DNA from: Antedon mediterranea
Taxonomy: Eukaryota > Echinodermata > Crinoidea > Comatulida > Antedonidae
DNA: 64,000 nt
Direction: 5' to 3'
NCBI RefSeq assembly: GCF_964355755.1
Contig: NC_092675.1
Coordinates: 7,350,312 to 7,414,311, forward strand
In this document: positions 1 to 64,000 of the stretch, piece by piece
Numbering within the stretch: the first letter of the stretch is position 1
How the letters are laid out: every line of letters starts with the position of its first letter
The notes under the pieces: model-generated
The model's database searches: none
The model's input: only the letters and a program-made list of their open reading frames with translations
What the model was told of the DNA's origin: nothing
Program-made: the position numbers and the translations under genes

Positions 1-108
1 TCCAATATAATTCCAGTACCCAAAAACAATAGTTTTACTAAGTAATTAAACGACTTAAGACCAGTTGCTCTTAAATCTTTATTAATGAAGAAAACAAGAA
101 AAATATAC

Positions 109-349
109 TGTACGTAGTGTGGGTTTTATATATTATTCTTTTTTAGGCTATAATCGTATTCGAGTGTTTTTGAAACACATATAAATAAAACTGAAAAATA
201 ACTACCTCTTTCTACTGCACCAATCCTATTTATATCCCATCATTTCTTGATAAATCTTGCCATTTAGAATTAAAATATTTAAAATATGAACATAAATTTC
301 CATGTCACTGACTTAAAAACGTTTCTTTGTTGTTTTTTTTTTAACTCAG
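109..349 (+). repeat. Intron end shared with the second receptor copy
   Basis: Starting at CTGTACGTAGTGTGGGT the sequence matches 11919-12145 with scattered substitutions and small indels, up to the splice acceptor. It marks the 5' reach of the duplication that carries the receptor exon. Bases 1-108 show nothing recognisable. Confidence 0.8.
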
Positions 350-688
350 GCAATCCTAATGCTCTTCATCGTAGTATTGCTGTACATTTTAACATGGGGA
401 CCTTTCATGATATTTCAACTTCTGGGCAGGTTCGACGTCATCAACGTAACATATGAAGGACACATGAGGCTTACATACACATTGACGAGAATGTTAGGTA
501 TAGGGAATAGTTGTATGAATCCATTCCTCTATGTTTTCATGTCAAAAGGTTTCCGGTCGTCTATCAATACCACATTGTGCTGTACCAAAACCACGGATGT
601 CATTACACACAACATTGGGCACAGTGTGTCTGGTGGCTTAAACTCCTCTAGGACTGTTACTAGTCGCTACATCATATCAGAGGTATAA
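350..688 (+). CDS. Class A GPCR, terminal exon (TM6-TM7-C tail), copy 1
   Basis: The 3' exon of a rhodopsin-type seven-transmembrane receptor. A T-rich tract and AG (348-349) form a clear splice acceptor; the frame then reads AILMLFIVVLLYILTWGPF, a TM6 in which the usual CWxP is TWGP. After a short third extracellular loop comes TM7 with NSCMNPFLYVF (the NPxxY motif), then helix 8 (FMSKGFR) and a Cys pair suited to palmitoylation. A Ser/Thr-rich tail ends at a stop at 686-688. Earlier exons (TM1-5) lie outside the window to the left. TM7 looks like those of peptide receptors, but I cannot name the ligand class. A paralogous exon lies at 12146-12385, and the homology continues into the upstream intron, so this is a local duplication. 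Confidence 0.85.
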   Translation, partial: AILMLFIVVLLYILTWGPFMIFQLLGRFDVINVTYEGHMRLTYTLTRMLGIGNSCMNPFLYVFMSKGFRSSINTTLCCTKTTDVITHNIGHSVSGGLNSSRTVTSRYIISEV

Positions 689-2974
689 GAAAATCGGATT
701 AGACCTTAATTAAGCAAGAATAATAGATTGTCTTTCAAAAATAGACGAAAATCATTTGAAATAAGTATGTTTTGCCAAAACAAATCCATGTCAGGTTTCC
801 AGGTTTCTATTTAACAAATTTATTGATAAAATCAAATATGAAAAAAAAAATGTGTTCGCATTATTCCAGACATCCATTTGTTACCAGATGCACCAACCTT
901 TTCATCCATTTATTCAATGCTTTATTTGGAAATCTCTGGTCCATAGAAAGTAGGCCTAAAAGTAACAAATAAGCTGTTTACCGGTACTGTATATTTACTA
1001 CAAGAGGGAGACCTCTAGAACAATCAAAGTATCCTAGAGGGAGACGTAACACTAAAAGTATGCTAGAGGGAGACATAACAGCCAAAGTATCCTCTACACG
1101 CTAGATGTATTGTATTGTCTCAATCTTCACAGATGTTGCATGAGTAAAGGTCTGTTTTCCGTGAAGAATGGAAATATGTGATTCGATTAAGCACTCTATT
1201 TGGTTTGCTTTATATTATTATTATTCATTTACTCGTTATAAAAACATACTTAATATAATATCAATCCCATGATAAAAAGACAAGTTACAACAGATAATCT
1301 AGATACACGGTATTATGTAATAAAGTACAATTCAAAAACAACAAAAAATAATACTGGTGATAAGATAAGATAACTTTAAGTGCTTACAAAGTAATCAATT
1401 AAATTAGCATTGTTACTTAAATATTTATAAATATAAAATGTATATACAATTGTAATCAATTCAATGCATATCAAAATATACAAATATGTTATTTTATGAG
1501 AACATTATCGAATTTAAATACGGAACCAAAACTACCATCGAGAATTATAGATGATTTGGTTGTACCAATGAGGACAGACGAATGTCCTCATTACTGCAAC
1601 TAATCTTAAAAGTAAATTTTTTGTTTAAAAGATGTTTAACTTATCGTTGAAAAATATTTAAATATGTTTTTATTTATTTTTACAGCTTTTTTTAAAATTT
1701 CTGTACAGGTATTTATTTATAACTTAGAAAATATCAATACTTAAAATATAATATAATATGAGAAGAAAAACATGTAATGTAACATGGTAAATTGGTTGTA
1801 TAAGTACATACATACATTTACATTAAACATAGATAGAATGTGGATAGTACATATTTATTTACATGTAAGTTCACGTAACTTACATTAGTGTACATATACA
1901 CAGTAATTGTACTTTATGGGGTTTTTTTTGGAAAAATATGTATAATCGATAATCGATATTCTTATAGATTAATGTCGTATTATTTTATTCAAATACTATT
2001 TATTGATTGGCAGATTATGTCCAATGCCCATTATTATAACAAATTTTACATTCCACGGCGACAGCTTTAATTATTGGTAGGAATATTACGACAGTAACAG
2101 GGTGGGTAGACATTTCAGGAAAACAAAATGCTAATCATCACACTTTTTGCCTTGCATTCGCCTCGCACTACGGAAACAAGAGCGAGGAGTGTCATGATAA
2201 ATGTTAACGTACTAGATACTACAGCTGTAACTAGATACATCTTAACTGACTATCGCAAGTCATCATCAGGAACAAGTCTAGGCGAAGTGTATTAAATACT
2301 TAAATGGAATACATTGTTGTCTCTACTTCTGTGAGTTCTATCTCATCTATCCCCCATGTCGACACTAAATCCGTAATCGGAGCAGATTGTTTTCAGACAG
2401 TTTTCAGAATTGTACTACTGCTAAATGTTTTCTTATATAATTAATTACTAATTTATTCATTCATTTAGAGTAAATAAAGTAAATATATTTTGACAGGGAT
2501 AAGTGCATGCGCAGGATAGCTCAGACGTAAGAAATCGAGCCCATACCTTCTTCACACAAAGGCAATTATTCTGTGCCAGTTTGAAGTGTGCTGTTATTAT
2601 GTGTAATATATAATACCTTTTTAAGGGTAGAGACGAATTCTTATAAGTATAACAAAAGGGTACAGTATGTCACAAAAAATGGAGGTATTTGAAACTGTTA
2701 AACAATGTGTAATATTGTATAATTATGGCATAGATATTTATAAATTTATTAGTCATTTGTATATGTATTTTTTTTTTTACCATAGTCTTGTGGAAATGTG
2801 TGTATGTTACAGAATATTTAATAAAATCACTGTAAACACAGTTTAGCTGTTCTTTATAGATATCTGTTTTATTTATTATATAATAAATTGTATAATGTAC
2901 TATAATGGGTTTTTTTCCCAAGAATTGGTTTGTGAAAATATGGTATGTCTACCAACTTGAGGATTGAATATTTA
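689..2974. other. Non-coding stretch after receptor copy 1
   Basis: AT-rich sequence with no credible exon, RNA gene or complete transposon. Short open frames here lack codon bias and recognisable motifs. A small degenerate tandem array lies at 1003-1092. GATAAGATAAGATAAC near 1356-1371 resembles the short-repeat tails of L2-type LINEs, but no LINE body is recognisable beside it. Confidence 0.6.
1003..1092. repeat. Three-unit degenerate tandem repeat
   Basis: AGAGGGAGAC recurs three times at intervals of about 29-33 bp, each followed by a variable stretch ending in AAAGTATCCT or a close variant. Confidence 0.7.
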
Positions 2975-3018
2975 TCTATATATAAATTTACGTAAGGGCA
3001 AAATTCGATAAATCGCGG
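2975..3018. repeat. Repeat R, copy 1, left part (split by LINE insertion)
   Basis: TTTACGTAAGGGCAAAAT...AAATCGCGG matches the start of repeat R at 35640. The rest of this copy resumes at 11564, on the far side of the LINE. AAATCGCGG (3010-3018) recurs at 11564-11572 as the LINE target-site duplication. Confidence 0.8.
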
Positions 3019-3049
3019 TTTTTTTTTTAATTATTCAGTATATTACACA

Positions 3050-3093
3050 GAGGCGCCTTACAAGATGGAACCATCTTAGCTTCAAGGCGCCTC
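3050..3093 (-). other. Hairpin in the LINE 3' UTR
   Basis: GAGGCGCCTT (3050-3059) and AAGGCGCCTC (3084-3093) are perfect inverted repeats. The enclosed bases hold a second inverted pair, AAGATGG/CCATCTT. It lies just before the tail, where LINE reverse transcriptases commonly recognise template RNA. That role is inference. Confidence 0.7.
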
Positions 3094-3130
3094 AGATTAA
3101 CAAATACAACACTTTAAAACAACAGAAACA

Positions 3131-5792
3131 TCAATTAAATCTTCCAGAATTAACAAGAAATTGTTGTACATAATAAAATAATAAAGCATTTTCACAATTC
3201 GAAAGAAGATCGGAACCAAAAATAAAAATTTCACTTAAAAATGTAAAATTAAATGTTAAAGAAAAATCCTTGGCTAAGATATCCTCAATAATTGAGTTAG
3301 CGCTTACAAGTAGAATATCTCTTTGTGTATTATAATTAGGGCAGTAACATAAGAAATGAAGCGGATTCTCAACATTAAAGCCACAAGTACAATTTGGATT
3401 GTCCCGAAGTCCATGTAAGAATAAATGTGAATTGAGACAGCTGAAACCAAGTCGGATTCTAGTGTGAATTTGGTTAATCTTCTTATCACCTGTATCATAA
3501 TAAGAACGTTTTTTTGTTTCAAACAAATTGGATTTCAGTAGCAATTTTTTAAACTCAACAAGAAATGAGGAATTTTTTATTTCATTATTTAACTCATTCC
3601 AATGTGTTATAATAGATGGGACAAAAGATAAACGATATGATGTGGTCTTACAAAATGGAATTATTATATTTCGGATGTTACGCAAGTTAAAAACTTCAAT
3701 ATTGTCAGAAAAATTAAATAAGGAGTAAAGATACACTGGTGTTAACTTATGAATAATTTTAAAAAACAGTATTAGGTTAAGAAATTGTCTACGTTTTTCC
3801 AATGATAACCAGCCTAATTCTTGTCTTAATGCATTATGACTTGTATGTTTCCACGCACCAGTACATATTCTACCTGTAGAAATCTGGATATTTTCTAGTT
3901 CATTACTTAATTTATCTGGAATATTACACCAAACAGGAGCTGCATATTCCATTAATGGTCTAACGTGTGATATGTAAATGTGACAGAGAGCCTGTCGAGG
4001 TAGAATATGTTTGACACGACGTAGCATATTTAAAGATAAAGACGCTTTGTTAATTACAGATTGGATATGGGAATCCCACTTGAGTTTTGCATTAAGCATT
4101 ACACCAAGATGCCTATGATCATTTACAAATTGTAGATTTACATTATTGAAATTTAAACTAACATAGTTATCTAAATGTTTACGTGTAAACAGTATAGCTT
4201 TCGTTTTGTTAGCATTGAATGTTACTTTCCATTTTTTTGCCCAATTATAAATGACATTAAGATCACCATTTAATTTTTGTTCTGAAATATTGCGATCTGT
4301 ACAAATATCATATAACGAAGTATCATCTGCATATAAACTAATATTAGATTTGATATTATCAACCATATAATTTATGAATACAATAAATAAAAATGGACCC
4401 AAAACAGATCCTTGGGGTACTCCTGCTGTAATGGTCACCCAAGGACTGGTAGTTCCTTCAATAATAACACGTTGCTCACGTGAGTTTAAGTAACTTTGGA
4501 ACCATTTTAGAAGAGTGCCATTAATTCCATATTGATTTAATTTGTATATAATCCCATTATGCCAAACTTTATCGAAGGCTTTGGAAATATCCAAAAATAC
4601 CGAGATTACTTCTTTCCTTAAATCTAAAGCTCTATTAAATGTATCTATAAGATAAAGAAGTTGATACGTTGTCGAGTCACCTGGTGTAAAACCAGATTGG
4701 AATTGAGTAAGAAGTTTATTATCCACAAAGTATTTATATACTATATCAAAAACTGCACGCTCAAAAATTTTTGCAAAGTTGGAAAGTATGGATATAGGGC
4801 GGTAGTTCTCAATAAGGGATTTATTGCCTTTTTTATGCAGAGGAATGACATTTGATTTTTTTCCATTCCACAGGAAAATATCCTTGGCTTATGCAGAAGT
4901 TATAAAGCTTTGTCAAAATGGGGTGCAATAATTTCAGCAGATTCTTTTAGTATGATACTGTGAATTTCATCAGGTCCCATCGCCTTGTTTTTATCCAGCA
5001 TAGTTAATAATTTCATGATCTCATCAACAGATAATTGAGAGTTGAGAGTCTCGATGCAGTTCTATATGTGAAGTCCGAAGGATGATTAGGAATAAACGAT
5101 TGAGATTTAAAATAATTGTTAAACGCTTTAACTTTCTCACTATTTAAAGTTAGGACATCATCGTTTAATTTGATTGGCGGAATCTTATTATATTGTTTGG
5201 AATTACAAACTGAATTTATGGTAGACCACCAAGTTTTTGAATCACAGTTTTTATTCATTAATAAATCAAATTGTTTATCCAAAAAAGTTTGTTTAGCTTT
5301 TCTTATTGCTTTAACAACTTTTGCGCGAATTTTCTTAAAACGTTGCATATGCGAATTTGAGTTATTTCGAGTGGAATGGGCGCGATTTCTTTTGCGAATA
5401 AGAGTTCTAATATGAGCATTAATCCAAGGCTTGTCATTAGGACGCACAGTTATAATTTTAGATATAATATAGTTATCAACACAATTATTAAATAAGTCAA
5501 TCCAATTATGACAAACATCTTCAACCTTTGAAGATGAATAAACTTCTTCCCAATTTACAGAATTAAGAGCATTACGATATAAATTAAAATCAGTTTTTTC
5601 AAAAAGATATATTTTACGATTGTATGGCTTGTCCCGTGTGATACGAATATCAATATTTGCATATACTGGACTGTGATCACAATTTAAAAGTGGGCACAAT
5701 GCACCAAAATCATAAATATATACATTTTGACTAGTAGGCCTAACTATATGGTCAATACAAGACCGTTGGTCTTTTATACAACGTGTTGGCAT
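3131..5792 (-). pseudogene. LINE ORF2, 3' part: end of endonuclease, reverse transcriptase, Cys-rich C-terminus
   Basis: From 5792 downward the frame continues the endonuclease domain (SCIDHIV; DHSPVY). Reverse-transcriptase blocks follow: FQSGFTPGDST, FLDISKAFDKVWH, AGVPQGSVLGPFLF, and SLYADDTSLY with the YADD catalytic centre. The frame is lost between about 5060 and 4730, where the finger-domain sequence (NKAMGPDEIH; ENYRPISIL) is spread over different frames, so at least two indels are present. The last 531 codons (4726-3131) are open. A C-terminal CxC...H...C cluster (CTCGFNVENPLHFLCYCP) follows the thumb region and no RNase H is seen. The reading frame joins directly to that at 6773 once the MITE and one target copy are removed. 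Confidence 0.88.
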
Positions 5793-5798
5793 ATTGAT

Positions 5799-6762
5799 TA
5801 GACTTGCCCCAAGTCTGTATTATCTTTTTTTTAAATTTATTTGTTTTTGTTTCGACCGCGATTTTTGTCTGAAAATACAGACTTGTGAAACACGTATAGA
5901 AATCGATTTGCAGACCGCAAACATACGATAAGAATGACGTAGGTTATCATACCGTATTTGGCTATATGAGGCGGGCGGTATGTAAATATGGATTTCGAAT
6001 CAACCAATGATCATTTTGTTTCAAAATGAAAGAGATCGAGTACGTAGGCCTACCAGTGCTTAATGTACGATCGAGACTGTCGAAATATAAAATAGTAATG
6101 CCAAGTTGTTTTGTTTATTAATTGTTTAGTCCTTGGCCTAGGCCTCTTTCGTAGGTCCTACTCAACTCGCACGTATGACCTGCCAAATAAAACGCCAATG
6201 AAATCAGAAGTAGGCCTACATAACCACCGGCACACAACAGGGCTACATCACCACACAGAACAGGACAGGGTCTCGGTGGGAATTAAATCAAAATTATCTC
6301 CGCGTAATAAATGATCCATTCAATATTTGATTTGCGGAGAAGCTAGCCTATCATATATCAAGACGAGTTTTCATGTTTCAAAGATCCCATCAAATGTTTA
6401 CCAGACTACTACAAGGCATATAAAATAATTTCTAGCCTTCAGAACTTTCATAAATGTACCCAAATACACATTGTCTAAACGTAACATAGCGCATGCGCAT
6501 CATCTTAGTTGTTGAGTCTTTGAAATTCTGAAATATGAATATTTACACGTGTACGAGTGAGTAGCCAATCGCATGCAGCTGAAACTAGTCAACCGGATAA
6601 TCGTATGCACCAAGAATTCTTGGTGTCAAACCACGTGACTTGTGCGTGTTTCCCCAGACGGAGTATCCAAAATCAAGTAGTATACGTATGAAACGTCATC
6701 TGTGCCAAAATATTTATCTTTTAACTAATATTTAGACAAAACTCCGTCTGGAACCCAGACTA
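5799..6762. mobile_element. Non-autonomous DNA transposon, copy 1 (964 bp, 10-bp TSD)
   Basis: GCATATTGAT flanks both sides (5789-5798 and 6763-6772), inside the LINE endonuclease frame. The element starts TAGACTTGCCCC and ends CCCAGACTA; the ends are weakly inverted (TAGACT/TAGTCT). Each end has its own hairpin: CAAGTCTGTATT/AATACAGACTTG near the left, CCAGACGGAGT/ACTCCGTCTGG near the right. A second copy at 48179-49117 has a different 9-bp duplication, which confirms the boundaries. A 9-10-bp duplication fits Mutator-like elements (MULEs). It encodes no transposase. The small open frame at 6111-6314 is partly shared with copy 2 but diverges after an indel, so I do not call it a gene. Confidence 0.85.
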
Positions 6763-6772
6763 GCATATTGAT

Positions 6773-7432
6773 GTGTTGAGTTAAACCGTTTTGTTGTAAA
6801 AATTCGTAAAATGATTTTCCAAATCTATTTGTGTTTCCATCATTGTACCAGTTGTTATTTTGAGCATTCATATCGCCCATCATTAAAGTTAAGCTGTGTC
6901 GAGACAAAACAAAGTTATTAGTACTGTTTTGAAAATAGTCAAGTAGATCCTGATCAGATTGAACATCACTTTGTGGTGGCCTATAACATACATAAGTCAA
7001 AATCGTCCAGTTTGAAACTTGTATTTAACACCTTATCACATCTGACAAGAGATCATTACAAATATGGGAATCAACTAAGTGTAGGCCTATAGAATTGGAT
7101 ATGTAAAGAGCACATCCGCCGCCATGGCGGTTTCTATCATTTCTAATAGGTTCTTGATAACCGTCTAGTAAAATGTCATGGTTCAAGATAGTTTGATCTA
7201 GCCATGTTTCTGTTAAAGCAATAATATCATAGTTATTTAAATTTGCTAGGTGTTGAATTTCAGCTAGTTTACCTGAAACGATTAGACTACGTATGTTAAT
7301 ATGGCAAACTGTAAACTGTTGCGGACCAGGATTTGGATGTATATCGCCGCACATTAAAAGCATGCACATTAGAATACTTAATTTGATAGCAACATTATTA
7401 CGCCCCAAATTTATGATAAATAAATTATCCAT
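6773..7432 (-). pseudogene. LINE ORF2, 5' part: 2A-like leader and AP endonuclease
   Basis: ORF2 begins at M (7432) with a hydrophobic leader, then CGDIHPNPGP at residues 28-37. Endonuclease blocks follow: VCHINIRSL, IIALTETWLD (the catalytic Glu motif), RHGGGCALYIS, CYRPP, and MMGDMNAQNN. An in-frame TAA at 7025-7027 breaks the domain; downstream sequence continues in the same frame, so this is a nonsense change and not a frameshift. The MITE at 5799-6762 then interrupts the frame after QHINM; the remainder starts at 5792. Confidence 0.88.
7322..7348 (-). other. 2A-like ribosome-skipping motif in LINE ORF2
   Basis: GDIHPNPGP is residues 29-37 of ORF2, preceded by a hydrophobic stretch. The classical 2A consensus is D(V/I)ExNPGP; here His replaces Glu. 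2A-like peptides are reported at the start of ORF2 in CR1-type LINEs of sea urchin and other animals, where they can separate the leader from the enzyme during translation. Whether this variant works cannot be told from sequence. Confidence 0.7.
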
Positions 7433-7626
7433 TATCAGTAAAAAAAATAAGTAAAGTACTCACTTTAAAAACGCTAGCACATATGAGAACACTTAGCCAA
7501 ACGAACATAGTAAACATTGAAATAAAAACAAGAGAACACGTTTTTGCTATCTAAAATCAACAAATAATGGTCATATTCCGTCGGTAAGAAACGAACTGTT
7601 AATGACACCGCACAGTCTAAACGTTC

Positions 7627-7698
7627 TTAATGTTCAGCAATCAGTCGTTCAAAATCATTTTCATTCTTGATATGCTTGGGTTTTTCTTCACCTTTACA
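7627..7698 (-). pseudogene. LINE ORF1, last 24 codons (beyond the foldback insertion)
   Basis: On the minus strand this continues ORF1 in frame once the foldback element and one target copy are removed. It reads CKGEEKPKHIKNENDFERLI and ends at TAA (7627-7629). Together with 11149-10652 the ORF would be 570 nt, 189 residues. Confidence 0.82.
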
Positions 7699-7722
7699 CA
7701 GGGCCCATGGGTGTGTAGAAAG

Positions 7723-7816
7723 CGACGACCTCGAATTGGACGACCCCAACGACCCGGGCGACCTCGAATTGGACGACCTAGAATTGGACGACCCATAACA
7801 CGAAACCGACGACCCC
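7723..7816. repeat. Subterminal tandem repeats of the foldback left arm
   Basis: About five degenerate copies of CGACCTCGAATTGGACGAC; the mirror array lies at 10545-10637. The forward frame over it gives an Arg/Pro-rich low-complexity peptide that I regard as meaningless. Confidence 0.75.
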
Positions 7817-8142
7817 TATAATAGCCTAGCCTAGCCTAGGCCTAAGTATGGTATAACATCCCGAAGCCGAACATAACCAAAGATCTTTAAACCATACCTT
7901 ATATAATACTCGCAAGCAAGCAATTGATTGAAAAAATACAGAAATATCGCCATTTGATACTGAATGTGTCGACACGAACAAACGAACAGATATATGGAAC
8001 GCCAAGAGTGCATCATTAAAACTGCATTCGACTCGATTAGCACACGAAATATCATAAACATGGCAAACCAGGCCCCTTTTTCAGCGGCAGGTAAGGTTTG
8101 ACCATGGAGGTACTCCATGGTTTGACCAGCTCCATGGTTTGA

Positions 8143-8178
8143 CCATGGAGGTATAAAAATATTTTTATACCTCCATGG
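8143..8178. repeat. Perfect 36-bp palindrome in the foldback left arm
   Basis: CCATGGAGGTATAAAAAT is followed at once by its exact reverse complement. A smaller CCATGGA/TCCATGG pair lies just upstream. The right arm has no equivalent. Confidence 0.85.
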
Positions 8179-8254
8179 TTTGACCGTATACAATGCATGT
8201 GCGAAATGTAAAGCTTTCTTATGGCCCTCCCCATGCAGGATTAGGCCAAGTTGA

Positions 8255-10185
8255 GCCGCCGACAAGTTGAGGCGCCGCCAGAAAAACGTTATTTTCTATG
8301 AAACGCCAAATGCTTACTTTCGCCGGTGCTCGTTTCTATTTAATAGAAGTTCTATTTATATTAATTATTAGATATAACGATGTATATTCCAAAGTTTATA
8401 TATCACGGTTTTTAGTATATATTATTAAATATTATAATTAAAGAGAAATAATTATGAATATCTGACTTGTAGATTCCAAAATATAAGGCCTAAAACATGA
8501 CCGAAAATGATCGTTTTTAGCCAAAAATGACGTAAACATGTTGCCCCCTCAGGCGGCAGTTGAAGTAAAATAATTGCATGAAATCACCGTTTTTTAGTAA
8601 AATATTTTGTGTATTAACATTGTAAAATTCAATAAAATATGATATTAAAAGATAGTAAATAAAAAATAATAATTATTTAACCTCATTCGAAAAATATCAA
8701 TACTCTATTAGTCCTGAGAGACAACGTGATTTTACGTGGTAGGCATACACGCGAGAAAAATATTATGGAGTGCACTGCATTTTTACCTTGAAAGATTAAA
8801 ACAATTAAATTATTAAATATGACTACTTTCCTTTGCTGTTTCAAACCAACAAAATTGTAGTATGTAATTATTATTTATTTTCATGACACAATCAGTGGCG
8901 TATCCAGTAGGGGGGCCGGGGGGCACCCCCCCCCCCCCTGATTTCGTTTCCGTCGGCACATCATCGCGGCCGTCGGCAAACAAAGGTGCCGGGGAAAAAA
9001 ATAAACTATTTATTCTGACAATAATTCAACTATTTTTTATTTTCATTACATCTAACGAAACACGTAAAAAATGTGTAGCACGTACGTACGGCCGTACGCG
9101 GTAGATTGTTTACTCAAAAGTCTTTGACCTTACCCTAAAACCTTGTTTTTGCATGCAGTTGAGCCTCTCATGACCTGGGATTTGTATGTCTTCCTACGCT
9201 AAGAGATTATATAGTTCCACATGCCATGTGCTTTTTTGTCTAAGATATATTTATTATAAGTGCAAAAAACCCGGTTTTTTTTCTCGATATGAGGCCTTTA
9301 TTATTCAAAATTTTTAAAGAAAAAGCACATATACCATAAAAAATATCCATGTATTTCATTTTTGGAACAGAATATTCCGTGAGGCTCAACTACAAAACCA
9401 CCATTTTGTGATATGATGTCATCGTAAGCCAATCAAAGCTGAGCTTTTTCGCGATTGGCATTGCTCACGGTTGAATGATTTAGGATTCTAGCTGATTTGA
9501 TTGGTGGATGCGAATCACCCGCAGCGGAATGTTTTCTCTCGCGCGTGTACCATGAATCTCTCTGATCGTTACTACACAAAGTTAGAGCAATGAATTTGTC
9601 CGAATTCCGTTAAGTAAACAACTTTATATATTTTATAAGCATTTAATAACATGTTTTATTGATATTTCCAATGGTGATATATAAAATAAATTACTAAAAA
9701 ACGTAATTATATGTAATTATTTTAACCAAAAATGGCGTAGTTAATAGAATTGTCGACTGAGGCCGAAATTGTTTTACTTCTTTCGTGGCTAAAAACGATC
9801 ATTTTCGGCGATGTTTTAGACCCTATATTTCGAAAACTACAAATCAGATTTTCCTAATTCTTTCTTTATTGTAATATGAATACAACATACTAACAGATAA
9901 TGTTGGTTTGGTTTTAATTTTGCATCGTTATCCCCGGATATAAGACAATATGACTATGTAATCCTTGATCAGAGACGTCGTGTATGTACACCAATTTTGT
10001 CGGCAAATTGGCAATTCCCGGCCCCCCAACTTCAAAATCCTGGATACGCCACTGGACACAATAAACCTAAAGACCATGAACTTATGTAGGGCCTACTAGA
10101 ACACCACTCTATCACTTCGCGAAATGTCGTAAAAGACGCACTGGCCGTTTCATAGAAATTACCGGCGGCTCAACTTGTCGGCGGC
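8255..10185. repeat. Inner inverted repeat of the foldback element
   Basis: GCCGCCGACAAGTTGAG (8255-8271) is exactly inverted at 10169-10185, followed inwards on both sides by CTATGAAACG-type sequence. This may be the tip of another element layer or simply a conserved part of the long arms. I found no convincing target duplication. Confidence 0.6.
8893..10054. mobile_element. hAT-like non-autonomous transposon (1162 bp, 8-bp TSD)
   Basis: Ends are CAGTGGCGTATCCAG and CTGGATACGCCACTG, exact inverted repeats of 15 bp, flanked by the 8-bp duplication GACACAAT (8885-8892 and 10055-10062). An 8-bp duplication with CAGTGGCG termini is typical of hAT elements. A C-run lies near 8926-8938. No transposase frame remains. 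Part of its right side (9725-9843) resembles, in inverse orientation, foldback sequence outside the element at 8467-8575. Confidence 0.88.
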
Positions 10186-10651
10186 CCAACCGGTCATATC
10201 CCCCATGCACATATTAGGCTGCTTGGTAGGCCTATAGTGTTCGTTATAAGAAGACGAGATGTAATTATACGTCCATGGTTTAACCATGTATTGTATAATA
10301 TTTATTTCTTTTTAATTTATTTTTAATATGTCGAATGCAGTTTTAATGATGCACTCTTGGCGTTCCATATCTTTTCGTTTGTTCGTGTCGACACAATCAG
10401 TATCAAATGGCGATATTTCTGTATTTTTTCAATCAATTGCTTGCTTGCGAGTATTATATAATAAGGTATAGTTTAAAGATCTTTGGCTATTTTCGGCTTT
10501 GGGATGTTATACCACACTTAGGCCTAGGCTAGGCTAGGCTATAGGGGTCGTCGGTTTCGTGTTATGGGTCGTTCAATTCGAGGTCGTTCAATTCGAGGTC
10601 GCCCGGGTCGTTGGGGTCGTCCAATTCGAGGTCGTCGCTTTCTACACACCC

Positions 10652-11149
10652 CAGGGCCCATATCTTGCATCTGTTAGTCCAGGCACGTTGAACTCCATCA
10701 TGGTGTCTTACCTTCCAAAAGAGATTGAAATTTGCTTTTGTTAAGTCTTCCGAGATATAAACCGGCATACCCTTCAGTTTGGATTTGGCTGCAAACACAT
10801 TGTTACGGGTCCTGATTGAATTGAACCGAACAATTATTGGCCTAGGCTTGTCAGTAATAGGACCGATTCGATGAGATACTTCAATATTGTCGGACTTGAA
10901 AGTGATACCCATTTTGTCGCGAATAACCTCCGCCACCAAATCATCAGTTGACTTTGTCGAGTCCTGTAAACCGTAGAATCTAAGGTTATTGCGACGTGAA
11001 TATTGTTCTAAATAGTCCAATCTGGTTTCAATATTACTGATTTGCTCCTGCAGCTTATCAAATGCTTTGTTTAATGTCTCAGTAATAGAAGTAGTCGGCT
11101 CCTGAAGCAAGTCTTTCTTCAGCTTATCAACATCTAACTTCGGGGCCAT
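10652..11149 (-). pseudogene. LINE ORF1, first 166 codons
   Basis: Starts MAPKLDVDKLKKDLLQEPTT. A coiled-coil stretch (about residues 22-50, FDKLQEQISNIETRLDYLEQ) leads into SRRNNLRFYGL, the entrance to the RRM-like domain typical of LINE ORF1 RNA-binding proteins, followed by VSHRIGP and RPIIVRFNS. The protein binds element RNA as a chaperone. The foldback insertion at the target CAGGGCCCAT cuts the frame after IWA; the apparent tail beyond that is foldback sequence. The rest of ORF1 is at 7698-7627. No inactivating change other than the insertion is seen. Confidence 0.87.
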
Positions 11150-11563
11150 GATTACACTTGCTTTTATACAGTACCACCACTGTTTTACATATCAGGTCAC
11201 AATCACAGCTGGTAATTTCGGCCAAATTTACTAATTTGCATAAGTGACGCAGATGTTTGGAAACCTTATTGAAGGATTTTGATTTGCATATGGCTAGCAC
11301 AGTAATAGTTAACCTTGCAGTGCTTTCAACGGTGAGCCAATGGCAATAGATGCGGTATCATGGGGGTAAAATACTCACTGCTTATTTACACCGACAGAGC
11401 ATTGACCATCATCTTTAAAAGTTTACATGATAAGTCCTCCTAGATGCTATTTACGATGATAATGATACAATCGGGAAAAAACAAAGATAAATGTCTCTTT
11501 GAAAGGTGAAAATCGAGAGCAAAAAAGTTGTACGTGCTCACTCACCCAATGTCTCTGTTACAA

Positions 11564-11793
11564 AAATCGCGGTTTATTTCTAGAATTTTTACTCGATGGT
11601 ATATAAAGTTGGTTCGCACTTTCGGTACTGATTTTAACCATGTTTACTAATTAAATTGAGTTAGATAATTAGTTATTGACAATTAAAACGAATTTAGGTT
11701 CAACGATTTGCCCCAAATAGAGGTGTTTCGTGGTCGTGGTATGAACCGTCTAATGGATGTCCAACTTGAAAAATACCCACAGACAATAATGCG
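11564..11793. repeat. Repeat R, copy 1, right part
   Basis: Matches 35680-35905: an AATTTTTACT-GATGG segment, TATATAAAG (11600-11608), TTCGGTACTG, GTTTACTAATTAA, AACGAATTTAGGTTCA and TCTAATGGAT. It begins with the second copy of the LINE target duplication. Confidence 0.82.
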
Positions 11794-11918
11794 AGGATGT
11801 TTCGCATTTTCCTATCTCCTCCTACGATAATTGTTTTTAATAGCTGAAAACCGGTTGAACAGCTCGAGTACAGCATCATAATGTTGTTTAAAAAATACTA
11901 TTTTGATAGATTTAACTG

Positions 11919-12145
11919 TACGTAGTGTGGGTGTTATTATTCTTTTTAGGCTATAATCGTATTCGAGTGTTATTGAAACTCACATACATGAAACTGGAAA
12001 ATAACTACCTCCCTCTACTGCCCCAATCCTGTTTATATCCCATTATTTCTTGATAAATCTTGCAATTTAGAATTAAAATATTTAGAATATCAACATAAAC
12101 TGTCACTGACTTAAAAACGTTTTTTTGTTTTGTTTTTTAACTCAG
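11919..12145 (+). repeat. Duplicated receptor intron end (copy 2)
   Basis: Corresponds to 109-349. Both end with a T-rich tract and AACTCAG immediately before the receptor exon. Confidence 0.8.
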
Positions 12146-12385
12146 GCAATCCTAATGCTCTTCGTCGTAGTATTGCTGTACGTTTTAACATGGGGACCTT
12201 TCATGATATTTCAACTTCTGTATAGGTTTGACGTCATCGTAAGATATGAAAAAAACATATGGCTTGCATACACATTACTGAGGATATTTTATATAGGGAA
12301 TAGTTGTATGAATCCATTCTTATATGTTTTTATGTCAAGAAAATTCCGGTCAGGTATAAAGACATTGTGCTGTGTTAGACATTAA
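12146..12385 (+). CDS. Class A GPCR, terminal exon, copy 2 (shortened tail)
   Basis: After the acceptor AG (12144-12145) the frame reads AILMLFVVVLLYVLTWGPF (TM6), then TM7 with NSCMNPFLYVF and helix 8 (FMSRKFR), almost as in copy 1 at 350-688. It stops after LCCVRH, about 30 residues earlier than copy 1. Sequence homologous to the copy 1 tail continues past the stop (TGGTGGTTTAAACT versus TGGTGGCTTAAACT), so a deletion and frame change truncated the tail. TM6, TM7 and NPxxY are intact. Upstream exons for this copy are not seen between 688 and 12145, so it could be an alternative last exon of one receptor gene, a second gene, or a fragment. Confidence 0.8.
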   Translation, partial: AILMLFVVVLLYVLTWGPFMIFQLLYRFDVIVRYEKNIWLAYTLLRIFYIGNSCMNPFLYVFMSRKFRSGIKTLCCVRH

Positions 12386-14881
12386 ACATGGTGTATGGTG
12401 GTTTAAACTAATCCAGGACTCAGATAGTATAAAATATGAATGTTATAGTGGACTGTTCTTTCTCTGTAGTTTGAACAATTTATCAGTTTTCTTAATGTAA
12501 AACAGAATTTATTTTGGCGTACAATCAAAGGTTACATTTTATCAGACAAATTTAATGTCAATAGAGAAATTATTTTAGATTTATTTTATCAACCTGTTAA
12601 TCAATCTGTTTTACAATGTTACTGTGGTTTAGTATAACGAACATAAATTAATTAGAGAAAATAGAGTAGCAATTAATAATTGGTATCAATGTTAATAAAT
12701 TGGCCACAGAAGATTTTACCAAAATTTGGTTTATTATTATTATAGAAAACAAATAGATTACGTAATTATTTTCTCCCATCTGCTATGAGGCTTTTTAATG
12801 CAAACTTTCTGAAAATGTTTTTATATAATTGTTATATGACTACTTGCCATGTTTAATCTTTCTTAAAATTAGTATTTTTTGCATTTGCATTTTTCTTTTG
12901 GTGTCGTACTGTTTGCATTTTACCCATTTTATCATATTTTTACTATGTTCATATATAAGTGACAAGCAACACAATTTTCGAGCAAGTGTGCTTGACGAAA
13001 TAAATAAGAATGTAAGAAATACAAAATTAGCTTATTCATTAAATGATAATACAGTATATGGTTTGATGTTATCGTGGTCTTGTGTAAATTATTATCACAT
13101 TTATATTAACCGTAGATCATATAGTGTATAGTAGTACAAGAAGGAGGATGAAGTTGCAATTTCTAATGACGAAACATCGCCACCAGGTGTTTGGGTTTTT
13201 TGCCTATTTAATATTATTTACAACAAAATTGTCTGTTAATTGTTTTCTTCATAATAATTCACTTCTTACTTTTACCTATTTATATCTCTTTAAAAAATGT
13301 GTTGGTGTGTAAAACTTTGATTATTACTGTATAGTATTTGTATTAAGGTTATGTTGATTAAAGAAAAATGACGATTTGTAGAGACTAGATTTGGGGTGGG
13401 GAACGGGTGGGTTTTGTAAATATCAGGGTACTAGTTTTCATTATTATTACATCTTTATTATTATTGTTGTAAATTGTATAGTTAGCATTGTTATGTGGTT
13501 TTATGTTGATGTAGAACGCACCTTCATATCGAAGTGTGTCACTGTTACAAAAGTTTATGTTCAATTAAATTATTATTGTTAATGTATTAGTGCGTTGTGT
13601 TATTATCAGCTGATTGATCATCCTAAGACAGTGGTGCTTAATTAACCATGCAGGGCCGTACCACTTTACTGAGATGTAAGTTTTACAGAATAAAATAAAA
13701 AATGATATATGCTGGTACTAAAAAATGCTGCAAATAGTAACAGAACAACATTAGTTGTAGCAACTGACAATAGTTTCATTGACTAACAATAAAACATGTG
13801 GACGTAAATTTTGTAAGAAGAAAGTCAAAGGGGGTCTGTTCCCTTTAAGTTAATGGACGATCCTGTCAAAACGCCACAAACAACCGGGAAATTTGAACAA
13901 AAAATGGGGGGTTTTAAAATTGCTCGTATGAAAAAAACGTGTAGCCCTACATTAAATCAAATTATGTTTTAAAATTACAAATCACAAATTATAACTCTTG
14001 TACAAAAAAAATGAAATGACAAGTAGTTATCGAGAAAATGCAATTTTAGTTTACTTTTTACGTTAGGACTGCTCACAGGCTTTTAAAAAATGTCTCCTAT
14101 CTTTTAACACTAGCAGGTCACTGAATATCCAAGAGACAGCTTCAACGAAAGAGGTGTTTCGACAAGCAATATTAACAATTTATAGCTCATAAAAATTCTA
14201 GATTTTCCAGATCTTATAACACTTTGGACTCCAACTCCAACCTACTTCGCAGAGTTATTTCAAATTATCAACATCATCTTGTTGCTAATACCGTACAACC
14301 ACCGTTAGGTTGTGAGGGTGGTGAAAACATGGGATATCTCTATACTGTAAATGTTAGGCGTAAATGGCTAATATTATCACAAATCTAACGTTCTGACATT
14401 GTAGAAACCATCTTCATGTCAACATTTATATCTGGTAAAAGATCTGTCTGGTAAAAAATGTACAGGTAGGCCTACCCGGTATATTAAAAAAACGAACATT
14501 TCAATCGAATTATTTCGAATTTAGCTGCATACTATTATATTGCAACAATATCTAACATATGAATTCTGCAAACCAATATAATTTAGACATTCTAAAAAAT
14601 GTAAATATTAGAGTACTTGATATTCTTAAATCGCTGAGTATCGCAATGATTGAAGAAACTAGTCAAATGTAATATAATTTATGGTAATATTAATCTTTCT
14701 GTGTGTATCATGATATTACCACAAGGCGCAATCTTCATCCACTTAGCTATTTGAAACGTTCACGTTTAATTGCGCCTGTAAATAACAGACAAATCAACAT
14801 TTAATTTAATCGTGGTATTTTCACACCCACGCAGATAAATATATCGTTCCGCATCTTGGAACTACTTATCGTGTTTCTTTT
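12386..14881. other. Non-coding stretch
   Basis: AT-rich DNA without recognisable exons, RNA genes or complete transposons. The open frames of 60-100 codons at 12829-13582 are low-complexity and end at random; none has flanking splice signals that join to anything recognisable. Confidence 0.6.
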
Positions 14882-15021
14882 AAGCTCAGTCTACAATATC
14901 AAACTAATGATGTGCCCAAATATGTTAGTGATATGTCCAGATATGGTAGTGATATGACATCATCATGTCCATAAATGAGCACATCACATCATCATAAACT
15001 TTGATAGAGTAGACTGAGCTT
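14882..15021. mobile_element. MITE family A, copy 1
   Basis: Begins AAGCTCAGTCTACAATATC and ends GATAGAGTAGACTGAGCTT, near-perfect inverted ends. The middle has the family landmark GCCCAAATATG-TAGTGATATG. Eight further copies or pieces lie in the right half of the window. Confidence 0.85.
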
Positions 15022-15093
15022 CGGATTAGGACCGATTATTTATATCAGTTTACTTTTGAAATATTATAAATAAACATTATTATCACGTCGGTA

Positions 15094-15917
15094 TCTATAT
15101 TATAAGTGAGAGAGTTTGTACGTCTGTCTGTTTGTTTGTTTATTCGTTATACAAATTGTTGTTACTGCACGTAACCTTACATATGGGGTACCAAAATGAC
15201 CGTATTTGTACCGGGAATGTAAACTACATTTTAACATCATCCGCCATCTAGGATCCAAGTTAGGGACCAAAATGTGGTGGGTGGTTTGTGATGTCATTTT
15301 TGCTTGGGCTCGGGGTTGTAGGCTATCGAAATGTAAAATTATACTACAAAATTTTGCAGTATTTGAATTATCTTCAGCAAGGCGTTTGGGGAAATATAGA
15401 TATAGATATACATATTTATTAACCAATATGACACCTATTCATTTACACATTTAGCAAAGTACTTTAACCATATCCAGCTATTTATCGGGCTCTTAGATTG
15501 TTTCATTACAGACATCCATTCCTGTGTGAACATAATATACACGTTCTTTACTGTTACAGTGTTCTACTACTATATTTAAACATCATCCGCCATCTAGCAT
15601 CCAAATTAGGGGCTGGGATGGTGAGAGGAGAAAGAAGGCTGAGGGAAAGAAGTATCAAAATTAGATATTTTAATTATCAGCCAGTATGACACCTATTTAT
15701 TTACACAGGTTTACCACGTTAGATGTATACACCTCTCAATTTAAAGCTGAAGTTGAATGTGTCCTGGGAAGAATTTGTTTTTAGAAAAGAGTGTGGGGTG
15801 TTATTGAAAAGGGGATGGGGGTTGGTGGGTATAAGGAGGTACTGGCGTCGGGTGCTATGTACTGAGAAGGCTTTAAACAAATTTTAAAACCCGCTCTGGG
15901 GCGGGTATAATTGCTAG
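15094..15917 (+). mobile_element. Helitron-type non-autonomous element (824 bp)
   Basis: The 5' end reads A|TCTATATTATAAGTGAG. The 3' end carries the hairpin ACCCGC-TCTGG-GCGGGT followed by TATAATTG and CTAG|T, the expected Helitron terminus (hairpin, then CTRR, insertion between A and T, no duplication). Internally, CATCATCCGCCATCTAG with flanking sequence occurs twice (about 15233 and 15581). No Rep/helicase coding remains. Confidence 0.8.
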
Positions 15918-16813
15918 TTTTTTTATAAAAATGTATTTAATCAATTTTCTATTTATGATTATGATCGAAAAAAATCCTTCAACAATGTCGACAATAATTA
16001 AAAATAGAGGAAAAAGATTAGTTAAATTTAAAGTTTTACCTTAGACTATAAACCATGAAAATCACATAAAACAACTAATGTTGAATTCGTTTAATGTGAG
16101 AATAGTTTCATTCATATTAAACCCTATATCAATTCATGAATAAAATCGATAATGAGAAAGATACATATTGTAGGCCTAATTAAATCCGAATAATATCTAA
16201 ATGAGGACAGAAACTATTAATCTTAGGCCTAATAAAAAATAAGAAAATTCTAAATTTAATTTAAATTTTATAATAATTATACACTGGGCCTAAAATATGA
16301 GTTCTGTTCGTCAAGTATAATACTATATGATATTAAATTAACTTTAAACTTAGCTTAACTTCTGAGATTTTCCTAAAAATAACATATAATCTCAAATGAA
16401 ACATCTTAGAATCTTTTGTAGAATACAAAAGATGTACTTCGTAGTAAAGAATCAATTTCGAGATGCTTCTTAAGTCATAAAAGAATTATAATGTCAAATG
16501 CGAAAGAACCTAAATTCTGTTGGTTCACTAACTAACTAACTAACTAACTTGATTCAACCTTAGATACATTCACAAAAGTGTTTTTACTTATTTGTGAGAA
16601 ACTGATACAAGACTGTAATATTCATTTCTATGTGGTTCACCAGAAGAAGTTGTAAAGGCACAATGGGCTTTCAATAATGTTGTCAAATTGTGGAAGACAA
16701 GCAGCAGTGCCGCAATAAGATATAATAATATTTAAAGGTTTGCAGGGCGAAATCAAATATTGATATAAAGTTAGCTGTACACCACGTATATTAGTTGTGA
16801 GAAGAACTGAGTT
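15918..16813. other. Non-coding stretch with a short (CTAA)n run
   Basis: AT-rich, no gene seen. A CTAA microsatellite of about six units lies at 16526-16549. Confidence 0.6.
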
Positions 16814-16860
16814 TCTCGACGTTTCGATCAATATGTGTTGATCGTCTTCAGGAGAGTGAG
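16814..16860 (-). other. GAAGACG...CGAAACGTCG stem-loop motif
   Basis: On the minus strand CTGAAGA is followed by a perfect 7-bp stem (CGATCAA/TTGATCG) around a 6-base loop and then AAACGTCGAG. Similar GAAACGTCG stem-loops occur in dispersed repeats of many animals; a related GAAACGTCG stretch is at 46101-46138. It resembles a hammerhead ribozyme core but the helix II position is shifted by one base. Confidence 0.5.
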
Positions 16861-17027
16861 AATTAAATAACGAAAATTTGTTTTTATCAATGATTCTCAC
16901 AGGATGGTGTCCTATCATTGTATCTTTCATGATTGTTGTATTTTTATATTTGTGCTTGTGAGTTGAGTCATTTTATATGCATTTGTGTTATTCATGCTCA
17001 ATTCAGCCTTGCGCTGTATGTTTATAT

Positions 17028-17390
17028 GAAAACAGAGATTGATAGAAGGAATTGGCATGTGAAAGAACTGGACAGGGACCAAAAACAGAGATTGGTAGAA
17101 GGAATTGGTATGTGAAAGACCTGGACAGAGACCAAAAACAGAGATTGGTAGAAGGAATGGGTATGTGAAAGAACTGAACAGGGACCAAAAACAGAGATTG
17201 GTAGAAGGAATTGGTATGTGAAAAAACTGGACAGGGACCAAAAACAGAGATTGGTAGAAAGAATTGGTATGTGAAAGAACTGGACAGTGACCAAAAACAG
17301 AGATTGGTAGAAGGAATTGGTATGTGAAAGAACTGGACAGGGACCAAAAATAGAGATTGGTAAAAAGAATTGGTATGTGAAAGCAGTACG
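17028..17390. repeat. 53-bp minisatellite, nearly seven units
   Basis: Units start near 17028, 17081, 17134, 17187, 17240, 17293 and 17346, each containing CAGAGATTGGTAGAAGGAAT, then GGTATGTGAAAGAACTGGAC. Because 53 is not a multiple of three and the unit lacks reverse-strand stops, all three minus-strand frames are open across it. The resulting Phe/Pro/Ser-rich peptides are artefacts of the array. Confidence 0.93.
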
Positions 17391-18482
17391 CCTTGGCATG
17401 GAACACACGAGTAAAAATAAACAATAAACGGAGAGAACTAAGGAGGTGGTGAAAAATGTGGTTGGACAGAGTCGAAGAGAATTGCGCAGAACCGTGTGAG
17501 ATGGAGACGCGTAGTTGATGGTGTGTATGCACTGCTGATCTAACAAGGCATAAAGTAGTCACCAGTTTTAGTAAGTAGATTGATTGCCTTGGTAAAAGTA
17601 ACATGTTGAATCTGAACTCATACCACAGACATAAAAAATAGCTTTTGTTCAACATTCGTTATATATTTATTTTCACCACATGTCTGACACGAGATCAATT
17701 CTAAAGAAGCGTGGGTTAAAACATTTTCTTTAAAGTATTGATACATATCATATAAGCAAGTCAATACGTCAATGTACAATACAAAATCACAAAAAAACAA
17801 ATTGAATTTGTTTTAATTGAAGGACATTGCAACATTTAAATGTCACGACCTTTTGCGAAAAAATGAATCAAACAGAGTAAGCCTATTAATTGATAAACGA
17901 ATTGATAAACCAAAGGGAGGCCTAAAGTGGACAACATACGAAAGAAAACGAAACAATATAATATTATAAAATAGAGGCCTAAAGCAGACATCTTTAATTA
18001 GGCCTATAGCTTACACCGAGAATGCCAATGTTTTAATTTTCCTATATTAACTAATGTACATGCAGAATTATCGATAAAAGTACAGTGTTGTTGCATTAGA
18101 CAAAATAAATTAACTATTGATTAAATAAATATATAAGGTCATAAGTATTCCTTTATTAAGTCATGAGCAATCCAGTCTTGAGAATGTTTGTAAAAAATTA
18201 ATTTTAACTTTTTTTTTTTATTTTAAGACCTCCGTTTGAGGGTTGCGTTGTTTACTTTTAATATACTGAATCATACTGGTAATGTAATTTTAACAATAAT
18301 CAGATGATTAATAATATGTGAGAGCGCCATTTTTTTAAAGCAGACTACGCTCATTTGTCACATGGGTCAGTTTTATAAATCAGTAGACCAGTAATTCTCA
18401 CTTTAACATCATGTCATGTAATATACCATATGCTATAGAATTACTACACCAGATCAAGAGGGTAATTCTTTTCGTTCGTGAT
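17391..18482. other. Non-coding stretch
   Basis: No gene or complete transposon recognised. Confidence 0.55.
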
Positions 18483-18905
18483 TAAGCTTGGTTCCCATTT
18501 GAACATGCACAACGCAGAGATGTAAGTACCTCGCAAGTAATTTGACCAATCCCAACGTGATAAATTATCCTAACTTTTGCTGGTGATTGGTCAACTAAAG
18601 CTTGGTTCCCAAAGAACGCAACGAAGGGACGTACAGTACGCTTGGTTCTCACTAATGGCGCGCACCGCAAGGATGTGACGCAGGGTAGCTGCCGATCACA
18701 AGCGATGAAGTCGCTTGTTATTGGTCAACATGCTTGCGTTACGTCCTAGTAGGAACCAAGCATTAGTGATTTTCCAAAGATATTCGGCTTAATATCACTT
18801 AATTTACCAATCGCAAAAGATGGATTATTCGAATTGACGCTTGTCATTGGTTAACTCGTCAGTCTGTTAACTATGTCTATGGCTCTCTCGTCGGAACCAA
18901 GATTT
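18483..18905. mobile_element. MITE family B cluster (AAGCTTGGTTCCCA ends)
   Basis: AAGCTTGGTTCCCA occurs at 18483 and 18598. Inverted partners such as GCGTTACGTCCTAGTAGGA (followed by ACCAAGC) lie near 18735-18761 and CGGAACCAAG near 18893. Inside are pairs like ATCACAAGCGATGAAG/CGCTTGTTATTGG. It looks like two or more copies, overlapping or nested. An intact simple copy is at 29602-29777. Confidence 0.75.
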
Positions 18906-19114
18906 AAGGCTATTAATGGGTTATAATCTAGAAATACTTTTAATGTACTTATATTTTTGATACAGTCGTTACTAACTGTATGTTTACATGTACATACATA
19001 TGAAAATACATTTAACCTGAATCTCAATAGGCCTAAGGCAGTATACAGAAATAAAGATTTAGTTTGAAACGGTCAGAAATAAATGTAGGGTATGCAGGAA
19101 CAATATTGGCATTT

Positions 19115-19145
<31 letters not shown>

Positions 19146-20511
19146 TTGTTCAAATAAGGCAAGTAAAATTAAACTAAATACACCTAATTTGATTTCTGTA
19201 ATATTTATTATGATTTACAACTGCGTATGTAATGATAAATATCAATTCCTGTGTGGGCTGTTTAAGTGATTTTTAACATATTTCACATTTGATGATATTT
19301 GATTTCTGTATAAATTGAGATGTTAAAATAATCTAGCCGGATTCCCAACTGCGCATGTCTACAATGTCTCTTAAAATCGATCGTTTTAAATTGAAATTGT
19401 TAACATTTGCAAAAGTGTTTGGCTTGTTAGGAAAGTGTGTATTTTCCAATGATAGAATAAAACACTCGTACAAATTGATCTTAGTCGTCTGGGCAACGAT
19501 GAACTGTTTGCAAAATTTGGAAATCAAGTGAAAATAAATTGGCTATTTTATTTTTGTCTCCTCGGTTGGTCGGAACAGTGCCAAATAGGAAGTGCCTTGA
19601 GATACTGATTTGCCCTTCCTTTCAAATCTTTGACTAGCATATAATAACGAGAAAAACTTTACTTGAACAACATTTAAAGCGCTCTGGTAGAGGAAACTAA
19701 TAACATTTTATGCCAAGTTTTTGTTAGTGGAATACAGTTGGTGTTCTTGTTTCAAGCAGATTAATTATAAAGGTAATATTTACTATATTTATTTGTAATC
19801 ATATTTTTCAATCTAATTATTCTACCACATATCTTTTTTTAAATATTATTTTTGTTTTATTATTTATATTCATACTTTGTTATATTGTTTCTTATAATTA
19901 AAATTAATAATGAAAATGTTGTGATTAGGCCTAAGTAAAAATGTATTTAAATGTTGCTGAACACCTTGTGGATCTTAAAGCAAACTTATAAAATTATCAT
20001 TGAATTATAATTAAATCTACAAATAATTTATTTTTTGATTTTTACTTTGATTTAAAACACCCTCGTATCGTTTCCTACATGCTTGTTTTATCAGACAAAC
20101 GTCTATCCCTTCCTAAGAGGTATAAATATGATTAAAAGTTCGTAGATGAGTATTGTCAATGTTAAACTGTAGGCCACTGCATTTTCAAATGAACTATGTC
20201 TGTTTTAAAGGACTTTAGACCTACATTGCATTTACCCTGGTTAATCATAAACCGCTGAGGGTCATATTCGATAATCGGAAGCCAACCTGAATATTGAAAA
20301 TGAGTTAGTTTTAAACTATAAATACATTTCCGGCACCCATCTTGCAGAGCGGATATCCAGTACCATTGACAACCATTAACAGCCAATTAACTTCAATAAT
20401 GTATCAATTAATTCATTCAGATTAAAGAAAGTGTGACGTCCAACCAACGTGTCTTGAGTGTCTGCAGAATTTCATATGTCATGATATTTCTACATTTGTT
20501 TTTATTTTTAG
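18906..20511. other. Upstream region of the peptide gene
   Basis: Contains an (ATTT)n microsatellite at 19113-19147. The acceptor at 20510-20511 directly before the start codon implies a non-coding first exon upstream. One candidate donor is ATAAAG|GTAATA at 19772|19773. No firm promoter element is identified. Confidence 0.45.
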
Positions 20512-20518
20512 GTTATTC

Positions 20519-20660
20519 ATGATGCGTAATACACTTTCGGTCTATGCTTGTATTTTCGTCGTATGTCTGACGGTTTTTTCGGATGAATGTTGGGCGATTA
20601 ACTACTTCCAGAGGGTGATTGTTCCTCGTCGAATGAAATACCATCGTTATGGCAATCACG
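20519..20660 (+). CDS. Secreted peptide precursor, exon 1 (signal peptide and basic segment)
   Basis: Exon 1 codes residues 1-47. A T-rich acceptor (TTTTTAG, ending 20511) precedes tandem start codons at 20519 and 20522. Residues 1-26 are a signal peptide (MMRNTLSVYACIFVVCLTVF, then SDECWA). The following mature segment is very basic: INYFQRVIVPRRMKYHRYG. The exon ends in CACG|GTAGGA; reading on would run into a C-run and then a stop. One base of a Gly codon is left over, and exon 2 at 23915 supplies GT. Total precursor is 91 residues. Dibasic sites at R37R38, R50R51 and R56K57 suggest prohormone cleavage. I do not recognise the family. Antimicrobial or neuropeptide roles are both possible inferences. 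Confidence 0.72.
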
Positions 20661-23600
20661 GTAGGAAAATAGACTGTAAAGACATTCATTGTTCTATTCT
20701 AGATTTCGTCATTAATGTCACCCCCCCCCCCCCCCGCAACTTCATTCTCCTTTCCCGGCTATAGATGTTGACTAAGAAGCACATATGATCTTTATCAAAG
20801 CAACTTCGCTATTTATATTTAAAAGCATAGGCCTAAACATAGAAGAACATGAAATTTGGTTTTCACATGCTTAAAAATTGAATCATTTTAGGCGATATTG
20901 TTGTAAGGTAGGCCTAAACAAATTTACTGATACAAACATAATAGAATAATAATAAATATTAAAATAAAATAATATATTAGATAAACCCGCTGAATTCACT
21001 TTGAAAATGAACAGTTTTGTTATTTTCTACATCGTTTTATTTCAATAGACTATACAAAATGTATATATAAAGCAATGGCTTATTGTTTGACAAAGCTTAC
21101 CATCGACGTTATAACCATAACACGAATTATAAAGCAAACAATATTATTAAAAAATGTCTTAGTTATTATTCGTTTATTATGCAGTACAGATTACCTTATT
21201 TTCACTAACATCCATGGATATAATAGTATGGCTTTCACTATATATTAATAAGTTTAAACGCCTACACGCTCGCATTGTTGAACGGTTATTACCAATATAA
21301 AAATGGTTGAAAACATGTAATAATATATGTGTAATCATTATCTGGTTACTATATAAGTTAATTAAAAAATTTCTACAAATTATGCCCCCAATATATGATG
21401 TCTTTTTATACCATTATTACACGCCTACACATGGTTAACGTAATATAATCAGGTTAAATTTGTAGATGGTAATATGAACTATTAATCAAATGTATTAAGT
21501 CTGATATGATACCATAGGAAATTAGCTCCACATAGGCCTAGTTTAGATATAATAGGGTTATAGGCGGTTTTGCCTTTCATATATACACAAATAAACATAT
21601 CAAAACATTATTTTTTCTTTTGAAGTTTCATTTCGATTGTAGGCCTAAAATAACTATGTTAATGTCAATTATTTATTTATTGCACGTGACAAGTGGTTTA
21701 TGTACCGTATGCCTTTTCGAATGTATGTAATCAATATTGTGTTAACATTACAGTATATAGAAATAAAGCTAGGTAGCGATCCATATCTTTATTTTACTAA
21801 TTCTTTATCCAGATTTGACTTTCATATTATCAAACAATAAAGCTAAACTTAAAATCCTGAAAAAAAACTATGCTTTCTCTTTACGTATGTCAACGGGGGA
21901 CCGTAATGTTGGGAAAGGGGATCGTAATTAGGTATGCCTGCTGGATACCATCCCCCATCAAACATGCGCTGCACTAAGTAGGCCTACAAGGAGGGGAGTC
22001 TTAAACGCACAGATTGTGGTATTGTTTACGTAGTTTAACCGTTCGACCACTCAACTTTACTAAAAATAAAGCCTTCATATGATGCCCCTTATTCGTGTTT
22101 AACCTTTCAAAGGTGAAGGTCATTGCCGCTTATGTTCAATAATAATGATTTATGTTACAGATGAATCTGTTCAATCCAGAAATATAAATCTAAATCAAAT
22201 GTCCTTAGATAGACCCCATACAATGTCCAATAAAATAACTTGTAAATCCTCAAAAAATGAAAACGAATAAATTAATGTAAATAAATATGTTATTTATTAG
22301 TAAAAATGAAAATTTAATTCATAACAAAGGCAAATGTATACCGTTAAGAAAGCGGACTCGTTTTAAAAGGATTTTATTTGGGAAAATATCATAGCCCGCG
22401 GATGTTTAATTAAACGGACGAACTGATTGCTTTGAATTTGTTTTAAAAAACACTATATTTTGTTACTATTGTAAGTAATTAAAATGGAAATTTTGAATCG
22501 TAATTAATACTATGTGTACGACGATAGTAGATGATTACATCATTCAAACGAAAAGTATTTCCTATTTATTTGCCTAAAGGTATCAGCGCATGCGCATTCA
22601 CTAAGTTGAGCCGTAGTCTGATGAGGAAAGTGATTGATGTGGGTGATAATTAAGATATTCATTCTGATGAGAATTATTTACAATTTGAACGATAACAATT
22701 ATGGTGAAAGCGAGAACGTTATGGTGATGAACAAGATATCTAAGGATGAATGAATTAATGTAACACTAGGATCATGATGAGAAAGAAACTGTGACATTGA
22801 GTCGGGCTGTTCCGAGTAAAGGGAATGATTAACTAATGAGTTATTTTAAATAAACGTTTCACTTTTCTTTATCAATTGTGATTTTCTTACTGATATTTGG
22901 GCATGGCCCATGGTGTAAACTTTAACTTTCTTCTTGGATTTACTCCCTCGTATCACTAATAATATGGTCCCGTAGGCCTATACTAACGTTTTATTAATTT
23001 ATTATCTTTTAAACTATCATTCATAGGCCTATATCGGCATGATCAAAATCATATATCTCACTATCTTCAATTGATTAACACTATACATCCTACCACTAAA
23101 AAATAAAAAAATAAAATAAAAAATCAAATACAAAAAACCAACGAATTAGCTATAACTGAACGATAAGATGTTTAGTAGTAGACCTCTTTAATCAAGATTC
23201 TTTTTTTTATATATTATACTTTAGGCCTACTGGCTACCATTTTTATTATGTAATACATTATTTAATTAGGCCTAATCAACACATTTACATATTTTAATAT
23301 TAAAAACTCTACGACATTGATTTGTGGCGTAAGGCGATAATATAATAGACACAGATTATACACATACTTATTAACAATTCACACTTCTAATTTAAGGTGT
23401 AGGCCTATTATTACCCTTTTTATTAGTCACCTTGTTCAGTCTCATACATTTGTCCGTTTTAAGCACTTTAGAACATAACAAATCCAAGTACAATAGTACA
23501 CTTGTGTATCTTAGACCATGGACCTATACATTAGATAGGTCCATGCTTACACCATGGAGCCATAATTAGATAGCTCCATGCTTTCACAATGTACTTGGTT

Positions 23601-23914
23601 AAAAAAACTAAATTGATTTACCATGTTACGCCTTTGAGCCAGGCTTACTTGTAACATGGAGGTATATAATGTGTATTCCTGCACAGTAACTTTGTATTGG
23701 TAGACATATGACTGTACATTATGTTTCTCCCTCGGAAGATTTTTGAGATAATTTAAACATAAATATTAAAAATGATAATGAACATTTCAATGTGTAAGAG
23801 TAAAATGCATTTTCAATAACCTAATAAGATGATCAATTCTTTGAAAACAACTCTCATGTTATTACATAATGATGTATCTTATGAAACTTATGAATTGAAT
23901 TGAATTCTTTTTAG
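20661..23914 (+). other. Intron of the peptide precursor gene (3254 bp)
   Basis: GT at 20661, AG at 23913-23914. AT-rich with no coding signal. A poly-C run (20719-20736) is close to the donor. Two hairpins with CCATGGA-type stems lie in tandem at 23517-23546 (CATGGACCTAT/ATAGGTCCATG) and 23553-23581 (CATGGAGC/GCTCCATG). Confidence 0.65.
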
Positions 23915-24048
23915 GTAGCCGACGTTACTACGCTTATCGGAAACCACGTCAGATATCTGACGAGAATGTAAGAAACAGCCGAGCAGCTGCGGACAGCGTA
24001 CGGCAACGGGCATTTCGTGATTTCTTATTAAGCAGAAATAGCCGTTAG
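23915..24048 (+). CDS. Secreted peptide precursor, exon 2
   Basis: After TTCTTTTTAG the frame set by exon 1 reads GSRRYYAYRKPRQISDENV and continues through RNSRAAADSVRQRAFRDFLL to SRNSR and TAG at 24046-24048. Its base composition is richer in GC than the surrounding intron and all 44 codons are open, as expected for a real exon. The last 30 residues look like an amphipathic, Arg-rich helix. There is no cysteine outside the signal peptide, so no disulfide fold. The exon lacks an ATG. No canonical AATAAA follows closely. Confidence 0.72.
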
Positions 24049-26123
24049 CTGGATTAGGCCTACTATCAGATCAATAATACACAACAGAAGTTAACTGTTC
24101 AGAAATGTAAATTAACATGGATGTAACGGTCAAATGCCCGAAATCGTACAGTAAGGACATCTGATATTATATATTATGAACACAGTGTTTCATCAAATCT
24201 GTGCGTGCACGTCACAATATGTTGCCATGAATTGATGTTTAGAATATATTGTGCTAGTTTTTTTTATATCGTCAAACTGAAGGGCATTTGTTAATCAAGG
24301 TACAATATCCGCAATCTTTCCGTTTAACGGAAGTTTAAAAGAATACAAAAATATCTGCAAAATTCATTTCCGATTTTATATTTCATGTGTAGTATTATTA
24401 AAAGGTCGAACTTTAACCCCCGCCCCCACCCCATCAAACAAAATAATATTATAGAACACGTGTGACTTGATAAATAGTGGTTAATGAGGGTTAAATATAA
24501 TACCCCTTTCACACCAATAGCAAAACTCCGGAGATCACTGCTTTGGTGTGAAAGGGGTATAAGTTACTTTATAATAATAGGATTCGAACATCATAAAGCC
24601 CTAGTGGTCTAGTGGTAGGGTGAAATCTATTTCGAATGTCAGTTACAGGAAAGAATTTGCACTCTGATTCACTTGATATTTAAGAATAATATTTATTATT
24701 CAAAACGCCATTTTAAGTCACTGTTTCAATTATATATCCATTAATTCATTTTGAAACTTCAGGTATACTTATCTACCCACGTTACTTATTTCGATTACCT
24801 TCATGATTAAATCAATTTCAACAGATTCATGAAAACGTTTTAAATGCACTCGTGTATAACATCAAAGTTATTGCAAACGCCTATATCGATACAAATACTA
24901 ATATAACAAATACTCTATATTCAATTTAATTATGTACATAATAGATTAACGTTAACTATTGTATGTGTTTTCTTTTCATTCACGTTTTAAACTATCATCA
25001 TCGTATATTATATTACTATCGTCATTTCGTCATTATCTGTAATTGATTAAAAGTATGCCTGTCACAACAGTAGGGTTGTTACCCCGGTGAACTGGTTCAC
25101 AAAATAGCCCTAACAGGAGGTTACCACCTATCTGATACCACAGTGATTGATTTACTATTGGTAATCATTGGCCACATTGCCTCAAGACATAAAATAAATT
25201 AAAATTAAAATAAATTTTACTACAGAATTCCTCACCACTGCAACCGGCGCCAACAAGGAGAATTCCTTTTTTTAGGACGCCCGGCCCCTATATTCGGGAG
25301 ACACTTTCTTTTGAAAATCCAACTTCTATTCATAGGAAAACTGTTATGTCCCGAATTAGTACGTTCACTTTAATATATTTTTTTACTAGGTTGATCATGG
25401 GATCAATGCCGGGTCCTTGAACAGCTCGATCCACCCGGCACACAGGGCTATCTACCTTCACGTTTACTTTAACAGGTGGCGCTTTGTAGGCCCAATAACA
25501 ACAACATTAATACATAACGACGGACATGCAATTAAATCACAGTATGATATTATAACTGTATTATAGAAAGTAATTTGACAGATGTTAGCATGGTAGGACC
25601 ATAAGCATATGCTTAAGATTCGATCATTCTATAAAGATTGTGTTGAGATCGGATTGGATTGTGTGTGTTATTCTAGTGTTATTGTATAATGATATTACTA
25701 GTGATGTATAATGACAAATTATAACAACATTAAGTGGCTGATGTGATTAATAAGTGTGCGCCGTTATTGAGACATCATGTTCTAGACCGTTTCAACGTAG
25801 CTGTTTACCGGCGATGTTTGACTTACCAGTGAGTAACGATAACTTGCCATAATAATACATTCTGGACATCGGTGAGTTAGATTGATCAACATCTTTTAAG
25901 TTAACCAAATACTTAATTGGCGTCCATGATCATCATTATTGTTTCACTGCCTGTCGTTTAGTTGTTGTTGGTATGTCATGATAAAACAATTCATATTACA
26001 TTGTATATATTGTAATTTATTGTACATACTTGTTAACTTAGGCTATATAGTGTTAACTATTCTCTGCTGTAAGCAGCTTGCTCAATTTTATTCATTTGTC
26101 ATTTCCTTTTCTGTCTAATTTAA
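24049..26123. other. Intergenic stretch before the second LINE
   Basis: No exon recognised. It contains a hairpin MITE (24500-24560). Part of the end nearest 26123 is probably the 5' leader of the LINE, but its boundary cannot be set from one copy. A tRNA box A-like string near 24603 lacks the rest of a tRNA. Confidence 0.5.
24500..24560. mobile_element. Short hairpin MITE
   Basis: ATACCCCTTTCACACCA (24500-24516) is exactly inverted at 24544-24560, with a 27-base spacer. Confidence 0.8.
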
Positions 26124-29090
26124 ATGTTTGAATGTGACCTTTTTGATAATGTAAATGTGAGCACAGAATATTTTAACGAAGATAACTTAATTTCTTCACT
26201 TGAACATTCTAATTTATCATCAAACTTTTCTATATTTGGACTAAACTGTCGTAGTGTTGTTAATAAGTTTGACTTAATCTCAAACTATTTAGACTCACTC
26301 GTACATGCCTTCTCCGTCATTGCCTTCAGTGAAACCTGGTTAACCGAAAAAGATAATATTAATCTATACCAGTTACCAGGCTACAGTTTGATTCACAATG
26401 ATAGGAAAGATAAGAGAGGTGGTGGGGTAGCGTTCTATGTTACCAACAAACTAACATATATTATTAGAAATGATCTGTCATCTTGTATGACTGAAGCAGA
26501 GACTATTTTTATTGAGATTGAGTTAGAATCAGGAAATAATGTTATTTGTGGTATAGTTTATAGACCACCCTCACGTTCCTTGCAAAAGTTTGATGATGAA
26601 TTAACATGTGTAATGCAAATGATTAATCTAGAAAAAAAGAAAGCTTACCTTGTGGGAGACTATAACATAAACTTACTCCAACAATCTACCGACAACACTA
26701 TCCAATCACACTTAGACACAATATTTTCTCAGTCATTTCAGCCAATCATAAAAAGTCCTACTAGAATATCCGATAATTGTGCTTCAATAATTGATAACAT
26801 TTATTGCAACATCGATTCTTTTACTACGTCCCTTAAAAGTGGAATACTTATTACTGATATTTCTGATCACTTCCCAATATTCTGTGTAGATACTTTGGAA
26901 AAACATAATAAGCAATATCCTCGATTTGTATATAAACGACAATACTCTCCTCAACAAACGGAGTATTTTTTGCAAGAATTACAAAGTAATCAGTGGAATG
27001 ATGTGCTATTCTCAAATAATGCGAATGTTGCTTATCAAAATTTTACAAACACTTTAAATAAAACAATTGATAATTGTTTCCCTTTAAAACGAATTAGAAA
27101 TAAGGCGAACAAGTTAAAATCTCCTTGGATCACAGCTGAAATTGCCAGAGCTATCTCTCAAAAACATAAATTATATAAAAAGTACAAACAAAATAACACC
27201 ACTACTAATAAAAGTACGTACATACATTTTAGAAACAAGTTAACCACTACTATTAGAAATCGGAAAAAAGAATATTATATGGTCCAGTTTGAACGAAATA
27301 AACAAGATATTAAAAAAACGTGGACAATCCTAAATGATATAATGGGTAGGAAAAAGACTACCAATTTGCCTACAAAAATAAAATTGGGTACTGATACTTT
27401 CTCTGATAATGATGAGAAAGCTGATGCATTCAACTCTTTTTTTATTAATATTGGAGAAAAACTAAATAATAAATTTAGGCATGAATCTCAAAATGAAGAA
27501 ATCACCCACAGAACTTTCTTAAAGGGAAATTTTACCTCTTCAATGTTTTTTAAGCCTGTTACTGAACATGAACTTAACCACTATATTAAAAACACAAAGA
27601 ATACTTCTCCTGGCCATGATGGTATAAGTGCCCAACTCATAAAATCTGCTTCCCCGTTTATTTTAAAACCTTTATTGCATATTATTAATACGTCATTATC
27701 ATCGGGCTGTGTCCCGGCTGATATAAAAATTGCTAAAGTTATCCCGGTATTTAAGAATGGTGACATCTCCGATATAAATAATTATCGGCCTATTTCCATT
27801 TTACCCTTTTTTTCCAAAATATTTGAGAGGATTGTGTATGATCAAACGATTTGTTACCTCTCAAAATATAACGTACTGAGTAAAACACAGTATGGATTTA
27901 GACAACACCATTCAACTAGTCATGCTTTAATACAATCGATTGAAAAAATCACAAACGCTATTGAGAATAAAGAGTTCACACTAGGAGTTTTCCTTGATTT
28001 ATCAAAAGCGTTTGATACAATCGATCATGATGTATTATTAGATAAGTTAAGATTTTATGGTATAAGAGGAGTTCCGCTAAACTGGTTCTCAAACTATCTT
28101 AAAAAAAGACTACAATACACATTTATTGTTAATACTGCATCTAGTAAAATGACAGTAAACACTGGAGTTCCTCAGGGATCCATATTGGGTCCATTATTAT
28201 TTCTTATATTCATTAATGATATTAGTCTAGCATGTAACCATGTAGACATGATTATGTATGCAGATGACACAAATGTGTTTTATAGTCACAATGATATTAC
28301 TCAAGCTTTTGATACAATGAACCAGGAGTTATCTATACTTTCGGACTGGTTTATTGCTAACAAATTAACGCTAAATGTAAACAAATCAAAATATGTTATA
28401 TTTAAGGCTAGAAATAAGTCAGCTGACACTACCTCACTAGAATTGAGGATGGGAAATGAATGTATAGTAAAAGCTACTGAAGTTAAATTTCTAGGCTTAT
28501 TTCTGGATGAAACTTTATCGTTTAATTTTCATGTAAATGAGGTAGCAAACAGTATTTCTAGAATAATTGGTGTCTTAAACAAAGTGAAGTCTATGTTATC
28601 AAGTAAAATCTTGTTAACGGTATACAATGCACTTATATTACCTAGAATAACGTATGCTATCACAGTATGGGGTGCTACTTCTGCTACAAACTTAAACCGT
28701 ATACATATTCTCCAGAAAAAAGCACTTAGAAATATTTGTCATGTTCATTTTATGCATCCTTCTCATCCACTTTTTATTTCAACCCAAACATTAAATATTT
28801 TTGACCTTTATACGAAACACACTGCTATATTTATGTATCAATATAAACATAATCTATTACCTGAATCATTTAATAACTTATTTAGTACATCTGCCTCATT
28901 CCATAATTACTCAACTAGAAACAGGTCAAACTACTGTCCACAACTAAAACGCACCAAAGTCGGACAGCAATGTATTTCCTACCAAGGAACACATATTTGG
29001 AACAATTTAACAGACTATATAAAACAATCCCCCACTTTAAGTTTGTTTAAACAGAGATTAAAGCAATATTATAACAATAGAAATATTTAA
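26124..29090 (+). CDS. LINE endonuclease-reverse transcriptase, intact 988 codons
   Basis: A single unbroken frame encoding the retrotransposition enzyme of a CR1/L2-group LINE. N-terminal AP endonuclease: FGLNCRSVVNKF, IAFSETWL, DKRGGGVAFYV, GIVYRPPSRS, YLVGDYNINLL, and SDHFPIF near residue 248. A linker follows. Reverse transcriptase then runs from about residue 490: SPGHDGISAQLI, NYRPISILPFFSKIFER, FLDLSKAFDTIDHDVL, NTGVPQGSILGPLLF, and MIMYADDTNVFY with the YADD centre, followed by a thumb and C-terminal region (RITYAITVWGATS). The start at 26124 is the first ATG. No stop or frameshift is seen, so this may be a young copy. Unlike the LINE at 3019-11563 it has no 2A-like motif, and no ORF1 was found upstream. 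Confidence 0.93.
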   Translation: MFECDLFDNVNVSTEYFNEDNLISSLEHSNLSSNFSIFGLNCRSVVNKFDLISNYLDSLVHAFSVIAFSETWLTEKDNINLYQLPGYSLIHNDRKDKRGGGVAFYVTNKLTYIIRNDLSSCMTEAETIFIEIELESGNNVICGIVYRPPSRSLQKFDDELTCVMQMINLEKKKAYLVGDYNINLLQQSTDNTIQSHLDTIFSQSFQPIIKSPTRISDNCASIIDNIYCNIDSFTTSLKSGILITDISDHFPIFCVDTLEKHNKQYPRFVYKRQYSPQQTEYFLQELQSNQWNDVLFSNNANVAYQNFTNTLNKTIDNCFPLKRIRNKANKLKSPWITAEIARAISQKHKLYKKYKQNNTTTNKSTYIHFRNKLTTTIRNRKKEYYMVQFERNKQDIKKTWTILNDIMGRKKTTNLPTKIKLGTDTFSDNDEKADAFNSFFINIGEKLNNKFRHESQNEEITHRTFLKGNFTSSMFFKPVTEHELNHYIKNTKNTSPGHDGISAQLIKSASPFILKPLLHIINTSLSSGCVPADIKIAKVIPVFKNGDISDINNYRPISILPFFSKIFERIVYDQTICYLSKYNVLSKTQYGFRQHHSTSHALIQSIEKITNAIENKEFTLGVFLDLSKAFDTIDHDVLLDKLRFYGIRGVPLNWFSNYLKKRLQYTFIVNTASSKMTVNTGVPQGSILGPLLFLIFINDISLACNHVDMIMYADDTNVFYSHNDITQAFDTMNQELSILSDWFIANKLTLNVNKSKYVIFKARNKSADTTSLELRMGNECIVKATEVKFLGLFLDETLSFNFHVNEVANSISRIIGVLNKVKSMLSSKILLTVYNALILPRITYAITVWGATSATNLNRIHILQKKALRNICHVHFMHPSHPLFISTQTLNIFDLYTKHTAIFMYQYKHNLLPESFNNLFSTSASFHNYSTRNRSNYCPQLKRTKVGQQCISYQGTHIWNNLTDYIKQSPTLSLFKQRLKQYYNNRNI

Positions 29091-29296
29091 GTTAAGTAAA
29101 TCACATTATGTTATTTTGGTTTGTTCTTTTTGTTTGTACTAATTGTTTGATCTTTTTGTTAGGGTTACATGCTTAAAGCACTTGTGCTTATTTTGTATCC
29201 CATTCCATTATCTTATTATTTGTATTGTATTTGTATATGTTTTTATTTTGATTATGGAATAAAAATGTCGATGAATTGATTGAATTGAATTGATAT
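26124..29296 (+). mobile_element. CR1/L2-group LINE body
   Basis: The ORF plus a roughly 200-nt 3' UTR ending in GGAATAAAAATG and a short-repeat tail of TGAATTGAT units (about 29274-29296), typical of L2-type elements. The 5' end is not defined; the start given is that of the coding region. Confidence 0.82.
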
Positions 29297-29601
29297 TATT
29301 ACCTTATTTCTTTTTATTTATGATTTTATTTTTACCCCCTGCAAACACAAAAAAGAAACTTTTTAATTTCGTATTTATGATAGAAAAACAGTATAAAGTG
29401 ATCATTCCTGAATATGTACTATACCTTATACGCTTAGTCGATTCTATGGCGACAATTCGGCTTGTTTTTATTTTTTCAAAGGCAACATTTTGGCATACAT
29501 GACGTGTCATACGTATAGTAAAATGCAACATAAAAAAGACAATAGAGATTCATGCGCATGTAAAATGCTATTTCAATGTATAACACGTTCTGGTGCCTTT
29601 A

Positions 29602-29777
29602 AAGCTTGGTTCCCACTAGAACGTAACGCAAGGACGTAAACGCAACGCAAGCGTTTTAACCAATGACAAGCGAAGTTTAGTTAGCAATCACAAGCGAATA
29701 AGCCATCGCTTGTGATTGGTCAATTCACTTGCTTTGCGTTACGTCCTTGTGTTGCGTCGCCAGTGGGAACCACGCTT
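29602..29777. mobile_element. MITE family B, intact copy
   Basis: Left end AAGCTTGGTTCCCACTAGAA, then CGTAACGCAAGGACGTAA; the right end is its inverted counterpart (TTACGTCCTTGTGTTGCG ... AGTGGGAACCACGCTT). The centre holds a second inverted pair around ATCACAAGCGA/TCGCTTGTGAT. Confidence 0.85.
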
Positions 29778-29787
29778 TTCTATAAAA

Positions 29788-30055
29788 TTGTAACAGCATG
29801 TGATTTAATTATGTATATACGTATTAATAATTCCTGTTTTGTTATGATTGCTTTTGTAAAGTTATTATTATGTTTTCGACAATAGGGTCATACAGTACGT
29901 ATTATGGTTACCCTCAAGTACCGTTTAGTACCGTAAGTGCTCCTATATAAAGTGGATTATTCATTCGCTTTTTTTCTGTAATATAATGTGTGTTAATATT
30001 GTGAATAAACTTTGTTTCGTAAAACGTTAACTTTGCTTTATTTTAAATTTTGTCA
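29788..30055 (+). repeat. LTR-like segment
   Basis: Starts TGTAACAGCATG, has a promoter-like CCTATATAAAGTGG near 29943, GAATAAAC near 30002, and ends TCAGAACA followed by CCTTTATGGCCCCCATGCC, which could be a primer-binding region. No target duplication or second LTR was found, so this is a tentative call. Confidence 0.35.
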
Positions 30056-31236
30056 GAACACCTTTATGGCCCCCATGCCTGTAGGTTTGGTAATACGTTA
30101 TTGCCATATTAGCCTCAACCCTGGATATTGAGGAATTTTAATTTTATTTGGAGGGAATTTGACAATGAATGAATGGTTTATGGTTACTCCTCTCGTACAA
30201 AACTATACGCTTTCCGTCTATGTCACCATGCTGGAGGACGGTGCTCAGTTAGTCGGATCTTTCGTCTCTCTCTCACAATGCCGGCCATGAGTCTACATAG
30301 GCCTACTTAGGCCTACTATTCTTCTCAATGCAGAGACTGAAACGCTTTGTTTCTATCTCACAATGGAAGGAAGTTTGTGCACGTATAATACTCGTGCGTC
30401 TACGGAGCGTCCAGAGCAAGGCACGCTGTGCCTATCAATGCATGCAGCCTGTGTCCGTATAGTAAAGACGCGTTGCGTCACGTTAGACGTACCTGTCACA
30501 AATTAGGTGCGCATATCCCTATAAAAAAAGAAGTCGCGTACGTTCTACATCATCATGCAAATGCGTGGTTCACACAGCGACGTATCGATGCAATAGTGCT
30601 GCAAAACATCTTAGGTTTGATCTCACGCAGGCGGGGGTAAACGCAATGATTGGAAGGGCATTTTCTTACGTTGCGTAGATTGCGTTACGTTACGTCGCTA
30701 GTGGGAACCAAGCTTAAGATTTACCAGGGGGTAAGACTCATATTAGAGCAGCAGGACATATTTCGTCATAATAATGGTTGATGCTATTTAGAATCAAAGA
30801 CTGGCTTGCTCCACCAGAAATCACAGCAATTGGCGATCTCAGTGTTCTCTCTCAGTTTCCTGAATTAATTCCCTATTTATTTTTTCCCATTCCCAAGGGA
30901 AAATATGGTGAATTTGTCTGGAAAATCTGCGATTGTGCAGTGGTGACTATTCGTCGTCATTCCAGGTTTGTACTATAGCATTATGAAATAAAACACATCA
31001 TCTACAGATATATTGACAGATATAAAATAACATATGTATGACTTTTTTAATGGCTCAGCAGATTTCAATATTATAGATATGAAATATATATATTTTTTTA
31101 TATAGACAATCGTAATAATATTAAAGAGTCCAGACAATGTGTATGTTTTTGTACTATAGTGCGTGACTTATCATAGAATTCAGGAACAGGAATCGAATAT
31201 GGTCTACTATTTCAAGTACCTCTGGCTGTCGTAGTT
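30056..31236. other. Intergenic, with a MITE B end
   Basis: A GC-richer stretch at 30160-30714 ends with the family B terminus ACGTCGCTAGTGGGAACCAA(GCTT) at about 30692-30714, so it may be a longer family B relative whose left end is lost or is shared with the copy at 29602. The 70-codon frame at 30428-30640 lies inside it and is not convincing. Confidence 0.5.
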
Positions 31237-31544
31237 TTAAAGATGTATTGTCCCTCGTAATTTGTTTTAATGTCATGATCTCTATTCACTTTGACCAAAA
31301 ATTGGATCGAAAAAAAAAATGATTTACTTTAAAAAACTGTAAGTTAAAGCAAAAAATCAAATTGGCTGCCAGCCAATATAGGTTTTTGGTTAAATTTAAC
31401 TATTTTGACATTTTATAAGTTAAAACATTATTTTTTTCAGTTTTTTTTTCTACGGAAAATTTATACAAAATGGCCTATTCAAGGTCTGCTTTTGGCCTAA
31501 TTAATCTTCATTTTTCAGGTTTTTTGGGGACAATACATCTTTAA
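31237..31544. mobile_element. MITE family C, copy 1
   Basis: TTAAAGATGTATTGTCCC at the left; GGGGACAATACATCTTTAA at the right. The body is T/A-rich and parallels 32640-32986 (shared TTAAAGCAAAAAAT and AATGGCCTATTCA). Confidence 0.83.
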
Positions 31545-32639
31545 CCAGACACTCTCAAGGCGAAGTATAAATAATCATTATTATATAGTAGACCTATACT
31601 AAAATATTAAAAGAGTGTCAATCCATCTCCTTTACCTTTCAACCCTTTTCACCAAAAACCAATGAATTTTGCCAATGAATAGTGCCTCAATCACTTTCCC
31701 CTGCTTTTACAGGAGGTAGGCTTTCCCCTCCATTATCCGCAACGTTTTTCCTACTAATTGTTCTACAAAACTGAGCTGTCTGATCCGTGTCTCCTAGTTT
31801 ATATGATACAGAAAATAGAAGTATCTATCAAATTAAAACTGATCTTTTACTTTATTTTTTTTCAATTCAATTGGTTTCTTTTTCGGATTTCAGATGACAG
31901 AATAAGAAATTACCTACCGTAGAGGGCATGGGTGTTTTTATTGACCGAGAACTATTAGCATATGCATGTTCGTAAAATCAGCGTGAAGTGAATAGAATTC
32001 TAAAAAGTAAAACTGATATCGATTATTGACAATGTAGTTTGATAATAAATTTTTAATAACTAGGACCTTACTCTTTGGTTAAAATAATTTGCTATTATTA
32101 TATTTTAAAATATAAAAATCATTCATTTAAAGAAAAACTCTGGAACTCTGTTAAAAAAAAATCTTGATATATAATAATATTATGCGGATTCAATTCAATT
32201 CAAAGAACATTTATTAACTTCCAAAAGACAAAAAGTAACAACAAAAAAACAATGGCAAGAGAAGAAAATGGAAGAATTGGGACTGGATTGCCTTTACAAA
32301 TTACAAATGATTGTACTTTATTTGATCTGAAACAAGAACTCTTCTCGTTTTAATAATTATTTCAATCGATTACAATTTGCATTGATAACTCATACAGTGA
32401 TGAAAATTTGCTATTTTTAAAAGCAAAACTATGGGCCTAAGGCATAAATTGATTTTTCAAAAACCCTGACATTTAACAATACTGTATACATCTATTGTGA
32501 TTTAATCAGGGAGTTAATAATTAGTTTTCTAATTAACGAGTCCCTGATTGAATGGTCCTTCACGTTTGTTTCTTATTTACATAGGCCTAATCTAGTATTT
32601 TGGTCATTAATTTTGGTCTGTCATTTGTATATATTTTTG
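31545..32639. other. Intergenic between the two family C MITEs
   Basis: No gene. Holds the L2-type LINE 3' fragment at 32190-32350. Confidence 0.5.
32190..32350 (-). mobile_element. 3' end fragment of an L2-type LINE
   Basis: On the minus strand it reads GAAGTTAATAAATGTTCTTT followed by tandem GAATT repeats, matching the tail style of the LINE at 26124-29296. The upstream boundary is approximate. Confidence 0.55.
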
Positions 32640-32986
32640 TTAAAGATATATGGTCCCTCTAAAAAAATAGTTTTTTTAATTTTTTTGTCGAATATGTTAT
32701 TTTAATGTCACATAATAGTTATGCACTCTCACAAAAAATTGGGTCTGAAAAAAATTTATTTACCTGAGAAAAATGCAATTTAAAGCAAAAAATGGTCAAA
32801 TTGTCTGGAAGTTTTTGGGTAATTTAAAACTGTTTATTTTGTCTTTTTATAGGTGAAATAATTTTTTTTCCCGTTTTTTTTCTTATGGAAGTGAACAACT
32901 TCATTAAAACTGCAAAATGGCCTATTCACAGTCCGATTTTTAAAAATCTTTATTTTTCATGATTTTGGGGGACAATACATCTTTAA
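32640..32986. mobile_element. MITE family C, copy 2
   Basis: Inverted ends TTAAAGATATATGGTCCC and GGGGGACAATACATCTTTAA, and a body similar to the copy at 31237. Confidence 0.82.
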
Positions 32987-33137
32987 GGATTTACTGTTTA
33001 TGCCGATAAAATATTTGAAAAAAAGTGTCAAAGCTGACTGTGTTTGTTTGTCTTTCTTGGAAGTAACCTAGATTTTCTTTTTTGAAAAAGATTTAATTCA
33101 AAGGATTTGAATAGGCCTTGTCACTTGTCTTTAGGAT

Positions 33138-34330
33138 TTCTTTTTTTTTATGGTTTATTAAAACAAAGAAATGGCAGTACAAAACTGAATTGCGTCCAGT
33201 AACATTAACATAAAAAATATATCAAAAACGAGCAAAATGTACACAAACATCCAATATAGAAATATATATATAGGCCTATATATACAAAAATGCATTAAAA
33301 AAAATAAAGAATATACAATTACAAATTTACAAAGATATATATCAAAAACGAGAAATTTACACAACCATCCAATATAAAAATATATATATATACATAAATG
33401 CATTAAAAAAAATAAAGAATATACAATTACAAATTTACAAACTGCGAGCAAAATTATTAATCATCCGTATGCCTATCTATCAAAATTACGAATTTCATAT
33501 ATATATTATTGCACTAAGGTCATTGTTAATCAGGAATGGGAGTGTGGACTTCTTAAATCTCTCTGTTCTACATTTAATTTGGGATATTTTTTTCGCGTTT
33601 CTGAGAGATCTACCTGTCGCTTCAGCACGGGTATTGGGGATAATAATATTACTAAATTTTTCATGGATACTCCTTCAGAACAAGCTGGAGACGACGGTCA
33701 CAGAGCCTATCAAGAGAAAATTTCTTTAGGGCTGCAGTGTACGTTGTACCTTCTCCCTAGTACAATTCTTAAAATCTCTTCTGGACCGATTCAAGGTCAC
33801 AGCTTAATTCGGAAGTCAGGGAGGAGTGCCAGGTTGGACAAGCATATTCAATTATGGGGCGTATGAAAGATTTATACATCTTGATTAATTGATCTTCTGG
33901 TGCACCAAACCTTTTAAGGACTGACACAATATGCATGGCTTTACTGGCCTTGCTAACGATCTCACCAATGTGTGTATCCCACTTATGGTTATCTTGGATA
34001 GTTACACCTAAAAGCTTCAATTTCCAGTCCAGAAAGAAGGTAGTGTAAGAGCCCAATAAGGTAATGACTCGTGCTGATACCTTTGCATTACCAAACTGCT
34101 GTTTATCTATAATGGTAGATAGGTCTTCATTTAACCATTTAGTTAGAAAATGTTCAAGGATTCGGATAAACAGTGGCGTAAGCAAGATCGGTCTAATCTG
34201 TTCAATACTGACTGTACCTTTTTTCTCTGGTATCGGTATAACGGTAGCTTGTTTCCAAGCTTTGGTGATCGAATTTATAAAGTGAACAAAATACGGTATA
34301 CTGATGTTTTATTCTCAAGCTTTCACTGGT
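33138..34330 (-). pseudogene. Decayed LINE fragment with internal deletion
   Basis: On the minus strand, 34290 downward reads ITKAWKQATVIPIPEKKGTV and IRPILLTPLFIRILEHFL (reverse-transcriptase fingers), then IDKQQFGNAK. It jumps to the region after the catalytic palm, KLLGVTIQDNHKWDTHI and RPIIEYACPTWHS, so the YADD core is deleted. Further down, frames are broken, and IKCRTERFKKSTLP (about 33530) resembles a LINE C-terminus. The element ends in an A-rich tail, seen as a T-run at 33140-33149. The right boundary is approximate. Confidence 0.78.
33217..33441. repeat. Two tandem units of about 110 bp in the LINE fragment's 3' UTR
   Basis: TATATCAAAAACGAG, ACATCCAATATA (second unit ACCATCCAATATA) and AAATGCATTAAAAAAAATAA recur in order in both units. 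Confidence 0.85.
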
Positions 34331-34581
34331 CACTGAACACAGCTTAAGCATGTGCTCTAGAATAAAACGTAAGTATAACGATTTTATTCAGACAAATAGT
34401 GTATTCGATCATAAAAACAAATGCATGTAATCTATAGAGATCAGATGAACATTGTGATAATAACGATATTTTTCGATAATGACCATGCAAATACAATGCA
34501 TCGCCAATCATATCTGTACATACATTTTTCGAATCGGCGTAAATTGGAATTGTCCTGTCAAAAATGGTAAGTTTGTTCTTA

Positions 34582-34915
34582 CTTTAGTAGCTAGATCAAC
34601 TTTCGTATGCACTTTGAGGTACATATGCCCTGGGTTGTGGGTCAAAGGTCAGAAATGGCATTTCCGGTCATTTTTGACTAAAATGTCCCATAAGACTAAA
34701 TATAAATGTATACCTTTTGATCAATTTGATACCAAAAGTGACCAGTGGTTGTCGAGATTTAAGGACCTATTGGTGTTTGGTCTTATAACCGTTCACACTG
34801 TGTTTTCAATATGTGTAACCAAGCCAAAAATGATTGTTTGACCACCATAAAAAAATTTCTGAAGTCAAATTCTCTGGACCGCAAAGTGCATACGAAAGTT
34901 GATCTAGCTACTAGA
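34582..34915. mobile_element. Tc1/mariner-type MITE (334 bp, TA flanks)
   Basis: Left end CTTTAGTAGCTAGATCAACT, then TTCGTATGCACTTTG; the right end is its inverted copy with two mismatches over 35 bases. TA lies on both sides. The 120-codon frame at 34479-34841 crosses the element edge and has no coding character. Confidence 0.83.
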
Positions 34916-35639
34916 GTATCTGGTCTAATTATTATTAGTGCTATCAGTCAAACGATCTGAAAAAAAAAATGAGGGATAATGTGCTGGTCTTTGCCCGTGT
35001 CAAACACCTACTAAAGTGTATGCTTTATTGTTTTATTGATAGTCAAAATGTGTTTAAAATACTCTAGTCCCTTGGACTCCAACCCCATTTATAATACATG
35101 AATAAAATGCAACAATGGTTTGTTATCATTAGCTCGTGTTAATTAATTCCTTTATCCAAAGAAGTGAAGTGGTTTTTTATCACAAATGATGTGTTCTTTA
35201 CCGAAAATAAATTGTACGTTGCTACGATAGTATGGCTACATCCGCAATGATGAAATAGAACAAATAAAGTAATGTTATAATCATACAAGCGTACGTGTGT
35301 CTTACTTGTTTGTGTTCTATATAGGCCTAAACATTGTTAGAAACTTCAAAACCAATGTATAGCAGCACCGCGCCGGACGGGAATTGGACATTGTAAAGGT
35401 ATGCCTATGGGTTTCTTTCTTTGGTTTTCATTTATTGTGTCTATTTAGGCCTACTGACACAGGAGGGTCTTTTGGAAGACACCTTAATTAAGGGTTATGT
35501 AGCCTAGGCCTTATCGATCGACTGTTTTATGAACATTAATCTTAACAATAATCGGTAGGTATAAAGAAAAATCAAATTTATGTACAAACTGTATCCTATA
35601 TTCATATAGACAAAGACCTATTAATAGCCTATATCGGTA
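34916..35639. other. Intergenic stretch
   Basis: No gene or complete repeat recognised. Confidence 0.55.
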
Positions 35640-35905
35640 ATTATATATACATTTTACGTAAGGGCAAAATACGGTAAATCGCGCCTTACTTCTACTGTGG
35701 AATTTTTACTTGATGGTATATAAAGTTTGTTCATACGTTCGGTACTGCTTTTAACTACCTAACATACCCCTGTTTACTAATTAAGTTTAGTTAGGTAATT
35801 ATTTACTGGCGATTACAACGAATTTAGGTTCAAATAGGGGTGTTTTCCGGATCGTGGTATACACTGTCTAATGGATACCGATGCTAAAAAATACTCGCAC
35901 ACAAT
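35640..35905 (+). repeat. Repeat R, copy 2, uninterrupted, with TATA box
   Basis: The intact counterpart of 2975-3018 plus 11564-11793. It contains GATGGTATATAAAG (TATA motif at 35717-35725) followed by TTCGGTACTG at a similar distance in both copies. It lies about 0.5-0.7 kb upstream of the Cys-rich secreted protein gene, so it could serve as its promoter. That is inference. Confidence 0.75.
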
Positions 35906-36390
35906 ATCTAGGCCTATAGTATCTTTACTAGACAACGCAGTGGGATCAGCTGCACTACTTCGAACAGCTTAGCGTTCTCAAGCTAAGTTAATTAGTCAGA
36001 CGTTTTGTCCTACTCTGTGTACTTGTAGGGTCTACTTAAAGAAAAAACATGAAAAATTAAGAATAATAAAATCAGACTTTGAATAGCCCACTTTGTAATT
36101 TTAACAAAGTGAATCACTTTCGGCCTCACAGTTATGTATATCACCATTTTATTTATATGGTGCTTTTAACAAAGCACATAAATCCCTAAAACTTTACAAA
36201 AAAAGCTTAAGAAAAACAATTAAAAAATGAAACAAACTATCAGGTCTGTGCTTGACCAAGGACACATCACCGGGTATTCACTTGGTCATCTCACCATTTT
36301 ACCATAATTAATATTAATTCTTTTTTCCCCTCAGATTGCTTAAACTATCGGTTAAGGCTTACATAGCTTAGAAAATAGTTTCAGTGCAAA

Positions 36391-37208
36391 ATGAAGGTAT
36401 GTTTCAAATGTTGAAATTATAACTCCCACAAGAACTCGATGAAAACTGTGCGATGAATTAGCGAAAAAAATTAATAATTATATAAAAAAAAAACAATACA
36501 ATGGTTATTACAACCATCTCGTTGATCAATCACTCCAACCCATCCTTCTCACACCCTTATTCTTTTTGTTAACTTTTTTTTAGCAATCTGAATTTTATGC
36601 CTTTTGGATGTGTTTTCTACTATTTATACCTTCTTATTTTTGTTTTTTGTATTTTGTTGTCTATAGTTTTGCTTTGAATATGCTTAGTCCTCTAAGCTGT
36701 GACCTGGGATGTTTGTTACATTTTTTAAATTTGAAATATCATATTCGTTTAGGAACATTATTTATGAGAATATTGGAGAAGAAAAAGTAGAGTTAAATTA
36801 GGAATTGTCAGATCATAGATTATCTTCTTTAACGTTTCTATTTATTTACAGATTCTCGTTATCATTCCAATTATTCTGGCAGTTATCACAGCATCACTTG
36901 CCGAAAAAGAACGGTGTAACGTCGTTGCAAAAAGCTGGGTTACATGTACATCGAGTAACGACTTTATTCAAAAAGGAGAAGTCGAAACAACTCTTAACTA
37001 TGCGGTAAAGATTGATAAAGCTGACGTTGGACCGCTGGTTTGTTGTAAAACACAGAGTTGCAAGGAGAAAAGTTGCAGATACGCAGCGTCAAAGTGCTCG
37101 TATTATTCTTTTACCAACCAAGTGGCATGGAACAACTCGAACGCTAAGCCGCAAATTAAATGCTATTCCATGGGAGCTATATCTATTTCTTGGGAACATT
37201 TTGAATAA
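36391..37208 (+). CDS. Small secreted cysteine-rich protein, two exons (120 aa)
   Basis: Exon 1 contributes only ATGAAG (36391-36396) before a consensus donor AAG|GTATGT. The intron (36397-36851, 455 bp) ends TTATTTACAG. Exon 2 (36852-37208) continues in frame for 118 codons to TAA. The N-terminus, MKILVIIPIILAVITASLA, is a signal peptide with cleavage near Ala19. The mature chain has eight cysteines at 24, 34, 66, 67, 72, 77, 84 and 106 (spacing C-x9-C-x31-CC-x4-C-x4-C-x6-C-x21-C), room for four disulfides, and one N-glycosylation sequon at N96. An acceptor-like CCCCTCAG at 36328-36335 suggests an upstream 5' UTR exon; AATAAA is at 37333-37338. I do not recognise the fold. The even frame across the splice, the signal peptide and the stop placement make it a real gene. 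Confidence 0.82.
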
Positions 37209-37332
37209 ACCACTAAATAGAATTATGCACTGTACAATTAATTACTGATCTATTCTTTGATTTATATTATACAGTAATAATAAGTAAGCACATCATAAAA
37301 CAGTTTTTGCTACAACAAAGACATGATATTAG

Positions 37333-37338
37333 AATAAA
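37333..37338 (+). terminator. Candidate polyadenylation signal of the Cys-rich gene
   Basis: AATAAA 125 nt downstream of the stop codon; the first canonical hexamer after the gene. Confidence 0.55.
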
Positions 37339-37428
37339 AATTCCTACTGCTACTGCTAATACTGCGTCGAGCTTGCTAAAAAAATTCTTAACTATACTTA
37401 ATATAACAAAAGAGGTTTTAGATATGTA

Positions 37429-37566
37429 AAGCTCTGTCTACACTATCACCCTTTATGTGAAAAAATGTGATGTGTCATATCACTACCATATTTGGGCATA
37501 TAACTACTATTATTTGGGCACATTACACTCGTTTGTCAAACTAATTTGATAGTGCAGACAGAGCTT
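37429..37566. mobile_element. MITE family A, copy 2
   Basis: AAGCTCTGTCTACACTATC at the left; GATAGTGCAGACAGAGCTT at the right. TTT/AAT-rich flanks. Confidence 0.85.
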
Positions 37567-38490
37567 TAATAATATTGGGCGAATTAATTTATATAAAAAA
37601 AGTATTTTAACGCTCCATAAGCCACTAGACAAGAGATGGAGCACAGACTGTAAAGAAAATAATTGTACTGTATTAGGCCTATGTTAAGAAAGTTTTAGAG
37701 ATGCACTCATGATAATTATATTCGTATGTGATACTGTAATTAAGAAAGACTATAATTATAAAATAGCTCCTCAATTTAATGTTTAGTAGTGAAAACAAAT
37801 TTATTAGACACAATTGTTACAAATTCAAAAGCAGCTAATGAAAATTAAAAAAACACCCCATAAATAAATGATGTGTGCGATGTTTCATGGTTTTTAAATA
37901 ATACTTTTTTTAAAATTATAAATAATACCTGGTCGATTTAAGCTTCAATCAACATGTTGAAAAGAAAAGTGTGAGGATCAAACTGATTAGAAATGTCAAT
38001 GACATGCCACATATAGAAGACGTTATGTTATGGCGCTAGTTACTACTTGTATTCATGAATGTCTAAGAATGATTACGTAACGTATGACTTGGTGTAGACG
38101 AGATCTCAATTGTTCGGCGATATGACGTCATCGTTGTTGTTGAATGATAAATTGAACGCCACAATCATATTCATAATGGTTAGTCAATTTCTTATTTGTT
38201 TTAAAACTATATCCAATCAAAGAAAAGTACTGTATAATCAATTGAAATCAACACCGTCAAATATTTTTTTGCGAAAACGGCGTTTCATGCAAGAAATTTT
38301 GTAGAGTGCGCCCTCTCACGACTTAAGCTATTACGTCATATGATTTGTTATTTTTCCATGAACTTGCAAAAAACATATGAACGAAGCTGTGCAACATTTC
38401 TACAAAAATACCAGGCTTTCTATTTGATTTTTCATAATGAATCTAGGAAATTGAAGTGAGTATAAGTAGTTTAGACAGATCCTAATCCAC
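37567..38490. other. Intergenic stretch
   Basis: No gene recognised. The 64-codon frame at 38110-38304 has no splice context or motif. Confidence 0.55.
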
Positions 38491-38858
38491 TAGGCCTAGC
38501 TGTTGTTAACTTTTTCAGTATTTAGCCAGGATAAGTTTAAAGTTTAGTTAGGCCTGGCCCTACACTCTAGCTAGCTAGGCTAGGCCTAGCTAGTAGCCTT
38601 AGGCCTAGTCTAGGCTAGGTAGGCCTACTAGCCTAGGCTAGGTAGGCCTACTAGCCTAGCTAGGCCTAGGCCTAACTAGATATGATGGTAGGTGGGCCTA
38701 GCTAGCCTCTAGGCCTAGTAGGCTAGGCCTAGTAGCTAGTAGGCTACCTTTTGAGTAGTACTAGTAGAGGGTAGGCCTAGCCTGGCCCTAGCCTAGGCCT
38801 ATTTATTATTAATCTAGGCCTAGCCGGGACTAGGCCTAGTAGCTAGGCTAGGCCCTAT
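38491..38858. repeat. CTAGGCCTAG-rich block
   Basis: About 370 bp composed largely of overlapping TAGGCCTA, CTAGGCTAG, AGCTAG and TAGTAG words with no fixed period. It is the densest patch of the TAGGCCTA palindrome that is scattered singly over the window. It lies just upstream of the candidate ABCA promoter. Confidence 0.85.
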
Positions 38859-38988
38859 TTTTAGGTAGATCACATTCTTTTGTTCGGACGTATAGTAAAT
38901 TCCTTCAGTACACGAGTACTTTCAAACAATCTGATTGGATAATATAATTACTTCTAGTTCTACATAATATGACGTGAGCGAAATAGGC

Positions 38989-39300
38989 TATATATAAATT
39001 TGAACATTTCATGCACAGTGGATTTTTTTAGTGAGCTGTTAGTTCACGTTCGGCACACACTGTGAGGAAAATAACATGTGTGATAACAAATATTAGACAC
39101 GATAGCATGTGTGCCGATTCTTCACAAATTTGTCGGCGCAACACTGTGAGTGTTATTCCTGTCAGTTGTATTAGCCGATAGATAGAGTGCGCCGGGCTTT
39201 AGGTCATCCCTCTGACTAGGCCTAGCTCTCGAGGCTTATATGTGGAGGAGGCTGACACTACAGACGATGGAGACCACGGACAATCGATGATCAGGTCCAT
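38989..39300 (+). promoter_or_regulatory. Candidate promoter and 5' UTR exon of the ABCA gene
   Basis: GGCTATATATAAATTTG (TATAAA-like at 38991-38998) is followed by a relatively GC-rich segment to about 39295, in contrast with its AT-rich surroundings. The coding exon at 40897 begins with an acceptor, so an upstream non-coding exon is required and this is the best-looking candidate. The donor is unclear. Confidence 0.35.
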
Positions 39301-41079
39301 TTTTAAAGGCCTATAGGCTATAGTTATATATAGCTATATAGTATTCCACATCGATATAAACCCAAGGCCTATATATATGGTTTGTACAGTACAGTAGATT
39401 TTGCTGACTAGGTTTATTTATTTTATGTGTAAAGTGACTGGGGTTGGGTCAACCGGCTCAGCTACTGTGATTAAGATCACTTATGTTGACCCTGGTCTTC
39501 CCAATTTCAGTTTTTTTTTGTTATGTACTGTACATACCGAAATAGACCGAATAAATAATGAAATTAAATTATTATTTAAAGTGGTTAGGCCTATTAAAAT
39601 ATGCCATATTTTTCTGTCTTAATGTTTGTTTTTATTTATGGTTCAAATCATCCAACAATGCATGCAATTTCAAATTGTGAAATTAATAAAGGAAAATTAT
39701 GTACTATTTTAAATTGTGCAAGAAAATGTGAAAAAAATTTGCTTGACTTAAAATAGGTTATTAATGTATATTTGAAAGGAGAATATGGCATAGCTAGGCC
39801 CTACATATCTAAACAAGATTGGAGCATTTAACGTTATTAATTGAGACACGGCCCTCCTAGATTAAAAGTCAAAACATGCCAAGAGTTCAGAACATCTTTT
39901 TAGACTAATTAATGGATATGCACAGTTCTGTAGCAGAAACTCTACCATTATTAATTAGCTCTGAGACTCGAGGCATGTACCATAGACCAGTGGTAGTTAC
40001 ATGCAGCAAGATAACAATTTTCAAAGGCAAAATGTATGTCCCTGTCAAATTGGTATGTGCTAGAGCTAGCATATGATCATAAATTCTTATATTGTTTCCC
40101 TTTATATGAATACAAAACTATTAATAATTAATGATTCCATATGCACTACAGTTACATACTGTAGCATTACATAAGCAGCATTCATTGGAGCATGACATTT
40201 TCTCTGAACTATACATAATTCATATGGATTGATGTCGATGCCTATATGTACACAGTAGTATCCAATTATTTTAAGTACGCACAAACAGCTTGTTTATATT
40301 GTAATATTAGACTACAAACAGATTGAACTATGTGAGTATGTTTTGGTATATAATGAACATCATGTAATGAAAGATCTGACAGTAATACTGTAAATAAAGG
40401 GCAAACTGCTTTACTGCCATACCGATGTTTGAATCTTTTATTCACTCTTTAGTATTGCTTCAGAGTATATAATATCATTGAATTAAAATTGATTATTTTT
40501 GTATTTTCTGTTATCTTGTGACTTGCTTAACTAGCCCCTGTCAACTACTTAGACGATATAATAAAACCGTAAATAAAAAAATATAAATAAAAAAAATTGC
40601 ATAGAAAAATATACTATTTATAAAATGTCAGTAAATTATTGAATATAAAAAATACAATTGTTTGAATGACATTATGATTGATTTTTATACTAAAACTTGC
40701 TATTTCAATGGTTCGTTTACTGCAGTAATTGCATTTCATACATATTTCAAGATTTTAGATTTTACAGCTCACTATGTCGGTCGGTTAGTTTAGTTTAGTA
40801 AACAAATTTGCATGTACTGATTGGCTGCTAGCCAATGTGTTTCTTTGTGTGCTATTTTACGCAAATTGCTAGTCTAATTTATTTGTTTCTTTTCAGGAAA
40901 TTTGTTCAATATGGTATTAGAAAATCAATGAAATATAACTTATTAAGGGAAACTGTACCTCTAGATTGTTTAAATATCTAGACAACAAACAGTTAATTTC
41001 ATTTGAAACTGACAAGGACACACAAAGGACAACGAAATTCTTCAGAAGCTCACAAGCCAGTGAAAGGGAATCTGTGAAA

Positions 41080-41145
41080 ATGGGATTCACCAATCAGCTA
41101 TACCTTTTGACGTGGAAGAATTTTGTTCATCGTAAAAGACAACGG
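41080..41145 (+). CDS. ABCA1-like: ABCA-like, coding exon 1
   Basis: An exon begins after TTTTCAG at 40896 with 5' UTR. The ATG at 41080 opens MGFTNQLYLLTWKNFVHRKR and QR, the expected L-x-L-L-x-WKN-x-x-x-R-(R/K)-R-Q start of ABCA proteins. An upstream in-frame ATG at 40966 exists, but the family N-terminus fits 41080. Donor CGG|GTAATT; phase 0. Confidence 0.9.
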
Positions 41146-41195
41146 GTAATTTATGTTTTTGTGGATACTTTTTAACAGAAGAATACATTTATATT

Positions 41196-41373
41196 AAGCT
41201 ATGTCTACACTATCGACTAGTTTCACAAAAAAAGTATTATGTGCCCAAATATGGTAGTGATATGCCTTAATATGGTAGTGATATGCTTTAATATGGTAGT
41301 GATATGACATCATTATGTCTATAGGCACATCACATTTTTTATCACATAAAGTTTGATAGTATAGAAAGAGCTT
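41196..41373. mobile_element. ABCA1-like: MITE family A, copy 3 (ABCA intron 1)
   Basis: TTAAGCTATGTCTACACTATC left; GATAGTATAGAAAGAGCTTAA right. The inner word AATATGGTAGTGATATG occurs three times in tandem. Confidence 0.85.
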
Positions 41374-41683
41374 AAAATACAAACTTGTATGTTAGTATTG
41401 CGAGCCATTTTATGACTTAAGAGAATCAAATGTTTGCACTGTTTAATGACCATCTGAGATTGTGTTGAAGTCAACCATTTCTCCACAGAAACTATTTTTT
41501 TTTAAATGGGTTTTTTTTTTGTATTTCTGACCAGAATCAATTTGTGTTTTTAACTTCTGTTATTAAGAAATTATTTATTTTAAAGATACAGTTACCTAAA
41601 GAAAACAAAAAGCTAAATGTTCAAATTAGGCCTAATGTAATATAGTTATGTTTGTAATATATTTGTTCCCATTGTTTTTACAG

Positions 41684-41777
41684 TTCCGACTGTTGGTAGA
41701 AATCTGTTGGCCGCTCCTTATTTTTATAATTCTTGTAATTATAAGAAAATTTGAACTTCCTGAGTTTAAAAAAGAAT
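41684..41777 (+). CDS. ABCA1-like: ABCA-like, coding exon 2 (TM1)
   Basis: TTTTTACAG precedes FRLLVEICWPLLIFIILVII, the first membrane helix, then RKFELPEFKKE. The exon ends one base into the Cys codon (GAAT|GTAAGT); exon 3 supplies GT. Confidence 0.92.
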
Positions 41778-42796
41778 GTAAGTATCCGTCTTTTTATCAT
41801 AAAGGCCAATTTTCACAGACGATCAGTAACAGTAATAAAAATATAGAATCTATGTTATTCCTATGACCATATACATACTGTACAACACAGAGTGGGACAA
41901 TAAAATAAGACATTAAACACATCCTCTCACCGTTACCGCCAGTCTGTGTAAATTGGTCTTTATGTATCTGCAGTATCGTGTTTGTTATTTACTGTGGTTG
42001 TCTGGTTTAGATGTGAAGATAAAAATAATAAAATCATAAAAGTAAAAAAAATCAAATTAATATTGAATTATAAGATGTAATTTTACTGATTTAGATAACT
42101 TGTATAACAAATTTATCATATGAAATTAAATTAATTCAACAGAAAGAATTACATAATAATATAAGCATAAGATATAATAAACTAATTGTAGGAAAAACCA
42201 CAACAAACAAACAGAGATTCTTTCGCAATGCGAATAGCAAACCAATGTATTTATATTTTTTGTATTTCAAACTTTGAACACTTGTTAACATTTTAACCTC
42301 ATTTTGTTAAATTGTTGATGTTTTTTTTAATAACTTTTTGTCTCTGAAAACAAATTTCATGATTTCAATATTTTTACAATACATATGATGAAATAAAATG
42401 AATCTGAATCTACTCAAGATTGGTTGTATGATTACATGAACAATTTCTAGTGAAAAGTATGGAAAGGTGCATTATAAAACCTACAGTAGTACAGTACAAG
42501 ACATTGGATGGTAGACTACTTAACTTGTCTGTACAAAAGACATTTTGTCAACAAGTAGTTAAACAATACAATAGATTTGGTTTCAGTTCAAGTACCTTTT
42601 TCTACAGGTTTTGTCAATATTCGTATGTTTTATTTGAAAAAAAATGCAAGTCACAACAACCTTGTTGAAAGATTAAAAGAACAACAATCTTGAAATATTA
42701 TTTATTATTTTAATTCTTCCAAATAGTAAAAATATGACACATGATAATCATATTACATTTTTTATACTTTATTGAAAATTGATTTACTTACAGAAT

Positions 42797-42840
42797 TACA
42801 TTTTATTGTCACATAAAATTTGATAGTGTAGACAGAGCTT
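42797..42840. mobile_element. MITE family A, partial copy 4 (ABCA intron 2)
   Basis: Only the right end is present: GTCACATAAAATTTGATAGT through GTAGACAGAGCTT. Confidence 0.75.
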
Positions 42841-42986
42841 TAACAGTTTGTGGAAAATTGACTAGTAAATCTTCAAATCTGAAACAATATTTATTTATGC
42901 CAACTAAATCTAGACAAAAAGTATTGTATTCTCATCCTTGTAAATGATTACGATTGTTTTACAAAATGTCTGTGTATCTGTTTTAG

Positions 42987-43128
42987 GTCATTTCTATAGC
43001 CGAGCTTTGTTTTCGGCCGGCTGGGTACCTACACTACAGTCTTTTGTATGTGATAGTCAGCATGTATGCCACAGCAACGTAACATCGGGTGAGGAGGCAG
43101 GCAACATCAATGACTTTCAATCATCCGG
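42987..43128 (+). CDS. ABCA1-like: ABCA-like, coding exon 3
   Basis: Completes ECHF at the junction and continues SRALFSAGWVPTLQSFVCD, HVCHSNVTSGEEAG. It holds conserved cysteines of the start of ECD1. Donor TCCGG|GTAAGA leaves two bases. Confidence 0.92.
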
Positions 43129-45116
43129 GTAAGAAGAAATCTAATTTGTTTTATAGTTTTGTTCCTAAACTAGGGGTGTATAAACTATGCTTAACTCAAA
43201 GTGATGCTTACCTTAAGTAAAATAAGGACACAAAGAGTATTACTTGTATAGGCTGCCTCCTCTCATAGTTTATACGTGTGTCATGTGTTCCTTCATTTTA
43301 CAATTTATTTGGATATTGGTTGTTAATTTACTGTGGAAGAAATAAATGTTAATTTGAATTGTTGTGTGTTAGGCTTGAAACAAGATATTTCTAAACTATT
43401 GGTAAAATCAAGCATTATCAATTGTGTTCATGTTACAATTTAGAGTGTTAGTCTGCACCAATTATACTAATGTTCCAAATTCAGTTTAGAAAAAATAAGC
43501 TACAGTAAGTTGAAAAATCGCTGAAAATCATTGACATACGATTTGCTAACATTAACAATAACAAGCAGGTTTAACTCTACTATAGAGAATGACTTTATTA
43601 TTGTTATTTTATGGTGTTACTGTCACCATTTTATTCTGTTTTTTTCATTCACATAAAGAATTACTGTACTGTTAATATAAAAAATACATATTTATAAAAT
43701 TTGCCATAGCAAAAGGAACTGAATTGCAGTTTAACTTTTACACAAAAACAATAAATTGTTTACTATTACTATACAATTAATAATATTACAATAGTTAATT
43801 CTAAAGTATTTTGCAATTTTTCACATTATTTTGACTCCATGCAGTTATTAGCTGTTTTTTAAAGGAGTATACTCTTTTATTTTTAGCATCCTTAATATTA
43901 TAATTCTTTGTACAGTATTTATATACGCCCACTTGCTACAAGACAGCTCATCTCAAATTATGTTGATTGCCTTCTCAAATTAAGCATTTTTTTCCAGTTA
44001 GTCTTCCCACCTTTATCTACCGTATCTATAAATTAGTTTTTGTAGATTGACTGTATGTAACTTTAATATTGTAAACATAGACATGTATTTGGATTTTAAT
44101 TCTAAATTGAAAAAAAAAACACACAACTTTTGTATGACTTTAGTGTACTGTACATACAGTATACACTTTCCAACTTTATGTGACACAAAACATTACAATT
44201 CTGGATTGTCTTAAAAAAAGAACATAATCTTGAATTCAGAAACTTCTTGTAAAAACATAATTTTTGTACTAGCTTTATTGCTAGGCGTGTTCTGTCTTGA
44301 TATACAAATATTGTTATGTAAAGCAGAACCCTATTAAGGAGATACCTTCAAGATGCACCCAAAGTTTCTCAGTATTGTTGTACTGTATGTGTGATTCTCT
44401 TGAAAACTCTATTATATTTATAGTATATTGTTCAGTTTATGACTATTATCGTCGGCCAAACAGAAGAAGTAAAATGGGGGTTATCAATAATTACAATATT
44501 TTATTTTATATTTAAAGAAACATGCTATTGAGCTGTTTGGTCTTCCTGTTTCCTGTTACCTATTGTTTAGTGTTTGTATCCGTTTCCAATCTTTACCTGT
44601 TTACTACATATTTTTTTTACATTAAGGCAATTCACAAAGCAACAAAAAATATTTCATAATGTTGTATTCAGACAATAGAAACAAAACCACAATGAACTTC
44701 ATTTAGTACAGTTAACTCTCAGATTTTATTATTAAGTATCTTGTTAACAAATTTCTGTAGTAAATATAATATTGTGTGCATCATTACAGGGTTTCGCATA
44801 ATTTTACATACTTTTGATTGTGTATTTCTAAAGTGCAGTATTTATCTCCATTTCCGTGTGTCTGTATTTGGACTTCATTTTGTAGATACCTCAATTAGTA
44901 CTACAGTACAATACTACAACTAGAACCCTATGACCATATTCACCATTCACACTTTCTAAGGGAAACAGTTACCCTTAAAATTTAAAAAAAATATGTATCA
45001 AATATAAGTAAACACAATTTAAGTGAAATACAATAATACAATATTAACAAGTGTTTTTAGCCTCTGTACTGCTGTTTGTATGTTTTAATACAGCATACTG
45101 AAAAAATAAATAAAAA

Positions 45117-45298
45117 CCAGTCCTTCACGAATGAAAAATCGAGGAGAGCAATGAATTGCTCTCTTAGTACAGTACATGGTGCAAAATGTGGACTAGCCTA
45201 GGTTGGGTTCGGGAGTAATTAGTTGCTCTCCTCGAAGCATTATTTAGGAGAGCGGAAGAGAGCAATCGCTCTCACTTTCCTTAAAACTGAAGGACTGA
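45117..45298. mobile_element. Short MITE with CAGTCCTTCA ends (ABCA intron 3)
   Basis: CAGTCCTTCA at the left is inverted as TGAAGGACTG at the right. Inside, AGGAGAGCAA and GAGAGCAATCGCTCTC are further inverted words. Confidence 0.65.
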
Positions 45299-45575
45299 AA
45301 AATGATGGAGATTGCATACTGAAAAACCAGATTTTCCAGAAAAATGACATTATGGCCTAATCCAATTTCATTCATTAAATATTCACTATTCAAATCTTTT
45401 AATCTACCCATAATTTATATGGTAAAAGTATTAGCAGAAATTACCATGCCCTACATGCAATTGACATTCTAAAAAGTGTACTCTATTATTATTATAATCT
45501 AGGTACTACTATTATTTCCTTTTTAAAAGTTGTTTTTTATTATATTGAGAATAGAATTGATTAAATTTATTTATT

Positions 45576-45724
45576 GCCATATTTATTCGATTTAAATACA
45601 TCTGGTTTTCTAACAAATAAAGGCTCCGGGGCATTTATATATTACATATGAAGTCCTATGGGGAGAGGCGTTTTTTGGGGTGGCCACTTTTTTAAATCGG
45701 AGCGTTTATTCAAATAAATACGGT
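45576..45724. mobile_element. Short MITE with CCRTATTTATTYGA ends (ABCA intron 3)
   Basis: CCATATTTATTCGA near 45577 is inverted as TCAAATAAATACGG ending at 45722. It contains AAAGGCTCCGGGGCATTTAT and GGAGCGTTTATT. Confidence 0.65.
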
Positions 45725-45867
45725 ATGTGTTTTACACCATATTCTAAGATATGACCAATAAACATGAGCAAATTATTAATAATTGTATAATTTTATTTAG
45801 TTTCAAATAAACCACAGACAATGTCATATTTAAAACAAACGTGTGTGCATTATATTTTATTTTTCAG

Positions 45868-46016
45868 GTTAAATCAAGTTTTGTTTGACATTGAACAAAT
45901 CTTTTCGAATGCAACAGTAATAGAAGAAGGCAGTAAACTGTGGTTGCAAATCTCTGATATCAACAATCGACTAAACCAAGATGGATGGCGAAATATACCG
46001 TCCAACCTGCCACAAG
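45868..46016 (+). CDS. ABCA1-like: ABCA-like, coding exon 4
   Basis: After TTTTTCAG the frame reads LNQVLFDIEQIFSNATVIEE and goes on to NLPQ. Part of ECD1; two N-x-S/T sites are nearby. Ends one base into a codon, donor AAG|GTACCG. Confidence 0.85.
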
Positions 46017-49000
46017 GTACCGTCATATCATTCTCATAATATCTGTCTCATACAGTATTATCTGTATATAATTCTTTACATTAATCCATTCATGAATACG
46101 TACGTTTGCGACGTTTCGGCTTGTTTTCAGCGAATTTTCATCTGTCAATGACTAGGTGTTAGTGGTCACTAGAAGTAGCTTTGCTAGAGTAGTTGTAGAG
46201 CAGCGCCCCTATTAGTAACCTTGGGCGGCGATTTTCCGAAGTTCTTCAGGTAAAATGAGTTGGTCATAGTGTATGTGAGAAAGCGAGAACACACTGTCAT
46301 CCCTATATTGTATTTTTGTTTTTTCTAATCCATAAAGATTCTTTTATTATTCATTTTTGCCATGTGCTTTATTTTTGTAATATTTTTGTGTCATGGTTAA
46401 ATTAAATAAACAAAAGAGCAACTAGCAATAATTAAAAATAAAATCTCCCAAGAATTATAAAAATAGTAGTCTATTTTCATACCATCCAATTTACCATAAG
46501 TTAATGTATCCTTCTTATAATATCTGTCTTATATTATTAATATTATTAATTATATCACAAATAAACAGAAGAGCAGCTAAATAATAATTCCAAATAATAT
46601 CTCCAAAAAATTAAAATTATAAAATATAGTAATCTATTTTTTATATTGTTTATTATAATCTGAAATAGTGATTGTGAATGAAATGATTGTATTATTTAAA
46701 TTACATCAAAGGTTAAGTATATGTAGTATCAGTAGTGAATATATACTTGTGTTTTTTTTTGTACAGTATCCCATTAAACAAGATATTCCAATTAAAAAAC
46801 TGCTGACATTTACAGTACTGTAATTACCTATGTATTATTGCGAAACAAACAATTGTTGAATAATATACGCACTGAGGAATTAGTTTAGATGTGCATTACT
46901 GAATTTACAGTCAATGTTTGCATTTTCTGAATTTGAGAGTCGTCAAGTGATGTATCACTTTTCCTGTATTGTAAGAATATTTCTGAATATAAAATATTAT
47001 TATTACATTTTTAGTATATCACCGGGTGGTTTAGAATTAATGTTCTTTGCCTTTTGTGTTTATATAAATTAATTTGAAATGATAAGATGAGGAAATCTGT
47101 GAGAATAAGAAATGTTGCCCCAACCGAGATTCTAACAGATTTTCTCATCGTATCGTTTCAAATTATTTAATACATTTTCAGTATATCACCGGGCAGTTTA
47201 GAATTTGTTCTGTGCCTGTGGTACAGTATTTAATTTATATAATACCAACTGTATACAGTTAGTATTATGTATATAATCATAGTCAAAAATCATCATCAAA
47301 ACCATACATGGTTAACATTAAACAAACACAATTTTACAATCAATTTGTGAAAAATTATACTGTACAAATTGGATGAATTTCGTCAGATGTTTGCCTTACT
47401 CTGACAAAAGATGAATGTCATCATTATGGGAATACTTTAGGGACCATGTCAAAATTATTCTACAGTTACTGCAGTAAACTATATTTTTTACTTCAATAGT
47501 AATAGTATATGATTATGCTATAGTTTATGAGGTAGTCACTACAATAAACAGTGTATGATACTTGTGTTTATGAAATCTTATATCTAATGCAAACAGGTTA
47601 AAAGTAAACAATAGTTACTGCAGTAAACTGCTTGAGAACGGGTGGTGTAAATGGTTCCTCTGCTTTTTTTTTTTGTGGCTTTTTTAGGATATTTTATGGA
47701 TCATTTTTGTGTGTAAAGCGCTTAGAACCATTGTATTCCTGCAGTAGAATATTTATTATGGTCTCTTAATACATATGGTCCCTTTAATCACAACATACAG
47801 TAAAAATATCATAAAAATATCATACAACCAAGTCTTTTGTTTACACTTAAAATACAATATAAGTAGCCACAAAGTCTACAAATTCAGTTTTTCTGATTTT
47901 CGAGGATAAAACAGTGATTTTTCTAAATTAATCATGTTTGGTTTTTGGCTATCATCCTAGAATCTTCGGTAAAATTTGCCAAGTTTCTGATTTCACAATA
48001 AAATTGATTTCCTGAAGACAGCATAACATTTGAAGCGTTCAACGATTCGCCAAAACGATTGGCATTCATATAGTCTTTGTCTGCCATGGAATGTATTTTA
48101 TAAGTCAACACTTACTTACCAACTTAACAAGATATGACATATACTGCAAGTTGAAATAATAAGTATCATGCATGTTTGTAGACTTGCCCCAAGTCTGTAT
48201 TATCTTTTTTTTTATTTATTTGTTTTTATTTTGACCGCGATTTTTGTCTGAAAATACAGACTTGTGAAACACGTATAGAAATCGATTTGCAGACCGCAAA
48301 TATACGATAAGAATGACGTAGGTTATCATACCGTATTTGGCTATATGGGGCGGGCGGTATGTAAATATGAATTTCGAATCAACCAATGATCATTTTGTTT
48401 CAAAATGAAAGAGATCGAGTACGTAGGCCTACCAGTGCTTAATGTACGATCGAGACTGTTGAAATATAAAATAGTAATGCCAAGTTGTTTTGTTTATTAA
48501 TTGTTTAGTCCTTGGCCTAGGCCTCTTTCGTAGGTCCTACTCAACTCGCACGTATGACCTGCCAAATAAAACGCCAATGAAGTCCGGCAGACAAGAGGGC
48601 TACACCACCACACAGGACAGGACAGGGTCTCGGTGGGAATTAAATCAAAATTATCTCCGCATAATAAATGATCCATTCAATGTTTGATTTGCGGAGAAGC
48701 TAGCCTATCATATATCAAGACGAGTTTTCATGTTTCAAAGATCCCATCAAATGTTTACCAGACTACTAGGCATATAAAATAATTTCTAGCCTTCAGAACT
48801 TTCATAAATGTACCCAAGTACACATTGTCTAAACGTAACATAGCGCATGCGCATCATCTTAGTTGTTGAGTCTTTGAAATTCTGAAATATGAATATTTAC
48901 ACGGTGTACGAGTGAGTAGCCAATCGCATGCAGCTGAAACTAGTCAACCGGATAATCGTATGCACCAAGAATTCTTGGTGTCAAACCACGTGACTTGTGC

Positions 49001-49533
49001 GTGTTTCCCCAGACGGAGTATCCAAAATCAAGTAGTATACGTATGAAACGCCATCTGTGCCAAAATATTTATCTTTTAACTAATATTAAGACAAAACTCC
49101 CTCTGGAACCCAGACTAGCATGTTTGATACATCATGTTCCTTTTCCACAGCGGCAGTTCAAGTTTAGTAAACACCTTTGCAGTAAAATTCTTTTTAGTCA
49201 AATGCAACGCGACTCTACAGCTCACTATATTGGTCGGTCATTAAACACTAACTAAAATTTGAGCCTGCAACTGCAGCCATGTATATGGCCTTGTTTATCT
49301 CACATTAGCTATTATAAAACTACAAACAAATTATTTTTACTGTTTTATTTCATTTATTTTATTAATTTTGCCACACAAATAACAACACAGAGCTTGATTC
49401 TGCCAAGGAGTCCTGCTGTAGAGCTTCTGTTGCCAATAAGGCCTCAACAGTGTGCTATATTACCTGATAATATTGCAGTTTTTCTGTTTAATAAATACAT
49501 AAAGCATTTTTCCTTCTTTTCTATCCATTGCAG
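46017..49533 (+). other. ABCA intron 4 (3.5 kb)
   Basis: No exon recognised. A GAAACGTCG-type stretch is at 46101-46138, and the second MULE-like MITE copy is at 48179-49117. The 103-codon frame at 49259-49570 overlaps exon 5 in another frame and is not a gene. Confidence 0.65.
48179..49117. mobile_element. Non-autonomous DNA transposon, copy 2 (939 bp, 9-bp TSD)
   Basis: Same element as 5799-6762, same orientation, very few differences apart from a roughly 25-bp deletion near 48583. Flanked by GCATGTTTG (48170-48178 and 49118-49126), a target unrelated to that of copy 1. Confidence 0.88.
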
Positions 49534-49655
49534 ACAAATCTTTGGCCGAGTACTTAAAGGACCCAACTGATGTCAAAAACCAACTAATGTCAGATTTGAA
49601 CCTAACACCTGAAGTAGCTGATGCACTGTTAAATTCTCCCATAACACCTCAACAG
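49534..49655 (+). CDS. ABCA1-like: ABCA-like, coding exon 5 (repeat module a, copy 1)
   Basis: Acceptor CCATTGCAG; reads DKSLAEYLKDPTDVKNQLMS and DLNLTPEVADALLNSPITPQ to CAACAG|GTAAGT. 41 codons including the split first codon, phase 0 at the end. Corresponds to exon 8 (shared DPT, LK/VK, N-L/I-S/T-L, LL-N/D-S). Confidence 0.9.
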
Positions 49656-49710
49656 GTAAGTTAATACTATCTTTTAAAGTACTGTATTGATTTAATTAAT
49701 GTAATTTCTT

Positions 49711-49864
49711 AAGCTCTGTCTACAATATCAAACTTTGTGGGACAACAAAATGTGATATGGACACGATAATATCATATCACTACCATATTTGTGCATATCA
49801 CTATCATATCTGGGCACAACACAATTTTTTATCACATCACGTTTGATAGTATAGACAGATACTT
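49711..49864. mobile_element. MITE family A, copy 5 (ABCA intron 5)
   Basis: AAGCTCTGTCTACAATATC at the left; the right end is eroded (GATAGTATAGACAGATACTT). Confidence 0.82.
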
Positions 49865-50056
49865 GACTTTCATGTCTTACCCAATTTATTTCTTAATTTC
49901 CTCGTCAGATAATTAGGACTTGTATAATTCCATTTTAACAACTGACAAATTAATGAATAACAACTTTATTAATTCATTTTTTATTGATGAATATTTAATA
50001 ATTTGGTCTTTTTTAATATTTCGAAATGGACAAGAGTCAGCAACCCAACAAAAGTT

Positions 50057-50702
50057 TTAAAGGCCAGGTGCAGGCAAAAAATTTCTATTGATTATACCAT
50101 GGAGGAAAAAATAATTTATTTTTTCCTCCGTGATTATACATTCCAATAATTTTTGATCTATAGTTTCCCCTATGTTTCATAATTTTTGAGATTTTATTTG
50201 TGTTACACTAGCTTGTTGAAAATAAGCACTTTCTTATCAGTGGGGGGATAGTTCAAATTACACAGTAAAATCTCTATTCTTTTGTACACAAATTTTGTAA
50301 ATAGAGAGGCATTTTAAAAAGCTATGAAAAATAAACAGTGTGGTAAAAAATGTTATCAGATGACTAAATACAGATAATATAACTTGAATATTACATTTCT
50401 GATATTTTTATTCAACTTCAGATTTTTATTTTTATGCTATAGCAAACATTATCCACCGTATATCCACAATCTTTTTTCACCATCTAGAGACTCACCAGAC
50501 ATGTTATTACATTAGGTTAAACTACCTAACTACTGAAAAAAAGTCTTCCTGGTTTTTATGGAAGAATTTTTGCCAAATTTTGTATTTGATCATACTAAGG
50601 GAAATTCATGTTTTTTCGTCTTGATTTCTGTTACAAATATTTGATTTATGTACAATTAACCAAATATTATATTTAAAATTCATGCCTGTAGCTGAGCTTT
50701 AA
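50057..50702. mobile_element. MITE with TTAAAG ends (ABCA intron 5)
   Basis: TTAAAGGCCAGGTGCAGGCA at the left pairs imperfectly with TGCCTGTAGCTGAGCTTTAA at the right (15 of 20). A GGAGGAAAAAATAA/TTATTTTTTCCTCC hairpin lies inside. Confidence 0.6.
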
Positions 50703-50994
50703 TGTATGACTTTTTGACACAACAGCTACAGCTACAACATTAAATAAAAAATTTCTGTTGACGATTTCGAATGCAGACATCTGCATACAATCTTAAAACC
50801 TAAAAGTCACTCCATAATATAACAACCCCTCAATGGAAACTAATTCTTCTGTGTAAGAATTAATTGGGTCGTCCTGAATCTATTGTAAATTTATTCAAAC
50901 TAAAAATAAAACACAAACGTACAATCCTCAAAATTCCTTATTGTGACAACTCGTAAACTATGTTACGATAGTTTCCATAAATATGCCCACACTA

Positions 50995-51133
50995 AAGCTA
51001 TGTCTACACTATCAAACTTTATGTAACAAAAAAAAAATGTGATGTGCCCATATATGGACATGATGATGTCATATCATTACCATATTTGGGCATATCACAC
51101 TTTTTTTGTCAAACTATAGTCCAGACAGAGCTT
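50995..51133. mobile_element. MITE family A, copy 6 (ABCA intron 5)
   Basis: AAGCTATGTCTACACTATC left; CCAGACAGAGCTT right; TTGGGCATATCA core. Confidence 0.85.
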
Positions 51134-51453
51134 AAAGTTGTTTTTTTAAAGAATATTATTATTAATGAAAATTAAATCAGCATAATGTTCAATCTGATTC
51201 TTGTATTAATTAACACATTAATATTTCAAGCTTGATATGCACTGTTATCCACATTGAACGCAAGAAGTTATTAGTCTGGTGTGTAGCTTTACACATAAAT
51301 AATTTATAGAGCTAAAATATTCATTAAATTCAAGGCACATACAATTAGAAATATGATATCAACACAATTCAATTTAGGTTATCTCTATAAAAAGGTTGTG
51401 TATAATAATACATAGGTCTTTGATGTTGCCATTGTTATGTTTTTTATAAGATA

Positions 51454-51610
51454 TACAGTAGAACCTACAATAGACACCTATTCAGTGTATACTTTTGCTT
51501 GAAATGAATAAAGGGAAATATATCTTTTTACAACCTCTATTCTGGAGACACTCCTGTTAAGTGGACACTTTGTTCGGCCTTGAAGGTGTTCACTTAATAG
51601 CAGTTAAAAT
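51454..51610. mobile_element. Possible Tigger/pogo-type MITE fragment (ABCA intron 5)
   Basis: TACAGTAGAACCT followed by GACACCTATTCAGTG and AAGTGGACACTTTG. The terminal style is that of pogo-like elements. Similar GGGACACCTATTCAGTG text occurs at 57877. Confidence 0.4.
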
Positions 51611-52492
51611 AATGTGAAACAGGATGTAACGCAATATGTAAAACAGTTTAAAAATGTGTCTTAATACATGTGATACTGATAAGTTTCACTTTAATTGTTA
51701 TGATTGCTATTAGAAATGTAAAAGTACACTTGAACTGGCATTACCTATCTGGTATCAGGCAAATTCTGTAATCGTGTCACATCTGTATCACATGTGGTGT
51801 CTGTATAATATGTTAAGGTTAACATTCGACTTATGGCCTATGGATACGGATTGCGAGAATTTATTTTTGGACAATTTATAGATACAGTACCGAGAATGAT
51901 GATTTAAATGAAAAAATAAACATACAGTACTATAATATATCAAATTTAGAAATTCAGTTGGAAATTATTAATCTTGTTACAGTTTATCAATAACTTTGAT
52001 TAATGTTTGATATTATTTATTCAGAGATAGCTTATCTTTCTGAATAAATACTTATTTAATACTGACGGCAGTCAAATCCTGTTGGTCTACGTGTATACTC
52101 TGATTTTAGGTACTTTGTGTATATAATGTTATAGGCTATACAAACATTCTTTTACTGCAGTGTCTACTGATAAGTTTGAATAATGATATCAAACATATCC
52201 CCAATAAATGAGACAAGCCATTATACAATTTACTGTATTTACAATTTTATTTATGATTATTGTGAAGAAGGTTAATAGACTGGTCCAATAGTCATATTTC
52301 CACTCATAATAAGATGCTGTAAGGCATTTCATAAGAACAAATAAAGTTTGAAATATAAACCTTTCACACTATTAGCAGAACTCTGCAGCTTACATGCACT
52401 GGGGGAATACTGTACCATGCATGTGTATGTAAACTATGGAATATTGTTAGGCAATGTGATGCGATAATTTTTAGTGTTATGTTTTATAATAG

Positions 52493-53012
52493 GGACTTCA
52501 CAAAAAACAAAGGTTAGGGGACGAAGACAATTATCCTGTGTTCGCTAGAGTGTAAAATCATATACAGTCACCATAACCGTTTTATTAGTTACGCACCCTT
52601 GTTGTGAAAAGACACAGTATATCTCTTCAATCCCTCTACTGTCGCGTGGCGCGAGGCCCTTCTGAATCACTTGGGCTCTGGTGTTAGAGCATAGTCCTTC
52701 CTAACTAGGACCTCGCATTCAAACGCTGCTTTTAACACAGCCATTTTAACCCAATACAAATATTATTTCATTAAAAAATTAAAAGTAGAAGTTGAAATAT
52801 TATTTAGAGTTTTGAAAATTTGAAGTATATTTAAGGTTATATACAGTACATTATTTCTAGTCGTTCTCTGTAAATGGGAAAATGGCAACTTTTCTCAAAA
52901 AGTTAAAATGACAGAATTTCATGCTAAGCTCCGCCAACTTTGTTAAAGCTCGTGCATAAATTATTCATGAGCACCGTCCTATCACTTCCCTTTGTGTTTC
53001 GTAAAGTCCCTA
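52493..53012. mobile_element. MITE with TAGGGACTTCAC ends (520 bp, ABCA intron 5)
   Basis: TAGGGACTTCACAAAAAACA at the left is inverted as TGTGTTTCGTAAAGTCCCTA at the right, with a few mismatches. It contains a tRNA-like stretch (about 52645-52735). Confidence 0.75.
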
Positions 53013-53224
53013 TAGTATCACTCTTGTACTGTTTATACAACATTACCTGGCATGTGTATTTGCCATCTCCTATATGTCAATTGGCATTATCTAGTTTCCT
53101 TTGATTGCATTTGTGATAGGATAGTGGTTTTATATGGTGCTTTTATAATTTAAAAAACAAATTCATTGTACCATAAAGTAAAGTTGTAGTTCAATAAACC
53201 TACACAAACAATTCACAGTAGTTG

Positions 53225-53390
53225 AAGCTCTGTCTACACTTACCAAACTAGTTTGACAAGAAGTGTGATGTGCCCAAATATGGTAGTGGAACATTATGCC
53301 CAAATATGGTAGTGATATAACATTATCATGTCCATATATGGGAACATCACATTTTTTTGTCATATAAAGTTTGATAGTGAGACAGAGCTT
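53225..53390. mobile_element. MITE family A, copy 7 (ABCA intron 5)
   Basis: AAGCTCTGTCTACACTTAC left; GTTTGATAGTGAGACAGAGC right. Confidence 0.85.
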
Positions 53391-53703
53391 TACAATACAA
53401 ATACATATTGATAGAATTAAGACTATTAGAACAGCATACTAGAAGAAAGAGATCAAGAGATGGATACTATTATATTTGATGACATCTGAAACCAAATCTG
53501 GTGGGATTTACCTAGCTACATAGGTCGATTTACTACATTTTAGTGCATTGAGGTGAACAGCGGGGGTGGAATTTAGTGGGAGATGGGTCATAAAGGGCTA
53601 GACTAGATGTACTGTAACCTACACAAGGGGTTCAGTTCTACTAAAATAGTTTTAAAAGACTTTACAATAATATTGTGTGCAACAAACAAATATTTTAATT
53701 GAT

Positions 53704-53830
53704 ATTTTACCTCCGCCGAGGAGGTATGTGTAGTCGATCACGTGAGTTTGTGTGTTTGTTTGTTAGCAGGATTACTCAAAAAATAATTACAAGATATTTA
53801 CCAAAATGAAAATACAGATAGATATGTGGT
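53704..53830. repeat. CCTCCGCCGAGGAGG repeat (ABCA intron 5)
   Basis: TACCTCCGCCGAGGAGGTA (53708-53726) then GTTTGTGTGTTTGTTTGTTA and GATTACTCAAAAA. It resembles a dispersed repeat common in marine animal genomes. The right limit is approximate. Confidence 0.55.
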
Positions 53831-54141
53831 CAAGGATCACTCCATTCAAATGTGGAGGCAATCTGGACCACGGTCTCAATTTTGGACTGCTTTTTAGTAA
53901 AATTTTCAGACCTGCTAGTGTTAAAAGATAGCACAGAATTTTCAAAAGCCGGCATTTGTATTTAAGGATGTCTCATGTTATTATATGTGTTATATATTAC
54001 TATAAACCTTTTCCCTACTCTCTGCTTTTCTCTTCGGCCTAAAAAATATCTAGACCCATCCACAAGGAGACTTGGCTTTATAAACTAAAGATGATGCCTT
54101 GTATGTTTTTTCCATTCTTTTTCCAATTTTTATTTGTGCAG

Positions 54142-54339
54142 ATGATTGATATAATTGGGAGTGGAGAATACAAAACTATAGCATGCAATGCTACTGCTCT
54201 TCAGACTCTTTTGGATATTTCTGATCCTACTCTCCTGGCGGAAACAAAAAATGAACTCTGCGTTCTTACTACCGACGATTGGAATAAACTCGGAGAAGAT
54301 ATTGTTCAAAATCTTGATTGGAGTCAAATTATTGGTGGA
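54142..54339 (+). CDS. ABCA1-like: ABCA-like, coding exon 6 (repeat module b, copy 1)
   Basis: 66 codons, phase 0 at both ends, from TGTGCAG to GGTGGA|GTAAGT. Contains KTIACNATALQTLLDISDPT and NELCVLTTDDW. Same length as exon 9 and similar to it (CN-A/T-TAL, D-I/V-S/T-DP, LC-x-LTD). Confidence 0.92.
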
Positions 54340-54657
54340 GTAAGTATGCATAGTGGCAGCTTATAAATAGAGTATTAAAATATTGACAATAGCCAATGTA
54401 AATAATAGAGGATTAGTTAATAATGAATTGAGATTTAATGTAGTCGTTTATTGGCTTGGTTCCGGTTTCCCTCACAATTTACTCATACAATTAAATCAAC
54501 TTTTTATTTATTCAATACCAGACTAGAGAAAGTAATGGGAATTTCCATTGTTTAAGTTTGACATGTTACAATTCTAATATTGCAAACATTGAATATGTAT
54601 TCTTATATTGTATAATACATTAGAATCCCCAGTAACCTTGCCTTGGACACACTGTTA

Positions 54658-54735
54658 TTTAAGAGTTAACCCCATCCCCATAAAAGAGGTATTTAAGAGT
54701 TAACCCCATCCCCATAAAAGAGGACACTTTTCTGG
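54658..54735. repeat. Two tandem 35-bp units (ABCA intron 6)
   Basis: TTTAAGAGTTAACCCCATCC followed by CCATAAAAGAGG occurs twice in direct succession. Confidence 0.88.
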
Positions 54736-54890
54736 CTCCTGAAGTTCAATCCCTAAATATGGGTACTAGCTACTATATCCATTTTATATATTTTTTAATA
54801 CAAGTACCATTAACACCTTGAAATATAAAGTTTAGAGTTTCACTCTACATAATGGTCAAAATAATGATAACATTCATTGGTTTGTTGCAG

Positions 54891-55002
54891 GCTGGGAATT
54901 TAAGTCCATCTAACTTTGATCCGTCATCATATTCAAGTCTTGATCCTGAACAGTTAGAAAAAATAACCAAACAATTACAGGATGCTGGAGTAACTGACAT
55001 TG
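54891..55002 (+). CDS. ABCA1-like: ABCA-like, coding exon 7 (linker between the two modules)
   Basis: Acceptor TTTGTTGCAG; reads AGNLSPSNFDPSSYSSLDPE, then QLEKITKQLQDAGVTDI. Ser/Pro-rich with a short helix. Ends one base into a Gly codon (ATTG|GTAAAT). Confidence 0.88.
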
Positions 55003-55460
55003 GTAAATATGTGCAGTAGAACTCGTATTGGCACATTCAATACCCAAAATAGCATGTCCCCTGAATAGGAGTTGGCTGTATTGCTTAAATATATATTCCT
55101 TCTAATTTGTGTGAATATTAAGATAGATATTTACAAAAAAATCATTGCTATTAATGTGTATAATTCATTTTATTAAAACTTCACTGTATTTTATTTGGTT
55201 TTTGTAATATTTTAAATTATCAATTTATCAAATTATTATTTTTTTAAATATGTTTTATAGAATTATTTTGAGTAGTCCTTGCAAATTCACACAACCTCTA
55301 TCTCTGTTTTCTAGTTGCCTCTCTAGTTTTAGTAACTATGGATGTTACAGTTCAAACCATTATTTTCAATAATGGTTTGAAATGTTAGAGTGTGATTTTT
55401 TTAGATTTGAAAATAATTACAATGACATGTGTTTTAATATTTAAATCTCTTTGTTTTCAG

Positions 55461-55585
55461 GTGATTTTCCTTTAAGCAGTGTGATCAATGATCCTACAAA
55501 GTTGAAAACATTTTTAGACCAAAACATTTCACTGTCTGAAGGAGCAACCAACACTTTGCTAGATTCAACAACCTCTTTGCAAGAG
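55461..55585 (+). CDS. ABCA1-like: ABCA-like, coding exon 8 (repeat module a, copy 2)
   Basis: Acceptor TTGTTTTCAG; reads GDFPLSSVINDPTKLKTFLD and QNISLSEGATNTLLDS to GAG|GTAAGA. Paralogue of exon 5 with the same phases (starts phase 1, ends phase 0). Confidence 0.9.
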
Positions 55586-56047
55586 GTAAGAGTCACTGAG
55601 AATTGTTTATTCCATCAAAATGATTTTATTAATTTTATTTATTTAAATAACAATAATAACAACAATTCAAAGCATTAAACGAGTCCTTATATATTCATAT
55701 TGTGTGAAATATTTCAATTTATATTTTTGTGGATAGAAATTTTTACTGCAAAAAAGTTTTTTGTCTATATCTCAATTCTGTTGCCTATTTTATTATTCTG
55801 AAATTATTGGTTGTTTTTACATTGTTACTTAAAACATAATAAGTGCATTAGACTTAATAAATGTATTGTTACTTTGTTTATTAATTTTCCACACACAAAA
55901 TATAATAAATGTAAGTCAAAATATAAATTGTACAAAAGTAAAATATAGATGGAAACCAAAATAAGTTTGACAACAAACGTTAGGGTATGATCATCTGTTA
56001 CAATGATAGTTACAAAATAATAATATACTTGTTTTTTTTTTCTCTAG

Positions 56048-56245
56048 TTGCAACTTCTGTCTGAGGGCAGTCTAATGAGGCCTATCGTGTGCAATACAAC
56101 CGCGCTGCGTAATTATGTGGACGTTACTGATCCCGCATCATTGCAGACGCTCAGTGACTCATTGTGTAATTTGACGGACGCTCAGTTAGATGAACTTTCT
56201 CGAGCAGTTAGCGAACAGGTTAATGCAACCACTCTGCTAAAACTT
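56048..56245 (+). CDS. ABCA1-like: ABCA-like, coding exon 9 (repeat module b, copy 2)
   Basis: Acceptor TCTCTAG; 66 codons, LQLLSEGSLMRPIVCNTTAL through DVTDPASLQTLSDSLCNLTD to CTT|GTAAGT. The same length and phases as exon 6, with conserved cysteines and glycosylation sites. Confidence 0.92.
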
Positions 56246-57593
56246 GTAAGTTTAGATTTTTTTCAATGTCTAATTATTTTAAAGAAAAAGCTGAATGCTG
56301 TTGCTGAGCCCATCATACTACAGTATATTTTTAAAATAGACCTATACGATTTTGTGTTTAATGTACTGGCAATCCTGATTAAGATAAATTCTCACTCAAA
56401 TTATAATCTTTATTTTCATGGTACATCCATGGACATATCCTGGTCCAATTACAGTAGTAAGCTTTTATTTCAAGGCTGGTAGACAAAGTAGACGGTAATT
56501 AACAGACTGTGACGTGACGGTGTGTACACATTCCACAACCGTCACGGCCTGATAAATTACCATCTTTTACGATACGATATGATAGTATTTATTGTCATTT
56601 GTTGACAAGGTACAAATGAAATTTGATTTATACTATCCCAAAATGAAAGACAGGGTATATTGCCATCATGTGCAATAAATAAACTACCATAGTCTTTATA
56701 ATTGGGTTCATTTCATCTGACCAAATACTCTACACCCTGATGCAAAGCTACTCCACAATTATTTAATTTATATAAAAATTTATTTCTTTCATTTTATATA
56801 CAAATTATTGACAAAACAGCAAGATAAAAAAACACAAAGATCATTGAGATTCACAAGATAGACATATCCTGTTTGTCTGCATTTCCTAATGTAATCTGTT
56901 GGTTAAATAGTGGCTTAGATAACAATTTAACCAGGAACATAAGATAAACCACAACGCTATTAAACTTGAATTGTAGTTACTTGTGGTTAAATTTTAATGT
57001 GGTACAGTATACTTAAATCTACAGTGCATTTTTTATATTAATGTTTGTTAATAATAACTTTAAGTAGAGTAATTTGATATGTTACTGTTATTTAGAGTGG
57101 GTACCAATGTACAATAGACCTACTGAAGCAGTGCTCAATATGTTGTTCATCTCAATGATATTTTGGCACATATACTTTATATAGTATTAAACTATTCAAA
57201 CTATATAGACCTATCCTCTGTACACTCCAACATCAACAAGGAATCCACAACATTTTTAGGATTCGGCCAAGTAGCCTTTTGGCAATTAATATCTAATTAC
57301 AAAACGCATTATGCAACACTTAACTTTTTTATGGCATACAGAATATGTGTAAAATACAGCGTGTCTACGACATTGAAAGCATAAATTTCAAATTTTCACT
57401 TTGAATACAAAATTTCATTTTCCAATCTATTGGTTTTTTTCTGTAAACATTTTTTCCCTAGAGATAAAGGGTTGGGCCTAAATGTGTTATTCAAATTCAA
57501 AACCATATCTATTTACACATTTCATAGGAAATCATATAATCCACACATATACAGTACATTTCTAATTCTATATCCTTTTACATTTTTTTATAG

Positions 57594-57659
57594 TTTAATG
57601 TTACGGATACCGAATCTGCTCGTCGGCTTATTGATGAACTTACAGACGTCGCAAGAGAG
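57594..57659 (+). CDS. ABCA1-like: ABCA-like, coding exon 10
   Basis: A 22-codon exon after TTTTTTATAG: FNVTDTESARRLIDELTDVA, RE, then GAG|GTTTGT. Phase 0 at both ends. Confidence 0.8.
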
Positions 57660-57693
57660 GTTTGTCAGTTTCAGATTCAGTAAATTGGGCCAT

Positions 57694-57975
57694 TTTAATA
57701 TGATGTATTTTAATGATTAGAACTCCTCCTTTGTGAAACCTCTATTCAGGGCCATTATTCCTGTTAAAACAAGTAATAGTGTAATATATGTTCATACACT
57801 ATGGAAAACCGGGGATATTGTGCAATTTTAATATATGATGTATTTAAATTATTAGTGCATTTACTACAGTAAAACTCCTTTGGGACACCTATTCAGTGCC
57901 ATATTTCTTTTCAAACTAACAAGTAATATTGTAATATATGTTTAAACACTACGGAAAACCGGGGACATCCTGATT
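57694..57975. repeat. Two tandem units of about 140 bp (ABCA intron 10)
   Basis: Both have TGATGTATTT, AACTCCT-TTG, CTATTCAG, AACAAGTAATA, TGTAATATATGTT and GGAAAACCGGGGA in the same order. Confidence 0.8.
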
Positions 57976-58103
57976 TTTTTCTGGTAAATGGAGGACGCCC
58001 TAACATATACCATCCGCCCTTCTAATCAACATCGTAGCTTCTTCCTTGCTTGCTTAATACATTTTTCTTCCCTACTTTTCCCCCTTTTTTTATTGTTTAT
58101 TAG

Positions 58104-58347
58104 ATTCAAGATCTTAAAAGTATAGAGAGCTACATCCAAGACATACAAGACCAGCTGAGCAACAAAGATGTACAGACACTTGTGTGCGGTGGAAGTGGTG
58201 ACAATGACCTATTGAAGGGTAAAGTGGACGCGCAACATGAAGGGGGACTGGATGGTGGAGAGAGCAGAGTATCAGGCAATGCGCAATCTCCGGAAGATAG
58301 CTGCAGTTTAAGCTCGTTCAACTTCAGCAATGCCCTTGATAATTATG
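58104..58347 (+). CDS. ABCA1-like: ABCA-like, coding exon 11
   Basis: Acceptor TTTATTAG; reads IQDLKSIESYIQDIQDQLSN, then DVQTLVCGGSGD, matching the ABCA1 region with the conserved IVCG. A Gly/Asp/Ser-rich variable loop follows, then EDSCSLSSFNFSNALDN. Donor TATG|GTAATT leaves one base. Confidence 0.9.
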
Positions 58348-58796
58348 GTAATTATCTTACTCGCCCTCGAAGGAGGAAATGCGAGAATTTAGCCTCCAGG
58401 TCTTGCTGTGTATTTAATAATTAGATTCTACTTTTTAAAATCTAGTTTATGTGGTGTATGTTATGTATCTCAAACACTATTGATTTGATCTATAAAAGAT
58501 ATTTAGATATTCCAACCTGTACAATGTACAGCTCTATTTAAATTTGGAGTTTAATATCATTTTCAACGTTTCTATAGTAGAATAGTGGTATTTTTTTTAG
58601 AGTTAGGCTCCGACAAAGTCAACAAGTATACTGTATACACTTTTAAAATAATATTTATTTAAATAAGTTTATATGATCAACACTAATAAATATGTAGCGA
58701 CACAAAAAGAAATGCATGCTTAACATATGTATAAACATTTGTACAGTACTGTATATACATTATATATTAAAAATATGGTAAAGTAAGAGTAAGGTA

Positions 58797-59004
58797 AAGC
58801 TCTGTCTACATTATTATATGTTTATATTATATTATTTCTACATTTGTGTGACAAACAAATGTGATATGCCCATTATAACGATAAGATAACTTTATTTTGT
58901 TCACAAAACAAGTGGAAAATTAACACAATGATGTCATATCACTACCATATTTGAGCACATCACACCTTTTTTGTCAAACTAGTTTGATAGTGTGGACAGA
59001 GCTT
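58797..59004. mobile_element. MITE family A, copy 8, with an inserted segment (ABCA intron 11)
   Basis: AAGCTCTGTCTACATTAT left; GATAGTGTGGACAGAGCTT right. A central piece with ATAACGATAAGATAACTTTA is foreign to the family and resembles a LINE tail. Confidence 0.8.
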
Positions 59005-59051
59005 AATACTAAATCGTTGATGAGTTTATTATTGCTGTATTTTCTTCATAG

Positions 59052-59188
59052 ATGGGTGTCCATTGGATCTGCTTGAGGATTCAACTGATCCTTGTGTTGT
59101 GATACTGATGAGGATGTTGAAACCACTCTTGGTTGGAGAGGTTTTGTATACACCTGATAATAATGCCACAAAATCGATTATCAAGAAG
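59052..59188 (+). CDS. ABCA1-like: ABCA-like, coding exon 12
   Basis: Acceptor TTCTTCATAG; reads DGCPLDLLEDSTDPCVVILM, then RMLKPLLVGEVLYTPDNNAT and KSIIKK. This is the clearest family signature in the window (KPLLVG-x-xLYTPD). Donor AAG|GTATAT. Confidence 0.95.
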
Positions 59189-59948
59189 GTATATTTGAGC
59201 TCGAAACATTTTCAGTATCCGATTTTTCTTTTAGATAAAAAATATTAATAATTCTTTACAAAACATAATAATATAATAATTTCCATGGAAAGCAAAAGTA
59301 ATATGAGGACGTGCGTGAGAGAAATTTGTACGGCCCGCTAGGGCATCTGTTCCATTTTCCTTTCAAAGGGTGTCCAAATTGGGAATAATTGCATATGTAG
59401 AGTCTATAAGGTAGGTATCTCACTCATAGACTACCAACACCACTGTTGGTTTGTGTAATTTACATGGTAGATTCCACCCCTAACAACTACAACTATTGTC
59501 AATTAGCTGGTATTTCTTCTGGAAAAACTTTGTGTTTTTTCTGCACAGTTTTGGTATCTCACACTAATGTACTCACAGTGTTGTAGCCAAGAGAAATAAA
59601 ATGGTACGATGGTTGCAACAATAAAAGACAAAGCAAGAGTGTTCTCAAAGACCTTGTAAAAAAGTGGTCAGATTGAAACCTTACCAACCGTACTGGTTGC
59701 TATGGCCCTGACTTACAGATAATAACAATAGATCATGGTTACTCTTTTTGTAGAAGATCTAACAACATCATGGTGGCAACAACCCAAGAAACCGTACTTT
59801 TCATATTCCCTTTAGCAGAGATAATGTCTTAAAATACGGTTTTATTAGTAGATTAAGTCAAAATGTATAATCGTCCTCCTCACCATGCTTAATTAACGCA
59901 TATTTTCTACTATTTCGTTACTATTTTCTTGCTATCGTTTTCATTTAG

Positions 59949-60065
59949 GCTCAGGAACCATTTGATACACTGTGGATGGTGAATGATCTTGCAGAGAAAT
60001 GGCTAGCTTATTCACCGACCTTACACAACCTTATTAGCCCTGATGGTCAGTTAGGTCAGCTTGAG
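59949..60065 (+). CDS. ABCA1-like: ABCA-like, coding exon 13
   Basis: Acceptor TTCATTTAG; reads AQEPFDTLWMVNDLAEKWLA and LHNLISPDGQLGQLE to GAG|GTTAGT. 39 codons, phase 0. Confidence 0.9.
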
Positions 60066-60219
60066 GTTAGTATAACAGCCAATCAATAGATTGATATTTT
60101 TAACTTTCTCAAAATCAAACACCAATGATGTCCAGTTTTGAAGTTTTAATTTTCAGCAAGATTAAGAAAAACTGGTTTACAATGCATGCATTCTGTTTTA
60201 TTTTTTAATGACTAGTTTC

Positions 60220-60344
60220 TATAAAACTGCATATATGGACATAATAATGTCATATTACTACCATATTTGGGCATAGTATCACTACCATATTTGGGCATGT
60301 CACACATATTTTGTCATACTAGTTTGATAGTGTAGACAGACCTT
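60220..60344. mobile_element. MITE family A, partial copy 9 (ABCA intron 13)
   Basis: The right two thirds of the family: GGACATAATAATGTCATATT, TTTGGGCATGTCACA, AGTTTGATAGTGTAGACAGA. The left end is missing. Confidence 0.8.
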
Positions 60345-60420
60345 TAGATGTTTAACAGGTTTTAGGAAAACTTCTTTTTAGTAAGAGTTTAATGATTTGG
60401 TGTTTTTTTTATGAATTTAG

Positions 60421-60603
60421 AAACAATTGCAAAATCCTGTCGTGAGAACTGCTCTAGAAGAGGCATACAAAAATGTAGCCAATCAGACGGATGGAGACAT
60501 AGCATCAACAATAAGTGAAATTGAATCATTTAACACTACTGAGTGGGAACAAATACTAGATGAATTGGATTATGCTGCAAATACTACAATCAAGATTCTA
60601 AAA
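60421..60603 (+). CDS. ABCA1-like: ABCA-like, coding exon 14
   Basis: Acceptor GAATTTAG; reads KQLQNPVVRTALEEAYKNVA, TISEIESFNTTEWEQILDEL, ending in IKILK and AAA|GTAAGG. 61 codons, phase 0. The next exon is not seen before 64000. Confidence 0.9.
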
Positions 60604-61059
60604 GTAAGGCATTGTACTATTATTGTAGCTGTTTGAGTATTGAATTATTTAAAAGTAATCAGAATTTAATTTCTTCAAGGCCTAATACATTACACCCCTT
60701 TTGTTAACCCCCTATAGAGCATTTTCATTTCTTCGAAAGATTCTCAAGTACTGTTATATGTTTTCAATATAAATTGTTTTATGACGGATGCATGAAAACA
60801 TTTTTTGATCAGAATAACTGTCAGTGGCATGTATTAAAAACGAAAGGTTGTAATATACAGGTATTCAACCAATGAAAAGATTGTAATAATCAAAACACTA
60901 ATAGACTAATAGACTAGTCCAGATTTGAAAAAAAATGAAATGCTGTAGGCATTTTGTGCTAAAAGCGAATAAACATGTGTTTTAGGGTAATTTTGGGGTG
61001 CTGAATTCAAATTTGCTGTTTACCCGACTCAATTTTTAGATCTTCACCCTTAAAATGTG

Positions 61060-61320
61060 AAAAACAAAATGGCCACCATTTCAGACTTATTTTGGCTTAT
61101 AACTTGACTTTTTAAGTGACGTAGCAAGTTAAAAATGGTGTCTATACCTATGTTTGTGATAGTGAAGATTCCAATTATATTGTTATTAAAGTTGAAAATA
61201 TTCTATTTCAGCCGCCATGTTGAAATCCAAGATGGCCGCCATTTTAAACGTATTTTGGCTTATAACTTGACTTTTAATTAACATAGCAAGTTAAAAATAG
61301 TTTCTACCTATAGTCCAGTA
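61060..61320. repeat. Two direct units with ATGGC(C/G)GCCAT words
   Basis: TTTTGGCTTATAACTTGACT and AGCAAGTTAAAAAT occur twice about 160 bp apart, each after a stretch with AAATGGCCACC or AGATGGCCGCC. Confidence 0.8.
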
Positions 61321-63499
61321 AAAGTATGGTTAAACCTAGAACAAATTGCAACATAATTTGTTTTTGTTTTGTCTGGTTGATATGGTCCAAATTAACATCA
61401 TATCCAATGTTTACCAAAATCAGACATCGTGAAGTGGGTTCATTAGCATAAATTAAAAATGGCCGAACGGTTGGTTTTACTTATAGACCACCTACTGTAA
61501 GTGAATTACTATTAATTATTATTAATCAGATGTCTTGTTAATTTTGGACTGAACAAAAGATGCATGTTTCGAATTCATTCATATAATTCATATCTTTGTT
61601 TCTTTGCAAGTACAGATCGTTTCTCATTCGAAATGCCATTGAAGATGTTGCCATTTGCTCCCCAGTGTTTTCTTTAACTACAGATTTTCCACTATATTGC
61701 TTCTTCTGTCTTAAAATATTTTTTTAATGATGGCAAAGTAATAGTAGGCCCCTAATAGATTTAATGCTCCATCTGCATTCAAAGTTTCGATTCCATTTCC
61801 TGAAATTTTTTGCCAAGGAAGTTAAATACTGCTTGTTGTAGAAATTTAAATACTGTAATTAAGTACCAATTATCAATTTATTCACCATTTCAAATTATTT
61901 CAATTTCATAAAGATTTATAACAAATGCTGGTGTGGATGACATAAGAACAAAGCTTGTTTACCGGGCACCGGTAGTGATGGCAAGTTAGAAAATTACCCA
62001 AACCCTTTGAATACCGTTGATATGCAGTATCTTTAACTGATGGTTCTTCATCCTTGTTGGCACAATATAATGTCCTTTATGTTTGATGAATCTTGGAAAC
62101 AGCATTATAATATAAGCCAAAATGTTGTTGACTTGGTCACCAAACAGGTAAAACTCTGGCAATGAAATAGCAACTTTGATTGCAGATGAAGATGCTCACT
62201 TGTTATACCAAAAACTGCAATATGACATCATTTATTTCATGTGTCATTTCAATTTTGGATGTTTCCATACACGTTTGATCCAATAGACTGGGGTAATAAT
62301 GTTTCACAACATTAGGCGCTATATAAATCCACGATATTATTGTATGAAAACTATTAATTTGATATCTAATTATTATACTATAAATTAAACTTATATTTAT
62401 GTGTGTAGGCCTACATATTACCACTAATTGCAAAGCATAGCTTAATGTTTATTGCATAATAATTGTTTAATGGGCTAAGGCGGCTATGTGCAGGTGTTCA
62501 CAGGTCCCCAGGGCACAGAGAACTACATGCACAACAGGCCTAGGATATGCGCAAAAGCAAGGCAAGTCAGAAATTTATGCGAGGCATCGTTTTACCATCA
62601 TCAAAAAATGCGAGGCATCATTTTATCATTTCCCAAAATTTAGGATCGATTATTATTCTTTGAAAACAGAACAGCATCAGCAGTAACATATTACAGCATT
62701 TTTATTGACAAATTAACAAATATATTGAGATTAAATGTGTTTTTCACCAATAAATGCATGAGAAATTGACGCATTCCACTTTGTTTTAGTCCTCTATTAT
62801 CATTTTGGCCGTGAAGCTAGTTAATTCTATTTCCTTATTCTGAATTGAAGGCATTATATATAATACTGTAGATGAAAAAAACCTCAAAACGAAACCTCTA
62901 CTTCCTCTGGTATCCAGTATCATTTACTACTATGGCTTATGCTATCATCTTACTGTACACTATTGATAATTTTATAAATTACAGTACCTTTTTTTTGTAA
63001 ACATTTTGTACTGTACTTTTATAAGTGTTACCCCAAATGTCACAACAATCATTAATATATGGTAATATCAATGCATAAATAAATAAATTATACACTACTT
63101 TTTAGCAGTTTTCTCAATTTATATATTATTATTATACTGATGTATTTATCAATTGTTGTTTGTATACATTTAACATGTTTGTTTTTTTAACAATTTTACA
63201 ATCTATTTCTATTCCGAGAAATGTTTTGATATAAATACGTTGTTGTTGTATTGAATTGATTCTGTGAAATCTATTTGACCAACTCTTTCATTATCATTAT
63301 GAACAAACAATTTGAACATTGTAGTCAACTTATACCAGCCACGATATGACTTTAATGAAAAAAACAATCGTTACATAAAAATAAACAACATAGCATGATG
63401 AGTGTATACACGAATCTATTTCGATACGCTAGGCCTATTTTAAAAATATAAATAATTGATTATTAGGCCTATAATATAGCATAATAGCACGTTAAGAAA

Positions 63500-63610
63500 T
63501 GCCTCGCACCTTTTTGAAATTGTAAACTATGCCTCGCACCTTTTTGAAATTGTAAACTATATGCCTCGCTTGCCTCACACTTATACTTGGTGTGCCTCGC
63601 TGCCTCACAC
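63500..63610. repeat. TGCCTCGCACCTTTTTGAAA tandem units
   Basis: Two full copies of ATGCCTCGCACCTTTTTGAA and ATTGTAAACTAT in direct succession, followed by shorter TGCCTCGC/TGCCTCACAC pieces. Confidence 0.85.
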
Positions 63611-63637
63611 AATCGAATTGGAACAATACAATGAAAA

Positions 63638-63714
63638 CCCCAGGTCTAATGGTTAGAAGATCTGCATATCAAGCAGAAGGTTCCGGGTTTGAATCTCGGA
63701 GAGGGCTTTTTCTC
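63638..63714 (+). repeat. tRNA-like segment (degenerate tRNA or SINE head)
   Basis: A perfect 5-bp anticodon stem (TCTGC/GCAGA) with a 7-base loop (ATATCAA), a T arm (CCGGG-TTTGAAT-CTCGG) containing a box B, a weak D arm and box A, and a following T-run. The acceptor stem does not pair well, so I do not call a functional tRNA. Confidence 0.5.
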
Positions 63715-64000
63715 ATTCTCACAGGCTTCGTCATTTTTATTTTTTCTAATTAATTAAATTTCATTATATCGGGCGGATTAGAATTTATTCTGTGATGTTT
63801 ATATACTGTATATATATATATTTTTTTTTCTCTTTTGTGGCGCAAACGCTACTTTTATTCACATTCCTATTATCTCATGTCATTAAATCATATTATTTAA
63901 CACATTTTTGTTAATTCCAAATGTCATCAGTAACATTTTTACATTTATGAATTCCGTATTACCTCCTTTTTTCATTAATTTTCTTATATTTTTCTAAACA

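Follow-up and report, generated by a model that had tools for sequence, protein, structure and literature searches.

A probable gene for a small secreted protein with eight cysteines and a separate short start exon

Introduction

Does an open frame without a start codon belong to a gene, and if so, where would its translation begin? The question arises at a locus in a 64-kb stretch of DNA (C6:7350312-7414311), here called the window, from a genome of 354 Mb in 18 contigs. A preliminary description had placed at this locus a gene for a small secreted protein with eight cysteines, whose first exon would code only two residues and whose other 118 codons would lie in an exon lacking a start codon.

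We find that the locus is best read as a real gene encoding a secreted protein, with a probability of roughly 0.72 as judged from the sequence. It is probably genuine but an ordinary orphan, predicted to encode one more small secreted cysteine-rich protein. In the following, this reading is weighed against a chance or decayed frame, a different first exon and a peptide hormone.

Results

Gene anatomy

The features of the locus are collected in Table 1. The sequence ATGAAG codes Met-Lys and is directly followed by a GTATGT donor, both read from the sequence, so the coding part of exon 1 is exactly as short as had been described. The stop-to-stop frame of exon 2 has no Met before the junction, which also agrees with the description. 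Joining 36396 to 36852 is in phase 0 and leaves 118 codons and TAA, so that the evenness of the frame across the splice stands too. The joined frame encodes a 120-residue precursor.

Table 1. Features at and around the locus, in window coordinates
Feature	Position	Strand	Basis or remark
Strong polypyrimidine tract and AG acceptor (ttcttttttcccctcag) 5′ of the start exon	36318..36334	+	score 10.06
Probable start exon, 62 bases: 56 bases of 5′UTR and ATG AAG	36335..36396	+	strong acceptor on one side, GTATGT donor on the other
In-frame TAG upstream of ATG	36376..36378	+	bars entry to the frame from further upstream via exon 36335-36396
Coding part of start exon, Met-Lys	36391..36396	+	sequence
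Phase-0 intron, 455 bases, GTATGT...TTTACAG	36397..36851	+	donor 4.71, acceptor 3.53
Interspersed repeat within intron	36570..36738	+	at least 11 matches, 81-87% identity, six contigs
Coding exon 2, 118 codons and TAA	36852..37208	+	open frame; single genomic DNA match
Rest of predicted signal peptide (residues 3-19)	36852..36902	+	inspection; predicted cleavage after Ala19
Predicted mature protein, 101 residues, 8 Cys, pI 8.4	36903..37205	+	translation
AATAAA, contains the stop codon TAA	37204..37209	+	sequence
Next AATAAA, alternative poly(A) signal	37333..37338	+	sequence
MITE-like element, 22-base inverted ends TAAAGCTCTGTCTACACTATCA	37427..37568	.	inverted repeat I2; many dispersed genomic copies

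The splice sites had been called consensus, which fits one of them better than the other. Scored with matrices based on general consensus tables, with no training on this genome, the donor lies in the top 0.7% of 7,128 GT sites, whereas the exon-2 acceptor (...TTTATTTACAG before ATT, at 36851/36852) is moderate and reaches only the top 2.4% of AG sites. A branch-site-like CTTTAAC lies at 36827-36833. The AATAAA that had been cited is present, but it overlaps the stop codon, and another stands further downstream. GC content reaches 0.40 in exon 2, while the upstream flank has 0.34, the intron 0.28 and the downstream flank 0.29.

A much stronger acceptor lies on the other side of the start codon. 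At 36334/36335, 56 bases before the ATG, TTCTTTTTTCCCCTCAG precedes ATTG with a score that only 2 of the 6,196 AG sites on both strands of the window reach, and it ranks second among the plus-strand acceptors of the window. Hence the preliminary exon 1 was right in its coding part but not in its extent, as the exon probably begins at 36335 and is 62 bases long rather than 6. The sole ATG of this exon is that at 36391, and together with the in-frame TAG this means that the frame would start at Met-Lys if the exon is used. Candidate donors for a further upstream 5′UTR exon lie at 34567 and 35399, neither of them favoured. The strong acceptor upstream of the ATG supports the reading as a real gene.

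Predicted protein

The signal peptide that had been proposed looks canonical by inspection, with MKILVIIPIILAVITASLA followed by EKER. The cleavage after Ala19 is our reading of the translation, while the rule in the simulation script placed it at residue 11-12. A simple hydropathy and cleavage rule, together with inspection, gives a putative N-terminal signal and neither a further membrane segment nor a GPI tail, which would suit a secreted soluble protein. The predicted mature protein has a charge of +2.85 and one N-glycosylation sequon, contains none of the dibasic sites KR, RR, KK and RK, and ends in HFE without a Gly for amidation.

The eight cysteines lie at precursor positions 24, 34, 66, 67, 72, 77, 84 and 106. 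Their spacings of 9, 31, 0, 4, 4, 6 and 21, that is C-x9-C-x31-CC-x4-C-x4-C-x6-C-x21-C, are those given earlier. A single-sequence AlphaFold2 model of the mature part had a mean pLDDT of 36.6 and was unusable.

Chance expectation of the architecture

The first rival is that no gene exists here and that exon 2 is open by chance or is the remnant of a gene whose decay does not yet show. We consider this unlikely. Long open frames are in themselves no rarity in this DNA: 25 frames in the window run from stop to stop over 100 codons or more, and inspection assigns several of these to mobile elements or tandem repeats. The moderate exon-2 acceptor also suits this rival. Against it stand the additional strong acceptor upstream of the ATG and the GC of the exon exceeding that of its flanks.

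Further counterevidence comes from simulation. The architecture was defined as an ATG with up to 12 further codons to a phase-0 donor, an intron of 50-3000 bases, an acceptor, at least 100 open codons and a signal-like start, and the null consisted of 3,419 simulated 64-kb strands from a first-order Markov model. With at least six mature cysteines in addition, the architecture appeared in none of the 3,419 strands. With any cysteine count, it appeared in one at thresholds as good as observed and in three at laxer ones. Because this null contains no mobile-element ORFs, the test is lenient towards the gene.

Real DNA was surveyed at the laxer thresholds over 164 kb on both strands. This gave 15 candidates for exon 2 with 100 or more codons (11 on the plus and 4 on the minus strand), of which 8 had an exon 1 (7 plus, 1 minus) and 3 a signal-like start. 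Only one of the 15, that at 36852-37208, combined all of these features with at least six cysteines. Of the other two with a signal-like start, one is a 7TM exon and the other a LINE reverse-transcriptase ORF.

Codon statistics

Codon usage leaves the rival without a gene some room. A codon score was trained on 15 kinase exons and compared with 27 leave-one-out kinase segments. Exon 2 scores +3.3 bits over 118 codons, or +0.028 bits per codon, and all but 2 of the 27 segments, which range from -0.002 to 0.34, exceed it. The window's 7TM exon has a score of -0.09, and forward frame +2 of the exon-2 DNA reaches 0.033, above the real frame. The whole stop-to-stop frame of exon 2 scores -0.004 and ranks ninth among 85 frames in the window.

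The synonymous-only score of exon 2 is 0.052; among 4,000 random chunks taken from the 164-kb region, 1.5% score as high. Two other frames, forward frame +2 at 0.059 and a reverse one at 0.083, exceed the real frame by this measure, and 4 of the 15 true kinase exons fall below zero. The codon statistics are thus equivocal and do not discriminate gene from non-gene. Taken with the GC contrast, the coding statistics lean to a gene without proving one. Of the preliminary claim of a real gene for a small secreted protein, the reading itself stands as the best one and gains the strong upstream acceptor, but it draws no decisive help from codon usage.

Copies and relatives

The lack of relatives in the collections searched is the remaining point in favour of a frame that is no gene. 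In the genome, exon 2 and the start-exon region each have one DNA match, which is the locus itself, so neither is recognised as a repeat. A DNA search with 36000-38000, in which the best 40 of 5,498 candidates were scored, gave at least 46 matches; of those listed, one is the locus and 45 are to the intron repeat or the downstream MITE-like element.

A protein search of the genome returned the gene itself and one chance match, on contig C7. This match (E = 1.58) was rejected as a paralogue; it is antisense to DDB1-like exons, which we take to belong to a DDB1 gene, and it is without the cysteines. The paralogues that the preliminary description had suggested looking for were not found by sequence in the genome, nor by a more sensitive search of the window with 50 kb on either side, where the best non-self phmmer match had E = 0.43. 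The cysteine pattern occurs there in three frames, namely the target and two others of 56 and 30 residues.

No Pfam family matches the protein at E up to 10, no NCBIfam match was found, and the mature part has no sequence match in the PDB. A PDB row for the precursor (PdxS, E = 0.34) starts inside the signal peptide and was taken as chance, as was one PHROGs row with E = 0.16. The phage and plasmid collections gave no match, and zero of the peptide-pattern matches in 53 viral and 33 prokaryote stretches were confirmed. Of the searched collections, all but Pfam and the PDB exclude animal sequence by design, and a lack of matches in them therefore says little about animal orthologues. The gene appears lineage-restricted, and in its own genome it was found once at the sensitivity used.

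Other features of the window and genome

The MITE-like element lies downstream of the gene and is not part of it, with genomic matches spanning about 37398-37576. Tandem repeats of 21-24 bases with related sequence occur at 14908, 41248, 49773 and 60253. A dense palindromic repeat block of the TAGGCCTA type occupies 38490-38867; sub-threshold microRNA rows of Rfam fall within this TAGGCC-rich block and were taken as chance, while nothing in the window passed the Rfam threshold. A 53-base tandem repeat at 17029-17383 has 6.7 copies and several open reverse frames.

A second orphan frame lies at 20426-20764 (+), in which a Met precedes a hydrophobic, signal-like stretch and a short mature part of basic character. 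No Pfam family passed the cut-off for it, and its single genomic match is itself. Exons at 54043-58424 (+) resemble, by our reading, the extracellular loop of an ABCA-type transporter. They gave no convincing Pfam or PDB match; Walker A motifs occur downstream on the same strand at 71521 and 84965, beyond the window in window coordinates. A rhodopsin-type receptor exon (PF00001) lies at 317-688, and similar receptor frames occur in the 50 kb upstream of the window, those at -38562 and -24715 being identical in the part shown. Kinase matches in the genome number at least 140, and with 127 of 891 candidates scored, all those listed are on contigs C1-C11. Eleven chromosomes are known from feather stars, Antedon among them. 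Searches of the genome with COX1 and with 20 residues of an Antedon peptide gave no match, the latter being uninformative at so short a length.

On contig C2, at about 14.92-14.97 Mb (L029 and L030), IGF-like and octinsulin-like exons lie 51 kb apart. They score 22.0 and 20.2 bits, against a Pfam cut-off of 23, with E of 0.097 and 0.34, and were named by reading their translations. The IGF-like exon has a long charged tail. If the genome has a single IGF, this would point to a crinoid or a hemichordate, although the search may miss copies. The layout on C2 fits the ambulacrarian arrangement given in the portion of PMC8286064 that was consulted.

Discussion

The start of translation

The large exon may be real but spliced to a different first exon, which would change the N-terminus. 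The scan for first exons covered up to 12 further codons and introns no longer than 3 kb, and such an exon could lie outside this range. It could also be the one-codon ATG at 34564-34566, followed by GTAAGT, which has the better donor (5.33 against 4.71) and likewise gives a signal-like start. On the other hand, the ATG at 36391 is the nearer of the two exon-1 candidates found by the scan. It gives Met-Lys, with the usual basic residue before the hydrophobic core, and stands behind a very strong acceptor. We therefore judge a different first exon improbable and retain the start at Met-Lys.

Comparison with known cysteine-rich families

The cysteine spacing of the predicted protein was compared with those of known families. 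The WAP four-disulfide core has the spacing C-x5-C-x5-CC-x3-C-x3,4-C, the plant-type eight-cysteine motif runs C-C-CC-CxC-C-C and Ly6/three-finger proteins end in CC-x3..5-CN. In the predicted protein, the WAP pattern is absent, no CxC follows the CC and the Ly6 end is absent. The Kazal, PLA2, beta-defensin and EGF spacings are absent as well.

Conotoxins with the CC-x4-C-x4-C framework are short peptides with four cysteines. The stretch CCKTQSCKEKSC has the same spacing as this alpha-conotoxin framework, but the protein carries four extra cysteines in a chain of 101 residues, and the match is probably a coincidence.

In insulins, the core spacing is CC-x3-C-x8-C in the A chain and C-x10..12-C in the B chain. 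Both are absent from the predicted protein, which also leaves the Pfam Insulin model unmatched at E up to 10. Octinsulin, an insulin-type peptide, shares eight cysteines with the mature part. According to the consulted portion of PMC8286064, it occurs in all ambulacrarians, in single copy in echinoderms and with two coding exons in Anneissia; it has KR convertase sites, and its sole coding intron is in phase 1 in the C domain. The predicted protein has no such sites, and its only proposed coding intron is in phase 0 after codon 2. Octinsulin identity was thus rejected on spacing, convertase sites and intron phase alike.

A second eight-cysteine comparison is AmedPCNP18, the precursor of a predicted neuropeptide from the crinoid Antedon. 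As described in the consulted portion of PMC9793003, it gives a putative amidated peptide of 60 residues with eight cysteines, in a set defined by a signal peptide and a peptide bounded by dibasic sites. By this description, it resembles our protein in its predicted secretion and in its cysteine number, but differs in its shorter, amidated and dibasic-defined peptide, as ours has 101 residues, no dibasic site and no C-terminal Gly.

Given these two eight-cysteine precedents, the protein might be a hormone or another secreted ligand, such as a divergent octinsulin or a crinoid neuropeptide like PCNP18, but this is highly improbable in view of the spacing, the intron phase, the lack of dibasic and amidation signals and the IGF-like and octinsulin-like exons already present on C2, which lie below the Pfam cut-off.

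Among antimicrobial peptides, periculin-1 of Hydra has eight cysteines, and the echinoderm strongylocins are cysteine-rich and cationic with a six-cysteine motif, as described in the consulted portion of PMC12466427. By these descriptions, both are cysteine-rich like the predicted protein, and periculin-1 also matches its cysteine number. The eight cysteines and the charge of +2.85 stand against the six-cysteine motif of the strongylocins, and the protein does not belong to them by this description.

Proposed product and its meaning

If the gene is real, translation would begin at position 36391, where the ATG stands close to the 3′ end of the probable 62-base exon that is otherwise 5′UTR. After transcription, splicing would link Met-Lys to the large exon in phase 0, and the signal peptide would be removed after Ala19. 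The presumed secreted product would be a mildly basic chain of 101 residues with four possible disulfides and one possible N-glycan. It may remain one soluble piece, because it lacks dibasic sites, a hydrophobic tail and a second membrane segment.

For a real gene, the likeliest role, though at somewhat less than even odds, would be that of an extracellular binding or defence effector of the body fluid, mucus or gut rather than of a hormone. This suggestion draws on the size and charge of the protein, its cysteine content and its lack of relatives. More tentatively, and with slightly lower odds, the protein might be the first-seen member of a clade-restricted secreted family. Its eight-cysteine framework would then be undescribed, its disulfide fold possibly new, and its separate short start exon the reason why it was overlooked.

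Animals have many orphan secreted proteins rich in cysteine, so the gene alone would be a modest finding. Its importance would grow if the fold proved new or a role in defence were shown. If real, the gene adds one apparently lineage-restricted secreted protein and shows how a separate short start-codon exon lets genes escape intron-blind scans.
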